In this document: one piece after another, positions 1 to 59,254 of the stretch
Layout of the letters: every line of letters begins with the position of its first letter
Numbering within the stretch: the first letter of the stretch is position 1
From: Deltaproteobacteria bacterium
Lineage (GTDB): Bacteria; Desulfobacterota; DSM-4660; Desulfatiglandales; HGW-15
Length of the DNA: 59,254 bases
Reading direction: 5' to 3'
Assembly: GCA_016931115.1 (NCBI GenBank)
Contig: JAFGFM010000002.1
Span: forward strand, 1 to 59,254
Made by a program: the position numbers and the translations under genes
Notes under the pieces: generated by a model
Databases searched by the model: none
The model's input: the letters and a program-made list of their open reading frames with translations, nothing else
Told to the model about the DNA's origin: nothing

Positions 1-2
1 AG

Positions 3-320
3 AACTACTTGAACGAGTATGAAATGGCGCAGATGCAACGGATTGTTTCTGCTTATCTGGATATGGCAGAACTACAGGCTATGCGAAAAATTCCAATGAC
101 AATGGCTGACTGGGAAAGACGCCTGTCTGGCTTTTTAACATTGTGGGATAGGGAAATTTTACAAGATGCCGGTAAAGTTACTGCTGAGCTTGCAAAAACT
201 CACGCTGAATGTGAGTTTGAAAAATACAGGATTGTTCAGGACAGGCTTTTCGAAAGTGATTTTGATAAGATGCTTAAACAGATTGGATTTCTGAAAAATC
301 CTGAGGGTATCGATGAATAA
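3..320 (+). CDS. RhuM family protein, C-terminal part (cut by window edge)
   Basis: The reading frame is open to the left edge of the window, so this is the tail of a longer gene; a TTG at position 9 is only an internal codon. The visible ~105 residues match what I remember of the RhuM family C-terminus: a 'YLDMAELQAMRK' helix, the 'MTMADWERRL' stretch, 'AGKVTAELAKTHAE', and the closing 'YRIVQDRLFESDFDK'. RhuM-type proteins were named from a Salmonella pathogenicity island; their biochemical function is unknown to me. It sits in a patch of decayed accessory genes. Whether the missing N-terminal half is intact cannot be judged from this window. Confidence 0.8.
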   Translation, partial: NYLNEYEMAQMQRIVSAYLDMAELQAMRKIPMTMADWERRLSGFLTLWDREILQDAGKVTAELAKTHAECEFEKYRIVQDRLFESDFDKMLKQIGFLKNPEGIDE

Positions 321-418
321 GCAAACTGCTCATTTACTGAACGATTGAAAACCGGGATCGCATCCTGGTTAAACGAATAACACAAAATGTCAGCAGGATT
401 TACCCTGTTAAATGCTGC

Positions 419-475
419 TAAGCAGCCACTATGTGGATTGAACAGGATAATATGTCGCCCCGCTGGGGCTGCTTA
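419..475. repeat. Inverted repeat with nested GC hairpin
   Basis: Arms taagcagcc (419-427) and ggctgctta (467-475) are perfect complements. Nested just inside the right arm, gcccc-gct-ggggc (457-469) forms its own short hairpin. It does not end in a T run, so it is a poor terminator candidate. Confidence 0.55.
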
Positions 476-525
476 AATGTGAATGATATGGTGCTATTAA
501 TATAACGCACCTACGGTGTTGGATT

Positions 526-553
526 TTAAATATGGCGAATTCGCCATATTTAA
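526..553. repeat. Perfect 28-bp palindrome
   Basis: The 14-base half ttaaatatggcgaa is followed directly by its reverse complement, with no spacer. As DNA this would suit a dimeric operator; as RNA the lack of a loop makes a stable hairpin less natural. No nearby regulator gene explains it. Confidence 0.7.
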
Positions 554-564
554 TGAAATAGAGA

Positions 565-600
565 TCGTACCTCAAAATATCAGTTGATTTATCTAGATGA
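565..600 (+). repeat. Short dispersed repeat, copy A (left half only)
   Basis: The sequence from tcgtac through tcaaaatatcagttga recurs with few changes at 2354-2375 (copy B), and its first six bases recur at 3887-3892 (copy C). The right half shared by copies B and C is not present here. Confidence 0.5.
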
Positions 601-639
601 AATGCAATTTAGATGTTTACAATATTGAGGGCAGGAATA

Positions 640-756
640 ATGAAAGAAAAAAACAACCGGTCCGAAATATTACTTTATAAAACAGATGACGGCCTGATAA
701 AGGTAGATAGTACTATGACCATTTTGGGAGATAATCGGCAATTTGATTTTTTATAA
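640..756 (+). pseudogene. RhuM-type N-terminal fragment
   Basis: A 38-codon frame starts at an ATG with a purine-rich stretch (gagggcagga) upstream. Residues 7-24, 'RSEILLYKTDDGLIKVDS', resemble the usual start of RhuM-type proteins (pattern S-E-I-x-x-Y-x-T-E-D-G). The frame then leaves the family and stops. This is therefore the start of a second RhuM-type gene, truncated after about 25 codons, lying downstream of the first gene's end. It could still be translated as a short peptide, but nothing suggests a function. Confidence 0.55.
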
Positions 757-781
757 AATAACATTTTAGTCGGTAAAGTAA

Positions 782-2329
782 ATGCCATTACCTATTAATA
801 TAAATACGTTGATAAATGGAAAGTCAGTTGAGTGGGAACGCCTTGAATTTAAAAAGGGGTGGAACCCTATTGATATCATCCATACAATATGCGCCTTTGC
901 CAATGATTTTCACAATTTCGGTGGTGGATATATCATACTTGGCATAGAAGAAAAAAATGGGCGGCCTATTCTTCCTCCCATCGGCATAGAACCGGATCTG
1001 ATTGACACCATTCAGAAGGAACTACTGAATCTCGGAAACACTGCCATTCAGCCTGCATATCACCCCATTGTTGAACCCTGCCAGTTTAAGAATCGTGACA
1101 TACTGGTCATATGGGCGCCAGGCGGACAGACCCGCCCTTATAAGGCTAAAATAGCTCTTGGAAAAAATAACAGGGAATACACATTTTTTATCCGCAAAGG
1201 CTCCAGCACAGTTCGGGCAAAAGGGCTTGATGAAATGGAACTCATCTCACTTACCGCAACCGTTCCATTTGATGACAGGTTGAATCAGCTTGCAGATATA
1301 AAAGAACTTTCAAAGGAACTCATGGTTGAGTTTTTAAAGGAGGTCGGAAGTGATCTTTCGTCACAGGCGGTAAAAATGCCCCTTGTTGAGTTGGGTCGAC
1401 AGATGCATATAATAGGCGGCCCAGATGAGGCACCTTTTCCTCTTAATGTTGGACTACTTTTTTTTAACCCCGAACCTTGTCGATTTTTCCCGGGCACACA
1501 GATTGATGTGGTCTGGTTCCCTGATGGCCCTGGAGGCGACAGGTTTACTTAAAAGACATTTAAAGGGCCTATCCCTTTAATAGTACGTGAGACCCTTGAT
1601 TATATCCGGCGTAATTATCTGAACGAAACTGTGATCAAACATCAGGACAGGGCTGAGGCTACACGCGTAACAAATTTTCCCTATGAGGCTATTGAAGAGG
1701 CGGTTGTTAATGCAATATATCACCGAAGCTATGAGGAGCGGGAACCAGTCGAGGTAAGGGTCTCTCCTCAGGAGATGATAATCCTCAGCTATCCGGGGCC
1801 AGACCGCTCTGTCCGCCTTGATCAGCTCCGAATAGGCCGTGCTATACCACGCCGTTACAGGAACCGTCGCATAGGTGAATTTTTAAAGGAGCTTGACCTT
1901 ACAGAAGGCAGGGCCACAGGCATCCCTAAAATACTTCGCTCAATGGAAGAAAACAATTCTCCGCCTCCTGAATTTGAATTTGATGAAGACCACAGCTATT
2001 TTCTGGTTCGGTTGCCGGCGCATCCGGATGTTCGCGAAGAGATTGGACAGGAAACTGTCAAAAAGACCCTACCAGTCACCCTACCAGTAATAAGACTACT
2101 GGAATACCTATATTCCAGAGGGGAGAAGGGCAGCGCTGAAATTAGGAGGGAATTCGGGCTTAAGGATCGTATTAATTTTCGAAGGCTTTACATTGATCCG
2201 GCCATGGATTCAGGGTTAATCGAATTTACAATCCCCCAAAAGCCCAACAGTCGTCTGCAAAGTTATCGGCTAACCGAAAAAGGTCGCAGCCTTCTGGCTT
2301 CAAGGTCTGTAAAGAAAAGCGTATCATGA
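782..2329 (+). pseudogene. AlbA_2/RecG-like DNA-binding ATPase-type protein, broken by in-frame TAA
   Basis: Two open stretches (782-1552 and 1553-2329) share one frame and are split by a single TAA at 1550-1552; the intervening codons stay in frame, so one substitution (for example GAA or CAA to TAA) explains it. Part one has the AlbA_2 (Schlafen-type) domain with 'ERLEFKKGWNP' near residue 18 and 'GGGYIILGIEE' near 53. Part two has a HATPase_c_4-like ATP-binding domain ('EAIEEAVVNAIYHR', 'EGRATGIPKI') and ends in a winged-helix-like region ('SAEIRREFGLKDRINFRRL'). Family members are often annotated as RecG-related helicases or transcriptional regulators. If translation restarted downstream, the domains could exist as two proteins, but no clear ribosome binding site is visible at 1631. 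Confidence 0.8.
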
Positions 2330-2353
2330 CTTATCACATTGTAAAAAGAGGTG

Positions 2354-2408
2354 TCGTACATCAAAATATCAATTGAGATGGATAAAAGCTAACAGGTTAA
2401 AAGGTCTT
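2354..2408 (+). repeat. Short dispersed repeat, copy B (both halves)
   Basis: The left half (2354-2375) matches copy A at 565-586. The right half (2379-2408) matches copy C at 3913-3942 in 29 of 30 positions. It lies between the AlbA_2 pseudogene and the Fic fragment. Confidence 0.65.
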
Positions 2409-2569
2409 CCTAAAACAGAATTACAGAACCCTTGATTTTAAGTTTGACCTTATTTTTGTGGACGGTGGTAATAACATGATAGACCATACGGGTTAGTGCA
2501 ATAAGCAGATTACGCAGGCAATGCCTGCCCAATCCTTCGTGAAACTTTTGATTTTCAGGAGCTAAATAA

Positions 2570-2680
2570 ATGAGCTTTGATTCGGAAAAACCATATAATG
2601 ATCTCCCCCTGTTGCCGCCAAAAGCAGAAATCGAGACCAGGGCTGTCCTCACGAAGGCCACTTTAGCATGCCTGACCCAG
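2570..2680 (+). pseudogene. Fic-family N-terminal fragment
   Basis: The frame opens with ATG preceded by caggagc. Its first ~33 residues include 'YNDLPLLPPKAEIETRAVL', the characteristic start of Fic-domain proteins of the Fic_N type (linker before the AMP-transferring Fic fold). After about residue 35 the similarity ends and the frame runs into unrelated sequence and the BRO gene; the HPFxxGNG catalytic motif of Fic is nowhere in this region. It is therefore a truncated relic. The end coordinate is approximate. Confidence 0.65.
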
Positions 2681-2787
2681 GTAATCGGAGATCAGAACAA
2701 ATTAAACTTCAACAAAAAGCCGGACTGTTTTAAAAAAGACACTATTTTTGAAGAATCAGAGTATCCCATGTTTAAATGGAGTTTAAA

Positions 2788-3622
2788 ATGGAACAAAACA
2801 AAATCGTTATCTCTGAAAGCAAAAAGATCAGGCGCATCTGGTACAATGAGGAATGGTTTTTTTCTGTGATTGATGTTGTAGAGGCTTTAACTGATTCTCC
2901 AACTCCCCGCCAATACTGGGGAAAAGTCAAGAAAAGGGCTTTTACAGACCTTCAGTTGTCCCCAATTTGGGTACAACTGAAATTGGATAGTGTGGATGGC
3001 AAAAAATATGCGACTGACTGTGCCAATACAAAGGCAATGTTCAGAATAATACAGTCTATCCCCTCTCCTAAAGCAGAACCTTTCAAGCAATGGCTTGCAC
3101 AGGTAGGCTATGATCGTATACAGGAAATTGAAAATCCTGAGCTTGCTCAGGAAAGAATGAAGGAGTTATATGAACTCAAAGGCTATCCTAAAGATTGGAT
3201 AGATAAAAGATTACGTGGGGTTGCAATCCGCCAGAACCTTACAGATGAATGGAAAGAACGAGGGATCGAAACTGAACGTGAGTATGCAATTTTAACTGCC
3301 GTGCGAGATTTCAAAGGCTACTTTTGGGGTGACACCTTCCGAATATAAAAAGCTGAAAGAACTAACAGGTGAAAACCAGAATCTGCGTGACCATATGACA
3401 GATCTGGAGCTTATATTCACTATGCTTGGAGAGAGGGTTACAACCGAGATTTCACAGAAGGAAAAGCCCGAAACATTTGTAAAAAGCAAAAAGGTCGCAA
3501 AACGTGGCGGGGGAGTAGCAGGTACTGCACGAAGAAAAACAGAAAAAGAACTGGGGAGAAGCGTTGTAACCAGTGATAATTTTCTCCCTCCTGGGAAAAA
3601 GAAATACCTGAAAGAAAATTAA
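2788..3622 (+). pseudogene. BRO-N domain (phage antirepressor-like) protein with frameshift
   Basis: The start at 2788 is preferred over the in-frame ATG at 2776 because ggag lies seven bases upstream. The first ~170 residues form a BRO-N-type domain ('RRIWYNEEWFFSVIDVVEAL', then 'WVQLKLDSVDGKKYATDC', 'FKQWLAQVGYDRIQEIENPE'). At about 3305 the frame fails: the original runs into a stop at 3346, while a +1 shift restores 'EISKATFGVTPSEYKKLKEL' and the normal tail ending near 3622. One extra base near 'gccgtgcgag' explains it. Full-length relatives in bacteria are common single-gene accessory proteins of unknown role. The region upstream holds a Fic fragment, so this is a decaying neighbourhood. 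Confidence 0.8.
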
Positions 3623-3640
3623 TTAAATTTCTTTCTATAT

Positions 3641-3830
3641 AATATGTCGATGTTGGCGACGTATTAATAAAACATGCCGGTATTTTAAGGCTTTATCGAC
3701 ATGTTGATTGTTTTTGCTTATAAAATCAACATTCGATATGCACTGATATTAATAAAATAAGTGCATATTTAAAAAACAAAACGTGTCCATAAAAAGGGAA
3801 AATATGGACACGTTTAAACAACATGTCGAT
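3641..3830. repeat. Array of consecutive hairpins bounded by 11-bp repeats
   Basis: Three hairpins follow one another: 3701-3709/3724-3732 (9 bp, atgttgatt arms), 3736-3744/3760-3768 (9 bp, atatgcact arms) and 3779-3791/3803-3815 (13 bp, around acgtgtccat). Overall spans are 32, 33 and 37 bases. The block is bounded by direct repeats aatatgtcgat (3641-3651) and aacatgtcgat (3820-3830), and the same 11-mer occurs inverted at 3695-3705. No open frame covers it. It lies between the BRO pseudogene and the uvrA terminus. Confidence 0.7.
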
Positions 3831-3886
3831 ACCATAGACACGTGCGTCAGCGCGACTATAAGCTAAGAAACATTGTGAAATAGTAG

Positions 3887-3942
3887 TCGTACCTTTTAAA
3901 CATTTATTGAACTGGATAAAAGCTGACAGGTTAAAAGGTCTT
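3887..3942 (+). repeat. Short dispersed repeat, copy C
   Basis: The tcgtac start (3887-3892) and the 30-base right half (3913-3942) match copy B at 2354-2408; the middle differs. It marks the right edge of the decayed patch, just before the uvrA stop codon. Confidence 0.65.
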
Positions 3943-3960
3943 ACCGTCTGTAAAGCTAAA

Positions 3961-6810
3961 TTATTTTTTACTCAGTATCTCCTTTAAGAACATTCCTGTA
4001 TGGCTCTTATCAACCTTTGCTACATCCTCCGGGGTGCCCTGAGCTATGATGTAACCACCCTCATCACCCCCTTCAGGGCCAAGGTCTATTACCCAGTCTG
4101 CTGTCTTTATCACATCAAGGTTATGCTCAATTACTATTATTGTATTGCCAGCATCCGTCAGTGTGTGGAGCACATCAAGCAGTTTCTGGATATCGGCAAA
4201 GTGGAGCCCTGTTGTGGGTTCATCAAGTATATATACAGTGTCTCCTGTTGCTACCCTCGCAAGTTCCCTTGCAAGCTTTACCCTCTGTGCCTCACCGCCG
4301 GATAGTGTCAGGGCGCTCTGCCCCAGTTTTACATACCCGAGCCCAACATCAGACAGGGTCTGTATGATCTTCCTGATATTCGGGATGTTTTCAAAAAACT
4401 TCAGGGCCTCATCAACATCCATGTCAAGGACATCCGCGATATTCTTTCCCTTGTAGTGTACCTGCAGGGTCTCCTTGTTGAACCTTGAACCCTTGCATAT
4501 ATTACATGTTACCCATACGTCTGCCAGAAAGTGCATCTCCACACGCTTTTTACCGTGTCCCTGGCATGACTCGCACCGCCCGCCCTTCACATTAAAACTG
4601 AAGCGGCCAGGCTGGTAGCCCCTTGCCCTTGAATCAGGCAACTGGGCAAAGAGGTCCCTTATAAGGTTCATGAGCTGTACATAGGTAGCAGGGTTTGAAC
4701 GGGGTGTGCGGCCTATGGGTGACTGGGTAATATTAATGATCTTGTTTACATGGTTCAGACCATTTATACGTTTGTGTTTGCCGGGTCTCTCATCCGAGTT
4801 GTGCAGCGCCCTTGAAAGGGCAGGGTAGAGGGTCTGGGCAACAAGAGATGATTTGCCGCTCCCTGAAACCCCTGTTACGCATGTAAACAGGCCAAGTGGA
4901 AACTTTGCAGTCAGCTTTTTCAGGTTGTTCTGTTCAGCATCTACAATTGTTATCCATTTGCCATTTGAAGGCCGCCTGTGAATATTTGGTGATGCCACCC
5001 TGAGTGTACCGTTCAGGTATTTTCCTGTAAGTGATTTTTTGTTTTTAATTATTTTTTTAAGTGGCCCCTCTGCAACCACCTCTCCGCCATTTACCCCTGC
5101 GCCGGGGCCGAGGTCAACGATCCAGTCGGCTGTCTGCATGGTCTCTTCATCATGTTCAACAACAAGCACTGTGTTGCCAAGGTCCCTTAAGCGAACCAGT
5201 GTATCAAGCAATCTTCTGTTGTCACGCTGATGGAGCCCGATTGACGGCTCATCAAGCACATAAAGCACACCCGAAAGGCCGCAGCCTATCTGGCTCGCAA
5301 GCCTTATGCGCTGGCCCTCGCCACCGGAGAGTGTTGATGCATGGCGGTCAAGGGTCAGGTAATGGAGACCTACATTAAGCAGAAACTGTAGCCTCTCGCC
5401 GATCTCCTTTAATACCTCTTCGGAGATCTCCTTTTCTTCCTGTGTCATTTTGGGGAGAAGATTTTTTATCCATGTGAATGATTCACCTATGGACATCTCT
5501 GTCACATCAATTATGTTTCTATCCCCCACTGTAACTGCGCATGCCTCAGGCCTGAGTCTTTTATTGTTACAGGTTGCACAGGGTTGTGTACTCATGAAGG
5601 ATGCGTACCACCTGCGGGTAAATTCCGATTTTGTCTGGTGGTATCTTCGGCGGATGGAGTTTACCTCACCCTCATGAATCCCCTTGTATTCACCGCTGCT
5701 TCGGGTATTGTCCCATTTCCATACAATATTTGCACCGCCATAAAGGATTGCATCCTGGCATTTTTTTGAGAGCTCTTTCCACTTTGTATCAAGATTATAG
5801 CCGAACTGCTCTATAATCTGTTTTGCTATCTTGTACCTGCCGCCGTGACCCTTTTTGGCTATCTCCCCCCAAGTGCGAACTGCCCCCTGGTTGATGGTCT
5901 TGTCAGGGTCATAAAAGAGTTCAGGGTCAACCTCAAGCCGTGTCCCAAGGCCATTACACTCCGGGCACATGCCGATTGGTGAGTTAAAACTGAACATGGC
6001 AGGGGTAAGCCTTGGGAAACTCATGCCGCAGTCCACGCACGAGTTGAGTTCAGATAAAAGCCACTCATCACCGTCACCCTTATCTACAACAATGAGCCCG
6101 TCACCTGCCTTCAGGGCCGTTTCAACTGAATCTGTAAGTCTTGTGGTAAATGAATCCTTTTCTTCATTTTCACCCGGCACAACCAGTCTATCCACCACGA
6201 GCTCAATATTATGTTTTTTGTTCTTGTCCAGGCTGATATCATCATCGAGTGACCTTGTTTCGCCATTTACGCGCACCCTGGTAAAGCCTTCTGACCTTGC
6301 GTTAATAAATGTGTCCTTGAATGTGCCCTTGCGGTTACGGGCAAGGGGGGCGAGTATCTGCAACCTGGTTTCAGGAGCAAGTTCTGCCACCTGTTCCACT
6401 ATCTCCTGTGCTGACTGTGCCTGCACTCTTTTGCCGCACTTAGGGCAGTGGGGTATGCCTATGCCTGAATAAAGCACACGGAGATAATCATATATCTCTG
6501 TCACGGTCGCCACGGTTGACCTGGGGTTTTTGCTTACAGCCTTCTGCTCAATGGCAATAGCAGGGCTTAAGCCCCCAATATAATCCACCTTTGGTTTTTC
6601 GGTCTGGTCTATAAACTGGCGGGCATAGGATGAGAGAGATTCCACATAGCGCCTCTGCCCCTCTGCATAAATGGTATCAAAGGCAAGGCTCGATTTGCCG
6701 CTCCCTGAAACACCTGTGATAACAACCAGTTTGAACCTTGGGATCTTTACGTCTATATTTTTTAGGTTGTGCTCCCTGGCACCCTTGACAATGATATCTT
6801 CTAAAAACAT
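3961..6810 (-). CDS. uvrA: UvrABC excinuclease subunit A
   Basis: UvrA scans DNA for bulky lesions as a dimer and hands them to UvrB in nucleotide excision repair. The 949-residue length is typical. Visible elements in order: first Walker A 'GVSGSGKSS' near residue 33, a CPKC zinc-ligand pair near 120, the CVDC/CPEC pairs near 260-285, the first ABC signature '[12 protein letters not shown]', the second Walker A 'GVSGSGKSS' near 645, the zinc module 'CESCQGHG...CNIC' near 750, the second signature '[12 protein letters not shown]', and '[16 protein letters not shown]'. It is monocistronic as far as visible, with uvrB absent. No intrinsic terminator is obvious after the stop. Confidence 0.97.
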
Positions 6811-7021
6811 AATAATTACCGTCTGTTATGAGAATGAATAATATGAAACCGCAACACATTATACCGATATAAAAATATGGTAAAGCTAATACATTATGAA
6901 AATGCTTTCAACTGTAAGTCCGAAAAAAAGTAAAATAATACTCCGGGTAAGTGATAAAGCCTCAAAGGTATAAGTTGTAGAAATAATAATGGAATTCTAA
7001 AATAGAGAAAAAATTAAAAAA

Positions 7022-8323
7022 TTATAAGGAGCTGTCCAGTAAATACTTCCAGGCTGGAATGATCTCGATCGTTTTATCACCATCTTTCCAAATATCTTCT
7101 TCATTCAGGGTTATTATTTTTCCGATTTTCAGATCAAGCTCTTGCATTGCCTGAAGAATGGATGATATCTCACGGTTTCTGGTCTTGGGATTTTCCATCG
7201 TCAGAGATACCTGGACAAGATTTTTATTATTTTCTTTGTCTATCCACAAAAAATCAACCTCATATCTGCCCCTGGTGCGGTAATAATATATCTCATCTGA
7301 AATTCGTCTGAGATGTATAAAAATCATATTTTCAAGCTGCTGACCTTTGTTGCCTGTAATTTTTGGCGAAACCGCTCCAGCCATGCTGTGATCGATGCAA
7401 TATACCTTTTTTGCATTTGCATTTTGTTTTGATATAGAAGGGCTGAATATAGGCACTGAAAAAAGAAAATATGCATCTTCAAACCATGCAATACAATTGG
7501 ATACAAAATCTTTGCTGATTTTATAACCAAGTGATTTGAGGTATTCTGAAATCCTGTTAATCGAATATAGAGAAGATATAGAACTTATCAAACGATACCC
7601 TGCCTGGACAACTGCCTGTGGATGCAGGGCGTCAAACCGGTTTATAATATCACGATGCAGGATTGTTTGAAAATATTCCTGAAGAATCATAACTCGTAAT
7701 TTATCATTTACATTCTTAACTTCAGGGAAGCCTCCCTTTATAAAATATTCGTTAAAGGCTTTTTCAATCAGTAATCTGTTTTTTGATGTGAGAGTATTAT
7801 GTTTGATATTTTTGTAATCTAGAAATTCCTTGAATGAAAAGGGGAAAAGCTCCCATGAAAGAGATCTCCCCCGCATCTGGTCAGATATTTCTTTTGACAA
7901 CATCTTTGATGAAGAGCCTGAAATGAATACGTAGCAATTTTCTGTTCTTAGAATACGGTCAATAAAAGATTCCCAGTTCCGGGCCTCCTGTATCTCGTCA
8001 AAAAAACAATAGATAGTTTCATTTCCCTTTTTTTCAGGGTAAAGCGAATAATAGGCTTCAAGTATCAAAGACATATTTCCATTGCAGATATCATTTAACC
8101 GGTCATCAAACAGATTAAGAAATAAAATGTTTTCTTTTGAAACACCTTTTGATTTTAAGGAATCGATAATCTGGTATAAAAGTGTGGATTTGCCGCAGCG
8201 CCTTACACCCATACATACAAAGGCTTTGCCATTTATGTATTCGTATTCAAGATGCCTCTTTAATCCTGTGTCAGGTGTATCTTCTTGAAAATCGAGGATC
8301 ATTTCTTTTAAAGTTTCAAGCAT
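7022..8323 (-). CDS. AAA_14/DUF4143-type ATPase
   Basis: The 433-residue protein belongs to the large family of predicted ATPases with an AAA_14 N-terminal domain and a DUF4143 C-terminal domain. Walker A is 'GVRRCGKST' at residues 39-47, Walker B is 'IYCFFDEIQ' near 104-112, and a sensor-like 'VFISGSSSKML' follows. The C-terminal part has the nuclease-like 'YYRTRGRYEVDFLW' with D and the following QVS motif typical of DUF4143. Its cellular role is not established; members are often single accessory genes. Upstream (8382-8437) three CCGATTT-type motifs, one inverted, could be an operator. It has no operon partner. Confidence 0.85.
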   Translation of the reverse strand: MLETLKEMILDFQEDTPDTGLKRHLEYEYINGKAFVCMGVRRCGKSTLLYQIIDSLKSKGVSKENILFLNLFDDRLNDICNGNMSLILEAYYSLYPEKKGNETIYCFFDEIQEARNWESFIDRILRTENCYVFISGSSSKMLSKEISDQMRGRSLSWELFPFSFKEFLDYKNIKHNTLTSKNRLLIEKAFNEYFIKGGFPEVKNVNDKLRVMILQEYFQTILHRDIINRFDALHPQAVVQAGYRLISSISSLYSINRISEYLKSLGYKISKDFVSNCIAWFEDAYFLFSVPIFSPSISKQNANAKKVYCIDHSMAGAVSPKITGNKGQQLENMIFIHLRRISDEIYYYRTRGRYEVDFLWIDKENNKNLVQVSLTMENPKTRNREISSILQAMQELDLKIGKIITLNEEDIWKDGDKTIEIIPAWKYLLDSSL

Positions 8324-8469
8324 GATTTCCTCATGAAGTTAAAAAAGGATTAAAAAATAATTGCAAACTGGTAACTATTCTTGCCGATTTGATATAATAT
8401 TGTCAACTGTTTTAACCGATTTGCAGTAGAATCGGCAGGATCTATCTCCACATCTTATGTTCCGAAAAA

Positions 8470-8874
8470 TTACCTCTTATATTTACCTGCCTGCCCTATA
8501 ATAAAATGGAAAATGGGCCTTTCCACCTTATGGAAGATAATGGGGCAGTGCTTAGTCCCTTTTGGTATGAAGATCAGGCAACTGTTTGTAAGTTCATATT
8601 TTTCATCCTCTATCCAGAACTCCACCTCACCACACAGGTCCCTTGTGTCATCAGGGTTAGTCCCGAAAATAGTGACAAGTTCATCAAATTCATGGGAATG
8701 GGGGGTGCCCTCCATCACTATCTTTTCAGGCTTTGGCCATATCCAGGCGACATCTGTGAAAAATGGCGTGTTTTTTTGTGTATCACTGTTGAACTGGTAC
8801 AAAAGGGTGCCTATCTCGTCTTTGCCCCTGTTAAGATTTGTAGTGATCAGTTTTTCATATTTTCTTTCTGCCAT
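8470..8874 (-). CDS. Cupin-fold protein
   Basis: The 134-residue protein has a single cupin-like barrel: 'TPHSHEFDELVTIFG' supplies His/His/Glu residues of the first cupin motif and 'IFIPKGTKHCPIIF' supplies the second-motif His. The start at 8874 is chosen because ggggag lies seven bases upstream; the ATG at 8889 has no ribosome binding site. Stand-alone cupins of this kind can be isomerases, dioxygenases or sensors, and nothing here decides which. It stands alone, divergent from the redox gene at 9033. Confidence 0.7.
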   Translation of the reverse strand: MAERKYEKLITTNLNRGKDEIGTLLYQFNSDTQKNTPFFTDVAWIWPKPEKIVMEGTPHSHEFDELVTIFGTNPDDTRDLCGEVEFWIEDEKYELTNSCLIFIPKGTKHCPIIFHKVERPIFHFIIGQAGKYKR

Positions 8875-8943
8875 TTTTTGACTCCCCATTATTTTTTATA
8901 TGAATACATAGCTGAAAATGGTAAACCTTGCCAGTAAAATAAA

Positions 8944-9000
8944 AGGTCTGCGGTTTACGGTTTTAGGTCTAAGGTTTTTTTTACCGTAAACCGTAGACCT
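8944..9000. repeat. 17-bp inverted repeat between divergent genes
   Basis: Arms at 8944-8960 and 8984-9000 match in 16 of 17 positions (core cggtttacgg/ccgtaaaccg). It lies in the gap upstream of both the cupin gene and the 9033 gene. It lacks a T run, so it is more likely an intergenic repeat or regulatory hairpin than a terminator. Confidence 0.65.
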
Positions 9001-9032
9001 GATACCGAAGACCGTTCTTCAGGGGGGTAGTT

Positions 9033-9710
9033 ATGCAACTGAAAGAAATATTTGAGTATATAGAAAAAATCGGGTTCCTTATCTTTTCAACAATAGAGAA
9101 TGGCTGTGTGCATTCCAGGATTGCCCACTTTTATGCCTGTGATGACGAAGGACTGTATTTGCGGACAATGTTCATTAAGCCATTTTACAGGCAGATGATA
9201 AAGACAGGTAATCTGGCTGTTTGCGGTATGTACCCTTCAACTCAGATATCCGGTTCTGATGAGAATGGCGTACCACACTTTGAACCTGGATTTACTATCA
9301 GGGTTACAGGTGATGTAAGGGAACTCCCTGAGGACGAGATCAGGAAAAAAGCAGAGACAAATGAGCAGTTTAAGGTTGCCCTTTTTGATATGAAAAAATA
9401 CCCTGCCACTAGGAATTTTATCATGTACAGGGGAAAGGGTGAGATATATGACTTTGATTATGAGATGGTTAATCGTGACCATAAGCTGTTAAGGACAAGA
9501 TTTGCCTTTGGCGGGGCAGAGTATAACCCGCCCGGTAATACAATAATAAAGGAAAGATGCACAGGGTGCGGCGACTGTTTTGATGTGTGTACATTCAAGG
9601 CAATTAGGCCAGGTAACCCTTACACCATGATCGGAGAAAGGTGTGATGAATGCGGGTCATGCGTTCTTGTGTGTCCTGAAGATGCTATTATGCAGCCAGG
9701 GACAATATAG
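9033..9710 (+). CDS. Pyridoxamine-phosphate-oxidase-like flavin protein fused to a 2[4Fe-4S] ferredoxin domain
   Basis: Residues ~1-150 look like the FMN-binding split-barrel of PNPOx-like proteins ('IEKIGFLIFSTIENGCVHSRI', 'LYLRTMFIKPFYRQM'). Residues ~178-222 carry two cysteine clusters, 'CTGCGDCFDVC' and 'CDECGSCVLVCPEDAI', typical of two [4Fe-4S] clusters. The combination suggests an electron-transferring flavoprotein that accepts electrons from, or passes them to, a ferredoxin pool; the substrate is unknown. The strong ribosome binding site (gggggg) is close to ATG. The nitroreductase at 9862, also ferredoxin-fused, follows after a palindromic element and may act with it. Confidence 0.82.
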   Translation: MQLKEIFEYIEKIGFLIFSTIENGCVHSRIAHFYACDDEGLYLRTMFIKPFYRQMIKTGNLAVCGMYPSTQISGSDENGVPHFEPGFTIRVTGDVRELPEDEIRKKAETNEQFKVALFDMKKYPATRNFIMYRGKGEIYDFDYEMVNRDHKLLRTRFAFGGAEYNPPGNTIIKERCTGCGDCFDVCTFKAIRPGNPYTMIGERCDECGSCVLVCPEDAIMQPGTI

Positions 9711-9757
9711 TAAAAATTTGTGGAAATGTTCGCGAAATCGACGTAGATTGATGAAAA

Positions 9758-9841
9758 TGTAGGGGTAGACCTATGTGTCTACCCGGTGATGGTGGTTCAC
9801 GCCACCCAAATAGCGGGCAGACACGCAGATCTGCCCCTACA
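9758..9841. repeat. MITE-like palindromic element
   Basis: Arms 9758-9784 and 9815-9841 are 27 bases long and complementary apart from about five positions; the outer edge reads tgtagggg on both strands. The size (84 bp), near-complete symmetry and lack of coding sequence fit a small non-autonomous palindromic repeat. It separates the two ferredoxin-fused redox genes. I see no second copy in this window. Confidence 0.65.
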
Positions 9842-9861
9842 AATACTAAGAGGATAAACTC

Positions 9862-10686
9862 ATGGACTTCATAGAAATAGACAAGAATAAATGCAATCAG
9901 GATGGCCTCTGTGTTACTGTGTGCCCGTCAAGGCTTTTTGAATATCAAAAAGATATCCCCCCTACTACTGTAAAGGATATAGAGTCTATGTGCATCAGGT
10001 GCGGGCACTGTGTGGCTGTATGCCCTACAGGAGCCCTCAAACACAGGAGCCTCGACATCCACAGGTTTGAGACTGTTGAAGAGGAATTCAGGCTTTCAAC
10101 AGAGCAGTGCGATGCCTTTTTCAAGGGGAGGCGCTCAATAAGGGCATACAAGGACAAACCTGTTTCACAGGAAAAGATAGCAAGGCTTATCGATATTGCC
10201 CGCTATTCACCCACAGCGCGTAACTCACAGGGTGTAAGGTGGCTTGCTGTTACCGACAGGGCAGAGATAAAGAGATATTCAGGGCTTGTAATCGACTTTT
10301 TCAGGGTGGTCTTGAATGAAGGTGTGCCAGGTATTAACCCCAACCCCCACTTAAGTAAACTCATTTCTGATTATGATGCTGGGACAGATGTTATTTTAAG
10401 GGAGGCACCTGCCCTTATCATTACCTATGGTGATAAAGAAAACCGCCTTGCTCAGAATGACTGTGTTATTGCGCTTGCAAACCTTGAGCTTATTACCTCA
10501 GCCCTTGGAATGGGTGGCTGCTGGGCAGGCTTTTTCATGACCGCTGCGGCTAATTATGAGCCCCTTAAAGAGGCGCTCGCACTTCCTGAAAGGCAACAGG
10601 CTTTCGGGGCGCTCATGATCGGTTATCCGAGGTTCAGGTACCAGCTGATACCCATAAGAAAAGAACCTAAGATTATCTGGAGGTAG
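9862..10686 (+). CDS. Nitroreductase family protein with N-terminal 2[4Fe-4S] ferredoxin domain
   Basis: The 274-residue protein starts with 'CNQDGLCVTVCPSRLF' and 'CIRCGHCVAVCPTGAL' (residues ~11-65), two clusters of ferredoxin type. From ~residue 85 a nitroreductase fold follows: 'FFKGRRSIRAYKDKPV' (FMN-phosphate contact), 'DIARYSPTARNSQGVRW', and 'ALGMGGCWAGFF' near the C-terminus. Proteins of this layout are common in anaerobes and reduce nitro compounds or other electron acceptors with FMN; the natural substrate is not known. It lies in the same orientation as the PNPOx-ferredoxin gene, 151 bases downstream. Confidence 0.88.
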   Translation: MDFIEIDKNKCNQDGLCVTVCPSRLFEYQKDIPPTTVKDIESMCIRCGHCVAVCPTGALKHRSLDIHRFETVEEEFRLSTEQCDAFFKGRRSIRAYKDKPVSQEKIARLIDIARYSPTARNSQGVRWLAVTDRAEIKRYSGLVIDFFRVVLNEGVPGINPNPHLSKLISDYDAGTDVILREAPALIITYGDKENRLAQNDCVIALANLELITSALGMGGCWAGFFMTAAANYEPLKEALALPERQQAFGALMIGYPRFRYQLIPIRKEPKIIWR

Positions 10687-10730
10687 CAGTTAACCTTGAA
10701 TCTTGAATGTTGAACATTGTATAAAAGGTG

Positions 10731-10794
10731 TATGGTTTGAGGCATGAGGTGTACGGCTTTTCCCTCTTTTCTCAGACCGCACACCCCAGACCAT
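10731..10794. terminator. Imperfect inverted repeat between convergent genes
   Basis: tatggtttg... at 10731 and the arm ending in ccata at 10794 pair imperfectly across about 20 positions. It sits between the stop of the nitroreductase gene and the stop of the convergent secreted-protein gene, where a bidirectional terminator would be expected. No clean T run is present, so the role is uncertain. Confidence 0.35.
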
Positions 10795-10830
10795 ATAATA
10801 TGAAGCATGTTATCAATATATGATTTGTTA

Positions 10831-11223
10831 CTATTTAAAAGACTCGCAATCGGAAAACCATTCTTCAATACGATATCGTTTTGTGCTGTAGAATATTCGG
10901 CTGCTAAGCGTAAAGGCCTCATCTCCGCTCGATGTACTAATGGTGGTTTCCTGTATGTCTGAACCGTCTGAACCTTCAGGTATAACAGCTCTAACTTCTT
11001 TACATCCTATGGGTTTGTCATTTACAAGAATTTTAAATGCTATACTGACATTTGGAAAATCGAAATTTTTTCTGCTTATAACGCCATATTTTATAACTAC
11101 CTCTTTTTCACTTATACGTTTTACATCAGTAATTACCAATTCAAGATCACTAGCATAAGATGGAAACTGAAATAAAAAGACAAATAAAAAACACATAGCA
11201 ATAATTATTTTTATCTTAAACAT
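10831..11223 (-). CDS. Small secreted protein of unknown function
   Basis: The 130-residue product opens with a classic signal peptide: lysines at 3 and 5, a hydrophobic core to about residue 20 and a 'SYASD' cleavage region near 22-25. The mature ~105 residues look like one beta-rich domain ('DLELVITDVKRISEKEVVIKY', 'VSIAFKILVNDKPIGC') with two cysteines (near 74 and 126) that could form a disulfide. The layout resembles small immunoglobulin-like periplasmic proteins, but I recognise no family. aaggag lies seven bases upstream of the ATG. It stands alone. Confidence 0.65.
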   Translation of the reverse strand: MFKIKIIIAMCFLFVFLFQFPSYASDLELVITDVKRISEKEVVIKYGVISRKNFDFPNVSIAFKILVNDKPIGCKEVRAVIPEGSDGSDIQETTISTSSGDEAFTLSSRIFYSTKRYRIEEWFSDCESFK

Positions 11224-11335
11224 TTTGAATCTCCTTATGGTTTTAAGATCTCATGTAAATCAAAAAAATAATCTGTCGGGTAGTGGTGTAATTTATATTA
11301 ATTTTATTATAGTTACTCCTTGTACCTTTTACCGG

Positions 11336-11515
11336 TTATTCATGGTTTTTGCAACTTTCTCTTTTTTTATAAAAGAAAGATGGGTAATATACCGGAAGCT
11401 CCATGATAAAGGATGAAAAAAGCCTGCCCGCCACAGGGGCATCAATCCTTTCCATCACATCCGCACCCGTGCCCATAGACCACATAATAGAAATGAGCCT
11501 CATTAAAGTTTCCAT
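11336..11515 (-). CDS. Possible small protein (59 aa)
   Basis: A 59-codon frame starts at ATG (11515-11513) with a perfect AGGAGG upstream, but at a rather long distance of about 11 bases. The peptide begins 'METLMRLISIMWSMGTGADV' and has no recognisable domain or signal. No homologue comes to mind. The strong Shine-Dalgarno match is the only support, and chance is a real alternative. Confidence 0.3.
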   Translation of the reverse strand: METLMRLISIMWSMGTGADVMERIDAPVAGRLFSSFIMELPVYYPSFFYKKRESCKNHE

Positions 11516-11860
11516 GACCCTTCAGCCTCCTGTTATGGCACACCCTTTGGAATATCTCTTGGAAATGCTATTTTATGCTGGTTATTTATCCATACACGGT
11601 AAAAATAATTTAAAAAATGTGCATAAAAATATTCATAAATTTTAATATTTTTGTCTTATTTTGCCGATCTAAGTAGTTGTAAACAGGAAATTATTTTCGG
11701 GCATTTTAAGATAATCTCGTAACCTATTGAAATGACATGTTATAAATTTATTTTTTATTTGAATGAAAAAAGATAAAAATTGGCATAAAAATTGAATAAA
11801 AAAGATTGCCGTGCCGATAATAAATTTTATCAGGTATTATTCATTAAAGGAGTAAAGAGA
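11516..11860. other. AT-rich non-coding stretch
   Basis: No convincing gene, RNA or repeat is visible. A tggcataaaaattgaa string near 11780 vaguely resembles a sigma-54 promoter but lacks the GC of the -12 element. Confidence 0.5.
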
Positions 11861-12076
11861 ATGTTTCGATTAAGAAGGAGAGAAGTGAAAAGGAATGTCA
11901 GGCGGGAAATCAGTGTGCTCAAGGAAAAACTCAGGAGTGTTGAGTTGACACCCTGCTATGGAGATGCCGATCTAAGGAAAAAGGACAATGATCTGTCTAT
12001 GATATGGACAGAAATTTATAACCTTCGAAAAGAGATAGATGATTTTGCGTCCCCTTTTTTGCAGGCAGTTAAGTAG
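11861..12076 (+). CDS. Small coiled-coil-like hypothetical protein
   Basis: A 71-residue charged protein. The start at 11861 is chosen because aaaggag lies nine bases upstream; a TTG 69 bases earlier in the same frame has no ribosome binding site. The N-terminal half is very basic ('RLRRREVKRNVRREISVLKEK') and predicted to be helical, with heptad-like spacing of V/I/L, then 'NLRKEIDDF' near the end. I recognise no family. It could be a small structural or nucleic-acid-binding protein; its role is unknown. Confidence 0.5.
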   Translation: MFRLRRREVKRNVRREISVLKEKLRSVELTPCYGDADLRKKDNDLSMIWTEIYNLRKEIDDFASPFLQAVK

Positions 12077-12185
12077 CATACCCAGGTTTTAAAATCCATC
12101 CTGATTCCAAAGGCTTTTAATCAACAGGGTTGTTCAAGGGCTGTAGACTGCTCACAGGATAACCATATTCCGGACTTGCCCTGCC

Positions 12186-12214
12186 TTGACATTCATTTCA
12201 CTGATGCTTAGTAA
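12186..12214 (+). promoter_or_regulatory. Sigma-70-type promoter for lon
   Basis: TTGACA (12186-12191) and TAGTAA (12209-12214) are separated by 17 bases, about 105 bases upstream of the lon start. The -35 is perfect. No clear heat-shock (sigma-32) element is seen. Confidence 0.5.
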
Positions 12215-12321
12215 TAGACCATAGTTATTTGGTAATTCCTGTAGTTTGCAGTTTAATATATTCCTGTTTAGTCATCTCTTTTGAATCTGAGCAGGTTCAT
12301 GATAGAGTGGAGGGTGAAATT

Positions 12322-14817
12322 ATGAGTGATTCTAATATGATAATTACGGATGAAAGATCTGAGCTTCTGAATGATTTACCGGAAGAGCTCCCGATTCTTC
12401 CATTAAGAAATATGATTGTTTTTCCACATACAATAATACACCTTCCTATAGGTGTGCCGAGATCAGAGCGCCTTATTAAGGATGCCATAAAGGGTAACAG
12501 GCTGATAGGGCTTATCACATCAAAAACGCCTGATATTGAGGAGCCAAGCCCCGAGCAGCTTTATGATGTGGGCACCATAGCTTCAATTACCAGGGTCTTC
12601 CAGTCGCCGGACAACTCAATAAATATCATTGTTCAGGGCCTGGAAAGGTTCAGGGTTAAGAGCTGGTCAAGCTCATACCCATATCTGACAGCTAAAATAG
12701 CTGAAGCCCCGGATCATTATGAAGAGGGGGTTGAATTTGAGGCAATGGTGCACAGCCTCAGGGACCTGGCCAAAGAGGTAGTCAGGATGTCGCCAAGCTT
12801 CCCGGAAAATGCGGCAAGCTTTATTGATCAGATAGAAGACCCAAGATACCTCACCTATATGACTGCTGCGAATCATGGTCTTGGCATTGAAGAGGCACAG
12901 GCCCTATTAGAGTCTGATGATCTGAAGGAAAAGATCAGGATGCTGATAGCCCATCTGACCCATCAGAAAGAGATCCTGATGCTTGACAACAAGATAAAAA
13001 ACGAGGCCAAGGAGACACTGGACAAGGCCCATAAGGAATATTTTTTAAGGCAGCAGATGAAGGCCATACAGAAGGAGCTGGGTGAGTCTGATGAAAACCA
13101 GTCAGGTACAGATGTTGAGGAGTATGAACGCAAGTTCAAGGAGGCAAACCTTCCTGAAGAGGCAGAAAAGGAGGCAAGGCGTGAACTGAAACGTCTGGCA
13201 GGCATGTCTCCCCACTCGGCAGAGCACCCGGTTATCAAGACATATCTTGACTGGATAGTTGATCTCCCGTGGAGCAAACTTTCTGAAGACCAGCTTGATA
13301 TTGAACATGCAAGGGCGATCCTTGATGAGGATCATTATGACCTTCAGGATGTAAAAGACAGGCTGATAGAGTACCTTGCCGTGAGAAAACTTGTACATGA
13401 CAGGGGTATCCAGTCTGATCCCGCGTCAGATGGCAAGGAGGGCGAGGCACAGGGTGCCATCTTATGTTTCGCAGGCCCCCCGGGTGTGGGTAAGACAAGC
13501 CTGGGTAAGAGCATCGCGAGGGCCCTTGGCAGAAAGTTTACCAGGATGAGCCTTGGCGGGATGAGGGATGAGGCTGAGATACGCGGACACCGCAGGACAT
13601 ACATAGGGGCTATGCCAGGCAGGATCATACAGGCCATAAAGAGGGCAGGCACAAGGAACCCCATCTTTATGCTTGATGAGATAGATAAGATCGGCTCTGA
13701 CTGGAGGGGTGATCCAAGCAGCGCACTGTTAGAGGTGCTTGACCCGGCGCAGAACCATGCATTCAGGGATCATTACCTTGATGTGGATTTTGACCTGAGT
13801 GATGTGATCTTTATCACAACAGCTAACCAGCTTGATACCATTCCTCCGGCCCTTAGAGACAGGATGGAGATCATACAGCTTGAAGGCTATACAGAGCATG
13901 AGAAGGTTAAGATAGCACAGGGTTATCTTGTGCCAAGGCAGATAAGGGTAAATGGAGTGCGCAATGATGAGGTCATGTTCAGGGAAGATGCCCTTAAAAA
14001 GATTATCGAGGACTATACCCGTGAGGCAGGCGTGCGCAGCCTTGAGAGACAGATCGGCACTGTATGCAGGAAGATCGCTGTAAGGATTGCGGCCAGCCAG
14101 CTTACAACCATTGAGGTGACCCCTGAGATAGTAAGGGAGTATCTTAAAAAGGAAAAATTTGAGTCTGAGATGTCCGAATCTATCGAGATACCTGGTATTG
14201 CCACAGGGCTTGCTGTAACTGCAACAGGAGGAGATATCCTCTTTATCGAAGCAACAAGGATGAAGGGGAGCGGTCATCTGCGCCTGACAGGTCAGCTCGG
14301 TGATGTGATGAAGGAGAGCGCAGAGATAGCCTTCAGCTATGTAAAGGCCAAGACAGAGGAGTGGGATCTGCCAAAGGATATTGCCAAGAAGGAGGATTTC
14401 CATATCCATGTGCCTGCTGGCGCCATACCAAAGGATGGCCCATCAGCGGGTATCGCAATGGTAATGGCAATGACGAGCCTTTTTACCGGAAGGCCGATCA
14501 GGAGCAAGATCGGTATGACAGGCGAGGTGACCTTAAGAGGACGTGTGCTACCTGTTGGCGGCATTAAGATGAAGGTACTCGCTGCTCATCGCGCAGGGCT
14601 TAAGACAGTTATTCTGCCAAAGAAAAATGAGGCAGACCTGGATGAACTGCCGGATGAGGTAAAAAATGACATAAAATTTATCCTTGTGGAAAGGATAGAG
14701 GAGGCGCTTAATGCGGCAATAAAGCCCTCTGAAAAAACCGACAAGGGTAAACCCAGGATGGAATGGTTTTATGACAGACATACCCCTCCGCCTGTAACTA
14801 CAGTAGAAAAGGTTTAA
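12322..14817 (+). CDS. lon: ATP-dependent protease Lon (LonA type)
   Basis: Lon degrades misfolded and regulatory proteins as a cytoplasmic hexamer. The frame extends upstream, but the start at 12322 has gtggaggg seven bases before it and gives the usual 831 residues. The N-terminal substrate domain begins 'LPILPLRNMIVFPHTIIHL'. Walker A 'GPPGVGKTSLGKS' is near residue 385 and Walker B 'FMLDEIDKIG' follows. The protease domain has 'KDGPSAGIAM' with the catalytic serine near 707 and 'VGGIKMKVLAAHRAG' with the catalytic lysine near 750. A good terminator follows. It is monocistronic with its own promoter. Confidence 0.97.
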   Translation: MSDSNMIITDERSELLNDLPEELPILPLRNMIVFPHTIIHLPIGVPRSERLIKDAIKGNRLIGLITSKTPDIEEPSPEQLYDVGTIASITRVFQSPDNSINIIVQGLERFRVKSWSSSYPYLTAKIAEAPDHYEEGVEFEAMVHSLRDLAKEVVRMSPSFPENAASFIDQIEDPRYLTYMTAANHGLGIEEAQALLESDDLKEKIRMLIAHLTHQKEILMLDNKIKNEAKETLDKAHKEYFLRQQMKAIQKELGESDENQSGTDVEEYERKFKEANLPEEAEKEARRELKRLAGMSPHSAEHPVIKTYLDWIVDLPWSKLSEDQLDIEHARAILDEDHYDLQDVKDRLIEYLAVRKLVHDRGIQSDPASDGKEGEAQGAILCFAGPPGVGKTSLGKSIARALGRKFTRMSLGGMRDEAEIRGHRRTYIGAMPGRIIQAIKRAGTRNPIFMLDEIDKIGSDWRGDPSSALLEVLDPAQNHAFRDHYLDVDFDLSDVIFITTANQLDTIPPALRDRMEIIQLEGYTEHEKVKIAQGYLVPRQIRVNGVRNDEVMFREDALKKIIEDYTREAGVRSLERQIGTVCRKIAVRIAASQLTTIEVTPEIVREYLKKEKFESEMSESIEIPGIATGLAVTATGGDILFIEATRMKGSGHLRLTGQLGDVMKESAEIAFSYVKAKTEEWDLPKDIAKKEDFHIHVPAGAIPKDGPSAGIAMVMAMTSLFTGRPIRSKIGMTGEVTLRGRVLPVGGIKMKVLAAHRAGLKTVILPKKNEADLDELPDEVKNDIKFILVERIEEALNAAIKPSEKTDKGKPRMEWFYDRHTPPPVTTVEKV

Positions 14818-14820
14818 AAC

Positions 14821-14852
14821 AAAAACGCCCTGAGCCTTCAGGGCGTTTTTTG
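14821..14852. terminator. Bidirectional intrinsic terminator after lon
   Basis: The arms acgccctga and tcagggcgt form a GC-rich stem with a gcct loop, followed by a T run on the plus strand and preceded by an A run that serves the minus strand. It separates lon from the convergent zinc-ribbon gene. Confidence 0.9.
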
Positions 14853-14861
14853 TTTTTGGAG

Positions 14862-15095
14862 TTAAGCCTCTATCTCCGCACCGCAATCCTCACACCGGTA
14901 TGTATCAGCGTTGCCCTTTTTTTCTTCAACCTTTTCAAAAACCCTTCTTTTGACCCTGTCATTCTCCCAGCATTCAGGGCAGAAGTCTGTATCCAGCTCT
15001 TCCCTGTTTATGGTCAGATGGCAATGGGTGCATCTCACCTTGTTTTTATTTTCTTTTACAAGCACAAGATGCTGATGTCTGCATGAGTCTAACAT
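14862..15095 (-). CDS. Small zinc-ribbon protein
   Basis: The 77-residue protein has three metal-site pairs: 'CTHCHLTI' near 22, 'CPECW' near 39 and 'CEDCGAEIEA' at the C-terminus, plus an N-terminal 'CRHQH'. This fits two small zinc ribbons. Such proteins can be adaptors or nucleic-acid binders. It lies 12 bases downstream of the TraB-like gene and is co-directional with it and the AAA ATPase, so it is probably the third gene of that operon. Confidence 0.7.
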   Translation of the reverse strand: MLDSCRHQHLVLVKENKNKVRCTHCHLTINREELDTDFCPECWENDRVKRRVFEKVEEKKGNADTYRCEDCGAEIEA

Positions 15096-15106
15096 TAGTG
15101 CTAACC

Positions 15107-16927
15107 TTATAAATACTGTGGTGCGTAACCACGCACATGGTGTCCGTCCAGCACATGAAACATCCTTATTTTTTTAATGGTCGCTGGCGGTATGGTGCCT
15201 ATCGGGATATAGATTATATTTTTTCCGTATCTTTCTGCGACACCTCTGCACCAGCCGGATGGCGGCTCAGGTGCTACATAAACCACATGTTTTTCAAGGC
15301 AGTAGTCAATGGCAGCCATTAACAGCCTTTCAGGCTTATTCCTGGCCCCGCTGAAAAAGCTGTCTTTCCAGATATCATAGACCCTCATGGGTGGGTAACT
15401 TAGCATAAACCCGCCATATTGACACCTTGCTATACCAGGCCCGTCCATTACCTCTCCTGCCGGTGTGCTATAGAAAGCCATGTCTGACTCCTGGCTATGT
15501 TCACCGAGCCACGTGACCTTCCAGGGGAATTCCTCCGGCCCATCTTTATCGATATCCGGGTCAAATATCACAACCACAGAGCCCACCTTGCCCCTTAAGG
15601 GGCGGTTTTCCTTGACGTATATCTTATCCTTACCCATGTTTCGTATGGTTTCACGAAGATCAAGTCCGTCCAGCATGGAGCACTCAAAGGGCACAACGCG
15701 GGAGTTTTCCTCTGACCTGATCTCTATTGCCCTTTTTTTAAGGTGATGCCCGTAGCCCTCTATCACAATATCCTCTGGCGGGTATGAACATATGTAGTCA
15801 CCTTTGAATCTATCCTTCCATTCCCCCTTTTTATTTTCCCTTTTTCTTCTTTTTACAGGTACAGAGATAAGCCTTTTACGTGTGCCTTTAATCCTCCTGT
15901 GAAGCTTGATCCTTCGGTGGTTAAGAAACAGGTCATCACCTGAGAGTTCAATAACAGGTATCCCCGGGTCACTCGTCTGCCAGGGGTAGTCACTCCCGAG
16001 GTTCCACACCTCCCACGCAAAGTTGTCATCAGCAACACCCCTTGCTGCAACAATTAGCTGATAAAAATCAGGCACCAGGTTTCCGGTGATCATGGCGTAG
16101 TTCCTGGCAAATTTGTTGAGTATATCCATCTGCACAGGGGAAAGCTCCTCTTTGTCATTTTTCCAGAGCTCCTTTTTGGCCTCCTCAATAAGCAGGTTAT
16201 TGAGCTTCATCCTGTCAGGCGGGGTATCTGTTTTCCCTGACCTGTAGTGTTCATAAGCGGCAGACTGGTAGGGCATCTCAGAGAGTATCTCTCTGCTTGA
16301 ATCCGCATGTATGTGGGATAATCCAACACCGGTTCTTTTTCTTATGCCTATTACCTCGGTCTGGGGCATATCGATCATCCTTAATAGCCTGGGGATGTGG
16401 AAGATACCGCCAACAAAGAGGGTCTTTAAACCGGTATTATTAAGCCTTTGAAGGTGATAGGCCATTGTCTTTTCGCGTAAGATATCCTCTCTGCTGCCCT
16501 CAATTTTATCATGTTTGCGAATATACTCGGTGCAGTACTGAAAATGACCTATCCGTGTAATGGCATATGCATCAGGCAGGGGGGTGTAATCAACAGGGTA
16601 ATCTTCAGTGTCACGGTCAATAAAGTGGACAGGTATGTCTGATTCAAGCGAGAGCCTCACCGCCTCAACCAGTGCATCTGCTGGCTCAAGGAGCAGGTAT
16701 GTGAATACGCCATCTGATTCCTCATAATGGACAGCAGATAAAAGGGGGAGCCTTTTTATCCCCTGTATGATCCTGTCTGTGAGTGTGGATGGGTATTCAA
16801 CAGCTATCTGATCAGGCTGATACTCCTTGAACTGCCTCGCTACCTCAAGGGCAAACTCCATCTTTCCGTGAACAATGGGAACAAAGCGGATATTGTTCCA
16901 TTGAAGACAATTATTCTTCATCTTCAA
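15107..16927 (-). CDS. TraB/ChaN-like domain protein of unknown function, partner of a MoxR-type ATPase
   Basis: The 606-residue protein begins with a segment that looks like the TraB/PrgY/ChaN fold: 'FVPIVHGKMEFALEVARQF' near residue 15, 'PDQIAVEYPSTL' near 40, and 'TLFVGGIFHIPRLLRM' near 175, which corresponds to the GxxH element of that fold. The remaining ~400 residues are not familiar; a basic stretch (RRIKLHRRIKGTRKR) lies near 345-360. No signal peptide or membrane segment is visible. It starts inside the end of the AAA gene (17-base overlap), so the two are translationally coupled. The usual MoxR partner, a von Willebrand A protein, is not in this locus. I cannot assign an activity. 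DUF5682-type proteins, which also neighbour MoxR genes, are the nearest comparison I can offer. Confidence 0.55.
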   Translation of the reverse strand: MKMKNNCLQWNNIRFVPIVHGKMEFALEVARQFKEYQPDQIAVEYPSTLTDRIIQGIKRLPLLSAVHYEESDGVFTYLLLEPADALVEAVRLSLESDIPVHFIDRDTEDYPVDYTPLPDAYAITRIGHFQYCTEYIRKHDKIEGSREDILREKTMAYHLQRLNNTGLKTLFVGGIFHIPRLLRMIDMPQTEVIGIRKRTGVGLSHIHADSSREILSEMPYQSAAYEHYRSGKTDTPPDRMKLNNLLIEEAKKELWKNDKEELSPVQMDILNKFARNYAMITGNLVPDFYQLIVAARGVADDNFAWEVWNLGSDYPWQTSDPGIPVIELSGDDLFLNHRRIKLHRRIKGTRKRLISVPVKRRKRENKKGEWKDRFKGDYICSYPPEDIVIEGYGHHLKKRAIEIRSEENSRVVPFECSMLDGLDLRETIRNMGKDKIYVKENRPLRGKVGSVVVIFDPDIDKDGPEEFPWKVTWLGEHSQESDMAFYSTPAGEVMDGPGIARCQYGGFMLSYPPMRVYDIWKDSFFSGARNKPERLLMAAIDYCLEKHVVYVAPEPPSGWCRGVAERYGKNIIYIPIGTIPPATIKKIRMFHVLDGHHVRGYAPQYL

Positions 16928-17780
16928 TTTCCATCATCTCATTAAAATACTCTGATGCAGCAGGGTCAAGGATCATGCCTGCTGATTCACGCAAATAGTC
17001 AAGGGGTGATAAATCGGCCTTCCCATGTTTAAGGGTACTGTCCGCAGATATCCTTTTCAGGGCATACCTGGCAATGTTAATGCCGTCCCTTACGCTGTAG
17101 CGGTCGTTTGCAGCATGGGCAGCCTGAAGAAACTCCACAACATATTCAAGGATTTCATCATCGGCAAAGGGCAGGTTTTTTTTCAGGATCAACAGTTCAT
17201 CATCACGATCCGGGAAGTCCAGCACAATACCAGGCTGAAGCCTTGAGTATATATAATCAGGCAAATCAAAGGTGCTGGCATCATCATTCATTGTGACGCA
17301 CATGCGAAAATCAGGGTGTGCCTTGATCTTTATGCCCGCCACAATAGACTCCACATACCTGCGGTTATCCATCAGGGGTGCAAGCGATGCCCAGCTCTTT
17401 TCGCTCATCCTGTTTCCTTCATCTATAACAGCAACCCCTCCCTCAATCATGGCGGTAACAATTGAACTTGCAACATACTGTATCTTACCCTTTTCCGATA
17501 TAACCGGGGTGATTATCAGGTCTTCAGGCCTTGTATCCATGGTTGCCTGAAAAAGATAGACCGGTTTGTTCATGAGTTTTCCTGCATGATATGCAAGGGT
17601 TGTTTTACCTACACCCGGTTTTCCTAAAAGCCTCGGGTTAAGCGGCAGATCATCCTCTCCAAGTACAAGCCATGCGGCAAGCAGTTGTGTTACAAGCTCC
17701 TCCTGCCCGACCCAGGTTAGCGGCATCTCTACGGGCCGGGAAAGGGCAATTTCTATATCATCAATAACAACCTTATCCAT
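16911..17780 (-). CDS. MoxR-type AAA+ ATPase
   Basis: The 289-residue protein has Walker A 'GKPGVGKTT' at residues 53-61, Walker B 'GGVAVIDEGNRMS' near 113-125, a sensor-1 'VTMNDDAST' near 160 and the C-terminal 'DRYSVRDGINIARYAL' sensor-2 region. The length and motif spacing fit the MoxR/AAA_5 group, which act as chaperones that remodel or load metal into partner proteins. It is the first gene of the minus-strand set with the TraB-like and zinc-ribbon genes, so those are its likely clients. The start lies 93 bases from the divergent CDF gene. Confidence 0.85.
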   Translation of the reverse strand: MDKVVIDDIEIALSRPVEMPLTWVGQEELVTQLLAAWLVLGEDDLPLNPRLLGKPGVGKTTLAYHAGKLMNKPVYLFQATMDTRPEDLIITPVISEKGKIQYVASSIVTAMIEGGVAVIDEGNRMSEKSWASLAPLMDNRRYVESIVAGIKIKAHPDFRMCVTMNDDASTFDLPDYIYSRLQPGIVLDFPDRDDELLILKKNLPFADDEILEYVVEFLQAAHAANDRYSVRDGINIARYALKRISADSTLKHGKADLSPLDYLRESAGMILDPAASEYFNEMMEIEDEE

Positions 17781-17813
17781 TAATCTTTACTCCTTTTTTT
17801 TAACATATGGCAA

Positions 17814-17842
17814 TTGACGCCACGAAGGCGGTATTATATATC
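17814..17842 (+). promoter_or_regulatory. Promoter with operator-like dyad for the CDF exporter
   Basis: TTGACG (17814-17819) and TATATC (17837-17842) are 17 bases apart. A small dyad (cgcc-acgaa-ggcg, 17818-17830) overlaps the -35 and the spacer, a position where a metal-responsive repressor could bind. Confidence 0.45.
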
Positions 17843-17873
17843 TCATTATCAGGAATATAAAGGAGAATAAACA

Positions 17874-18830
17874 GTGCCCCTGGATCATGAACATAATGAG
17901 GGAGCCCATGACCACAAAGGGCATAACCATAGCCATGCCCTGAAATATACCCTCTATTCAAGGCTGTGGTGGGCCTTTTTAATAAATCTTGTCTTCCTTG
18001 TGGTTGAGGTTATTGGTGGCCTTTTAGTCAATTCGCTTGCCCTTCTGGCAGATGCCGGGCACATGCTTACTGATGTGGGGGCTCTGGCACTTGCCATCTT
18101 TGTGGCTCATCTTGCAAAAAGGGCTGCAACACCCAATAGAACCTTTGGCTTTTTAAGGGCTGAGGTGCTGGGCGCTTTTATTAATGGCGCAACACTTGTA
18201 CTTATTGTTGGCTTTATTTTCTATAAGGCATGGCAGAGAATCGGGGTGGCCCGGGAGATAGACGGGCCTGTTATGATGGTTATCGCCCTGCTTGGCCTTA
18301 TCGCAAATATTGCAAGCGCTGTAATACTTGCAAAGGGAAATGAGAAAAATGTGAACGTTAGGGGCGCATTCCTTCATATGATTGCCGATGCCCTTGGTTC
18401 AGTGGGCGCAATATTGGCGGGCATTATTATAATAACCACGGGCTGGCAGCCTGCTGATACGATAGCGAGCATTGTGATCGGTCTCTTAATACTGTGGAGC
18501 AGCGTTGGCTTTATTAAGCAGACCATTAATATCCTGCTTGAGGCAACCCCTGAAAATATTGACTATCTGGAGGTAAAAAGAGCCCTTGAAGAGATGGAAC
18601 ATATAGCGGCTGTTCATGACCTTCACATATGGACAATAACCTCTGGAATGCCGGTATTATCCGCCCATATAAGGCTTGCATCATGCTGTACAGGCACAAA
18701 CCACTGGCAAAAGTGTATTAATGATGCCAACAGGCTTTTAAGGGAAAGGTTTGGTATTAAACATACCACACTGCAGGTTGAACCTTATGATGGGGTATGT
18801 ACCCAGGAATGCCAGGCGAATTGTAAATAG
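17874..18830 (+). CDS. Cation diffusion facilitator (zinc-type) exporter
   Basis: CDF transporters export Zn2+ or related divalent cations by proton antiport across the cytoplasmic membrane. The 318-residue protein uses GTG with aaggag upstream. It has a histidine-rich N-terminal tail ('HEHNEGAHDHKGHNHSH'), six predicted membrane helices, the metal-site motifs 'LADAGHMLTDVGAL' (TM2) and 'HMIADALGSVGA' (TM5), and the C-terminal ferredoxin-like domain with 'VHDLHIWTITSGM'. HxxxD in both TM2 and TM5 matches ZitB/CzcD-type zinc transporters. The C-terminal cysteines (CCTGTN and CTQECQANC) are an extra possible metal site. It is alone on the plus strand. Confidence 0.9.
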   Translation: MPLDHEHNEGAHDHKGHNHSHALKYTLYSRLWWAFLINLVFLVVEVIGGLLVNSLALLADAGHMLTDVGALALAIFVAHLAKRAATPNRTFGFLRAEVLGAFINGATLVLIVGFIFYKAWQRIGVAREIDGPVMMVIALLGLIANIASAVILAKGNEKNVNVRGAFLHMIADALGSVGAILAGIIIITTGWQPADTIASIVIGLLILWSSVGFIKQTINILLEATPENIDYLEVKRALEEMEHIAAVHDLHIWTITSGMPVLSAHIRLASCCTGTNHWQKCINDANRLLRERFGIKHTTLQVEPYDGVCTQECQANCK

Positions 18831-18835
18831 CCTCT

Positions 18836-19156
18836 CTATTTTTTAGAGGGCCTCTTTTTATCAACAAGGGAATAGCGGAAGTACCTGCCTGAGTGTCCCT
18901 CCTCAGTAACCTCGCCGTATTTCTTCATGGCAGAGATGTAGTAGAGAATAAGGTCACTCTTAAGGCCTGTCTCCTTTGCCAGTTCAGGGATGCTCTTTGC
19001 ACCATCTCTAAGCCCTTTTTTAATCAGACCTGTATCACTGTTCTGTTTTTTTAAGAGCTCTTTATTGCGCTCAATTACACTGCTGCGCTCTTCCCTTAAT
19101 GCCTTGAGTCTCTCTTTAGAGTCTATAGATGCCTTTTCAATATCTTGATCAGCCAT
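18836..19156 (-). CDS. Winged-helix-type DNA-binding protein of the Hdr operon
   Basis: The 106-residue protein has a charged, probably coiled-coil N-terminal half ('KERLKALREERSSVIERNKE') and a C-terminal helix-turn-helix region ('SIPELAKETGLKSDLILYYI' followed by a wing 'GEVTEEGHSGRYFRYSLV'). The frame starts inside the end of the MvhD gene, with eight bases shared, so it is translationally coupled to the redox operon. It may regulate that operon. Small winged-helix proteins at the end of HdrA/MvhD operons fit this position, but the target is inferred only from context. Confidence 0.7.
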   Translation of the reverse strand: MADQDIEKASIDSKERLKALREERSSVIERNKELLKKQNSDTGLIKKGLRDGAKSIPELAKETGLKSDLILYYISAMKKYGEVTEEGHSGRYFRYSLVDKKRPSKK

Positions 19157-19583
19157 TTAAAACCTCTTTTGCTTCTTTAGTTAAATAGAGAGGCCCCAGC
19201 CCTTTTATAATTTTGTGAAACTCATTCGCATATTTTGCAAACAAAGGCCCGTCAGATGCGCTGAGGTTATACATTGCAACCCTTTCAGGCTCCACACCTA
19301 TGGATACAAGCACCTTTTTTGTATAGTTGATGATCTTACGCGCCTTTATATTTCCATCAATGAAGTGGCAGTCTCCCTCCATGCAGCCAACACCGCATAC
19401 CCCGTCTGCCCCATCCTCCAAAGCCTTTAAAAGGATCTGGGGTGTAATGCGTCCTGTGCAGGGGAGTTTAACCACCCTTACACTGGAAGCATAATTTATA
19501 CGTAATGAACCTGCCAGGTCCGCAGCTGTATATCCTCAATACTGGCAGCAGTATACTATTATTTTGGGCTCAAATTCTGACAA
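19149..19583 (-). CDS. mvhD: Hydrogenase/Hdr delta subunit MvhD, selenocysteine-containing
   Basis: MvhD is a small [2Fe-2S]-type subunit that passes electrons between a hydrogenase or dehydrogenase and HdrA. The frame is open only if the UGA at 19538-19536 is read as selenocysteine. Upstream of it the sequence continues in frame: 'SEFEPKIIVYCCQY', UGA, then 'GYTAADLAGSLRINY'. This aligns with the family's usual 'CCNWCSYAGADLAG', so UGA falls exactly on a cysteine. A TTG start (19583) has aggag six bases upstream and lies 15 bases after the HdrA stop. The remaining cysteines 'CTGRI' and 'CGVGCMEGDCHF' are as expected. Total about 144 residues. A conventional gene caller would start at the downstream 'MVKLPCTG' and miss 36 residues. 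Confidence 0.88.
19497..19538 (-). promoter_or_regulatory. Candidate bacterial SECIS element
   Basis: Just after the UGA (19538-19536) the mRNA can fold with a lower stem UAUAC/GUAUA (19532-19528 with 19501-19497) and an upper stem GGACCU/AGGUUC (19521-19516 with 19512-19507) closed by a GGC loop. The loop position, about 17-20 bases from the UGA, and the loop guanines match what bacterial SelB-dependent elements need. Confidence 0.6.
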
Positions 19584-19598
19584 GATTATCTCCTGATT

Positions 19599-21506
19599 TT
19601 ATATTTCATTATTTGTGGCAGTGATCCCCGGATCAATGGCCCCTTTTACCTGTGAGCAGATTTCTACGTTATCATATTGAGCAAGGGATATTGCACCTCC
19701 GGGGCATGCTGATACGCATGTACCGCAGCCATAGCAGGCCGCAGGGTTGATATATGCCCCGTCATCTTCCATAACGGGTACGTCAAAGGGGCATGCCCTT
19801 AAACATGTAAGGCACCTTGCACATGCATCCTTGTCCACCTTTGATACAAAAGGTTCTAAATTTACCTTTCCCTTTGAGAGCAGGATTGATGCCTTTGAGG
19901 CGGCAGCAGAGGCCGCGGCAGTTGCCTCTGTAACATCCATGGGTGCCTGGCAGCTCCCTGCAAGGTATATTCCAGCTGTAAACACCTCGACAGGCCTTAA
20001 TTTGGGGTGTACCTCAAGCAGAAACCCGTCAGCTCCGCAGTGGATCTTTAAAAGGTCAATGAGCGGTTCTATCTCACCCGGGTGCATGCCTGTGGCAAGC
20101 ACAACCAGGTCAGCAGGTATTTCCAACTCCTCGTTCTGAAGCAGATTATCCTTTGCAAATACAGAGAGTGTATAGCCTTCATGGTTCTTTTTGACTACTG
20201 GCTGATTCTCAACATTAAAGCGGACAAACCTTACACCTTTAGCTGATGCCTCTGCATACAGCTCCTCATGTAACCTCCCGTATGTCCTGATATCACGATA
20301 TATATTAAAGATTGTGGTGCCTTTATGCCTGTTGATAATCTCAAGGGCAGAGTGCAGAAGCCCGGTGCAGCATGTGCGTGAGCAGTTGGGGTTAATAAAA
20401 CCATTTTGATCCGGCATGTGTATCCCCTCTACCTGCCTTGAACCAACACAGTGTATCATTGCAATGTTTTTGATTGTTCTTCCATTGATTCTAAAAAACT
20501 CATCTGTTTCGTTATTTTTAGCGAGTTCCCTGATAAGCTCCCTTAAGGTGATTACCTCGGGGAACTCCCTGTAGCCATATTCACCCTGGTATGGGATATA
20601 GCTGTGAAATCCTGTGGCAATAACAATAGCGCCTGTTTCAATCCTGAATTCCTTTTGCGCCTCAGGGGGAGAATTATGATAGAACCCGATAAAATCCATA
20701 TATTCATTGCTCGTAATTGCACCGGTTGCAACCTTATCCATATTAAAAAGCTCATTTTCATCAGAAGGCGGTTTTTTTAATATAGTTAGCTTAAAATTAC
20801 CTATATAACCTTCCTGTTTTACAACCTCCGAGCATGTGTGTATTTCTATGTTTGAGTGTGATACAGCCTCTTTTGCCAGGGCAGTAATGATGTCAGAGGC
20901 CTTATCTCCATAAGGGTAAAGTTTGTCAAGAAGGGCGGTCTGGCCTCCCAGGAACGGGCTCTTTTCAATTAGAGAAACCTTCAGCCCCCTTTTTGCTATG
21001 TCTATGGCTGATTTCAGACCCGCTACACCGGCCCCTATTACAGTTACATGACCTTTTACATCAACACTGGTGACCTCCAGAGGTTTGAACTCCTTTACCT
21101 TCCCGACTGCCGCAGCTACAATGGCGATGGCCTTGTTGGTTGCCTCATCCCCATCATGGACAAAGCTTACCTGCTCCCTGATATTTGCGTGGACATAAAG
21201 GTATGGGTTGAGACCGGTGCGGAGAATGGCGCTCCTGAAGGTAAGCTCATGCAGGCTGGGTGCACAGGCCGCAACAACCACGCGATTTATCTTTCCATTC
21301 CTGATATCATTTGTAATAAGATCCTGCCCCGGGTCAGAGCACATAAACATATTGCGCCTTGCTATTGTAACACCATGCATCCTTGAGGCTGCATCTGCCA
21401 CCTTTTCAACATCAACCGTATTTGAGATATTGCCGCCGCAGTGGCAGACATAAACGCCAACCCTTGGTTCTGCGGGGATATCTTTTTCTGATCTGTTTTT
21501 ATCCAT
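19599..21506 (-). CDS. hdrA: Heterodisulfide reductase subunit A-like protein
   Basis: HdrA is the FAD-containing core that bifurcates or confurcates electrons between ferredoxin, a disulfide or other acceptor, and MvhD. The 635-residue protein has the N-terminal 'GVYVCHCGGNISNTVDVEKV' (near residue 17), a dinucleotide-binding 'VIGAGVAGLKSAIDIAKRG' near 155, a further flavin-binding 'VLATGMHPGE' near 480, and two C-terminal ferredoxin clusters 'CARCLTCLRACPFDVP' and 'CYGCGTCVSACPGGAI'. It lies in an operon with a QmoA-like protein upstream and selenocysteine MvhD downstream, so electrons can go from the HdrA cluster set to the MvhD [2Fe-2S] site. Confidence 0.92.
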   Translation of the reverse strand: MDKNRSEKDIPAEPRVGVYVCHCGGNISNTVDVEKVADAASRMHGVTIARRNMFMCSDPGQDLITNDIRNGKINRVVVAACAPSLHELTFRSAILRTGLNPYLYVHANIREQVSFVHDGDEATNKAIAIVAAAVGKVKEFKPLEVTSVDVKGHVTVIGAGVAGLKSAIDIAKRGLKVSLIEKSPFLGGQTALLDKLYPYGDKASDIITALAKEAVSHSNIEIHTCSEVVKQEGYIGNFKLTILKKPPSDENELFNMDKVATGAITSNEYMDFIGFYHNSPPEAQKEFRIETGAIVIATGFHSYIPYQGEYGYREFPEVITLRELIRELAKNNETDEFFRINGRTIKNIAMIHCVGSRQVEGIHMPDQNGFINPNCSRTCCTGLLHSALEIINRHKGTTIFNIYRDIRTYGRLHEELYAEASAKGVRFVRFNVENQPVVKKNHEGYTLSVFAKDNLLQNEELEIPADLVVLATGMHPGEIEPLIDLLKIHCGADGFLLEVHPKLRPVEVFTAGIYLAGSCQAPMDVTEATAAASAAASKASILLSKGKVNLEPFVSKVDKDACARCLTCLRACPFDVPVMEDDGAYINPAACYGCGTCVSACPGGAISLAQYDNVEICSQVKGAIDPGITATNNEI

Positions 21507-21529
21507 TTTAAAACTTTACCAAAAATTAT

Positions 21530-22867
21530 TTAAATATTAGACGCCACTATCCGGGTTGATCGTGCTGCCCTTAAAGCATCAATTGCCTTGAGATAATTGG
21601 ATGCCTCCATCGCAGCTGCGCCGGCCTCTACTATGCTGTCAACAATGTCTTTTGGCCCGGACACCACACCTGCCATAAATATGCCCTCTCTGCCAGTAAG
21701 CGCAGGGGCCATCTTGGGAAAGGGCGCCTTTAAAAAATTATCTTCAGCAACAGGCAGATCCATTGTTTCTGAGGGATTCCATGCGGGCAGGATTGCAAGC
21801 GACATTACCGCCATATCAAATTCCTCTAATATATTCCTGCCGTCACCCTCCTGATCTTCATAACGAAGGATAACGCTGTCATTCTCCCCCCTGCTGTGGA
21901 TGACTGGTTTTGCCTTAACAAACCTGATCCCTTTCGCCTTCGCATTCTGGAAAAACTGCTCATAGTTTTTGCCAAAGGCCCTCATATCAATATAGAATAT
22001 GGTCACCTTTGTTTCAGGGAGTTCCTGCTGTATAAGCAGTGCATTTTTTATGGCATACATGCAGCAGACTCTTGAGCAGTAACCCACGCCGTTTGTCTGA
22101 TCCCTGCTCCCGGCGCACTGTATAAAGGCCACACTTTCAGGCTCTTTGCCGTCTCCTGGCCTGAGCATCTCCATGTAGGGGCCTGTAGGTGCGAGTATCC
22201 TTTCAAGCTGAAGCGCATCTATGATATTGGGGTTTTGGGCAGGCTCACCGTACACCCGTGTCGCAAAATCGGTAAGGAGCTGATAGCCGGTCGAAACAAT
22301 GCATGCCTTTGCCGATAGATCAATATACTCCTCCCTGTCATAATAATTTACCGCATTGGTAGGGCACACCTTTTCGCATCTGCCGCACAGGACGCAGCTT
22401 TCGGTATCAAGCAGCGCGACCTGGGGAATGGCATTCGTGAATGGTATATATATGGCCTTGCGGGCAGTTAACCCCATCTGGTCATTATCAGGGGCCATGA
22501 CCGGGCAGGCATATTCGCACTGCCTGCATCCTATGCAGGTCTCCTGATTTACATATCTCGGTTTTCTGATAATCTTTGCCCTGAAACCTGCATCATCTTT
22601 TTCCAGTTTAGCAAGTTCACACAGTGTAAATATTGAAATATTCCGGTGATGCGCAACAGAGGCCATCTTTGGGGTTGTAATACAGGATGCACAGTCAAGT
22701 GTTGGAAACACCTTGTCAAGCCTTACCATCTTCCCGCCTATGGATGCGTCCTTTTCTATTATTGCCACCTTATAATCCTGATCAGCAAGGTCAAGGGCCG
22801 ACTGCATCCCTGCTATTCCACCGCCAAAGACTATAACATCAAAACTTTCTGAAACATTAAAACTCAT
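21530..22867 (-). CDS. HdrA/QmoA-like flavin-iron-sulfur protein
   Basis: The 445-residue protein is HdrA-related but shorter: an N-terminal FAD motif 'VIVFGGGIAGMQSALDLADQ', the cysteine pattern 'TLDCASCITTPKMASVAHH' near 57, and two ferredoxin clusters 'CIGCRQCEYACPV' and 'CVLCGRCEKVCPTNAV' near 112-170. It ends with 'GIFMAGVVSGPKDIVDSIVEAGAAA', which is typical of the HdrA/QmoA group. QmoA links the quinone pool to sulfate reduction in many Desulfobacterota; this one is in an HdrA-MvhD operon and probably relays electrons to or from HdrA. It is the first gene of the operon. Confidence 0.82.
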   Translation of the reverse strand: MSFNVSESFDVIVFGGGIAGMQSALDLADQDYKVAIIEKDASIGGKMVRLDKVFPTLDCASCITTPKMASVAHHRNISIFTLCELAKLEKDDAGFRAKIIRKPRYVNQETCIGCRQCEYACPVMAPDNDQMGLTARKAIYIPFTNAIPQVALLDTESCVLCGRCEKVCPTNAVNYYDREEYIDLSAKACIVSTGYQLLTDFATRVYGEPAQNPNIIDALQLERILAPTGPYMEMLRPGDGKEPESVAFIQCAGSRDQTNGVGYCSRVCCMYAIKNALLIQQELPETKVTIFYIDMRAFGKNYEQFFQNAKAKGIRFVKAKPVIHSRGENDSVILRYEDQEGDGRNILEEFDMAVMSLAILPAWNPSETMDLPVAEDNFLKAPFPKMAPALTGREGIFMAGVVSGPKDIVDSIVEAGAAAMEASNYLKAIDALRAARSTRIVASNI

Positions 22868-22951
22868 ATATCAATTCCCAAGTATCATCTGTTTACTTAT
22901 GGGTCTATTTACCTTATTTTTATGGCTATTTTCAAGGATTATAAGAGGATT

Positions 22952-23842
22952 TTACTCCATTTTCTTTTGTGCGGTAACAACCCTGTCCCTGTTACTGTAG
23001 TCCTTTACAACTGAGGCGCTTAAAAAGGAATCATCTTTGCTTATGATTTTAGTGACCGTTTCTGTCTGGGAGGGGTCCATCTCCAGCATGAGCCATCCAC
23101 CAGGTTTTAGATAATTTGGGGCATTTTCCAGTATGCTCCTTATATGAAAAAGCCCGTCAACCCCGCTTTCCAGCGCAATCTTAGGCTCAAACTCCCTGAT
23201 CTTGACTGGCAGTAGCCTGTATTCATCTTTTGTTACATAGGGGGGGTTTGAGACAATAATATCAAAATGATTATTAAAGCCATTAAAAGGTTCAAACAGG
23301 TCTCCCTCAATAAGGGTGATCCTCTCCTGCATTTCATGTCTTGTAATATTCTGCCATGCAATGTTAAGCGCCTCTTTTGATATATCAGATGCAATTATCT
23401 CTGCATTTTTTATTTCCGAGGCAATCGCAACGGCAATTGCACCGCTTCCGGTACAGATGTCAAGGATATTGACTGCGGTGCGCTCTATATAATTATTCTC
23501 TTTATATACCCTGATGACCTGCTCAACCAGTATCTCTGTTTCAGCTCTTGGTATCAGGACGCCCCTGTTCACAATAAAATCCATTGACCAGAATTCCTGC
23601 AAACCGGTTATATACTGGATAGGCTCGCCCTCTGCGACTCTTTTTATCATTGCACGGTACTTAATAAGGTCATTTTCGCCGACCGGCTGATCATATTCCA
23701 GGTAGAGTTTAAGACGGCTTATAGAAAGCTGATGGGATAAAAGAATCTCCGCACAGAGGCGCGGTGATTCTATGTTTTTTGTCTTCAGATAATCGGTTGA
23801 TACAGGAAGGAGATCCTTTATTATCCAGGTTTTAGCTGTCAC
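22952..23842 (-). CDS. prmC: Peptide chain release factor N5-glutamine methyltransferase
   Basis: PrmC (HemK) methylates the glutamine of the GGQ motif of release factors 1 and 2. The 296-residue protein has an N-terminal helical domain (to ~75) and a Rossmann-like methyltransferase domain with 'ILDICTGSGAIAVAIASE' (SAM binding) and the catalytic 'IIVSNPPYVTKDE' NPPY motif. It overlaps the upstream prfA by four bases (ATGA), a common prfA-prmC arrangement, so enzyme and substrate are made together. Confidence 0.95.
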   Translation of the reverse strand: MTAKTWIIKDLLPVSTDYLKTKNIESPRLCAEILLSHQLSISRLKLYLEYDQPVGENDLIKYRAMIKRVAEGEPIQYITGLQEFWSMDFIVNRGVLIPRAETEILVEQVIRVYKENNYIERTAVNILDICTGSGAIAVAIASEIKNAEIIASDISKEALNIAWQNITRHEMQERITLIEGDLFEPFNGFNNHFDIIVSNPPYVTKDEYRLLPVKIREFEPKIALESGVDGLFHIRSILENAPNYLKPGGWLMLEMDPSQTETVTKIISKDDSFLSASVVKDYSNRDRVVTAQKKME

Positions 23843-24903
23843 GATTCCCCTTTTAGCGCCTCTGTCTGATAATGATTGACCAGGGGATTTATAACAAGTT
23901 CCAGATCGCCATTGAGTATATCCTCAAGCTTGTACAGGGTCAGGCCGATCCTGTGGTCTGTGACACGGCCCTGGGGGTAGTTATATGTGCGTATCCTTTC
24001 GCTTCGGTCGCCTGTGCCCACCATATTTTTTCTGTCCTGGGATATCCTGTCATGCTGTTCTGTAACCTGTGCATCAAGGATTTTTGACCTTAAAACCTTC
24101 ATTGCCTTTGCCTTGTTCTTGTGCTGTGACCTCTCATCCTGGCAGGCTACCACTATCCCGGTGGGCAGATGGGTTAACCTAACGGCTGAATCGGTCTTGT
24201 TAACATGCTGGCCCCCCTTGCCTGAAGACCTGTATGTATCAATTCTCAAGTCATCAGGGTCAATCTCAACATCCACCTCTTCCGCTTCAGGGAGCACCGC
24301 AACAGTAATGGCAGATGTATGTATCCTGCCCTGGGCCTCGGTCTCAGGCACACGCTGCACCCTGTGAACACCGCTTTCATATTTGAGTCTGCTGTAGACA
24401 TCATTGCCTTCGATTAATAGAATTATCTCCTTGTAGCCGCCTATACCGGTCATGCTCTGGCTCAGCACCTCTGTTTTCCATCTCTTTATCTCTGCATATT
24501 TGAGGTAACTTCGCAGCAGGTCTGCGGCAAAAAGGGCCGCCTCATCACCCCCTGTACCAGCCCTTATCTCAAGAATTATATTTTTCTCATCATTGGGGTC
24601 CTTTGGTAACAGAAGGATCCTGAGCTCATTTTCCAGCTCTTCCTTTTTCCCATTGATTGTATCCAGTTCTTCCCGGGCAAGTTTCCTCATTTCCGGGTCC
24701 GAATCATTCAGGAGCGACCTGTTATTATCGATCTCCTCATCTACACTATTCAGTTCTCTGTAAATTTTTATTATCGGCCCAAGGTGACTGTGCTCCTTTG
24801 AATACTTCAGATAGGTCTTCTGATCCTTAACAATGTCAGGCCTTGAAAGCTCGCTTTCAAGCAGACTGTACCGGTCTTCGATTTCCTTTATTTTTTCAAA
24901 CAT
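23839..24903 (-). CDS. prfA: Peptide chain release factor 1
   Basis: RF1 reads UAA and UAG and releases the finished peptide. The 354-residue protein has the 'YRSSGKGGQHVNKTDSAVRL' GGQ region and 'RVPETEAQGRIHTSA', where PET occupies the place of the PxT anticodon-reading tripeptide that marks RF1 rather than RF2. Its glutamine is the target of the adjacent PrmC. It belongs to the rho-rpmE-prfA-prmC cluster, but a long hairpin at 24946-25012 separates it from rpmE. Confidence 0.96.
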   Translation of the reverse strand: MFEKIKEIEDRYSLLESELSRPDIVKDQKTYLKYSKEHSHLGPIIKIYRELNSVDEEIDNNRSLLNDSDPEMRKLAREELDTINGKKEELENELRILLLPKDPNDEKNIILEIRAGTGGDEAALFAADLLRSYLKYAEIKRWKTEVLSQSMTGIGGYKEIILLIEGNDVYSRLKYESGVHRVQRVPETEAQGRIHTSAITVAVLPEAEEVDVEIDPDDLRIDTYRSSGKGGQHVNKTDSAVRLTHLPTGIVVACQDERSQHKNKAKAMKVLRSKILDAQVTEQHDRISQDRKNMVGTGDRSERIRTYNYPQGRVTDHRIGLTLYKLEDILNGDLELVINPLVNHYQTEALKGES

Positions 24904-24945
24904 GTTACAGACTCTTAAAATAGATGGTTTTTCTGTTCAGGCAAC

Positions 24946-25012
24946 AGGAATATCTATCAAAAGGAAATGGAATGCCGTTATCTACGGCATTCCATTTGAT
25001 AGATATCTTCCT
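24946..25012. repeat. Long near-perfect hairpin between rpmE and prfA
   Basis: The left arm 24946-24977 and right arm 24985-25012 are complementary apart from a small internal bulge (arms end in atggaatgccg/cggcattccat). The loop is ttatcta. No U run follows on either strand, so it does not look like a standard terminator; processing or mRNA stabilisation between the two cistrons is possible. Confidence 0.65.
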
Positions 25013-25039
25013 GAAATGAGATAAATGAGATTATTCAGG

Positions 25040-25273
25040 CTAATTCTTGGACGAGGATGCCTTTTTATCCTTTTCAAACTGGGCATATTTGTTCTTGAAT
25101 CGTTCAACCCTTCCGGCAGTGTCAACAAGCTTCTGTTTCCCGGTATAAAAGGGGTGGCACTGTGAACATATTTCCACTTTGATCTCTTTGAATGTGGAAC
25201 CTGTCTCGAATTCATTTCCGCAGGCACAATGTACCAGGGCCTTGTGGTATTCTGGGTGTATATCTTTTTTCAT
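25040..25273 (-). CDS. rpmE: 50S ribosomal protein L31 (zinc-binding type)
   Basis: The 77-residue protein has the L31 start '[20 protein letters not shown]' and the four-cysteine zinc pattern CAC...CSQC. The C+ form of L31 binds zinc and can be swapped for a C- paralogue when zinc is short; no paralogue is in this window. It lies between rho and prfA. Confidence 0.96.
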
Positions 25274-25286
25274 TTTCGTCCTCTCT

Positions 25287-26534
25287 TTATTGACTCATTG
25301 ATTTTAAAAAGGCTGTATTATTCTTTGTTCCTTTCATTTTGTCCAGTAAAAAATCCATACTGTCAACCTGGGTAAGGGGGGCAAGGAGTTTTCTAAGTAT
25401 CCATATCCTGTTAAGGTCTGCTTCCTTAAGAAGAAGTTCTTCCTTTCTTGTCCCTGACCTGTTGATATCGATGGACGGAAATATCCTGCGGTCAGTAAGT
25501 TTACGGTCAAGGATGATCTCCATGTTGCCTGTACCCTTGAACTCTTCAAATATGACTTCATCCATTCTGCTTCCGGTATCGATAAGCGCGGTGGCTATAA
25601 TGGTTAGGCTTCCTCCCTCCTCGATGTTACGGGCAGCCCCGAAGAATCTCTTGGGTTTGTGGAGGGCATTTGAATCAAGACCGCCGGAAAGGATCTTTCC
25701 GCTTGGAGGTACTGTTGCATTGTATGCCCTTGCAAGCCTTGTGATGCTGTCCAGGAGGATAAGTACATCGCGTTTGTGTTCCACAAGCCTCTTTGCCTTT
25801 TCAATAACCATCTCGGCGACCTGCACATGCCTCTGCTGGGGTTCATCAAAGGTTGAACTTATGACCTCTGCATCGACCGACCTCTGCATGTCTGTTACCT
25901 CTTCGGGCCTTTCATCTATTAAGAGAACGATCTTGTGTATGCTCTTATCATTTGCTGTAACGCTGTTGGCTATATTTTGCAGTAGCATTGTTTTACCGGT
26001 CCTGGGCGGGGCAACAATAAGGCCGCGCTGCCCTTTTCCTATGGGGGTCAGGAGATCCATGATCCTTGATGAATAGTTATCAGCAACTGTCTCAAGTGTT
26101 ATGCGTTCATTGGGGTATAAGGGGGTTAGGTTGTCAAAAAGTATCTTGTCGCGGGATATTTCAGGATCTTCATGGTTTACCTGCTCTACCTTTAGGAGAG
26201 CAAAATATCTCTCGGAATCCTTTGGCGGCCTTATCTGACCGGCAACCGTATCGCCTGTCCTGAGATTAAATCTTCGGATCTGGGAAGGCGATATGTAGAT
26301 ATCATCAGGACCTGGCAGATAATTGGCATCCGGGGCCCTTAAAAAACCGAAGCCATCAGGCAGGGTCTCAAGTACACCCTCGCCATATATAAGGCCATTT
26401 TGCTCTGAATGGGCCTGGAGAAGGGCAAATATCAACTCCTGTTTAGGCATGCCTGTTGCCCCTTCGATATTAAAATCCCTGCCCATGGTTGTCAGTTCAC
26501 TGATTTTCATCTTTTTTAATTCAACAAGATTCAT
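25287..26534 (-). CDS. rho: Transcription termination factor Rho
   Basis: Rho is a hexameric RNA translocase that ends transcription at untranslated mRNA. The 415-residue protein has the N-terminal helical '[19 protein letters not shown]', the RNA-binding cold-shock-like domain ('[18 protein letters not shown]'), Walker A '[15 protein letters not shown]', Walker B '[16 protein letters not shown]' and the Q- and R-loop region near '[20 protein letters not shown]'. The compact length lacks the long inserts seen in some phyla. It is the first gene of rho-rpmE-prfA-prmC and has an unusually long leader. Confidence 0.97.
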
Positions 26535-26988
26535 AAGTAGTTCTCCATATTACGTTTTCTTTATATTACATTAGAAAAATTATTTTCTGTTTTTTATTCA
26601 AAAGGGCGAATCCCTTAATTTTTTCAGCCTATATTTTAAAACGAACCATACCTTCCTGGGTTTTTTTTTGAGAAATTGGTCTCACCGGGGTGGTTTATTT
26701 ATTTGCTGCTGTTTAAGGTTATCGAATAGACTCTAACCATTACTAAAGAACCGCAAAGACCTTGCCAAACGGGAGTTAATTACCATTGATAAATTTCTAC
26801 TAAAACATTTTTACCGGAACCATATTTCGGGAGTCTAGATAAAGGGTCTTAAATAACTCACATGGGCTATTCTTATTTATAAGAAGGATTCCATTTGTGC
26901 GAGTTAGTTATGATGAAAGAACAAGAAAACTTCCCGTGTAGCTTTAATCTGATGTCCGGATATACCGAATCCTCCAAAAGGTAAGAAT
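26535..26988 (-). other. Long untranslated leader of rho
   Basis: About 450 bases separate the putative transcription start from the rho ATG. There is no supported gene. It holds an imperfect long hairpin at 26852-26910 (arms ataactc... and ...gagttagttat) and a nine-base direct repeat ataccgaat near 26960-26994. rho mRNA leaders are sites of autoregulation in other bacteria, which this length would fit. Confidence 0.5.
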
Positions 26989-26994
26989 ACCGAA

Positions 26995-27023
26995 TATATA
27001 ATTATTAATAAGGTTTATGTCAA
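26995..27023 (-). promoter_or_regulatory. Sigma-70-type promoter for rho
   Basis: Read on the minus strand, TTGACA (27023-27018) is followed after exactly 17 bases by TATATA (27000-26995). It sits immediately after the rluD stop codon and points into the rho leader. Confidence 0.65.
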
Positions 27024-27030
27024 GTCTAAT

Positions 27031-28008
27031 TTAAATATTTATTGAAAATGACCCCAGTTTTTTTATTACCTGCTCCATATCTTCTGGAACAGGGGCATGA
27101 AATTCCCTGTATTCACCTGAATCAGGGTGAGTAAAGGCGAGGTATGCTGAATGAAGCATCTGCCTTTTTATCAAATCCTGTATCTCTTCAGCAGGGAGGT
27201 TATTTTTTCTCCACCAGCTGTTTTTATAACCATAGACAGGGTCTCCCACAACCGGGTGTCCGATATGTGACATATGCACCCTGATCTGATGTGTTCTGCC
27301 TGTCTTTATTATTACAGATAATAATGCGAATTTCTCTGAAAGGGTCTTTTCTATGCGCCATTCTGTGATGGCCCTTTTCCCCTTTGAGGATACAGTCATC
27401 TCTTTTCTTTTTACCGGGTTGCGGGATATTGGCAGATCTATCCTGCCTTCATCTCTTTCTGGTATGCCATGAACCAGTGCAAAATACCTCTTATTAATCA
27501 AACCGTTTTTAAACTGGCTTGATAAAAAATTATGGGCCATATCATTTTTTGCTACGACAAGCAGGCCAGAGGTGTCCCTGTCAAGACGGTGAACAATACC
27601 CGGCCTCATTATCCCCCCTATGCCTGAGAGATCATTACAGTGATGAAGCAGGCCATGAACAAGTGTTCCATCCCTGTGCCCTGGTGAAGGATGAATGACA
27701 AGCCCCGGGGGCTTGTCCAAAACAATAATGGATGAATCCTCATATATTATTGATAAATTGAGAGGCTCAGGGTTGAGCTGATACGGCAGTGAGGGCGGCA
27801 ATATAAGCTCAATTGAATCACCCGCCCTTAACCTGTAACTGGTTTTTACATGACTGTTATTTACCTTTATATTGCCATCCCTGATAAGAGCCTGGATCCT
27901 TGACCTTGTCAGGTCATGATTTTTGGCGGATAAAAAGGAGTCAATACGTAAATCAATATCTGCTGTTTCAGCCTGAAAGGAGCATTTTCTTTCCTGTGCA
28001 TTTTCCAC
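27031..28008 (-). CDS. rluD: Ribosomal large subunit pseudouridine synthase of RluD type
   Basis: The 325-residue protein has an N-terminal S4 RNA-binding domain ('IDSFLSAKNHDLTRSRIQALIRDGNIKVN', cut here for length, near 22-55) and the RluA/RluD catalytic domain with 'GIVHRLDRDTSGLLVVAKND', where the aspartate of HRLDRDT is the catalytic residue. A 'GRTHQIRVHMSHIGHPVVGD' motif follows. RluD makes pseudouridines in helix 69 of 23S rRNA; the close relatives RluC and RluA share this layout, so the exact site is inferred. Confidence 0.88.
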   Translation of the reverse strand: MENAQERKCSFQAETADIDLRIDSFLSAKNHDLTRSRIQALIRDGNIKVNNSHVKTSYRLRAGDSIELILPPSLPYQLNPEPLNLSIIYEDSSIIVLDKPPGLVIHPSPGHRDGTLVHGLLHHCNDLSGIGGIMRPGIVHRLDRDTSGLLVVAKNDMAHNFLSSQFKNGLINKRYFALVHGIPERDEGRIDLPISRNPVKRKEMTVSSKGKRAITEWRIEKTLSEKFALLSVIIKTGRTHQIRVHMSHIGHPVVGDPVYGYKNSWWRKNNLPAEEIQDLIKRQMLHSAYLAFTHPDSGEYREFHAPVPEDMEQVIKKLGSFSINI

Positions 28009-28113
28009 TATAATTTTCTTGGCAATAAAATGGGTAATTTAAAGGGTTTTTTCTAATCAGCAGGGCAGGGGCATTTAAAAAGGGAATATTTGCCTGTTTT
28101 ACCCCAGCCCCCT

Positions 28114-28623
28114 TTATACAATGGGAGCCGGTGCTGATGTTGCCGGAAACATCTTGTCCAGATCCTTTTCTATCTGTTTTTCTGCGACCTTTTTTGCAAG
28201 GGATATCTCTTTTACCAAAAGACTCCTTGCCGTATCAAGCATCTTTCTCTCGCCGAATGAGAGATCCTTTTCTTCTTTCAGCATAAGCAGGTCACGGTAA
28301 ACCTCTGCCACCTCAAAGACTGAACCGGTCTTTATCTTATCCATATATTCTCGATACCTGCGGTTCCATGTCTGGTTATCGATCACCATATCCCTTTTTT
28401 TCAGGATAGAATATAGTTTGGGGATCTCCTTTTGCCCTATTATTTCCCTTAAACCGACATTGTCCACATTACGTGTAGGGACCATTATTTTCATATTATT
28501 ATCAAGAATTCTGATAGTATAAAAATCCTGTCTGCATCCTGAAATTTCCTTGGTCTCAATTGTCTCTATTATGCCAACTCCATGTGCAGGGTATACTGCC
28601 AAATCACCTTCTTTAAACATCAA
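28114..28623 (-). CDS. CarD-family transcription regulator
   Basis: CarD-like proteins bind the RNA polymerase beta subunit and stabilise open complexes. The 169-residue protein starts with the Tudor-like RNAP-interaction domain ('FKEGDLAVYPAHGVGIIETIE', 'FYTIRILDNNMKIMVPTRNV') and ends with a helical DNA-binding domain ('EYMDKIKTGSVFEVAEVYRDLLML', 'LSFGERKMLDTARSLL'). The alanine/proline-rich tail is short. In Desulfobacterota several CarD-like paralogues can occur; this one stands between rluD and the pyrophosphatase-like gene. Confidence 0.88.
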   Translation of the reverse strand: MMFKEGDLAVYPAHGVGIIETIETKEISGCRQDFYTIRILDNNMKIMVPTRNVDNVGLREIIGQKEIPKLYSILKKRDMVIDNQTWNRRYREYMDKIKTGSVFEVAEVYRDLLMLKEEKDLSFGERKMLDTARSLLVKEISLAKKVAEKQIEKDLDKMFPATSAPAPIV

Positions 28624-28841
28624 TTACTCCATGTTAGGCTAATTATTTATCAATTATGCTAATCCATTAAGCACGGCAATTACAAAATTTATCCTTCATA
28701 TCATATATTTAGCAGATTGTCGAGTTTAGATTTCAGAAAAGACGATAATATATTAAGCGTGACTGTTGCAGCCATAATTACCTGTATTCTTCCTTAAACC
28801 ATTCGATCCGGGTGGGAATTTTGGCCAATTGTTAATAGTTG

Positions 28842-30929
28842 TCACTGGAACAGGCCTGCCACTGGAAGTATCGGGGCCATAACAAGTGAAACAACTGACA
28901 TGAATTTTATAAGTATATTGATAGCCGGGGCAGAGGTATCCCTGAATATACTGCCTACAGTAAACCCGACTATTGCCGCTTTATGATTGTCTGTCCCTTT
29001 TCCTCCGATCTTGCCTGTTTCTATATATTTTTTTGCATTTTCCAATGCCCCTCCGGTATTTAACATGAAAATAGAGAGGAGGGTCCCCATTACGATTGAG
29101 CCGATAAGTGTGCCGCCAAGTGCTAAAGGACCGAGTATAAATCCTACTGCTACAGGTGTTATTATGGCTACCAAACCGGGCGCCAGCATCTCTCTCAGGG
29201 CTGAGGCGGCGGTTAGTGTGACACATATTTGACCTTCTCCCTTTACCCCTATTTTACCTTCAAGCAGACCCGGGATTTCCATGAACTGGCGTCTGATCTC
29301 TTTAACCACAGGCAATGCGACCCTGCCAGTGGATGTTATTGTGAGCGCTGTCCATATGATCGGCACCAGTGCGCCAATAAATATCCCTGTAAAAACAGCG
29401 GGTGTTTTAATGTCAAATATAAACTCTGCCATTGTTGGGTGGGCCACCTGTATTGAGCGTGTAAAGGCAGCAAAAAGGGCAAGGGCAGTTAGTGTTGCTG
29501 AACATGTTGTAAAAACCATCCCTTCAGATGATGTTGTCTTTCCGTGGGCCTCAAGGTGTTCGGTAATATTAATGGTTTCAGGGTCAAGCCCTGCCATTTC
29601 AGACAAGCCATGAGCATTGTCAGCTATCGGGCTAAAGCTGTATACTGTCATAGTGATACCTGTGGTGGCGATCATTCCGACAGCAGAGAGGGCTATGCCG
29701 TATGCCCCTGAGGCCATGTATCCTGAAAATGTGGCGGCACAGATACTTAATAAAGGGACATATGCCCACAGCATACCTGTTGCCAGACCCGCTATTATCA
29801 CTGATGCTGAACCTGTTTTACTTTGCCCTGCAATATAGCTGGCCTGATCTCCTGAGGTGTAATACCCGGCTGAGAGCCCTGTTATTATACCGCAAGCCAA
29901 TCCGGAAAAGAGTGCCCAGAAAGCACCAAAAGGCATCCTGAAAACTGCTGTTATGAGAGCTGTTATAATAACAAATATTCCTGCTGCAAAAAATATCATA
30001 TATCTTCGTAACAATGCCTTATTTGTATTTTTGAAGACTTTTATGGAAAATAGGCCTGCAATTGAACTCAAAAGACCTGCTATAACTATCAGTACCGGCA
30101 TTGCCATATATTTGAGTCTGATAGCCGCTATAGCCTCTTCTTTAACTAAAGGTTCGAGATGAGGGAACCGTGCGATTAGATCCGGAGAGACTGCAAGGGT
30201 GGCACCGATAGTAATGGCGGCAATTATTGAAGATGTAAATGATTCAAATATATCAGCCCCCATTCCAGCGATATTACCAACACTGTTTCCGACAATGCCG
30301 GCAATAACCCCGGGGTTTCTCGGGTTATCACAGGGGATGCCTGCCTCGACCCTGCATGCGATATCAGTGCCAGAGGTCGCTGCCCTTGCAAATATTCCCC
30401 CGCTTAAGCGGGCAAAGATGGCGGCTGAGCTTGCACCCAGAGCAAACCCGGTGACACAGTTGATTTGCTTTGGGTCACTGCCATATATGAAAAACCATAT
30501 ACCTGTCCCCAGGAGTCCAAGGCCAGCGATTGCAAGTGCCATTACTGACCCTGTAAAATATGCAGTATTTAGGGCCTTTAAATGCCCGGATCTGTTTGCG
30601 GCCTCGGCTACTCTTGAGTTTCCCCTTGTGGTGGCTGTCATGCCTGAATAACAGGCCGTTATTGAGCATAATGCCCCTGACACAAAGGCAACAGATATCT
30701 GCCAGCACGGCAGGATAAGCCAGAGGATAATAAATAAAACAGCAATAAAAACTGCGAATATGGAGTATTCCTTTATCAGGAATGCCATAACCCCTTCATG
30801 GATCATCTCTTCCAGTTCCTGTATCCTGTTATTCCCTTTTGGCTGTTTTTTGACATAGGCGTATATGAACCATGCTATTATCAGGCTTATAATACCAAAG
30901 AACGGGGCTAAGCTGGTTAAACCCTGCAT
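28842..30929 (-). CDS. Membrane pyrophosphatase homologue lacking most catalytic residues
   Basis: The 695-residue protein aligns along its whole length with H+/Na+-translocating pyrophosphatases: the same multi-helix layout, 'RVAEAANRSG', 'GGIFARAA', 'EAGIPCDNPRNPGVIA', 'AGMGADIFES', 'SPIADNAHGLSEMAGL', 'NAKKYIETGKIGGKG' and 'DTSAPAINILIK'. But the PPi/Mg ligands are changed. Compared with the usual KAADVGADLVGKVEAG block: K to R182, D to T185, K to R193. In [20 protein letters not shown]: D to N202, D to G211, D to N215, D to N219. Further: D to Y430, N to K464, K to M471. In GDTVGDPFKDT: D to F656, D to S660, K to R663. D189, E195, D201, D437 and D664 remain. The frame is intact and starts inside pth with GGAGGG upstream, so it is probably expressed. 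Hydrolysis seems unlikely; its function is unknown. Confidence 0.88.
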   Translation of the reverse strand: MQGLTSLAPFFGIISLIIAWFIYAYVKKQPKGNNRIQELEEMIHEGVMAFLIKEYSIFAVFIAVLFIILWLILPCWQISVAFVSGALCSITACYSGMTATTRGNSRVAEAANRSGHLKALNTAYFTGSVMALAIAGLGLLGTGIWFFIYGSDPKQINCVTGFALGASSAAIFARLSGGIFARAATSGTDIACRVEAGIPCDNPRNPGVIAGIVGNSVGNIAGMGADIFESFTSSIIAAITIGATLAVSPDLIARFPHLEPLVKEEAIAAIRLKYMAMPVLIVIAGLLSSIAGLFSIKVFKNTNKALLRRYMIFFAAGIFVIITALITAVFRMPFGAFWALFSGLACGIITGLSAGYYTSGDQASYIAGQSKTGSASVIIAGLATGMLWAYVPLLSICAATFSGYMASGAYGIALSAVGMIATTGITMTVYSFSPIADNAHGLSEMAGLDPETINITEHLEAHGKTTSSEGMVFTTCSATLTALALFAAFTRSIQVAHPTMAEFIFDIKTPAVFTGIFIGALVPIIWTALTITSTGRVALPVVKEIRRQFMEIPGLLEGKIGVKGEGQICVTLTAASALREMLAPGLVAIITPVAVGFILGPLALGGTLIGSIVMGTLLSIFMLNTGGALENAKKYIETGKIGGKGTDNHKAAIVGFTVGSIFRDTSAPAINILIKFMSVVSLVMAPILPVAGLFQ

Positions 30930-31519
30930 TCGTTGATACCCTCCATGTCATTGCCTTTTTTTGAATTAATATGGTTCATGGCTGTTACTATTCCCTCAGC
31001 AAGAAAAAGGTCACAGGCCTTGATCGAGAAATCGATCACTTTTTTTAACAATTCGGTCTGGGTGGCGTAAAAGGGTGTAAGTACGAACTCTTCAATTGGT
31101 TCGCCCTGTTCAGGTCTTCCTATACCTATCTTTATTCTGGGAAAGGCTGTTTCTGAAAGATTTTCAATTATGGATTTTATACCTCTGTGTCCACCTGCGC
31201 TGCCATGGGTTACGACCTTGATGCGCCCCAGTGGAAGGTCAAGGTCGTCATGTATTACCAGTATGTGATCACTCTCTATATGATAATATTCAGCGCAGGC
31301 CTTTACTGATATTCCGCTCAGATTCATGTATGTGGCAGGTTTCAGGATTATCACTTCCCTCCCATATTTTTCCACAACAGCATTTTTTGAATGGAATCTG
31401 CGGCTTTCGAGCTTTACCCCCATATCCCGGCACATGGAGTCTATAACCATAAACCCTATATTATGCCTGGTATGGGAGTATTTTCTGCCGGGATTTCCTA
31501 GGCCAACGATCAAGTCCAC
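30917..31519 (-). CDS. pth: Peptidyl-tRNA hydrolase
   Basis: Pth frees tRNA from prematurely released peptidyl-tRNA. The 200-residue protein has the family start 'DLIVGLGNPGRKYSHTRHNIGF' (catalytic histidine in the TRHNIG segment; listed here as parts), 'KPATYMNLSG', 'HDDLDLPLGRIKV' and 'GSAGGHRGIKSII'. It follows rplY by 11 bases, a classical prs-rplY-pth order, and its last codons overlap the start of the pyrophosphatase-like gene by 13 bases. Confidence 0.96.
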   Translation of the reverse strand: MDLIVGLGNPGRKYSHTRHNIGFMVIDSMCRDMGVKLESRRFHSKNAVVEKYGREVIILKPATYMNLSGISVKACAEYYHIESDHILVIHDDLDLPLGRIKVVTHGSAGGHRGIKSIIENLSETAFPRIKIGIGRPEQGEPIEEFVLTPFYATQTELLKKVIDFSIKACDLFLAEGIVTAMNHINSKKGNDMEGINECRV

Positions 31520-31530
31520 TTAAAAGTCAC

Positions 31531-32181
31531 TTATTTTTTTTCAGCCTCTTTTGCCTTTGCCTCTTCACCCTCTTTACCCTCTTCACCCTCTTCACCATGT
31601 GCGCCTTTCTCTGCTGCAGACGGGGCATTTACGACCGCTACTGTGAGATGATCCTCCTGATTAGAGGTAACTCCCTCAGGGAAAATAACATCACGGACAT
31701 GTAATGAGTCACCTATGCCAAGGCCTGAGACGTCGATCTCTATCTTTTCTACCACCTTGTCAGGCAGACACTTAATGGAAAGTTCACGTCTTACCATCTG
31801 AAGAACTCCACCAAGCGCGGCCCCTGCAGGCGTATTTATAAGTACAACAGGGACATTGAGTGTAAGTTCCTTGTTCATTGAAATCTCGAGAAAATCTGCA
31901 TGGATATATGAATCCTTCAGCGGGTCTGATTGCAGCTCTTTTAAAATAACCAGTTTGGAGTCAGTGCCTTTACCGGTCTCTATCTGAAGCTTCATGATAA
32001 TGTTTTTACTGGCAGCACTTTTCAATATCCTGCGAAGCTCGCCGTCCTTAAAACTGACCATAACAGGCTTGGAGTCTGCCCCGTAAAAAATGCCCGGTAT
32101 ATCCATTTGTTGTCTCATCTTTTTAGCTGCCTCTTTACCCTTGGTATCCCTTACCTTTACAGCTAACTGGTATTGTTCCAT
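31531..32181 (-). CDS. rplY: 50S ribosomal protein L25/general stress protein Ctc
   Basis: L25 of the long Ctc form binds 5S rRNA. The 216-residue protein has the N-terminal L25 domain ('VRDTKGKEAAKKMRQQMDIPG', then 'DPLKDSYIHADFLEISMNKE') and the C-terminal TL5 beta domain ('IEIDVSGLGIGDSLHVRDV'). The tail is a low-complexity Glu/Gly/Lys run (EEGEEGKEGEEAKAKEAEKK), common in this group. It lies between prs and pth. Confidence 0.95.
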   Translation of the reverse strand: MEQYQLAVKVRDTKGKEAAKKMRQQMDIPGIFYGADSKPVMVSFKDGELRRILKSAASKNIIMKLQIETGKGTDSKLVILKELQSDPLKDSYIHADFLEISMNKELTLNVPVVLINTPAGAALGGVLQMVRRELSIKCLPDKVVEKIEIDVSGLGIGDSLHVRDVIFPEGVTSNQEDHLTVAVVNAPSAAEKGAHGEEGEEGKEGEEAKAKEAEKK

Positions 32182-32300
32182 TTTATCCTCCTGTGCAGGG
32201 CCAATATGCCCTTAATATTTACTTCCCGGTTAAATAGGGTTTATTAACTTTTAAATAAAAAACACAATAACAAAAGAACCCCTGTTAGAGCGCTTTTGAA

Positions 32301-33230
32301 TTATACAAACAAAGTACTTACTGAGTGTGAATAGTATATCCTTCTTATTGCCTCTCCGATCAACTCAGCTACTGACAGCGCCACGATCTTTGAACATTTT
32401 TCAGATGCCTCGCTCAGAGGGATAGTGTTTGTGACCACAAGCTGATTTATCTCTGAATTTCCAAGCCTTTCAATTGCCGGCCCTGAAAGAACAGGGTGTG
32501 TACAGCATGCGAAGATCTCTTTTGTCCCCCTTTTTTTAAGTGCGGCAGCTCCCTGCACCAGGGTGCCTGCTGTGTCAACCATGTCATCAAGTATAATAGC
32601 TGTTTTACCATCAACCTCACCGATTATATTCATTGCCTCTGAAACATTCGGGGCATCTCTTCTTTTATCTATTATGGCTAGCGAAGCTGAGAGACGTTTT
32701 GCAAATGCCCTGGCCCTTTCCACACCGCCAGCGTCAGGTGAAACAATGACAAGATTGTCATAAAAATGGTTTTTCATATATTTAATAAGCAGCGGTGCCG
32801 CAAACAGGTTGTCAACAGGGATATTAAAATAGCCCTGTATCTGCCCTGCATGAAGATCAAGGGATATAACACGGTCTGCCCCGGCGGTTGTAATAAGGTC
32901 AGCAACAAGTTTTGCAGATATGGGCACCCTCGGTTTTACCTTTCGGTCCTGACGTCCATAACCGTAATAGGGGATTACAGCTGTTATACGTTTTGCAGAT
33001 GCCCTTTTAAGTGCATCCATTATTATAAGCAGCTGCATCAGGTTATCATTCACAGGTGTGCAGGTTGACTGAATTACAAATACATCCCTGTTCCTGATGT
33101 TTTCATGGATCTCTATCTGTGTTTCGCCGTCGCTGAATGTCTTTGCTGTAATTTTACCGGGTTCTATGCCCAGGTAATTACATACCTCCTGAGTCAATAC
33201 CGGATTTGATGTTCCACCGAATACCTTCAT
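32301..33230 (-). CDS. prs: Ribose-phosphate pyrophosphokinase
   Basis: Prs makes PRPP from ribose 5-phosphate and ATP for purine, pyrimidine, histidine and tryptophan synthesis. From the ATG at 33230 (309 residues) the protein starts 'MKVFGGTSNPVLTQE'. It has 'RDVFVIQSTCTPVNDNLMQL', 'IPYYGYGRQDRK' (ATP loop), 'RVISLDLHAGQIQGYF' and the PRPP loop 'IILDDMVDTAGTLVQGA'. The frame continues upstream into the tRNA-Gln gene, but that part is not coding. Order ispE, tRNA-Gln, prs, rplY, pth. Confidence 0.96.
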   Translation of the reverse strand: MKVFGGTSNPVLTQEVCNYLGIEPGKITAKTFSDGETQIEIHENIRNRDVFVIQSTCTPVNDNLMQLLIIMDALKRASAKRITAVIPYYGYGRQDRKVKPRVPISAKLVADLITTAGADRVISLDLHAGQIQGYFNIPVDNLFAAPLLIKYMKNHFYDNLVIVSPDAGGVERARAFAKRLSASLAIIDKRRDAPNVSEAMNIIGEVDGKTAIILDDMVDTAGTLVQGAAALKKRGTKEIFACCTHPVLSGPAIERLGNSEINQLVVTNTIPLSEASEKCSKIVALSVAELIGEAIRRIYYSHSVSTLFV

Positions 33231-33277
33231 GATAATCTGCAATACTCCCTTTAAATAAGATAAATTCCTGCTATCAA

Positions 33278-33352
33278 TGGCTGGGGTGGGAGGATTCGAA
33301 CCTCCGAATGCGGACTCCAAAGGCCCGTGTCTTACCGCTTGACGACACCCCA
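33278..33352 (-). tRNA. tRNA-Gln (anticodon UUG)
   Basis: On the minus strand a 75-base tRNA reads from TGGGGTG to the encoded CCA. The acceptor stem TGGGGTG/CACCCCA, an anticodon arm with stem CGGGC/GTCCG and loop CTTTGGA (anticodon TTG), and the T loop GGTTCGAATCC are all present. Discriminator base is G. It sits between ispE and prs. Confidence 0.96.
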
Positions 33353-33361
33353 ATACAATCA

Positions 33362-34234
33362 TCAGACAGCTTTTTTTAAAAATCCCCTTGCCACGCTTAT
33401 ATGCCTCAGATCATCGGATGCAAACAGATCCATGGCCGCAACCGCCTTTTCACGGGATTTAAACACACCAAAAACAGATGGCCCGCTGCCCGACATCATG
33501 GCCCCTTCAGCACCTGCATCCATTATTCTTCTTTTAAGAGCAGAAATAAGAGGAAAGCTTCTACAGGTAACCTTTTCGAGGTCGTTTTTTAATATATCTT
33601 TGATGACAATATCACCATTTTTTAAACTTTTTCTTATATAGTCATATTCATTTGATGTCAACTCCATTTTATAGTTCTGGTAAACCCATGCAGTTGATAT
33701 CTCAACCCGGGGGGTGATTAGCAGATACCAGAATTGAGGCCAGTTATCGATCGGCTCAAGTATTTCACCTATGCCTGTGGCAATGGATGGCTCTGCTCTG
33801 ATAAAAAAGGGTACATCCGCACCTAATGATAATGCAAGCTGAAGCAGGTCATTTTCACTTATTGGTAATGAATACAGTTCATTAAGTGCAAGAATGGTGG
33901 ATGCCGCATCACTGCTCCCCCCGCCAAGACCTGCAGCAACAGGGATCTTTTTATTTAATACGATTTCTACCCCGTTTTTTTCAATTTTTGCCCTGTTAAA
34001 AAAAAGTTTTGCGGCCCTGTAAACAAGGTTTGAAGGGTCATCAGGGACCAAAAAACCTGAGCTTTTAAGTGATATTTGCCCCGAGTCATTGATTTTTATA
34101 TGAATATGATCAAACAGCTCAACCGGTATCATTATTGAAAAGAGGTCATGATATCCGTCACCCCTTTTACCTGTTATTTCAAGACGTGCATTGATCTTGG
34201 CAGGGGCCTTTATGCTGATCGATTTATCCACCAA
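33362..34234 (-). CDS. ispE: 4-diphosphocytidyl-2-C-methyl-D-erythritol kinase
   Basis: IspE phosphorylates CDP-methylerythritol in the MEP isoprenoid pathway. The 290-residue GHMP kinase starts 'SISIKAPAKINARLEITGKR', has the ATP-binding 'PVAAGLGGGSSDAASTILAL' near 95, and the C-terminal 'GAMMSGSGPSVFGVF' motif. dxr of the same pathway is at 51093, and uppS, which uses its products, is at 48548. It is separated from the upstream DUF1844 gene by a terminator. Confidence 0.95.
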   Translation of the reverse strand: MVDKSISIKAPAKINARLEITGKRGDGYHDLFSIMIPVELFDHIHIKINDSGQISLKSSGFLVPDDPSNLVYRAAKLFFNRAKIEKNGVEIVLNKKIPVAAGLGGGSSDAASTILALNELYSLPISENDLLQLALSLGADVPFFIRAEPSIATGIGEILEPIDNWPQFWYLLITPRVEISTAWVYQNYKMELTSNEYDYIRKSLKNGDIVIKDILKNDLEKVTCRSFPLISALKRRIMDAGAEGAMMSGSGPSVFGVFKSREKAVAAMDLFASDDLRHISVARGFLKKAV

Positions 34235-34266
34235 TTATGCGTGCTCCTTCGGGTTTCTTTAATAAA

Positions 34267-34301
34267 ACAGGGCAGAGGGTGAAAAATCTCCTCTGCCCTG
34301 T
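34267..34301 (-). terminator. Intrinsic terminator after the serA-DUF1844 unit
   Basis: Twelve perfect base pairs (34267-34278 with 34290-34301, acagggcagagg core), an 11-base loop and, read on the minus strand, TTTTATT after the stem. It ends transcription from serA and DUF1844 before ispE. Confidence 0.85.
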
Positions 34302-34384
34302 CCGATTCTTTCTGCATATCTCCCCCTGTTTTGGTATGGGTGTCAGGAGATAAGCATTGGTAAAAAAACAGGTAATATATTTAC

Positions 34385-34786
34385 CTATTTCTTGCTGTTT
34401 ACTGCCTTTACATACCTGAGCCTCAGGTCCGTAAGCATACTATCGATAAATTTTTGTTCTTCATTGTCAAGATTTCCTTTGCTCTTATCCTTGAGCATGG
34501 AAATAATATCAATTGAATGCTTTGCCATGGGGAGGTCCTCTCTCTTTTCCCCTGTCTGGGGGTCAGCAATCTCTCCCAGGGCCAAAAGGGCTGATGAACT
34601 CAGGCTGAAAATCAAAGAGTTGAAATTGACCTCAGGCAGTGGAGGTGCCTTGGGTTCATCCTTTGGCCTTTTTTCCTCTTTTGTCTCTGAGGCTGGCTTT
34701 TCCGCCTGTTTTGTCTCCTTCAAATCTCCCTCTTCTCCAAAGGATCTCCTGTCTTTTACTGTAAATCCCTTGCCCTCTGTTTCCAT
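34385..34786 (-). CDS. DUF1844 domain protein
   Basis: The 133-residue protein has a charged, Lys/Glu/Pro-rich N-terminal half ('ETKEEKRPKDEPKAPPLPE') and the DUF1844 domain ('NFNSLIFSLSSSALLALGEI' then 'MAKHSIDIISMLKDKSKGNL' and 'LRLRYVKAV'). Its function is unknown; it is a conserved small protein in many Desulfobacterota and related groups. Start 34786 is preferred over 34792 because ggag is then seven bases upstream. It follows serA by 13 bases. Confidence 0.85.
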   Translation of the reverse strand: METEGKGFTVKDRRSFGEEGDLKETKQAEKPASETKEEKRPKDEPKAPPLPEVNFNSLIFSLSSSALLALGEIADPQTGEKREDLPMAKHSIDIISMLKDKSKGNLDNEEQKFIDSMLTDLRLRYVKAVNSKK

Positions 34787-34799
34787 TTTCATGCTCCTT

Positions 34800-36380
34800 T
34801 TATAGTTCTATTCTTTTTACTGAAAATACATTTTCCAGATTTCCAAGTTTGTTCAACATGCTGTCGTTGATAGAGGCATCCGTGGCGAGCAGAATTATAT
34901 TTCTTTTGTTCGTTTTATCCTGCGCCACAGCCATTCTCTCTATATTTATCCCGTTATCCCCCATTATGGTGGCGATCCTGCCGATCGTGCCCGGCACATC
35001 AAGATTATGGAGAAGCAGGTTATGACCCTCAGGTATTGCCTCAAGGTAAAAATCATTTATGCGAAGTATCCTTGGCATTGTGTTGCCGAAGATTGTCCCT
35101 GAAATAACGTTTTCGCCATCACGGTATTTAACCTTTATGTAGATCAGGCTTGCGAAGTCATCTGAGGTGTTTGATTTGGATTCTATAACCTTTATACCCC
35201 TGTTTTTGGCGATAAATGATGCATTGATAAAATTTACATCATCCTTTAGTATTGGGGTCAGGAGCCCTTTTAGCGCCGCAGATGTCAGGGGTTTTACATC
35301 ATATTCAGCCACGTTGCCTGAATAGTTGATATGCACCTCATCTATACTGCTGTCTACCAGCTGTGTATGGAATATTCCCATCTTTTCCACAAGGGTGGCA
35401 TAGGGCTTCAGGATAGACATAAGCTCTGAACTGACAGAAGGTACATTAACCGCATTTTTCACTGTCCCGTTCAGGAGAAAGTCCACAATTTGCTCAGCGA
35501 CATCCTTTGCCACATTTTCCTGTGCCTCAAATGTGGATGCTCCAAGGTGAGGGGTGCATATGAAATTGGAGAGCTCCATAAGGGGTATCATTCCCGGGGG
35601 CTCTTTTTCAAAGACATCAACCGCTGCCCCTCCGAGATAGCCTGACTTGAGTGCATCATAGAGATCTTTTTCATTTATGATGCCGCCTCTGGCGCAGTTG
35701 ATGATCATGGCGCCCTTTTTCATCTTTGCGATTGTATCTTTGTTTATGAGGTTTGTTGTCTCCTCGGTTTTGGGGGTGTGAATGGTGATAAAATCAGACC
35801 TTGTAAGGAGATCGTCAAGGGATACCGGTTCTATGGAGAGTTTTTCCGCTATCTCTTGTTTGAGGTACGGGTCATATACGATTACCTTCATCTTCAAACC
35901 CTGTGCCCTGTCTGCAACTATCTGACCTATATGGCCTGCACCCACCAATCCAAGGGTTTTATTGAACAACTCCCTGCCTTCAAGTTTATTTTTTTCCCAC
36001 TTGCCGGCCTTGAGTGATGCTGTCGCCTGTGGGATGTTCCTTGCAAGTGACATAATCATGGACATGGTGTGTTCAGCGGTTGTGATGGTGTTGCCGTCAG
36101 GTGTATTCATAACGACTATACCCTTGCGGCTTGCCGCAGGTATATCCACATTGTCAAGGCCGATCCCAGCCCTGCCGATTACCTTGAGGTTTGTTGCCGC
36201 ATCAATAATGTCGGCGGTAACTGTTGTTGCGCTTCTTATGGCAAGTCCCTCATAATTTCCTATTATTTTTTTTAGTTCTTCTGGGGGAAGGCCTGTCTTG
36301 TAATCAACCTCAATCCCGTCCGCCTCCCTGAAAATCTTTAATCCTACCTCTGAAAGGGTATCGCTTACTAAAACCTTCAT
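34800..36380 (-). CDS. serA: D-3-phosphoglycerate dehydrogenase (long, with ASB and ACT domains)
   Basis: SerA oxidises 3-phosphoglycerate with NAD in the first step of serine synthesis. The 526-residue protein has the catalytic and nucleotide domains ('NLKVIGRAGIGLDNVDIPAA', 'GLVGAGHIGQIVADRAQGLK', 'CARGGIINEKDL', 'FICTPHLGAST' with the catalytic His), the intervening ASB domain and a C-terminal ACT domain ('GHNLLLHNLDVPGTIGRIAT'). The length matches the type-I enzymes regulated by serine. It is the first gene of a two-gene unit with DUF1844. Confidence 0.96.
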   Translation of the reverse strand: MKVLVSDTLSEVGLKIFREADGIEVDYKTGLPPEELKKIIGNYEGLAIRSATTVTADIIDAATNLKVIGRAGIGLDNVDIPAASRKGIVVMNTPDGNTITTAEHTMSMIMSLARNIPQATASLKAGKWEKNKLEGRELFNKTLGLVGAGHIGQIVADRAQGLKMKVIVYDPYLKQEIAEKLSIEPVSLDDLLTRSDFITIHTPKTEETTNLINKDTIAKMKKGAMIINCARGGIINEKDLYDALKSGYLGGAAVDVFEKEPPGMIPLMELSNFICTPHLGASTFEAQENVAKDVAEQIVDFLLNGTVKNAVNVPSVSSELMSILKPYATLVEKMGIFHTQLVDSSIDEVHINYSGNVAEYDVKPLTSAALKGLLTPILKDDVNFINASFIAKNRGIKVIESKSNTSDDFASLIYIKVKYRDGENVISGTIFGNTMPRILRINDFYLEAIPEGHNLLLHNLDVPGTIGRIATIMGDNGINIERMAVAQDKTNKRNIILLATDASINDSMLNKLGNLENVFSVKRIEL

Positions 36381-36630
36381 TTTTTATCTCTCCTTATTCC
36401 AGATTATGCATAAGATCAGTGCTATGCTGATCTGTAATCTTAAAAATCTGATTCTTAATCCCATGCAGAGAGTGAAAACATCTCCATTTAAAGTTTAAGT
36501 CAGATAATAAGCAGGCGGTTAAGCTAACATAAGCGATTGAATTGTCAATATTAAATTTTAGTTTATGTATGCTTGTTTTCATTCTCTTTATCTGATAACC
36601 TTCAACCATTACAGGAAAAAGGAATTAGAT

Positions 36631-36843
36631 ATGGGTATTATTGAAGTAGATATGTTTTTAAAGGATGTTGATGACCCCCAGCACCCGGTTGCAGAGAGCT
36701 TTCGTGAACTGCTTACCGAGGTGGCAGAACAGTATAGCTGCAACCTTGAGTCATTTGAGGTAAAGAGGGGGATTGTATCCTTTTCCTTTGACAGTGATGA
36801 ACTGATGGCAGATATAATCCAGATTCTGCATGTAGATGATTGA
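36631..36843 (+). CDS. Small conserved-looking protein of unknown function
   Basis: The 70-residue acidic protein begins 'MGIIEVDMFLKDVDDPQHPV' and includes 'FRELLTEVAEQYSCNLESFE'. The start at 36631 is chosen for the aaaagga upstream; the longer frame back to 36565 lacks a site. It looks like a single alpha/beta domain, with alternating strands ('GIVSFSFDSDELMADIIQIL'). I do not recognise the family. It lies between the divergent serA promoter region and the histidine kinase, convergent with the latter. Confidence 0.6.
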   Translation: MGIIEVDMFLKDVDDPQHPVAESFRELLTEVAEQYSCNLESFEVKRGIVSFSFDSDELMADIIQILHVDD

Positions 36844-36859
36844 TCCTCTCTTTGCTTTT

Positions 36860-38869
36860 TTAAGCCTCCAGCACCTCTTTCACCTTGGCTGCAAAGGCCT
36901 CCAGCGAAAAGGGCTTGGCTATGTTATTAATGCCCTCATCCAGCACCCCTCTATGAAGAATTACATTTGCAGTATACCCTGACATGAAAAGCACCTTGAG
37001 ATCAGCATGCTGTTTACACAACACTTCTGCCAGCTCGCGCCCGTTCATCTCAGGCAGTACAATATCTGTTATAAGGAGGTCGATTTTACTTGTGTACCCG
37101 CCTGCGAGTTTGAGGGCCTCTTTAGGGGTTGAGGTGCCCAAAACATGATATCTAAGTTTTTTAAGTACCATTTCAATAAGTTCCAGAATGGCTTTGTCAT
37201 CTTCCGCAACCATTATTGTCTGGCCCTGGCCAAAAGAGGAGCTCATTACTTTTTTATCAACTGGTTTGACAGTTTGAGATGTCTCTTCTTTAGGGAGATA
37301 TATCCTGAAGGTGGAACCTTTACCGGGTTCACTGTATACATTTATAAAGCCATTGTTCTGCTTGACTATCCCGTATATTGTTGAAAGACCAAGCCCGGTT
37401 CCCTTCCCGAAATCCTTTGTGGTGTAAAAAGGTTCAAAGATCTTTTCCTGCTGTTCCAGAGTCATGCCGATGCCGTCGTCACTTACTGCAAGCATTGCAT
37501 ATTCTCCTGGTTTAAAGCCAAGGTGGTCAGAGCAATACTCTTCATCAAATATGACATTTGCTGTTTCAATAGTAACCTTGCCGACATTTACTATTGCATC
37601 CCTTGCATTAACACTTAAGTTTACCAGTATCTGATCTACCTGAGATGGGTCCATTTTAACAGACCAGGTATCTGGCCCTGGCATCCATGCAAGGTCAATA
37701 TCTTCACCTATTAAACGTTTGATCATAGAAAGCATGCTTTTTATTGTATCATTAAGGTCAAGCACCTTTGGTGCAATAGGCTGTTTCCGTGCAAAGGCAA
37801 GTAGCTGTTTTGTAATATCTGTTGCGCGTTTTGAGGCATCCAGAATGTGATTGAGGTACCCGTGCAAAGGATCATCTGGTTTCACTGTTGTTAAGGCCAG
37901 TTCTGCGTAACCCATTATTACGCTTGATATGTTGTTATAGTCATGGGCAACACCACCGGCCAGATTTCCAATGGCCTCCATCTTTTGGGCCTGCTGAAGC
38001 TGTTTTTGGAGTTTTTCCTTTTCCTGCTCTGCGTTTTTCCTTTCGCTGATGTCGATCCATGTTCCCAGAGAATAGATCAATTCTCCATCTTTATATATGG
38101 GGGTAACGTTTATCTCAGACCAGGCAATTTCACCATTTTTTTTCCTGAATTTGCGCTCACTCCTTTTAACACCCTCCTTTTGCCTTTTTTCGATAGACCC
38201 ATATTTTGCATCTTCAACAGACCATGGGTATGGGATTTTTATTCCCAGCACATCCCCTGATGAAAACCCTGTAAGTGTTTCAAAAAACGGGTTTACATAC
38301 CTTACCGAGGTATCAGGATTGTAGACCACTATTGCAGTGGGAGAATTCTTAAGCAGGCTGGAATTGAATGACTCACTTTCCTGTAACGCCTTTTCTATGA
38401 GCTTTCGAGCAGTAATATCTCTCGTTATCTCTGTAAAACCTGTTACTTTTCCGCCTTGTTTAATAGGAGAAAACAGGGTCTCAAAATAGCGGCTATTATT
38501 AACATCATTGTATTCCGCAATAAACTGCTCCCCATTTAAGGCCCTTGCCTGTAGTGAATCCCAGTATTTGATTGTCTCAGGATTTCCAGAAAGTTTATGG
38601 GGTTGAATTCCGGATTTTATTTCAATATTTAACAGCTTTTCCCCCCTTTGTTTATATCTTTCATTAAATGCCTGAGATACCCCGTTACTGTCACAGATCA
38701 AGATAAAATCTTCTGTATTCTGCATCAGGGCATTATAATATGTCCTGATCCGCCTTAATTCTTCAATCTCTTCAAGCAGCCTGATTTTATCCTCTGTTTC
38801 ATTTTCAAGCCGGGTTTCAAGCTCTTTGATCTTCTTTTCCAATTCTTTTTCGATGTTTTGCATATTCAT
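36860..38869 (-). CDS. Hybrid sensor histidine kinase with two PAS domains and a receiver
   Basis: The 669-residue protein has an N-terminal coiled coil (residues 1-45), PAS1 ('YYNALMQNTEDFILICDSNG', ~45-150), PAS2 ('LLKNSPTAIVVYNPDTSVRY', ~165-280), a second coiled coil, then the HisKA box 'GNLAGGVAHDYNNISSVIMG' with the phosphorylated histidine near 309, the HATPase N box 'LVNLSVNARDAI' and 'DDGIGMTLEQQEKIFEPFYT' and 'GTGLGLSTIYGIVKQ'. The C-terminal receiver has the phospho-acceptor Asp in 'LLITDIVLPEMNG'. There is no membrane segment or DNA-binding domain, so it signals in the cytoplasm through another output. Signal and partner are unknown; it has no operon neighbour. Confidence 0.9.
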   Translation of the reverse strand: MNMQNIEKELEKKIKELETRLENETEDKIRLLEEIEELRRIRTYYNALMQNTEDFILICDSNGVSQAFNERYKQRGEKLLNIEIKSGIQPHKLSGNPETIKYWDSLQARALNGEQFIAEYNDVNNSRYFETLFSPIKQGGKVTGFTEITRDITARKLIEKALQESESFNSSLLKNSPTAIVVYNPDTSVRYVNPFFETLTGFSSGDVLGIKIPYPWSVEDAKYGSIEKRQKEGVKRSERKFRKKNGEIAWSEINVTPIYKDGELIYSLGTWIDISERKNAEQEKEKLQKQLQQAQKMEAIGNLAGGVAHDYNNISSVIMGYAELALTTVKPDDPLHGYLNHILDASKRATDITKQLLAFARKQPIAPKVLDLNDTIKSMLSMIKRLIGEDIDLAWMPGPDTWSVKMDPSQVDQILVNLSVNARDAIVNVGKVTIETANVIFDEEYCSDHLGFKPGEYAMLAVSDDGIGMTLEQQEKIFEPFYTTKDFGKGTGLGLSTIYGIVKQNNGFINVYSEPGKGSTFRIYLPKEETSQTVKPVDKKVMSSSFGQGQTIMVAEDDKAILELIEMVLKKLRYHVLGTSTPKEALKLAGGYTSKIDLLITDIVLPEMNGRELAEVLCKQHADLKVLFMSGYTANVILHRGVLDEGINNIAKPFSLEAFAAKVKEVLEA

Positions 38870-39357
38870 CCGGGAACCTGTGTATTATCTTCTGATACGA
38901 AATAATTTTCTCTGTTTCATATATACCCCACCAAAAATGGTGAAGAGGGAGCTATAAAATTCTCAGTCAGAATTTTATCTCATAAAAAACATACCCAACA
39001 GTTACCAATAGACCTTCAAAAACCTGAAAAATTAAATCCATAATAAATTTTATCCAATCTGTTATCAAGTATAAATACCTTTAATTTTTGCATAATCCTT
39101 TGATGGATATCGCTGTAGTCAGTTGAAAAAACATTGACTGATTCGGAGTTTATTCCGAAAAAGTCTTGACTAATCCGGAATGCATGCAATTTTTGGTCAG
39201 CAATTAAACGATCCTTTACCGAATATAACAAAAGAGACTTGAAAAAATTATCCACCTGTCATGCCTGAATGAGACATTTAAATGCTTTGATTTTTTTTAT
39301 CGGTTTTTAGTTACGTTTAAAAGAAAAATAATAACACAAGGCAAATACAGGGAATAC
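38870..39357. other. Non-coding stretch upstream of the toxin remnants
   Basis: No gene is supported. A 79-codon minus frame (39016-39255) has a GTG start without a ribosome binding site and no known motif. The AT-rich area around 39130-39180 contains repeated attcgga/tccgaa-type motifs, which may be an old operator. Confidence 0.45.
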
Positions 39358-39474
39358 ATGATCAATTTCTAATGGGATATTGATAAAGCAAAAAAGAATC
39401 TCAAAAAGCATCATGTTTCTTTCAGTGAAGCTGTAACAATTTTCAATAACGAATTACATATAACTATAATATGA
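39358..39474 (+). pseudogene. Degraded BrnT-type toxin gene
   Basis: Read from the ATG at 39358 the frame gives M-I-N-F, a stop, then 'WDIDKAKKNLKKHHVSFSEA' and 'VTIFNNEL', and ends at 39472-39474. This matches the start of BrnT toxins (pattern F-x-W-D-x-x-K-A-x-x-N-x-x-K-H-x-V-S-F-x-E-A). The TAA at the fifth codon and truncation after ~38 codons make it non-functional. Its antitoxin is not visible. Confidence 0.7.
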
Positions 39475-39507
39475 TCCGGACCATTCCGAATAGGAGGATA
39501 GAAACCG

Positions 39508-39915
39508 TTGATAATAGTACTTGATGCGAGTGCTGCAATAGAAATTGTCCTTCAGAGAAGTTACTGCAAGCCCTTTGAAAATTATCTGACAGAATCTGAC
39601 TGGATAATGGCTCCTGGACTTTTTATAGCAGAAGTCAGTAATGTATTTTGGAAGTATTATAAATTTAGCAACCTCCCTTTGGAGCAGTGTGAGAAGGCAA
39701 TAGAATATGCTGTAGACCTGCCTGATGAATATTGTGATGACCGGACATTATACAAAGAGGCATTTTTGTTAGGATGCAAGGTCGGCAAACCAGTATATGA
39801 TATGTTCTGTCTTGTTCTTACCAAACATGAGCTAATCGGAAATCTGACCCCTTTCTACATGCTGACCTCTTTCTGCATGGCCACAGCTTTTGGATCAAGA
39901 TTTAAAGAATTTTGA
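39508..39915 (+). CDS. PIN-domain (VapC-type) protein
   Basis: PIN domains are Mg-dependent RNases, usually toxins of VapBC pairs. The 135-residue protein uses TTG with taggagg upstream. It has 'IIVLDASAAIEIVL' with the first Asp at 6, 'LFIAEVSNVFWKY' with the Glu near 43, and 'GKPVYDMFCLVLTKHE' with the third acidic residue near 98. The last ~25 residues ('FYMLTSFCMATAFGSRFKEF') lack the usual T-x-D fourth acid. No VapB-like antitoxin gene precedes it; the broken BrnT lies 33 bases upstream. It may be a weakened or orphan toxin. Confidence 0.75.
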   Translation: MIIVLDASAAIEIVLQRSYCKPFENYLTESDWIMAPGLFIAEVSNVFWKYYKFSNLPLEQCEKAIEYAVDLPDEYCDDRTLYKEAFLLGCKVGKPVYDMFCLVLTKHELIGNLTPFYMLTSFCMATAFGSRFKEF

Positions 39916-39984
39916 ATCTTCCAATATACTGTTTTAAACAAAGTATTTTCAAAACGGAGTACACGGAGAGCACGGAGTGAAAAA

Positions 39985-40473
39985 CTACAGTCGATCTAGC
40001 TCCTTCTCTCCTGGCCAGTACTTTAAGCGCTCTCCTTCTCCAACATCAATAAGGCGCTCGACAAGAACTTTATAGCCGAGACGTTCGTAGAATTGCCTTG
40101 ATGGTAAAGATATACTCAAGGTTAGTTTTGAGATGCCATTGTCCCTTGCGATTTGCTCAAGCCGAGTCATTATGGCCTTCCCATAACCTTTCCGCTGATG
40201 AGTGTAGCGCACAAAGACTCCTGATATTTCGGATACAATAATGGAGCCGGTTGCCAGGATTGATTCATCTTCTTCAGATATGAGAACCAGTATCTTTCCA
40301 GCTGAGCTCCGTTTGGTAATCTCTCGCTCAGAATGATGCTCTTTAAAAAACATCACCGCACGCGGTGGATATATTTCCGGATAGGAAGCATCAATAGTCT
40401 CATAAATCATACGATGAAGCGGACGTAAATCAGTAGCATTTAATTCACGAATCATGGTTGTCATATCTTTCAT
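39985..40473 (-). CDS. GNAT-family N-acetyltransferase
   Basis: The start is uncertain; 40473 (ATGAAAGATATG) or the ATG at 40464 both fit, neither with a strong ribosome binding site. The ~162 residues give the acetyl-CoA site 'GVFVRYTHQRKGYGKAIMTR' (R/Q-x-x-G-x-G/A near 110) and 'LSISLPSRQFYERLGYKVLV' motif B, the normal GNAT C-terminal. The acceptor is unknown. It lies downstream of an attC-like sequence and the lipoprotein gene, in the same orientation, which is typical of integron cassette genes. Confidence 0.8.
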   Translation of the reverse strand: MKDMTTMIRELNATDLRPLHRMIYETIDASYPEIYPPRAVMFFKEHHSEREITKRSSAGKILVLISEEDESILATGSIIVSEISGVFVRYTHQRKGYGKAIMTRLEQIARDNGISKLTLSISLPSRQFYERLGYKVLVERLIDVGEGERLKYWPGEKELDRL

Positions 40474-40562
40474 TATTTTCTGCCAAACGGTGTAAATAAT
40501 AAACCAGCGAGCATTTACTCTAGTCACGTTGATTTTTATGCTTACAATTCTAATCTTCTCTC

Positions 40563-40646
40563 GTTAACGCCTTGCTTATTAGCCCCACCATGATTTTCGC
40601 AACAAGCAAGAGGCCCTTCGGGGTTTAGTATAGTTAAGTGTTAGGT
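40563..40646 (-). repeat. attC-like site (integron cassette recombination site candidate)
   Basis: On the plus strand the stretch starts with GTTAACG (40563-40569) and ends with GTTAGGT (40640-40646), which fits GTTRRRY. An internal imperfect stem pairs gccttgctta (40569-40578) with a bulged partner in 40601-40614. The other core is one base off the RYYYAAC consensus. Size (84 bases) and location between two small co-directional genes fit an attC site, but the core match is incomplete. Confidence 0.3.
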
Positions 40647-40654
40647 GAATTTAT

Positions 40655-41080
40655 TCACTGAATATTTGTCGCTCCTCGAAAATGAGGTTGAGCACTTTCA
40701 TTAGTATAACAACTCGCTCCGCCTGTACCTATTGGAGTATAACTCTGAACAACTCCATCCTTAATATGAAAAATATTGTTGCATGCAGCGAATTGCTGCA
40801 TACACCGCGTGAATTTGCTGTAAGAAGCAAAATCAATAGTATTGTTGTAGATAGTCCCCCCACCGGTACAACTTGCAAAATTTTTACCATTAACATAATT
40901 CCAGATCTGAGTTCCGTCTGAAGCAACTGTTTTCACAACTTGCATCGTCAAGAATATGGGGTGAGTCTCAAGAGCCACTACTGGTTGACCAACCCAAGCA
41001 TCCAGATCTATTTGTCTAACCTTAGGTATTGCACAGCTTGATAAAAATACGATGAGTACAATAAATTTTAGTAATTTCAT
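40655..41080 (-). CDS. Small lipoprotein of unknown function
   Basis: The 141-residue protein has a lipoprotein signal: 'LLKFIVLIVFLSSCAIPK', with Cys16 as the lipidation site. The mature part includes 'DLDAWVGQPVVALETHPIFL', 'WNYVNGKNFASCTGGG' and four further cysteines that could form disulfides. I recognise no named family. aggaga precedes the start. It sits in the same orientation as the two genes upstream, 39 bases after 41120. Confidence 0.65.
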   Translation of the reverse strand: MKLLKFIVLIVFLSSCAIPKVRQIDLDAWVGQPVVALETHPIFLTMQVVKTVASDGTQIWNYVNGKNFASCTGGGTIYNNTIDFASYSKFTRCMQQFAACNNIFHIKDGVVQSYTPIGTGGASCYTNESAQPHFRGATNIQ

Positions 41081-41119
41081 ATCTACTCTTCTCCTATGTG
41101 AAAATCTTTGCTTGCCGGT

Positions 41120-41407
41120 TTAGGAATTCTCTCCTATGATTCTCCTCGCCTCATTCGTGATACTTGGTGGAATCCTCTTGGACTTCAATACCAAGTTTAA
41201 TGCTTCTTTTTGCTTGCCATCATCGAATATTAGTTTTGCATTACCCACCCGAATGGCAGCACCAGCCTCATTACTTACTCCTATTTTCACAAGTTGGTCG
41301 ATTGCATCTTCTCTTGTAATACGGCTAGATGCATACCTTTGGAATATTTCGTAGTTCTCCACGAATGCTTGTTTGCCGACGGAACTAAGTTTACGTACTA
41401 GATCCAT
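41120..41407 (-). CDS. Small helical protein of unknown function
   Basis: Start 41407 (MDLVRKLSSVGKQ) is chosen because aaggag lies eight bases upstream. The 95-residue product is helical ('FVENYEIFQRYASSRITRED', then 'QLVKIGVSNEAGAAIRVGNA'), with no membrane segment or cysteine. I recognise no family. It follows the 41450 gene by 42 bases and precedes the lipoprotein gene. The three may be one transcription unit driven by the promoter at 41902. Confidence 0.6.
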   Translation of the reverse strand: MDLVRKLSSVGKQAFVENYEIFQRYASSRITREDAIDQLVKIGVSNEAGAAIRVGNAKLIFDDGKQKEALNLVLKSKRIPPSITNEARRIIGENS

Positions 41408-41449
41408 ATTGTTTCTCCTTATTTGCCTCACCTAAATAACGAACTGCGA

Positions 41450-41872
41450 TTAGGCTAGGTCTTTTTTGTTTATAGCCACAACTGCTTTATAAATACCCTT
41501 GGTTCTCCAGCTCCGAAGATATCCTGAGCGCAGGTTACTGCTTATGTCCGAATAGGCTGTGAATTTGGAAGCATTCCAAACCTTAATTTCGTCAGTACCA
41601 TCGACTTTAAAAAGACGAATATAGGCTTGCTTATTTTCTAGTAGTGCCTGTTTAAATGCCTCTGCTCCTTCAGGATAGTAAATAATTTCTAGATTCGATG
41701 CTTGCTTTCTCGTTTGTTTTTTCTGCTTCAATAAACTTATAGGTGTTTCATTATTTTTTGCCTCATAATAGTCTAGGATTTTTTCGATTACATTCGCAGG
41801 TGTATCAAACCCTTGTGCATAACTTTCGAGGCGCTTATACAGGGTTTCTGGAATTCTAATGACTTGGCTCAT
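41450..41872 (-). CDS. Ribbon-helix-helix-like regulator with unfamiliar C-terminal domain
   Basis: Start 41872 is chosen for the aaggaggttt upstream. The first ~40 of 140 residues look like a ribbon-helix-helix DNA-binding module ('MSQVIRIPETLYKRLESYAQ' with 'TPANVIEKILDYY'). The C-terminal domain ('YIRLFKVDGTDEIKVWNASK', 'LRSWRTKGIYKAVVAINKKD') has no name I know. It stands at the head of a possible four-gene set, and its promoter region contains a repeated CCAAAA/TTTTGG motif, so it may be autoregulated. Confidence 0.6.
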   Translation of the reverse strand: MSQVIRIPETLYKRLESYAQGFDTPANVIEKILDYYEAKNNETPISLLKQKKQTRKQASNLEIIYYPEGAEAFKQALLENKQAYIRLFKVDGTDEIKVWNASKFTAYSDISSNLRSGYLRSWRTKGIYKAVVAINKKDLA

Positions 41873-41901
41873 TTTCAAACCTCCTTGATGTTTTTGGGAA
41901 T

Positions 41902-41929
41902 ATTGTAACCAAAACTCCAAAAATGTCAA
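41902..41929 (-). promoter_or_regulatory. Near-consensus sigma-70 promoter with overlapping dyad
   Basis: Read on the minus strand, TTGACA (41929-41924), 16 bases, TACAAT (41907-41902). CCAAAA and TTTTGG half-sites flank the -35 and lie in the spacer, consistent with an operator for the RHH protein encoded just downstream. Confidence 0.6.
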
Positions 41930-42761
41930 GAAGTTTTTTGGCTAACATATGAGCAGCGGGCAGATTTTCCGATATGAGATTTATAATTTGCATAATAAAA
42001 ACCATATCCACTTCTTAAAAAAGATATTTTACATAATCAAAAAAATAGTGATGCAAAAACAGAAAATAGTGCAAATAATAAAAGCAATGCCAAATGTAAG
42101 ACGGCCTGTTTTAAACCATATACTATTGATTTTGTCAAAAAATATAAGGATGTTTATCCGGGAAGGGCTTTTAAGAGATCAACTCCTTGTTTCGCCAAAG
42201 CTTTGCGCGAGGATTGATTAAGATGATAAAAGGCTGTTTTAAAAAATAGGTAAAACACGATGACACATAATCCGCCGTCGCAAAAGTTAGGGCGGGACAA
42301 GAGTACCACCCTACGAATAATACCATTAGAATGATTGGTAAAGAGTGGCGAAGATGTTGTGTTGGCGATTTGAAACCTGGATTACCCGATCAAGATAGTA
42401 GGGTAATGACAAGGTGGGTGGATTATGCGGTTCAATGTCTGCTTAAAGCGTCAGTCTTCATTTCAAGTTTCGCCCTGACAAGTCAGACTGACAAGCAAGT
42501 CGGACAATGACGAGTTGAATGGTTTACGAGGCTTCATCCTCACTCGCTTCAGTTTGCACATATCAGGAAGCTCTCAAACTCAGATACTTGTATTTCTAAT
42601 TCTAAGGAGCCATAAAATTTGACGATAGTATCAAATGATACTATCGTTGATATGCTAAGGCAATAATTGGAATTTTTTTTATATCGGTTTTCTTCTAATT
42701 GACCGTTATTATAGATTAACATATACTAAGCATCTGAGAACATTACTTGGTGGGTTGAACC
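41930..42761. other. Non-coding stretch with one strong dyad
   Basis: A 90-codon plus frame (41949-42221) has no recognisable motif and is not listed as a gene. The rest contains no supported gene, and no transposase motif could be read in any frame. The only clear structure is the dyad at 42622-42647. Confidence 0.45.
42622..42647. promoter_or_regulatory. 26-bp dyad 115 bases upstream of the BrnT/BrnA pair
   Basis: Arms acgatagtatca (42622-42633) and tgatactatcgt (42636-42647) are perfect complements with a two-base spacer. Type II antitoxins usually repress their own operon at such sites. A role as a hairpin is possible but the tiny loop is unfavourable. Confidence 0.5.
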
Positions 42762-43049
42762 TTGTTCATTATAGATGATATTATCTGGTTTGATAGCATA
42801 GTCGAAAAGCTTGCATGGAAACATAATGTCATGCCCTCTGAAGTTGAAGAGGTCTTAAGTGGCAATTGTCTTATTTTTAGAAAAGAAAAAGGCAGAGTTG
42901 AAGGGGAACATTTATATAATGCACTTGGCAAAACAGATGCCGGACGTTTTTTATCTGTCTTCTTTATCAGAAAAATGAATAATAAGGCACTTATTGTCAC
43001 AGCAAGAGATATGACCAATAATGAAAGGAAAAGATATGGGAAAAAATAA
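42762..43049 (+). CDS. brnT: BrnT-family toxin
   Basis: BrnT toxins are RelE-like ribonucleases that stop translation until neutralised by BrnA. The 95-residue protein uses a TTG with ggtggg upstream. It has 'IVEKLAWKHNVMPSEVEEVL' near residue 13 and the C-terminal signature 'ALIVTARDMTNNERKRYGKK', where the R-D-M-T-x-x-E-R-K-R-Y motif is typical. The antitoxin gene starts inside its end, 13 bases before its stop is complete. Confidence 0.85.
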   Translation: MFIIDDIIWFDSIVEKLAWKHNVMPSEVEEVLSGNCLIFRKEKGRVEGEHLYNALGKTDAGRFLSVFFIRKMNNKALIVTARDMTNNERKRYGKK

Positions 43050-43287
43050 GGATATAAAAAATATGTCAATTAATGAGGCATCTGAATATTGGGATGAACA
43101 CGATTTTGAAGAATGCGATGATATCCGAAAGGTGGAAGAAATCCAATTCACATTTAAAAAGAAAAAATATATAGGAATCGATATTGAGTTATATTCCCTT
43201 ATAAAAAATAAAGCTAAATCATTAGATAAACCTGAAGACACCCTTATCAAGGAATGGCTATCTGAGAAGGCAGGTTTATCAGCATAA
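43036..43287 (+). CDS. brnA: BrnA/CopG-type antitoxin
   Basis: The 83-residue protein (start 43036, aaagga seven bases upstream) carries the CopG-antitoxin-type motif: 'SINEASEYWDEHDFEECDDI' in the N-terminal half and the basic 'FKKKKYIGIDIELYSLIKNK', then a C-terminal 'TLIKEWLSEK'. It overlaps the toxin gene by 14 bases. Toxin first, antitoxin second is the BrnTA order. It should repress the operon, probably at the dyad at 42622. Confidence 0.82.
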   Translation: MGKNKDIKNMSINEASEYWDEHDFEECDDIRKVEEIQFTFKKKKYIGIDIELYSLIKNKAKSLDKPEDTLIKEWLSEKAGLSA

Positions 43288-43371
43288 CCAGAATATGTAA
43301 ATCCATTATTATATCCTATGATTGATTAGTAAAATATTTTATAGGATATTGTTCAAATAAAAACACCCCTT

Positions 43372-44115
43372 CTATTCCAAATAACCCGCAGTTCTTGGCC
43401 TGTTTTCGAGCCTGTATTCCCTGTGGAGTTTCAGTACAGGCCTTATTTCACCTAAGAAATCCTTTGATGTGCAGGTATCAAAACATTCCTTTGTCAGGCC
43501 CGCCTGAATTTTTTTTATCAAATTTACAGTGTCAGGGCTTAAGCCAGGCGTGGCTTTTGTTACCCCCTGACACCTCATACATGCTATGCCCCCTGTATCT
43601 GGCCTGAACACCGCTGTTCCCACACCCTTGTATGGCCTGCCGCATATGGAGCATTTTTCAAGGTTTATGCTGTACCCGCCAAGGGCCATGGCTGCCAGTT
43701 CAAAAAATACAGTAACAATATGGGTATTGCCTCCTTTATCAAGTATCTCAAAGGAGTTCATGAGTGTATCAAACATGCTGCTGTCAGGCAGGTGCCACGG
43801 AAAAAGCATCTCGGTAAGTTCTATCATGTAGCTTGCCTTTATAAGTGTCGCGTAATCCTTTCTTAAGCCAGGGTAAGCGTCAATGAGCTTGCCTGAGTGT
43901 ATAAAATAGAGGCCATCCTTTTTTTTAAGGCTGTATTCCAGTTTTACATGCGAGAAGATATCCAGACAGTTTACAAAGCGCTTCCTGCTCCGGCGCGCCC
44001 CCTTTGCTATCCCCTTAATTTTGCCTTCCAGCGGGGTAAAAAAGGTGATTATAAGATCTGATTCACCAAAATCCTTCACCCGCATGATAATGGAACTGGA
44101 TGAACTGATTTCCAT
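43372..44115 (-). CDS. recO: DNA repair protein RecO
   Basis: RecO loads RecA on SSB-coated gaps with RecR. The 247-residue protein starts with the OB-fold ('SIIMRVKDFGESDLIITFFT') and has a C-terminal zinc site 'CSICGRPYKG...CMRC'. It lies seven bases downstream of the dGTPase-like gene, so the two are likely co-transcribed. Confidence 0.92.
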   Translation of the reverse strand: MEISSSSSIIMRVKDFGESDLIITFFTPLEGKIKGIAKGARRSRKRFVNCLDIFSHVKLEYSLKKKDGLYFIHSGKLIDAYPGLRKDYATLIKASYMIELTEMLFPWHLPDSSMFDTLMNSFEILDKGGNTHIVTVFFELAAMALGGYSINLEKCSICGRPYKGVGTAVFRPDTGGIACMRCQGVTKATPGLSPDTVNLIKKIQAGLTKECFDTCTSKDFLGEIRPVLKLHREYRLENRPRTAGYLE

Positions 44116-44122
44116 AAATTAA

Positions 44123-45313
44123 TCAGTCCATATAGCCGTACGACTGTGATGGGGCAACTTTAATTTCAGGAAACAGATGTTTGCGGCACTGTGAAAGAAA
44201 GTATTCATCTGTCATGCCTGCCATAAAATCCCTTACCACCATTGCCGTTGAATTTGTCTCCCTGTATTCCTCGCTCATGCCCCTTAGATACTCCCCGTAA
44301 ATCTCGGAACTCATGTTTTCGGTTTTCAGCTCTTCACAGTATCTCTCAAACATAAGGCTGAACATAAGTTCCAGCTTGGATGTCTGTTTAAAAAAGGTCT
44401 CACTCAGATATATCCTGTCCCGGTTAAAATCCTTCAGCTCCTTTAACGAGTTGCTTATCTCATCGCTGAAACAGATATATGGTTTATCCAGGCTGTTTTC
44501 TACAAGGTCTTCAACAAGTGAATAGACAATGTTACCGTTTGTCTCTCCAAGGGTCTTTCGGCAATTTTCAGGGATATCTTGCCTTTTGATGATCCCTAAG
44601 CGTATGGCATCCTCTATATCCCTCCCAACATAGCTTATGGTGTCTGCCATACGCACCACACAGCCTTCAAGTGTCATGGGGAGGATTTCAAGATAGGGCT
44701 CCTTTTCCTTTTCCGATATCTCTTTTGCCATTATCTCAAAATTTTTACCTGACTCAGGGCAGAGCTTTTTTTTATGTATCTCACCATCATGGCAGAGTAT
44801 CCCGTCCAGCACCTGGAGTGTGAGGTTCCAGCCCCTGCCTTTTCTTTCTATCTTTTCAAGAAATCTGACGCTCTGAAGGTTATGCTGGAAAAATCCGATC
44901 CCATGCTCTGATGAAAGCCTTGAGAGAAACCTCTCTCCGTCATGTCCAAAAGGGGCATGACCTATATCGTGACCAAGTGCTATGGCCTCTATCAGGTCTT
45001 CATTAAGCATGAGCAGCCTGCCTATTGTGCGGGATATCTTTGAGACAAGCTGAACATGAAGCACCCTGTGGGTTATATGATCATTTTTTACCAGATAAAA
45101 GACCTGGGTCTTGTCAATATATCTTGAATAGGCCATTGAATGGAGGATCCTGTCCGTATCAAGTGAAAAATTCTGCCTGTGACCCCTGTGAATATTTTCC
45201 TCCTCCACCCTTCTGACAGCGGTTTTACTCAGGCAGGCATATTTTGAGAGCCTCTTTTCTTCTGCCTCATCAAGCGCCATTTTTATTTTGTTTAAACATT
45301 GAGAGTCGATCAA
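44123..45313 (-). CDS. dgt: Deoxyguanosine triphosphate triphosphohydrolase-like HD protein
   Basis: dGTPase-type enzymes remove triphosphate from dNTPs. The 396-residue protein has the HD metal site 'HRVLHVQLVSKISRTIGR' and 'EAIALGHDIGHAPFGHDGER', the conserved 'ISYVGRDIEDAIRLG' and a normal C-terminal helical part. The starting 'ALDEAEEKRLSKYACLSKTA' is typical of the dGTPase-like clade. Substrate range is not predictable from sequence. It is followed by recO. Confidence 0.9.
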   Translation of the reverse strand: MIDSQCLNKIKMALDEAEEKRLSKYACLSKTAVRRVEEENIHRGHRQNFSLDTDRILHSMAYSRYIDKTQVFYLVKNDHITHRVLHVQLVSKISRTIGRLLMLNEDLIEAIALGHDIGHAPFGHDGERFLSRLSSEHGIGFFQHNLQSVRFLEKIERKGRGWNLTLQVLDGILCHDGEIHKKKLCPESGKNFEIMAKEISEKEKEPYLEILPMTLEGCVVRMADTISYVGRDIEDAIRLGIIKRQDIPENCRKTLGETNGNIVYSLVEDLVENSLDKPYICFSDEISNSLKELKDFNRDRIYLSETFFKQTSKLELMFSLMFERYCEELKTENMSSEIYGEYLRGMSEEYRETNSTAMVVRDFMAGMTDEYFLSQCRKHLFPEIKVAPSQSYGYMD

Positions 45314-45394
45314 TCTGAAATCTCCTTGCTATTGCCATATTTTTTCATTTATAACATAATATCATCCAATGTCATTTATATAAAAATATAAAAG

Positions 45395-45421
45395 TAGAGA
45401 CAGGTTTAAAACCTGTCTCTA
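45395..45421. repeat. 27-bp palindrome upstream of rpsB
   Basis: Arms tagagacaggttt (45395-45407) and aaacctgtctcta (45409-45421) are perfect complements around one base. It separates the divergent dgt and rpsB transcription units. It is not followed by a T run, so it may be a dispersed palindromic repeat. Confidence 0.6.
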
Positions 45422-45449
45422 TCTGAATGTAAATAAAGACATTTTTTTC

Positions 45450-45479
45450 TTGCAAAAAAATCATAATGATTGTTAATAT
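45450..45479 (+). promoter_or_regulatory. Sigma-70-type promoter for rpsB
   Basis: TTGCAA (45450-45455), 18 bases, TAATAT (45474-45479). It lies about 180 bases upstream of the rpsB start. Confidence 0.5.
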
Positions 45480-45656
45480 GACCAGTTCTTACATATGAAT
45501 AATATGTAAAAAGGGTTGTTTAATCAACCCGATATGTACTAATTCGCACGCTCGGGACTTGCCCCGGTGCCCCACCATATGGGAGTTCGCCAGTGCCTGA
45601 GCGGAGGTTTAACCGTGGGAGCGGGATTAAATATCCCGGATTATGAGGAGAAATTA
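45480..45656 (+). other. Structured rpsB leader
   Basis: The leader between promoter and rpsB holds hairpins gggttg/caaccc (near 45514-45531) and cgggat/atcccg (45622-45638), and GC-rich sequence at 45545-45615. Ribosomal protein S2 controls its own mRNA in other bacteria; this leader could carry that site. An open frame in phase with rpsB runs through it, but no start there has a ribosome binding site. Confidence 0.4.
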
Positions 45657-46514
45657 ATGGGTGTAGTACTTAACATGAAGGAATTACTTGAGGCAGGTGT
45701 CCATTTCGGCCACCAGACAAGACGCTGGAATCCAAAGATGAAACCATATATCTTTGGCTCCAGGAACGGTATCCACATTATTGATCTGCAGAAGACTGTA
45801 AAGCTTTACAGTGCGATCCATGATTTTGTGGTTAAAACCGTTTCTGAAGGGTATCCTGTACTGTTTGTCGGGACAAAAAAACAGAGCCATGATGCCATTA
45901 TTGAAGAAAGTGAAAGATGCGGGATGTTTTATGTGGCAAACCGCTGGCTTGGCGGGACCCTTACAAATTTTCAGACCATAAAAAAGAGTATCGCCCGTCT
46001 GAAAGAGCTTGAAAAGATGTTTGAAGACGGCTCTATAAACAGGTATACCAAGAAAGAGGCCCTTACAATGGAAAGGGAAATGATCAAACTTGAAAAAAAT
46101 CTGGGCGGCATAAAGAATCTTGATGAACTGCCCGGAGCTGTATTTATTGTTGACCCCAAAAGGGAGCATATAGCTGTTAAAGAGGTTAAAAAGATCGGGA
46201 TACCTGTAATCGCCATTACAGATACCAACTGTGATCCTGATGATATAGATTACGTAATCCCCGGAAATGATGACGCTATCAGATCCATAAGGCTTATCTG
46301 CTCCAAAATAGCTGATGCCTGCATTGCAGGGCATGCTATGGCAGAGGAAAAGCTGAGGGCAGAGGCTGAAATGCAGAAGGATGAAGAGCCTGAAAAGCCT
46401 GAGGCAGCGGCCCCTGTGGTGCCTGAAAAGAAGGCCGGCCCCGAGGTAATCATAGTTAACAAGAAAGATACAGTATATGATGACATCGACGATGACGATG
46501 ATCTAGAGGAGTAA
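45657..46514 (+). CDS. rpsB: 30S ribosomal protein S2
   Basis: The start at 45657 has gaggag eight bases upstream; a longer frame to 45567 is leader. The 285-residue protein has '[20 protein letters not shown]', '[12 protein letters not shown]', '[17 protein letters not shown]', '[20 protein letters not shown]' and an acidic C-terminal extension ending in '[12 protein letters not shown]'. The tail is longer than in many S2 proteins. It heads the rpsB-tsf-pyrH-frr-uppS-cdsA operon. Confidence 0.97.
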
Positions 46515-46519
46515 AAAAA

Positions 46520-47122
46520 TTGGAAATAACAGCATCTGTAGTTAAGGAATTAAGGGAGAAGACAGGGGTCGGTATGATGGACTGCAAGACGGCCCTTAAG
46601 GAGAGCAACGGTGATATAGAAAAGGCGATTGAATACCTCAGGAAAAAGGGCATTGCAACAGCCATGAAAAGGGGCGGCAGGTCAACTTCAGAGGGTCAGG
46701 TTCAGTCTTATATCCATGCCGGCGGCAAGATTGGTGTTTTAGTGGAGGTAAACTGTGAGACCGATTTTACCGGCAAGAGTGCTGATTTCACAGAGTTTGT
46801 GAAGAATATCGCCATGCACATTGCTGCAAGCAATCCGATATCTGTAAACCGAGACGGGATCCCTGCGGATATCCTTGAAAAGGAAAAGGATATCTACATG
46901 ACACAGGCAAGGGAATCAGGAAAGCCCGAGAATGTGCTCGCAAAGATAGTTGAAGGCAAGATAAATAAATTTTACGCTGACACTACCCTTCTTGGACAGC
47001 CGTATGTAAAGAACCCGGATATTACTATCCAGGATCTCCTTAATGACCTGATAGCCAAGACTGGCGAAAATATTATTATCAACCGATTTGTACGTTTCCA
47101 GCTTGGGGAGACCAATGGGTAA
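46520..47122 (+). CDS. tsf: Elongation factor Ts
   Basis: EF-Ts recycles EF-Tu GDP to GTP. The 200-residue protein is the compact form. It uses TTG (gaggag overlapping the rpsB stop lies upstream) and has 'KELREKTGVGMMDCKTALKE' with the 'TDFVAR'-region equivalent 'NCETDFTGKSADFTEFVKNI' and 'PGKPENVLAKIVEGK'-type segment. It overlaps the start of pyrH by eight bases. Confidence 0.95.
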   Translation: MEITASVVKELREKTGVGMMDCKTALKESNGDIEKAIEYLRKKGIATAMKRGGRSTSEGQVQSYIHAGGKIGVLVEVNCETDFTGKSADFTEFVKNIAMHIAASNPISVNRDGIPADILEKEKDIYMTQARESGKPENVLAKIVEGKINKFYADTTLLGQPYVKNPDITIQDLLNDLIAKTGENIIINRFVRFQLGETNG

Positions 47123-47840
47123 AAAAACAGCCCGCTTCAAACGTATACTGCTTAAGATCAGCGGTGAGGCCCTGATGGGCAAAGGCAATTATGGCATTGA
47201 TGCTGAAACACTCCAGGGTGTTGCCTCCGAGATCAAGGATGTCCATGATAAGGGTGTCCAGATTGCTGTTGTGATAGGCGGGGGAAATATCTTCCGGGGG
47301 CTTAATTCCGATTCCTACGGTATGAAACGCGCCCCTGCCGATCATATGGGTATGCTTGCCACAGTAATTAATGCCCTTGCCCTTGGAGAGGCCATTAACA
47401 ACGAAGGGCTTGAGACACGGATCATGTCGGCTATTGATATGAACAAGGTGGCAGAACCCTTTATCAGAAAAAGGGCCATAAGCCACCTGAACAAGGGGCG
47501 GGTTGTGCTGTTTGGCGGAGGCACAGGAAACCCCTTTTTCAGTACTGATACAGCGGCTGCCTTAAGGGCAATGGAGATAGATGCCGAGGTATTATTAAAG
47601 GCAACAAAGGTCGAAGGTGTTTATGAACGTGATCCAAAGGATGATCCTTCATTGAAGCCATTCAAGACACTGACCTACAGAGAGTATATAGAAAAGGGAT
47701 TGAAGGTAATGGACATGACGGCCATAACCCTTGCCATGGGACATAACCTTCCTGTACTGGTGTTCAGTCTTAGGGAGAGGGGAAATATTCTTAGGGTCGT
47801 CACAGGAAATGATGTTGGAACCTTAATAACAGGGGACTGA
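47115..47840 (+). CDS. pyrH: Uridylate kinase
   Basis: PyrH makes UDP from UMP and ATP. The start at 47115 (ATGGGTAAAAAAACAG) is inside tsf. The 241-residue protein has 'RILLKISGEALMGKGNYGID', 'VVIGGGNIFRGLNSDSYGMK' and 'DMTAITLAMGHNLPVLVFSL'. The fold is the amino-acid-kinase type specific to bacterial UMP kinases. frr begins one base after its stop. Confidence 0.96.
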   Translation: MGKKTARFKRILLKISGEALMGKGNYGIDAETLQGVASEIKDVHDKGVQIAVVIGGGNIFRGLNSDSYGMKRAPADHMGMLATVINALALGEAINNEGLETRIMSAIDMNKVAEPFIRKRAISHLNKGRVVLFGGGTGNPFFSTDTAAALRAMEIDAEVLLKATKVEGVYERDPKDDPSLKPFKTLTYREYIEKGLKVMDMTAITLAMGHNLPVLVFSLRERGNILRVVTGNDVGTLITGD

Positions 47841-47841
47841 T

Positions 47842-48399
47842 ATGAAAGACGAAATACTTTCCGATCTGCACGATAAGATGAACAATTCCATTGAGGCATT
47901 GAAAAAGGATTTTCTCAGGCTCAGAACAGGAAGGGCTACGCCTGCCCTGCTTGATGGCATCAGGGTCAATTGTTATGATTCCCAGATGCCCATTGATCAG
48001 GTGGCATCTGTTTCAGTGCCCGAGAGCCGGCTGATTACAATTAAACCCTGGGATCAGGCAATCATCAAGGAGATAGAAAAAAGCATCCTGAAATCGGAGC
48101 TAGGGCTTACTCCCATGAATGACGGCAAGATTATCAGGATAAATATCCCGCCTCTTACAGAGGAAAGGCGAAAAGAACTTGCCAGGATGGCCAAAAAGAT
48201 GGCTGAAGAGGCCAAGATTGCTGTCAGGAATCACCGAAGGGACGCCAATGATGTCTTCAAGGATCTGAAGAATGAAAAGGAGATATCAGAGGATGAGATG
48301 CACAGTGCTCAGGAAGAGGTGCAGAAGATAACTGACGATTATATTGTTAAGGTAGATAAAGTTACCTCTGAAAAAGAAAAAGAGATACTAGAATTTTAA
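47842..48399 (+). CDS. frr: Ribosome recycling factor
   Basis: RRF works with EF-G to split post-termination ribosomes. The 185-residue length and motifs ('FLRLRTGRATPALLDGIRVN', 'ITIKPWDQAIIKEIEKSI', 'PPLTEERRKELARMAKKMAE') are typical. It is followed by a 148-base gap that contains a GC-rich imperfect hairpin (about 48423-48452), a possible terminator or attenuator before uppS. Confidence 0.97.
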   Translation: MKDEILSDLHDKMNNSIEALKKDFLRLRTGRATPALLDGIRVNCYDSQMPIDQVASVSVPESRLITIKPWDQAIIKEIEKSILKSELGLTPMNDGKIIRINIPPLTEERRKELARMAKKMAEEAKIAVRNHRRDANDVFKDLKNEKEISEDEMHSAQEEVQKITDDYIVKVDKVTSEKEKEILEF

Positions 48400-48547
48400 T
48401 TCATGTCTATAACTGTAGAAGGCCCGCCCCTGTTTTCAACACGGGGGCAGGTTTATCCTGTAACCCGCAAAGATATCCCTTCAACTTTTATGTTGGTTAA
48501 CGGATATTTTCAATTTTTCTGATGATACTATAATACAAGAAGCCTCT

Positions 48548-49267
48548 ATGACCAGACTGAATCCTAAAAAATTGCCAAAGCATGTTGCCGCCATAATGGA
48601 CGGGAATGGCCGCTGGGCAAAAAAAAGGATGATGAACAGGGTTAAGGGCCATGAAGAGGGGACTGAGTCTGTAAGGTCAATCGTAAGGACAAGCAGAAAA
48701 CTCGGTATCGGGTATCTTACCCTCTATGCATTTTCAGAGGAAAACTGGAAGAGGTCAAGGCTTGAGATAGCTGCCCTTATGGAGATACTTAAAAGGTTCC
48801 TTAAAAGCGAGCTGCCTGAAATGCTGGATAATGGCATCAGGTTAAATGCAATAGGAACTGTTGACAAGCTCCCTCACGATGCAAAAAAGGTGCTGTTTGA
48901 AACAATTGAAAAGACCTCCGCTAATAATGATATGGTTCTTACACTTGCCTTGAGCTACGGCGCAAGGCAGGAGATAGTAAATGCGGTAAAAGAGATTGCG
49001 GCCAGAGTGAAATCAGGCATGCTTGATATAGAGAAAATTAATGATGACATTATCAGTAACAGCCTGTACACTGCCGGTATACCTGACCCTGATCTACTCA
49101 TCAGGACAAGCGGTGAATACAGGATAAGCAACTTTCTTTTGTGGCAGATTGCATATACTGAGATATATGTTACACCAACACTATGGCCTGACTTCAGGGA
49201 AGAGGAGTACCTTACCGCCCTGCTTGATTACGAGAAGAGGGAGAGACGGTTTGGTGCTGCCGATTAG
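48548..49267 (+). CDS. uppS: Undecaprenyl diphosphate synthase
   Basis: UppS adds isoprene units to farnesyl diphosphate to give the C55 lipid carrier for cell-wall synthesis. The 239-residue protein has the catalytic 'HVAAIMDGNGRWAKKR', 'LTLYAFSEENWKR' and 'DLLIRTSGEYRISNFLLWQI'. The MEP genes dxr and ispE in this window feed the same pathway. Confidence 0.96.
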   Translation: MTRLNPKKLPKHVAAIMDGNGRWAKKRMMNRVKGHEEGTESVRSIVRTSRKLGIGYLTLYAFSEENWKRSRLEIAALMEILKRFLKSELPEMLDNGIRLNAIGTVDKLPHDAKKVLFETIEKTSANNDMVLTLALSYGARQEIVNAVKEIAARVKSGMLDIEKINDDIISNSLYTAGIPDPDLLIRTSGEYRISNFLLWQIAYTEIYVTPTLWPDFREEEYLTALLDYEKRERRFGAAD

Positions 49268-49290
49268 CGATAATATTTAAAAAGTTTATT

Positions 49291-50106
49291 ATGCATCTAA
49301 AAAGATGGTTAACCGCAATTGTAGCAATACCCATAGTAATCTATCTCATAGGTTTCAGTCCGAGATGGGTCTTCTACATTTTTATGTTTTTAATCAGCCT
49401 GGCCGGGCTTAATGAGTTTTTCAGGATTACCCTGCCTCAGATCCCCATTAGTCTCAAGATAACCAGCATGCTTCTCACGCTTCCCCTGTTTTTGAGCATG
49501 TATATGGGAAATGTATTGCTGCTTCCCGGTGTAATCAGCCTTGTGGTGATTATACCCATGCTCTTTTTCCTGTTTTCTGACCCATTAAGAGGCGAGAAAT
49601 ACCTGTCAGAGACTGGCAGGATGGCTGCCGGGTTCATATATGTCTCTCTCCCCATTGCCATGCTTCTCCAGATAGACAGGCTTTATCTGCTTAACCACAC
49701 TGTAAGGGGCATCTGGATATTTTTTCTGCTGGTTGTTACAGCTGCAAATGATACAGGTGCATTTTACAGCGGAAAGCTCTTTGGCAGGCACAAACTTTAC
49801 GAGACTGTAAGCCCCAATAAAACATGGGAGGGGGCAATAGGAGGGCTTATGGTTGCCCTGATTGTCTCAATCCTGTTCATTAAAATATTCAGGCTGCATC
49901 CTGTTGATACGGCGATTATATCTCTGATAATAATCATCTCTGTTGCAGGGCAGGTTGGTGACCTTGCCGAATCCATGCTTAAAAGAAATTTCAGCATAAA
50001 GGATTCAGGTGAACTGCTTCCGGGGCACGGGGGAATACTTGACAGGATAGACAGTCTTTTATTTGCGGCACCTGTTTTATACATTTTCCTGATGGTGATA
50101 ATATAG
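49291..50106 (+). CDS. cdsA: Phosphatidate cytidylyltransferase
   Basis: CdsA makes CDP-diacylglycerol, the precursor of phospholipids. The 271-residue protein has about eight predicted membrane helices and the family signature 'SPNKTWEGAIGGLMVAL' plus 'GDLAESMLKRNFSIKDSGEL' near the C-terminus. It lies between uppS and the nucleotide-sugar decarboxylase. Confidence 0.95.
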   Translation: MHLKRWLTAIVAIPIVIYLIGFSPRWVFYIFMFLISLAGLNEFFRITLPQIPISLKITSMLLTLPLFLSMYMGNVLLLPGVISLVVIIPMLFFLFSDPLRGEKYLSETGRMAAGFIYVSLPIAMLLQIDRLYLLNHTVRGIWIFFLLVVTAANDTGAFYSGKLFGRHKLYETVSPNKTWEGAIGGLMVALIVSILFIKIFRLHPVDTAIISLIIIISVAGQVGDLAESMLKRNFSIKDSGELLPGHGGILDRIDSLLFAAPVLYIFLMVII

Positions 50107-50133
50107 GTTTCATCTGATTCTGAGGAGGTAGAG

Positions 50134-51093
50134 ATGGCTACATACAAATATGACAGGTTAAGGATACTTGTTACCGGCGGGGCAGGGTTTCTGGGTTCTC
50201 ACTTATGTGAAAGGCTCCTTAATGAAGGCAATTATGTCATATGCCTTGACAATTTTTTTACCGGACAGAAAAGAAACATACTGCACCTCATGGATAACAG
50301 ATACCTTGAGGTAATCAGGCACGACATAGTAAACCCGATCCTTTTGGAGGTTGATCAGATATATAACCTTGCATGTCCGGCATCCCCTGTACATTACCAG
50401 TTTAATCCGGTTAAAACCACCAAGACAAGCGTCATGGGCTCTATCAACATGCTTGGCCTTGCTAAAAGGGTAAAGGCGCGTATACTGCAGGCCTCCACAA
50501 GCGAGGTTTATGGAGACCCGACCCTGCACCCCCAGAGGGAAGATTACTGGGGAAATGTGAATACCATCGGCATAAGGGCATGCTATGATGAGGGCAAGCG
50601 CTGTGCTGAGACCCTCTTCTTTGATTATTACAGGCAGAATAATGTAGATATAAAGGTAGTCAGGATATTTAATACATATGGTCCAAGGATGCATCCTGAT
50701 GATGGCAGGGTGGTTAGTAATTTTATTGTACAGGCACTTAAGGGTAAGAACATCACCATATTCGGTGATGGCACACAGACAAGGTCATTCTGCTATGTTG
50801 ATGACCTGATAGATGGTATGATCAGGATGATGAACAGCGTTAAAGGCTTTACAGGGCCAGTAAACCTGGGTAATCCGTTTGAATATAATATGAGGGAACT
50901 TGCTGAAATGGTTATCAGGCTTACCGGATCAGGTTCAAAGTTGGAGTACAAGCCCCTTCCAATGGATGACCCCAAAAGACGTCAGCCTGATATAAGTCTG
51001 GCAAAGGAAAAGCTTGGGTGGGAGCCACATATGATGGTGGAAGAGGGGCTAAAAAAGACCATAGAATATTTCAGGGAACGTATCAATCAATAA
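50134..51093 (+). CDS. UDP-glucuronate decarboxylase (UXS-type SDR)
   Basis: UXS turns UDP-glucuronate into UDP-xylose with bound NAD. The 319-residue protein has a strong ribosome binding site (gaggagg), the NAD motif '[19 protein letters not shown]', the catalytic '[20 protein letters not shown]' (YxxxK), 'STSEVYGDP' with the catalytic Ser/Thr, and '[20 protein letters not shown]', which is diagnostic for UXS-like enzymes. It lies between cdsA and dxr and its stop overlaps the dxr start by one base (TAATG). UDP-xylose would go to a glycan; no glycosyltransferase is in the window. Confidence 0.9.
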
Positions 51094-52253
51094 TGAAGAA
51101 TATCTCAATACTCGGTTCTACCGGATCAATAGGCACAAGCACCATAAAGGTGGTAAGATCTAATCCTGACAGATACAGGATTGTGGGCCTTTCTGCAGGG
51201 AACAATATTGATCTTATTGGGCAGCAGATAGAGGAATTCAGGCCTGTTGCTATCTCAGTGTCACAGGAGGCCCAGGCCCAGGTTTTAAAGAGCCGTTTGT
51301 CCCATGATATAAAAACAGAAATATACTGGGGTAAAGATGGCTATAAAAAGATAGCCGTTATGGATGAGGCGGATATTGTGGTCTCTGCCATAAGCGGTGC
51401 AGCAGGCCTTGTGCCCACATATGAGGCGATCTTAAAGAAAAAGGATATTGCCCTTGCCAACAAGGAGACCATGGTAATGGCAGGAGCAATAATAATGGCC
51501 CTTGCAGAAGATAAGGGGATATCAATACTGCCTGTGGACAGCGAACACAGCGCTGTATTTCAGTGCATGCAGGGGCATAACAGGGCAGATCTCAGGCGTA
51601 TAATACTGACCGCATCAGGTGGCCCATTCAGGGATTTTACCCTGTCTCAGCTTGAAAATATTACACCTGCCATGGCGCTCAAACACCCGAACTGGGAGAT
51701 GGGTAAAAAAATCACCATAGATTCAGCTACGCTGATGAACAAGGGGCTTGAGATAATCGAGGCGAAATGGCTTTTCAACCTTGACCTTGACCAGATTGAT
51801 GTGCTCGTGCATCCTGAAAGCATCATTCACTCCATGGTGGAATATAATGATGGATCAGTCATTGCTCAGATGGGGGTGCCTGATATGATTACCCCTATAT
51901 CCTATGCCCTTTCCTATCCTGAACATCTTAAAACCGACCTCCCTGGTTTAAGGCTTGAGGCCATAAAAAGTCTCCATTTTTATGAGACTGATCCTGTAAA
52001 ATTCAGGTGCCTCAGGCTTGCTGTTGATGCCCTTAAAGAGGGTGGCAGCATGCCTGCCGTGTTAAATGGCGCAAATGAGATTGCTGTTGCCTCCTTTCTA
52101 AATGAGGAGATCTCATTTTTACAGATACCTGAGATAATCGAAAGGACAATGAGTGCACACAGACCTCTTGCAATCGACAGCATAGAGACTGTAATCGAGG
52201 CAGATTCATGGGCAAGGACAAAGGCATTAAATGAGATAATGAAACTTGAATAA
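51093..52253 (+). CDS. dxr: 1-deoxy-D-xylulose 5-phosphate reductoisomerase
   Basis: Dxr catalyses the committed MEP-pathway step. The 386-residue protein starts at the shared base of TAATG and has the NADPH site 'ISILGSTGSIGTSTIKVV', 'DIALANKETMVMAG' and 'PVDSEHSAVFQCM', the metal-binding stretch 'ILTASGGPF', and 'HPNWEMGKKITIDSATLMNK'. It is coupled with UXS by overlap. Confidence 0.96.
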   Translation: MKNISILGSTGSIGTSTIKVVRSNPDRYRIVGLSAGNNIDLIGQQIEEFRPVAISVSQEAQAQVLKSRLSHDIKTEIYWGKDGYKKIAVMDEADIVVSAISGAAGLVPTYEAILKKKDIALANKETMVMAGAIIMALAEDKGISILPVDSEHSAVFQCMQGHNRADLRRIILTASGGPFRDFTLSQLENITPAMALKHPNWEMGKKITIDSATLMNKGLEIIEAKWLFNLDLDQIDVLVHPESIIHSMVEYNDGSVIAQMGVPDMITPISYALSYPEHLKTDLPGLRLEAIKSLHFYETDPVKFRCLRLAVDALKEGGSMPAVLNGANEIAVASFLNEEISFLQIPEIIERTMSAHRPLAIDSIETVIEADSWARTKALNEIMKLE

Positions 52254-52324
52254 TTTTTTATCTCTTTATTTATGCATTTAAATCCCTATAATGTTAGAAA
52301 CACTCTTAATAAGATGAGTTAAAT

Positions 52325-53464
52325 ATGGATATATTAATAAATATTATACAGAATTCAGGAAAGATATTTTATATGAACATAATCCCTACAATAATAGTGC
52401 TGGGGATAATGATATTTTTTCATGAACTGGGCCATTTCCTGGCTGCCAAATTCTTTAATGTCAAGGTGCTTAAATTTGCCCTGGGTTTCGGACCTAAAAT
52501 AGTTTCAAGGGTCTATGGGGAGACAGAGTATTCTCTCAGATACATTCCCCTTGGCGGTTTTGTTAAGATGCTCGGGGAGGACGATTTTACAGAGGATGCG
52601 CCTCCTGTTGATGAAAAGGATACAATACGGGCCTTTAATAATCAGCACCCGTTAAAGCGGATAGCTATTGTGGCGGCAGGGCCTGTTTTCAATCTGCTGC
52701 TGGCCTTTTTTCTCTTCTTTTGTCTCTATTCCATATTCGGCGCCCCCCAGCTTACTCCTGAACCGGTTTTCACATCTGAGATAGGCCTTGTAAATGAAGG
52801 GTCTCCGGCAGAAAAGGCCGGCCTTATTAAGGGCGATATTGTTAAGAGCGTGGAAGGTAAAGAGATTATAAACTGGGCTGACATAAGGAAGATAATTGAA
52901 AACAGGGCGGGTCTCCCTGTTAACATAACAGTTGCAAGGGGGAATGAACTATTATCTTTCACTGTAATACCTGAAGAGTCTGTTATTAAAAATGAGGCTG
53001 GTGAGGATGTAAAGACTGTCCTGATCGGAGTAATCAATGCAGGAAAGGTAGTTTATACTGAATTAGGTATTGCAGAGGCATTTAAAAGGGCGAGTTCCAT
53101 TACATTTAGTGCAATTAAAGAGACCTGCCTTGTAGTAGTAAAACTCTTTCAGGGAGAGGTATCTATAAAGACAGTTGGCGGCCCAATAATGATAGGCCAG
53201 ATGGCTGGTATAGTTGTTCAAAAAGGTTTGGATTATGCACTGGAGTTTATGGCTATTATAAGCATAAGCCTGGGTATACTGAACCTTTTTCCCATACCTA
53301 TCCTTGACGGCGGGGTGATCCTGTTTTTGCTTATAGAGCTTGTAATAAGAAAACCTGTAAGTATTGACAGGCGCGAGTTCGCCCAGAAGATAGGATTTTC
53401 TATCCTGCTGCTTCTTATGGCGGTGGTTTTTTATAATGACATACTGCGTCTTTTTACTAAATAA
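52325..53464 (+). CDS. rseP: Site-2 RIP metalloprotease RseP
   Basis: RseP cleaves anti-sigma factors and signal peptides inside the membrane. The 379-residue protein has the zinc motif 'FFHELGHFLAAKFF' in the first helix, a single PDZ domain ('GSPAEKAGLIKGDIVKSVEG') and the second motif 'LGILNLFPIPILDGG' near the end. Having one PDZ domain rather than two is usual outside the gammaproteobacteria. A sigma/anti-sigma-type pair lies at 57511-59047. Confidence 0.95.
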   Translation: MDILINIIQNSGKIFYMNIIPTIIVLGIMIFFHELGHFLAAKFFNVKVLKFALGFGPKIVSRVYGETEYSLRYIPLGGFVKMLGEDDFTEDAPPVDEKDTIRAFNNQHPLKRIAIVAAGPVFNLLLAFFLFFCLYSIFGAPQLTPEPVFTSEIGLVNEGSPAEKAGLIKGDIVKSVEGKEIINWADIRKIIENRAGLPVNITVARGNELLSFTVIPEESVIKNEAGEDVKTVLIGVINAGKVVYTELGIAEAFKRASSITFSAIKETCLVVVKLFQGEVSIKTVGGPIMIGQMAGIVVQKGLDYALEFMAIISISLGILNLFPIPILDGGVILFLLIELVIRKPVSIDRREFAQKIGFSILLLLMAVVFYNDILRLFTK

Positions 53465-53467
53465 AAA

Positions 53468-54145
53468 ATGATATTAGCAATAAACAGCTCTACAGCACAG
53501 TACAGTATTGCACTAATAACAGGTGATGGCATCATTGCAGCAGAATATATGGTGATACCAAAGGGTAACACATTTACCGGTTTTATACCTGCCATAGATA
53601 TGCTTCTATCATCAACAGGATATGATCCATCAAGCCTTAAGGCAGTGGCCACGGCAAAGGGGCCGGGGAGTTTTACAGGGTTAAGGGTAGGGCTTTCTGC
53701 TGCAAAGGGTATTGCATACAGCAGGAATATCCCTCTGATTGCTATCTCAAGCCTTGATGCTATTGCCTCACCTCTTTCATTTACTGGGATGCCTGTATGC
53801 GCCATGATTGCATCCAGAAGGGATGAGGTATTTTATGCCCTGTACAATAAGGATGGCGACGATCTTGTAAGAAAGTCAGATATAGTAAGCAAGAGGATAT
53901 CTGAGATAGGCACCATGATAAATGAGCCTACCGTGGTAGTGGGTAATGATTATATGAAACAGAAGGGGAGGGCAATGGATTCGGATAACAGCATGATAAC
54001 CTTTGCAGGTGAGGTTCACTGGAATCTGAGGGCCTCTTCGGTTGGATTACTTGCTTTAACGCGTTTCAGAAATAATGATTTTGATAACCTTACTGACGTG
54101 GTTCCTGACTATATTGCTGCCCCTGATATCAGGCTGCCAGGCTGA
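53468..54145 (+). CDS. tsaB: tRNA threonylcarbamoyladenosine biosynthesis protein TsaB
   Basis: TsaB is a scaffold that works with TsaD and TsaE to make t6A37 in ANN-reading tRNAs. The 225-residue ASKHA protein has 'ILAINSSTAQYSIALITGDG' and 'GPGSFTGLRVGLSAAKGIAY'. It lies just after rseP (3 bases). The other Tsa genes are outside the window. Confidence 0.9.
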   Translation: MILAINSSTAQYSIALITGDGIIAAEYMVIPKGNTFTGFIPAIDMLLSSTGYDPSSLKAVATAKGPGSFTGLRVGLSAAKGIAYSRNIPLIAISSLDAIASPLSFTGMPVCAMIASRRDEVFYALYNKDGDDLVRKSDIVSKRISEIGTMINEPTVVVGNDYMKQKGRAMDSDNSMITFAGEVHWNLRASSVGLLALTRFRNNDFDNLTDVVPDYIAAPDIRLPG

Positions 54146-54389
54146 TGCTCTTTAGAGCCCGGGTATAAACAAAAGGCTAAAATTATAATAACCCTGTTAT
54201 TACTTTGTTTTGCGGCAGTTATAACCCGTTGACAAATACAATGAAAAAATAATATGAAATCCTTATCGTAATTTTATCATGAATAATCTTTTACTGTAAT
54301 CATGCATAATGGATAAAGATCACGTAGAAAAAACAAGATTTATCAACCCTGGGACCTCTGAATTAATTGTGATATATGCCGGATAAAAT

Positions 54390-54950
54390 ATGATGAGAAT
54401 AACAGGGGGAGAATTAAACGGGCGGGTGCTGGGTACTTTAAGCGGCATGAATATCCGCCCCACATCAAGCAAGGTGAGGCAGGCGGTTTTTAATATCATC
54501 GGTAATGATACAACCGGCTTTCATGTAATGGATATCTTTGCCGGGACAGGGATCATGGGCATAGAGGCACTGAGCAGGGGGGCTGAGTGGGCCATGTTTT
54601 TTGATAACTCAGGCAGGTCGGTTGAGCTTATCAGAAAAAATCTTGAATTATGTGGTCTCAGTAACAGGGGATATATTGTAAAGGGAGATATAAAGAATAG
54701 TATTCCTGCTCATGAGAAGCTAAAAAAGGGTGCTATTGACCTTGCATTTATTGACCCGCCCTATGGCAGGGAGCTGATCCCGGGGTTGCTGGAGGCAATG
54801 GTTAAGACAGGGATTATGTCTGATAATGGCATAATTGTAACAGAGTCAAAAAGAGATGAGGTCCTGCCCCTGAATGCAGGGGATTTTATTCTGAATAAAA
54901 CCAGGATATATGGTGAAACAAAAATAGATATATATGAAAGGCAAATATAA
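54390..54950 (+). CDS. rsmD: 16S rRNA guanine-966 N2-methyltransferase
   Basis: RsmD methylates G966 of 16S rRNA. The 186-residue protein has the SAM motif 'VMDIFAGTGIMGIEALSRGA', the catalytic 'FIDPPYGRELI' DPPY and the family start 'RITGGELNGRVLGTL'. Its stop overlaps the coaD start by one base (TAATG), a common rsmD-coaD pairing. Confidence 0.94.
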   Translation: MMRITGGELNGRVLGTLSGMNIRPTSSKVRQAVFNIIGNDTTGFHVMDIFAGTGIMGIEALSRGAEWAMFFDNSGRSVELIRKNLELCGLSNRGYIVKGDIKNSIPAHEKLKKGAIDLAFIDPPYGRELIPGLLEAMVKTGIMSDNGIIVTESKRDEVLPLNAGDFILNKTRIYGETKIDIYERQI

Positions 54951-55444
54951 TGAATGAGAAACTGGCGATCTATCCTGGAACCTTTGATCCCCTTACGAAC
55001 GGTCATATAAGCATAATAAAAAGGGCGCTCAAGGTGTTTGACAGGCTTGTGGTGGCAATCCTGATCAACCCTAATAAAACCCCCCTCTTTACCCTTGAGG
55101 AGAGGATCTTCATTCTTAAAGACATCTTCAGGGGTGAGCCTAATATTGAGATTGATTCATTCAACGGGCTTCTGGTGGATTATGCGGTTAAAAAAAATGC
55201 CAGTATCGTGGTAAGGGGTTTAAGGGCTCTGTCTGATTTTGAATATGAATTCCAGATGGCCCTGATGAACAGAAAACTGAACAGGGATATTCAGTCTGTC
55301 TTTCTCATGACAGACTACAAGTGGTTTTATATAAGTTCAACCATCATAAAGGATGCGGCCCGGTGTGGCGGTGATATCAAAGGGCTTGTGCCTCCTATTG
55401 TTAATGAAAAGCTGAAACAGAAATTTGGTTTTAGTAAAGATTAA
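54950..55444 (+). CDS. coaD: Phosphopantetheine adenylyltransferase
   Basis: CoaD makes dephospho-CoA, the penultimate step of CoA synthesis. The 164-residue protein has 'AIYPGTFDPLTNGHISIIKR' with the HxGH-type motif, 'VVRGLRALSDFEYEFQMALM' and 'FLMTDYKWFYISSTIIKDA'. Confidence 0.96.
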   Translation: MNEKLAIYPGTFDPLTNGHISIIKRALKVFDRLVVAILINPNKTPLFTLEERIFILKDIFRGEPNIEIDSFNGLLVDYAVKKNASIVVRGLRALSDFEYEFQMALMNRKLNRDIQSVFLMTDYKWFYISSTIIKDAARCGGDIKGLVPPIVNEKLKQKFGFSKD

Positions 55445-55483
55445 TAATCATTTTATTGTTTATGATTTACTGGAGGGTAATTT

Positions 55484-55765
55484 ATGGCCTTAACAAAAGA
55501 ACAAATAATCTGTGACATCTATGACAATGTAGGCTTAAGTAAGACAAAATCACGTTCTGTAGTGGAAAAGGTTTTTGAAATGATGAAAACATCCCTGGCT
55601 GGCGGAGAGGATGTCCTTATAAGCGGATTCGGCAAGCTCTCTGTAAAGAACAAGTCACAGAGAAGGGGACGCAACCCCCAGACCTCAGAGGATCTTATAC
55701 TTGCCCCAAGGAGGGTGGTTGTATTCAAGACATCAGGCTTATTAAGAGACAGTATTAACCCCTGA
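55484..55765 (+). CDS. IHF alpha/HU-type DNA-bending protein
   Basis: The 93-residue protein has the DNABII fold: 'LTKEQIICDIYDNVGLSKTK', 'VLISGFGKLSVKNKSQRRGR', 'NPQTSEDLILAPRRVVVFKT' with the Pro that wedges DNA. The 'GFGKL...RRGRNP' pattern is closer to IHF-alpha than to HU. In some relatives ihfA lies far from coaD. Its stop is one base from the convergent rlpA stop. Confidence 0.85.
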   Translation: MALTKEQIICDIYDNVGLSKTKSRSVVEKVFEMMKTSLAGGEDVLISGFGKLSVKNKSQRRGRNPQTSEDLILAPRRVVVFKTSGLLRDSINP

Positions 55766-55766
55766 T

Positions 55767-56501
55767 TTACAGCCTCACAATGAAGGCCTCGGTAAACCCC
55801 AGCTCTTCAAGTTTTTTTCTGGCCTCCATTGCGTTATCAAGTGTGTGAGTTCTGGATACGTGAAGCCTGTAGAATCTCCTGCTATTCATATCTGTATATT
55901 CTGTAATATTCACATAATCATACAGAACTTTTAATTTATCAGCGAGTCTTTGCGCATTAACCTGTTCTGCGAATGCGCCCACCTGTACTGTAAATGTACC
56001 TTCGCGTATACCGGGGTCTATCTGATCCCTGTTCAGTGCAACAACCTCTACCTGAGTTGTGCCAGGGCCTACCATATCAATCTCCTTTGCAGCGGCGTAT
56101 GACAGGTCGATTACCCTCCCCTTTACAAATGGCCCCCGGTCATTGATCCTGACGATGGTAAATTTTTTGTTACTCAAATTGGTGACCTTTACATATGTAT
56201 TAAATGGCAGTATCGTGTGTGCAGCATTTTTATTGTGCATATCATAGATCTCACCGTTTGCGGTATTCTTTCCATGGAAATCATCGCCATACCATGATGC
56301 TGTTCCGGTCTGAACAAAACCAGTGGCGCTATCGATAGGGTAATATCGTTCACCATTGATCATATAATAGTCTTGTTTTTTATCAGGGATACTCTTTGAA
56401 GGCACAGGGATATCCACCTTGATTGGGGGCCTTTTTGTTGAACATGCGGAAATTGTGATGCATATCAGGATGGATATTATGATTCGATATTTAATTTTCA
56501 T
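55767..56501 (-). CDS. rlpA: RlpA-type septal ring lytic transglycosylase with SPOR domain
   Basis: RlpA cuts denuded glycan strands during division. The 244-residue protein is a lipoprotein ('[20 protein letters not shown]', Cys20), has the DPBB double-psi barrel ('[20 protein letters not shown]', '[20 protein letters not shown]', '[12 protein letters not shown]'-type) and a C-terminal SPOR domain ('[20 protein letters not shown]'). Asp and His of the catalytic site are seen in 'NDRGPF' and 'HTILPFN'. Confidence 0.9.
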
Positions 56502-56514
56502 TGAAACTACCCTT

Positions 56515-57288
56515 TTATTTAAGCAGATTTATCAGCATCCTTGCATTTGTTACTGCCTGTGATTTAGCATGATTGTTGAAAAATATATAGAGTTTTTCCG
56601 TTTCGTTTGCGATGTTTCTGATCGCAGGCATCCATCCATTTAGCTCCTCTTCACTGTACAGGTAGTCATACCTTGATGTTGAGTCTGTACCGTACCAGTT
56701 TTTTTTATTCCTGCCATGAAATCTTATATAGCCAGCCTTTGATGTGGCAATGGCAACAGGGGGTATGAGCCCCGGCAGTTCAGGTTCATCAACACAGACA
56801 AATCCTGCTGACAGTCTCTTGAGCCCCTCATAAACAGATTGTTTTAACCACTCTTTGTTCCTGAACTCAATACATGTTGGGAAGGGAGCGATTGCCTCAA
56901 GCAATTCTCTTAAATAGACCCTGTTTTTATCGGTATAGTGGAAACTCAAAGGGAACTGGATCAAGAGCGTTTCAAGGCGCCCTTTTTCATAAAGTGGTGA
57001 GATACCCCCAAGAAATCTGGGGAGTATATTTTTAATGGAGAGATCAGTAATCTCGTGCGTTATCCCCTTGTAGGCTTTGACTATAAACAGGAGGTTGCCT
57101 GATGTTTCCATCATTCTACTGATCTGCTGTGCCTCGGGCAGTTTGTAGTATGTGAAATTCAGTTCAATAATATTAAAATTATCTGCATAAAAGGCTAGGT
57201 ATTCTTTCTTGGGCAGGCTCTCCGGGTAGAAGGTGCCTTTCCAGTCATCATAGTAATAGCCTGATGTTCCAATGAGGATTTCTGCCAT
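56515..57288 (-). CDS. DUF72 family protein
   Basis: DUF72 is a TIM-barrel family of unknown function. The 257-residue protein has the start '[20 protein letters not shown]', '[20 protein letters not shown]' and '[14 protein letters not shown]', and '[21 protein letters not shown]' at the end. The ATG at 57288 is chosen over the TTG at 57300, which lacks a ribosome binding site. It lies upstream of rlpA by 14 bases. Confidence 0.88.
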
Positions 57289-57510
57289 TCCCTTTACCAA
57301 TAAGGGTGTTTACAATTTTAAGGTATATGATTACAGTGCCCTGGCTAAAATACCCTGTTTTTCAAAACCGATATTAACATCTTAAATAGACTAATACTCA
57401 TAAACTGTCAAACTGTTCACAAGGTATGTTGTGTTGTGAAATAGATTTTTTCGAACCTTTTTAAAATTTAAAGTGTATATCATTTAAAATCCAAATAAGG
57501 AGGTGTAATT

Positions 57511-58056
57511 TTGAAAAAGGAGATATCAAAGGAGGTTGCGGAGAAGCTTTTTCATGAACAATCAGCATATGTTTACAGGATTGCGTTATTCCTCACAAAA
57601 TCAAAAGTGCTGGCAGATGACATTACACAGGAGACAATGATTCAGGTCTTCAGGAAATATCATCTTTATGACGCTACTAAACCAATAGCTCCATGGATTT
57701 ACAAGATTACCCTGAACATTACCCGGAATATGCTCAGAAAACAGAGATGGCTTAAATTCATAGGCATAAGACCTGATCCAGGAACCACAGATATAACTGA
57801 ACAGACAATTTTAAAAAGCGAGGAAGAAAGAGAATTATTCAGGTTGATAAATAATCTGAATTTTAAAAGCCGGGAAATAATTATTCTGCATTTTTATAAT
57901 GGCATGAACCTTAATCATATGGCGGACATTTTGGGCGTTCCTTTGGGCACCTGTAAATCAAGGCTGAATAACGCGCTTAAAACACTGAGGAGGCAACTCC
58001 CTGAAAATGATTTTTTATTATTAGGTAAAGGAGGAAATATTTATGAAACCTTATAA
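57511..58056 (+). CDS. ECF-type RNA polymerase sigma factor
   Basis: The 181-residue protein starts at TTG with aaggagg eight bases upstream. Region 2 is 'LFHEQSAYVYRIALFLTKSK' and 'ADDITQETMIQVFRKYHLYD'; region 4 is 'FKSREIIILHFYNGMNLNHM' and 'GVPLGTCKSRLNNALKTLR'. The gap upstream contains GAACC (57453) and GTGTATATC (57473), a possible self-recognised promoter, but this is weak. It overlaps the membrane gene downstream by 14 bases, the normal place for its anti-sigma factor. Confidence 0.9.
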   Translation: MKKEISKEVAEKLFHEQSAYVYRIALFLTKSKVLADDITQETMIQVFRKYHLYDATKPIAPWIYKITLNITRNMLRKQRWLKFIGIRPDPGTTDITEQTILKSEEERELFRLINNLNFKSREIIILHFYNGMNLNHMADILGVPLGTCKSRLNNALKTLRRQLPENDFLLLGKGGNIYETL

Positions 58057-59047
58057 TGGAGATATAGAGGATATTATGGAAAAATCATTACAACAACACT
58101 CTTCATCCTTATCTTTTGACAGCGTATGGTCAGGTTACAGAAAAAAGCCGATGGGAAAGAGACTTTTTTCAATGCCTGTAACAGCCTTCATACTTCTGGT
58201 TGCCTTAGTCGCAACAGCATCAGGAGGGTATATTTACAAAAGGATAATTGATAAAATCGATTACCCCTTTGTTGATGATCCGCTTATAACAGGGAAATGG
58301 AAGGCTGTTGATTTTGTTGACGAACCGGAAGAATTTATTCCAGGGAAAAAGAGCTGTAAGGGTGATTTATATCTAAATGAGCTGGTTTATATTAAGGATG
58401 GTAAAATGCTCAGTTCATCTTCTGACAGCTCAATCCTTTCCGATTCATCATCTTCCTGGACTAACGGGCTGATTATAAATAAACAGAATAAGACTGCAAG
58501 CATCTATGAGATAAAAGATATTGATGGCGCCACATATATGTTTTTTGAATGGAAGACCGGAGATTATATCTTCAACATGATGGATCCCGGGTTTTATGTG
58601 CTTAAGAAGTCAGACAGTAATGATTATTCAGATTTTGAACCCAAAAGAATATTAGAGGATGATGTTGATCTTCCATTTGAGAATGATGAACAGATGATAG
58701 GCATCTGGCAGAGTGTAGATTTTGTCAAAAATATAGAGGATTTTGATCCGAAAAAGCAGACTTTTAAATTTGGCCTGGAGGAACTTTTTCTGACAGAAAT
58801 GATTTTCGATATAGGCGGAAATTTAACCATGTCAATGGATTTAAAAAAGGGTTCAAACCCTTTAATTACCTGGACCAAAGGTCTAGTTTTAAATAAACAT
58901 AATAAAACTTCAAGCAGATGTGAAATCAGAGAAATAGACGGGGAGATGTTTATGTTTTATGAATGGAAATCCGGGAATTATCAATACAGGGGTATGAAAC
59001 CATCATACTATGTGTTGAGAAAAATGGATAGCGTAGGAGATAATTAA
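58043..59047 (+). CDS. Membrane-anchored putative anti-sigma factor with duplicated extracytoplasmic domain
   Basis: The 334-residue protein has a short cytoplasmic N-terminal part (~40 residues), one membrane helix ('FSMPVTAFILLVALVATASG', ~43-62) and two similar domains outside. Domain one starts 'GKWKAVDFVDEPEEFIPGKK', has 'WTNGLIINKQNKTASIYEIK' and ends 'GFYVLKK'. Domain two starts 'GIWQSVDFVKNIEDFDPKKQ', has 'WTKGLVLNKHNKTSSRCEIR' and ends 'SYYVLRK'. The same kind of domain occurs, as I recall, at the C-termini of BlaR1-type sensor proteins in Firmicutes. The start overlaps the sigma gene. The N-terminal part may hold the sigma factor and the two domains may sense an external signal; both are inferences. 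Confidence 0.7.
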   Translation: MKPYNGDIEDIMEKSLQQHSSSLSFDSVWSGYRKKPMGKRLFSMPVTAFILLVALVATASGGYIYKRIIDKIDYPFVDDPLITGKWKAVDFVDEPEEFIPGKKSCKGDLYLNELVYIKDGKMLSSSSDSSILSDSSSSWTNGLIINKQNKTASIYEIKDIDGATYMFFEWKTGDYIFNMMDPGFYVLKKSDSNDYSDFEPKRILEDDVDLPFENDEQMIGIWQSVDFVKNIEDFDPKKQTFKFGLEELFLTEMIFDIGGNLTMSMDLKKGSNPLITWTKGLVLNKHNKTSSRCEIREIDGEMFMFYEWKSGNYQYRGMKPSYYVLRKMDSVGDN

Positions 59048-59206
59048 TACCAAACACATTTCAGCCTCTCATTAATCACAGTTCTCCAGCTGAAAAAGCC
59101 GGGGGGCTGTGATTTGTATTTCAACAGCTACCAGAGATAATGCCTGAATACCATCTTAATTAATTATTCCCTGATTCACCATCAAAAAAAGTAAAAAACC
59201 TCGTTG

Positions 59207-59224
59207 CGCTTGATATATCAAGCG
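59207..59224. repeat. Perfect 18-bp palindrome
   Basis: cgcttgata followed by its reverse complement tatcaagcg with no spacer. Bases 59048-59254 otherwise hold no gene; an imperfect hairpin (aatcacag/ctgtgatt, near 59076-59115) may terminate the sigma-factor operon. Confidence 0.5.
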
Positions 59225-59254
59225 GATAGAATGTTTTTGACGAAACGAAACTAT

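Follow-up and report, generated by a model that had tools for sequence, protein, structure and literature searches.

A conserved gene pair of a MoxR-class AAA_5 ATPase and a multidomain partner protein in Desulfobacterota

The window analyzed here is a 59,254-nucleotide stretch (contig JAFGFM010000002.1, assembly GCA_016931115.1) from a Deltaproteobacteria bacterium of the phylum Desulfobacterota. ORF calls in the window gave three minus-strand genes encoding proteins of 289, 606, and 77 aa (Table 1). The start codon of the 606-aa gene was TTG at 16927 or ATG at 16921, which gives an overlap with the ATPase gene of 17 nt or 11 nt, respectively. The terminator-like hairpin was reported on the plus strand, and its other side is A-rich too. 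A cation-efflux (CDF) transporter gene lies at 17874-18830, divergent from the ATPase gene and its partner, and the same arrangement was seen in the congener G208.

Table 1. Features of the ATPase/partner locus, in window coordinates.
Feature	Position	Strand	Basis
AAA_5 (MoxR/CbbQ/NorQ-like) ATPase, 289 aa	16911..17780	-	Pfam match and motifs
606-aa partner protein	15107..16927	-	open frame and homologues in phylum and order
Predicted N-terminal EreA/ChaN/TraB-like domain of partner, ~residues 1-190	16358..16927	-	AlphaFold model and VIA-align
Middle helical segment of partner, ~residues 237-312	15992..16219	-	hhalign to DUF5682; weak fold matches
C-terminal alpha/beta domain of partner, ~residues 378-606	15110..15796	-	conservation and structure model
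77-aa zinc-ribbon protein, 11 nt downstream of the 606-aa gene	14862..15095	-	ORF
Intrinsic-terminator-like hairpin, 13 pairs	14821..14850	.	between convergent lon-like gene and ATPase/partner unit

The 289-aa protein was identified as an AAA_5 ATPase by Pfam (66.4 bits against a cut-off of 22), as the original prediction of a MoxR-type ATPase had proposed. In a sequence search, the closest solved sequences were midasin AAA modules, CbbQ, and NorQ, the last two being the closest bacterial ATPases with solved structures. The Walker A motif GKPGVGKT (K59), the Walker B residues DE (D120, E121), and each of sensor-1 N165, R180, and R231 were kept in 106 of 106 relatives. The motifs were named by position, and R180 is likely the arginine finger and R231 sensor 2. 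The AAA_5 domain and the Walker A, Walker B, sensor, and arginine-finger residues place the protein in the MoxR-class AAA_5 ATPases. An assignment to GvpN was not supported (40.2 bits against an NCBIfam cut-off of 266.8).

The N-terminal domain of the partner was compared with solved structures using an AlphaFold model. The best VIA-align match was 7w5z_E (Z 10.2, rmsd 4.6, 164 aligned), and further Z values were 8.3 for HopBA1, 7.9 for ChaN, 7.1 for the C-terminal region of PMT, 6.9 for EreC, and 6.2 for the bacterial toxin domain 6a8j. The nine top-ranked chains included HopBA1, ChaN, PMT (three entries), EreC (two entries), and 6a8j, and a MARTX effector domain was also among the best solved matches. 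Foldseek alone returned no match for this domain with E < 0.001. ChaN, EreC, HopBA1, the PMT region, and the MARTX effector domain belong to what we take to be one EreA/ChaN/TraB-like (Tiki) superfamily. The modelled domain thus has the EreA/ChaN/TraB fold, in agreement with the TraB/ChaN-like N-terminus suggested earlier. It also shares the His/Glu/His set of that superfamily; however, the superfamily covers only one of the three partner regions, and the C-terminal domain has no match there. The site-like residues were H20, E44, D104, and G174-x-x-H177, among which H20, E44, and H177 were present in 39-41 of 43 members. Site residues were altered in several members, at least three of which were changed at more than one position. 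From these residues, the domain is a candidate metal-binding or hydrolase module. The EreA/ChaN-like superfamily also contains hydrolase effectors, and for this reason the domain could be the main output of the pair.

The middle segment of the partner gave weak AAA-lid/MCM-like helical matches (Z 4-4.7). The C-terminal domain was the most conserved part, with a mean pairwise identity of 59% compared to 41% for the N-terminal domain. Its structure model reached a pLDDT of 82.9 and a pTM of 0.78, with low confidence at residues 41-70 of the domain model. Against PDB structures, no match was obtained at E 0.001 and the best Z was 3.2. The domain also had no PDB sequence match, no Pfam family, no convincing viral structure match, and no phage-genome match. 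Structure prediction of the 606-residue protein therefore placed the N-terminal domain but matched the C-terminal domain to no solved structure, and the roughly 400 unfamiliar residues of the original prediction were narrowed to about 230 at the C-terminus. Invariant residues in this domain were D458, E480-S481-D482, and H591, and E533 was near-invariant. A cryptic VWA domain, which the beta-alpha-beta ending had suggested, was supported neither by hhalign (probability 0.6% against a 5-sequence VWA_CoxE alignment) nor by fold searches, as no VWA was among the PDB structures listed for the domain.

Comparison with DUF5682, which had been proposed as a check, indicated that the partner is a distant relative of this family. 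An hhalign run against nine DUF5682 proteins gave a probability of 97.7% and an E value of 1.9e-12 over residues 11-408 (columns 13-410 against 3-470). The alignment stops at residue 408, and the C-terminal halves were unaligned. The window partner scored 9.3 bits against the DUF5682 model (PF18934), below the Pfam cut-off of 26 bits. Some relatives passed the cut-off over the first 79-89 model positions, and 22 of 43 members matched at E 0.1. Matches of the model in 198 genomes of the phylum were all short and N-terminal, and all fell in members of the partner family. On these alignments, the N-terminal and middle regions of the partner are homologous to DUF5682 (E. coli YehM).

Homologues of the partner were found in 66 of 395 sampled phylum genomes, and the ATPase was found at E 1e-20 in 65 of 390. 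Comparing the two lists by eye, both genes were present in 64 genomes of the phylum sample (~390). The two partner-only genomes, G360 and G392, contained fragments of the partner gene without the ATPase (G360:C76:3547-4220 and G392:C179:14086-14337, the latter with an in-frame stop). In G354, which was ATPase-only in the first search, a 738-aa partner directly adjoins the ATPase; it fits the family profile across nearly its whole length and had been missed because it was too divergent. In nearly all loci inspected, the two genes shared a strand, with the partner 3' of the ATPase. Seven checked genomes had no adjacent ATPase, and all seven encoded it elsewhere. Two relatives without the partner, G033 and G293, were also without the ATPase. 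Distance matrices of the two proteins were correlated at r = 0.915, with none of 999 permutations as high, a value to which shared vertical descent also contributes. The partner was carried by 71 of the 85 genomes in the order of the window, or by 28 of 30 when only good genomes are counted, and nearly all carriers had a single copy. The pair is conserved well beyond chance, and the coupling of ATPase and partner that was first proposed is supported. The sequences show an intact MoxR/CbbQ-class ATPase that is passed on together with a single obligate partner. It is well supported that the ATPase and its partner form one functional unit, and the pair behaves like a housekeeping part of the chromosome and unlike a mobile defence cassette.

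When 84,980 species genomes were scanned with a pattern, at least 563 confirmed stretches were obtained; because a single gene can account for two of them, the figure does not count genes. Carriers included Thermodesulfatator, Desulfobacca, Omnitrophota records, and plasmid pS13 of Neochlamydia sp. S13 (L031), on which the pair lies at 10127-13830 downstream of a TtcA-family gene. At another locus (L061, 6052-10308), a divergent pair of a 317-aa ATPase and a 782-aa partner stands between a 927-aa ORF on its upstream side, in which a P-loop-like motif was recognized by eye, and a TPR protein on its downstream side. A gene fusion at L064 was rejected, as the coordinates imply different reading frames for the two genes.

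The prevailing view is that MoxR-class ATPases act together with VWA partners. No VWA gene was found near the pair at about 120 copies, so the VWA gene beside the ATPase that marks a MoxR-VWA pair was absent at the family loci, as the original prediction had observed for the window. A VWA_CoxE model, trained on five VWA proteins encoded at DUF5682 loci, matched none of 6176 ORFs of the family loci at E 1 and matched 7 of 7 DUF5682 control loci. Five of these control loci supplied the training sequences, which leaves L180 and L187 as independent controls. When 143 neighbour ORFs were scanned with Pfam, there was no VWA family among the 25 commonest, no recurrent neighbour, and no Pfam family common to more than 5 members. 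Rubisco and nitric oxide reductase genes were not recurrent beside the pair. The pair could still act with a VWA protein whose gene lies in another part of the genome.

The zinc-ribbon protein did not follow the pair. Of the 85 genomes of the order, 7 had a homologue, and the gene was seen next to the pair only in G000 and G208, within the genus. The three ORFs first proposed as a set are real and two of them form a conserved pair, but the zinc ribbon was rejected as a third component; it is probably a local addition outside the conserved module. A flagellar link was considered for one thermophile genus, in which the pair closely precedes sigma-54 regulators, a TPR protein, and FlgB/FlgC/FliE-like genes (L044, 7097-15228; L045 is similar by clustering). 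It was rejected, as flagellar genes were not recurrent neighbours elsewhere. Viral carriage was likewise rejected, given the lack of a phage-genome match for the C-terminal domain and two IMG/VR contigs that are best read as host flank. On one of these contigs (L195), the pair lies beside a tyrosine-recombinase-like ORF (3429-4583) and a minus-strand portal-like ORF (6237-8216); from the ORFs alone, regions 368-4583 and 6237-8216 were read as host flank of an integrated phage. PADLOC gave no match above noise, and PHROGs gave none for the partner.

The general kind, in which an AAA_5 ATPase has a distant DUF5682 relative as partner, is already known. No description of either the two-gene form without VWA or the conserved C-terminal domain was found in the literature searched, in keeping with the earlier view that this is not a described system. 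DUF5682 itself was not mentioned in that literature, which misses most subscription papers. The pair resembles CbbQ-CbbO and NorQ-NorD in joining an ATPase with a dedicated partner. CbbO and NorD carry VWA domains, whereas the partner described here is not recognizable as a VWA protein.

A chaperone or remodelling role, as initially suggested, is plausible because it fits the AAA family. We tentatively favor, at a little under an even chance, a two-protein AAA+ remodelling machine of a ring ATPase and an adaptor that docks through its C-terminal domain, with the N-terminal pocket delivered or gated. The ATPase would form a ring, as assumed for the MoxR/CbbQ class, and by analogy with its family would spend ATP on remodelling or activating a client. 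The partner would serve as a dedicated adaptor whose C-terminal domain docks to the ATPase, to the client, or to both. This domain may do the job of the VWA proteins in CbbQ-CbbO and NorQ-NorD, a guess that is consistent with its conservation and with the absence of VWA genes nearby. The N-terminal EreA/ChaN/TraB-like pocket would be a metal-site or hydrolase module that the ATPase delivers or gates, and a few lineages may dispense with it.

The high conservation of the C-terminal domain could be due to an enzyme active site and not to docking. An independent enzyme in this domain, which the ATPase would only switch on or off, is a serious rival, although we consider it unlikely. The invariant residues D458, E480-S481-D482, and H591, the near-invariant E533, and weak fold matches including RNase H domains, Argonaute, and HypF are in its favor. 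However, these fold matches are at the level of common arrangements, and part of the domain model is of low confidence. Descent from an AAA-DUF5682-VWA(-SWIM/DUF5691/DUF4132) set with loss of the VWA gene appears rather improbable. In E. coli and on plasmids, annotated DUF5682 genes are likewise preceded by an AAA ATPase gene, and close by are VWA genes, often together with SWIM, DUF5691, or DUF4132 genes. In E. coli yehL-yehM-yehP-yehQ (AAA_5-DUF5682-VWA(-SWIM)), the AAA_5 gene directly precedes the DUF5682-type gene, an order identical to that of the pair, and the hhalign match over residues 11-408 also points to such descent. Unlike the pair, the yeh set has VWA_CoxE and SWIM genes, and its DUF5682 C-terminal half was not aligned with the partner. 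The YehL-type and pair ATPases form distant groups, split by a very long branch with 100/100 support. Moreover, no VWA-bearing intermediate was found, as all DUF5682 matches in the phylum were short N-terminal ones in partner-family members.

Defence and metal-insertion roles are less likely. A conflict module, in which the N-terminal domain is a toxic hydrolase that the ATPase restrains or sets free upon threat, is decidedly improbable. MoxR-VWA ternary systems have been proposed as conflict systems (eLife 2020, PMC7159879) and likewise combine a MoxR-class ATPase with a partner, but the pair has no VWA and no variable effectors were seen. The effector and toxin domains in the N-domain superfamily (HopBA1, PMT, MARTX effector) and the copy on the Neochlamydia plasmid agree with this role. 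Against it, the pair is near-universal and single-copy in the order, PADLOC gave no match above noise and the neighbourhoods no recurrent defence genes, the C-terminal domain had no phage-genome match, and N-domain site residues are lost in lineages retaining the pair. A maturation or metal-insertion factor for an anaerobic energy metalloenzyme, with the zinc ribbon as carrier in the genus of the window, is very improbable: it is consistent with CbbQ and NorQ as the nearest solved bacterial relatives and with the ChaN-like fold, but no metalloenzyme neighbour recurs and the zinc ribbon is not conserved.

Returning to the remodelling machine, it is possible, at somewhat less than even confidence, that the C-terminal domain is an undescribed AAA_5 co-chaperone/effector domain replacing VWA, and that the pair represents a housekeeping AAA+ machine, likewise undescribed, of Desulfobacterota-type anaerobes, Omnitrophota, and a chlamydial plasmid. 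A widespread, largely vertical pair with an unclassified partner would show another way of giving MoxR-class ATPases a client. The conserved C-terminal domain lends itself clearly to structural and knock-out studies, and the pair would also be relevant to the DUF5682 proteins, which are unstudied and include E. coli YehM.

Follow-up and report, generated by a model that had tools for sequence, protein, structure and literature searches.

A degenerate membrane pyrophosphatase homolog under purifying selection in a genus of Desulfatiglandales

Results

The window (the whole stretch of DNA analyzed, 59,254 nucleotides of contig JAFGFM010000002.1 in GenBank assembly GCA_016931115.1, from a member of the Deltaproteobacteria) contained an open reading frame (ORF) of 695 amino acids at positions 28842 to 30929 of the minus strand, with no internal stops. 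Based on the ORF list, a PF03030 profile, and alignments, it was annotated as a degenerate homolog of the membrane pyrophosphatases (M-PPases) with altered catalytic motifs. The neighboring genes lie on the same strand. Directly upstream is pth (peptidyl-tRNA hydrolase; PF01195; 30917 to 31519), which shares 13 nt with the beginning of the M-PPase gene and is the upstream neighbor in most relatives too; a GGAGG motif precedes the M-PPase start here and in the other of the two genomes of the genus analyzed (the congener). Beyond pth lie rplY (ribosomal protein L25/TL5; 31531 to 32181), a conserved neighbor, and prs (ribose-phosphate pyrophosphokinase; 32301 to 33362), both checked for family. 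On the other side, a spacer of 218 bp (28624 to 28841), in which a consensus scan found no terminator-like site, leads to a carD-like gene with CarD domains (28114 to 28623), the downstream neighbor in most relatives of the order, and then to an rluD-like pseudouridine synthase gene (27031 to 28008), also a conserved neighbor checked for family.

The predicted protein was covered by PF03030 from residue 13 to 684 (618 bits), and its alignment to TmPPase was nearly full length (residues 12 to 689); that to VrPPase spanned residues 79 to 691, with a weak N-terminal piece in addition. An AF2 model (pLDDT, 85.8) had the canonical fold and superposed on TmPPase at 2.0 Å over 670 residues (Z, 53.1), although the AF2 run had canonical rows in its alignment and the fold is no test of function. 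Matches to 12 of 13 NCBIfam models were below their cutoffs, with NF001960 (“sodium-translocating pyrophosphatase”) above. The gene order rplY-pth-hppA-carD-rluD in relatives is that of the window, and the gene is a syntenic ortholog of ordinary M-PPases. Among 30 canonical relatives aligned, pth adjoined hppA in 28; the exceptions were L031, which begins at a contig edge, and L014 (genome G006), without pth in the 9 kb read. By profile, fold, and synteny, the window protein is a member of the M-PPase family by descent, and the original prediction of a full-length family protein was borne out. As a separate observation, the order-type canonical hppA of G006 (L201:138-2198) also lacked rplY and carD in the 9 kb read and seems to have moved.

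The original prediction also held that catalytic residues were replaced in every motif. All 12 substitutions that it listed were found relative to aligned canonical orthologs (K to R182, D to T185, K to R193, D to N202, D to G211, D to N215, D to N219, D to Y430, N to K464, K to M471, D to F656, and D to S660), as were three others (E200C, D630E, and K663R); the wording was too broad, as D189 (5.65), D201 (5.77), D437 (11.57), K633 (15.64), and D664 (16.39) are kept. Helix numbering follows passages of PMC10897367, PMC5150537, and PMC6882861, with labels 11.50, 5.69, 12.43, and 15.65 being our own offsets. In total, 5 of 19 active-site residues were kept and 14 changed, compared with 19 of 19 kept in the six canonical proteins tabulated alongside. 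Loss was heavier in the active site (5/19 kept) than in the remaining invariant columns (259/348 kept; P = 2.9e-5). The motifs aligned to those of relatives without gaps, so no catalytic residues are hidden behind an indel, and displacement of this kind, which the original prediction had named as a possible refutation, was ruled out.

By the active-site list in the consulted part of PMC6882861, 4 of 12 acids were identical, a fifth was D to E, and all three lysines were still basic; in our own set, 4 of 12 acids stayed acidic and five of six lysine positions stayed basic. The basic positions are K182R, K193R, K633, K634, and K663R, and N464 has become a lysine, all likewise in the congener. 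The hydrolytic center of conserved Asp, Lys, Asn, and Glu residues that marks a functional Mg-PPi hydrolase or pump was not found in the window protein, and we infer from these residues that the protein neither hydrolyzes PPi nor pumps with it. It is highly improbable that the protein still works as a pyrophosphatase by means of an unusual site: 5 of the 19 active-site residues and, in addition, D201 remain, but all three TM6 aspartates (D211, D215, and D219), K12.50, D5.61, D16.31, and D16.35 are replaced.

The copy in the congener (L004) was 79% identical to the window protein and had the same catalytic loss. An ortholog next to pth sharing the loss, one of the signs by which the original prediction was to be judged, was thus present; the next-best identity among the first 61 genomes was 62%. 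The 30 canonical relatives had 373 invariant columns, of which 249 were retained in both the window protein and L004, 64 had been replaced identically in the two, 23 were changed differently, 16 were changed in the window protein only, and 21 were changed in L004 only. Five of the 16 invariant aspartates were retained in both proteins. In two trees, the two proteins formed a single clade (support, 100/100) on a stem of 1.04 or 0.71 changes per site, with tips in the surrounding canonical clade mostly at about 0.1 changes per site. Assembly error or a chimera is unlikely, because two separate genomes share the gene in conserved synteny.

Because the key substitutions are common to both congeners, the loss predates their split, and their pairwise divergence records the evolution of a catalytically dead protein. 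The NG86 omega of this pair was 0.226 (bootstrap, 0.176 to 0.282), similar to that of pth (0.215), and that of the intact M-PPase paralog in the same two genomes was 0.041 (0.026 to 0.061). Codon maximum likelihood (three classes, 10 sequences) gave an omega of 0.263 for the tips versus a background of 0.0515, with both omega = 1 (2ΔlnL = 126.9) and equality with the background (2ΔlnL = 138.1) rejected. The stem omega (0.086) was set aside, as the estimate of stem length had reached its bound. The degenerate pair had no indels in 2,088 aligned bases; six spacers in the same two genomes, the 218-bp spacer among them, had 14 gap runs in 1,459 aligned bases. Under neutral simulation, each lineage gained about 14 stops (never fewer than 5), compared with none observed. 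A neutral pseudogene was thereby ruled out for this genus by an omega of 0.23 to 0.26 and by the lack of stops and indels. The window gene is under purifying selection that is relaxed compared with that on a working pump and far from neutral. The original prediction had excluded a pseudogene from the intact, translationally coupled frame; that argument is weak alone, and its conclusion stands through dN/dS and the absence of indels. Nor did high dN/dS coincide with substitutions confined to one genome, the combination that would have spoken against it.

In the window protein, the Na+-type gate residues R174, D226, E229, S230, N671, and K675 were present, and all six gate positions (R5.50, D6.50, E6.53, S6.54, N16.46, and K16.50, as listed in passages of PMC5150537 and PMC10897367) were kept in both congeners, giving a gate of the Na+ type. 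The gate was not conserved preferentially over other invariant columns (P = 0.34), so its retention is no proof that it functions. Pooled over degenerate copies, 19 of 24 gate positions versus 26 of 76 active-site positions were kept (P = 1.4e-4), a comparison of related rows and chosen sites with L111 left out. TM12 was among the fastest-changing regions (0.36) and TM13 was also fast; TM6 (0.13) and TM16 (0.12) were among the slower ones, and TM1, TM9, and loop 6-7 were slower still. Loop 6-7 had 1 change in 22, a post hoc observation from which no unusual conservation is claimed. Loops 5-6 and 13-14 were largely retained.

The window genome contained two PF03030 genes. The second, on another contig and unlinked, was intact (19 of 19 active-site and 6 of 6 gate residues), so that a second intact hppA, for which the original prediction had proposed a search, was present; the same copy was found in the congener. 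No soluble pyrophosphatase of family I (PF00719) or II (PF02833) was detected in the window genome, and the second M-PPase therefore presumably carries out the genome's PPi hydrolysis. The loss of catalytic residues, purifying selection, and this intact second hppA together agree with the original suggestion of a likely pseudoenzyme. Since both proteins coexist in both genomes, and M-PPases form dimers whose subunits influence each other (PMC10897367), the window protein could be a regulatory subunit that dimerizes with the second M-PPase and tunes it. We regard this as quite unlikely, as the paralogs are only 39.5% identical, the second copy lies elsewhere in the family tree, and the dimer interface includes TM13, one of the faster-changing helices. 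After the intact second hppA (L001:3215-4210) lies a gene for a 331-amino-acid protein that by eye resembles a cyclic-nucleotide/PilZ-like regulator.

Within the order, 79 of 85 genomes had an M-PPase match and 6 had none. Catalytic positions were seen in 76 of these genomes (the 30 canonical relatives, 43 more, some of them cut by contig ends and some carrying another M-PPase class, the window genome, the congener, and G015); they were complete where covered in 73, mostly lost in two, and partly degenerate in one (G015). This last genome, of the same family and another genus, carried a pth-linked copy (L155:5514-6941) with D5.65V, K5.69R, E5.76Q, and D11.57G, judged on 16 of 25 positions because of a contig edge, together with an intact divergent M-PPase. 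G008, G047, and G056 had only short pieces of the pth-linked type.

Other variants in these genomes were also recorded. A divergent-class M-PPase lies between pth and carD in G056 (L035:454-3198), with a C-terminal piece of the pth-linked type behind it (42 amino acids, 62% identical), which looks like replacement in place. In G016, a copy placed on a long branch (L044:4586-6616; 0.53) had every catalytic residue and was without pth, carD, and rluD on the 6.9 kb read. Genus g48 (L071, L072, and L074) had GDCVGD in place of GDNVGD, with the other displayed motifs canonical. A threonine replaced gate S6.54 in L038 (G025) and gate lysine K16.50 in the pth-linked L188:1938-3902 (G076), which had 19 of 19 active-site residues; the frame of L188 ends early (654 amino acids), and the latter change may be an end effect. 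No relative was found among viral contigs with search patterns from one protein, and a scan of genome contigs with only two peptide patterns returned 23 loci, with a best identity of 61%, from a set that may omit the record of the window itself.

Across the phylum, PF03030 was detected in at least 234 of 297 genomes. The same 297 genomes were scanned with a motif pattern, and 8 genomes (7 without a motif match, plus G159) and 19 with more PF03030 genes than motif matches were followed. Degenerate copies were found in at least five of the 297: the two congeners (G000 and G001), G253 (L112, 3733-5712, 659 amino acids), G359 (L113, 5119-7098, 659 amino acids), and G102 (L111, 4872-6557, 561 amino acids, far eroded). 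Another, L116 (1-2457), was found outside this tally in G370, a relative of G253. All four copies from outside the window's order are pth linked and fall in two other families; L111, L112, and L113 directly follow prs-rplY-pth (pth and rplY by BLAST, prs by eye), and L116 follows the 3' part of a pth cut by the contig start. G102, G253, and G359 each had a further M-PPase, which belonged to a different class and was intact in the motifs displayed, and G370 had one with 19 of 19 active-site residues. Five degenerate proteins measured had 16 to 18 hydropathy segments and fewer acidic residues than canonical relatives.

Different residues were lost in different lineages. L116 has lost R5.50 and E6.53 and keeps one of six basic positions, L111 has lost all listed residues and keeps none of the six, and L113 keeps all six, with no heavier loss in its active site than in the remaining invariant columns (P = 0.64). 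Omega was 0.346 for the G253/G370 pair and 0.56 to 0.65 when L111 and L113 were compared with canonical genes, the range in canonical pairs being 0.07 to 0.25, with dS near saturation in several of these comparisons. The six degenerate copies require three changes on the tree, in which the long rows are unsurely placed. One loss followed by regains is formally possible; separate losses are the reading adopted because regaining the site is implausible. A stable inactive subfamily, as a single clade in many genomes, was not found, and the single conserved inactive branch raised in the original prediction was not supported: within the window's order, full loss is limited to one genus (two genomes) and partial loss to G015, and the similar losses in other families lie apart from it.

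The retained basic residues could also indicate an anion sensor, or a protein gated by anions, that would bind a phosphate-like ligand without metal after most of the Mg2+-binding acids had gone. The preponderance of basic over acidic positions, the new lysine at position 464, the retention of loops 5-6 and 13-14, and the six basic positions of L113 fit such a protein. We consider it unlikely, given the near absence of basic residues at these positions in L116 and L111, active-site positions 200, 211, 656, and 660 that differ between the window protein and its congener, and a pocket that is not specially conserved. The same four positions leave the original idea of a different ligand unsupported.

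Among 13 genomes in the order of G253, all five in which the search met an M-PPase of the other class had a pth-linked copy that was degenerate (G253, G370, and G102) or undetected (G371 and G372), and all eight without a match to that class had a canonical pth-linked copy (Fisher's exact test, P = 7.8e-4). This association rests on one protein query, also the basis for the two undetected copies, which met the other class weakly (E values, about 1e-8 to 1e-11), and it ignores kinship. Two genomes combined a second M-PPase with a canonical copy: pth linked in G003, and of the order type but away from pth in the 9 kb read in G006. Losses of different residues at the same locus look as if constraint had been lifted repeatedly once a second M-PPase had arrived, as far as can be read from sequence.

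Discussion

The explanation that we favor, with modest confidence, is that an ancestral pth-linked M-PPase of the Na+ type was displaced in this one genus by a second copy, lost hydrolysis, and persists as a nonhydrolytic membrane protein. The pth-linked M-PPase would have been the ancestral pump of the order; a second, unlinked, and intact M-PPase, which we infer came first, would have taken over the enzymatic role; and the displaced copy would then have lost Mg-PPi binding and hydrolysis and have persisted under purifying selection. Selection may act on the membrane half, made up of 16 helices that include the Na+ gate. Uncoupled from PPi, this half might offer Na+/H+ a path that is slow or gated in another way, or it might be closed and act as a structural partner. 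Against this explanation, the gate is not specially kept, TM12 and TM13 change fast, other lineages drift further, and loss has not followed in every genome with a second M-PPase.

The main rival is a functionless relic in slow decay, the frame and fold of which are kept for a while only by harmlessness to the membrane or operon; overall, this seems the less probable account, though a substantial one. The states can be arranged in a series that begins with the partial loss in G015, runs over the window's genus, G253/G370, G359, and G102, and ends with the undetected copies of G371 and G372, and both the differing residues lost per lineage and the raised omega values of G253/G370, L111, and L113 accord with decay. 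In the window's genus, however, omega after inactivation is 0.23 to 0.26, with neither stops nor indels, where a relic should approach 1, and a premature stop would have achieved harmlessness at less cost. The relic suits the more eroded lineages better than it does the window's genus.

Returning to the favored explanation, cases in other families make it likely that displacement and then destruction of the catalytic site is the general route. More tentatively, pth-linked M-PPases, once a second pump has freed them, may repeatedly shed the PPi engine and survive as separate ion-gate proteins, each becoming a PPi-independent Na+/H+ conduit (passive or gated in another way) or an anion-responsive membrane protein. 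Studies of M-PPases treat them as simple primary ion pumps, and degenerate members would reveal how evolution displaces a pump and what it leaves behind. Whether hydrolysis or pumping comes first is still debated (PMC10897367). Degenerate copies have lost the engine but keep the fold and, in this genus, the gate residues, and are therefore ready-made test objects for the gate half alone. If true, the reading in which only the gate still works would give the family a new type of function, which we put forward as speculation. Since the window protein scored above the NF001960 cutoff, degenerate copies may be hidden in databases, automatically annotated as pumps.

Among the closest known systems is the K+-dependent Na+-pumping M-PPase of the TmPPase type (PF03030; TCDB 3.A.10). 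The window protein resembles it in full-length homology, fold, gate residues D6.50, E6.53, S6.54, N16.46, and K16.50, and G12.49, and differs in the 14 changed active-site positions and in A12.46, which is a serine. The evolutionarily divergent Na+-regulated H+-PPases, reported by Luoto et al. in 2015, are said to be active pumps; the window protein is likewise a far-off family member by sequence, without, as far as we can judge, such activity. A class of about 25% identity (L033, L034, and L035) keeps the displayed aspartate motifs, and no tie to that published group is claimed. In the open literature, with subscription papers mostly outside the scope of the search, no described case of an inactive M-PPase was found. 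Seven M-PPase subfamilies, classed by the ion pumped and by the effects of K+ or Na+, share family and gate architecture with the window protein, and the part of PMC6882861 consulted names no inactive subfamily among them. The window protein also resembles pseudoenzymes in general in having a family fold under selection without the catalytic residues.
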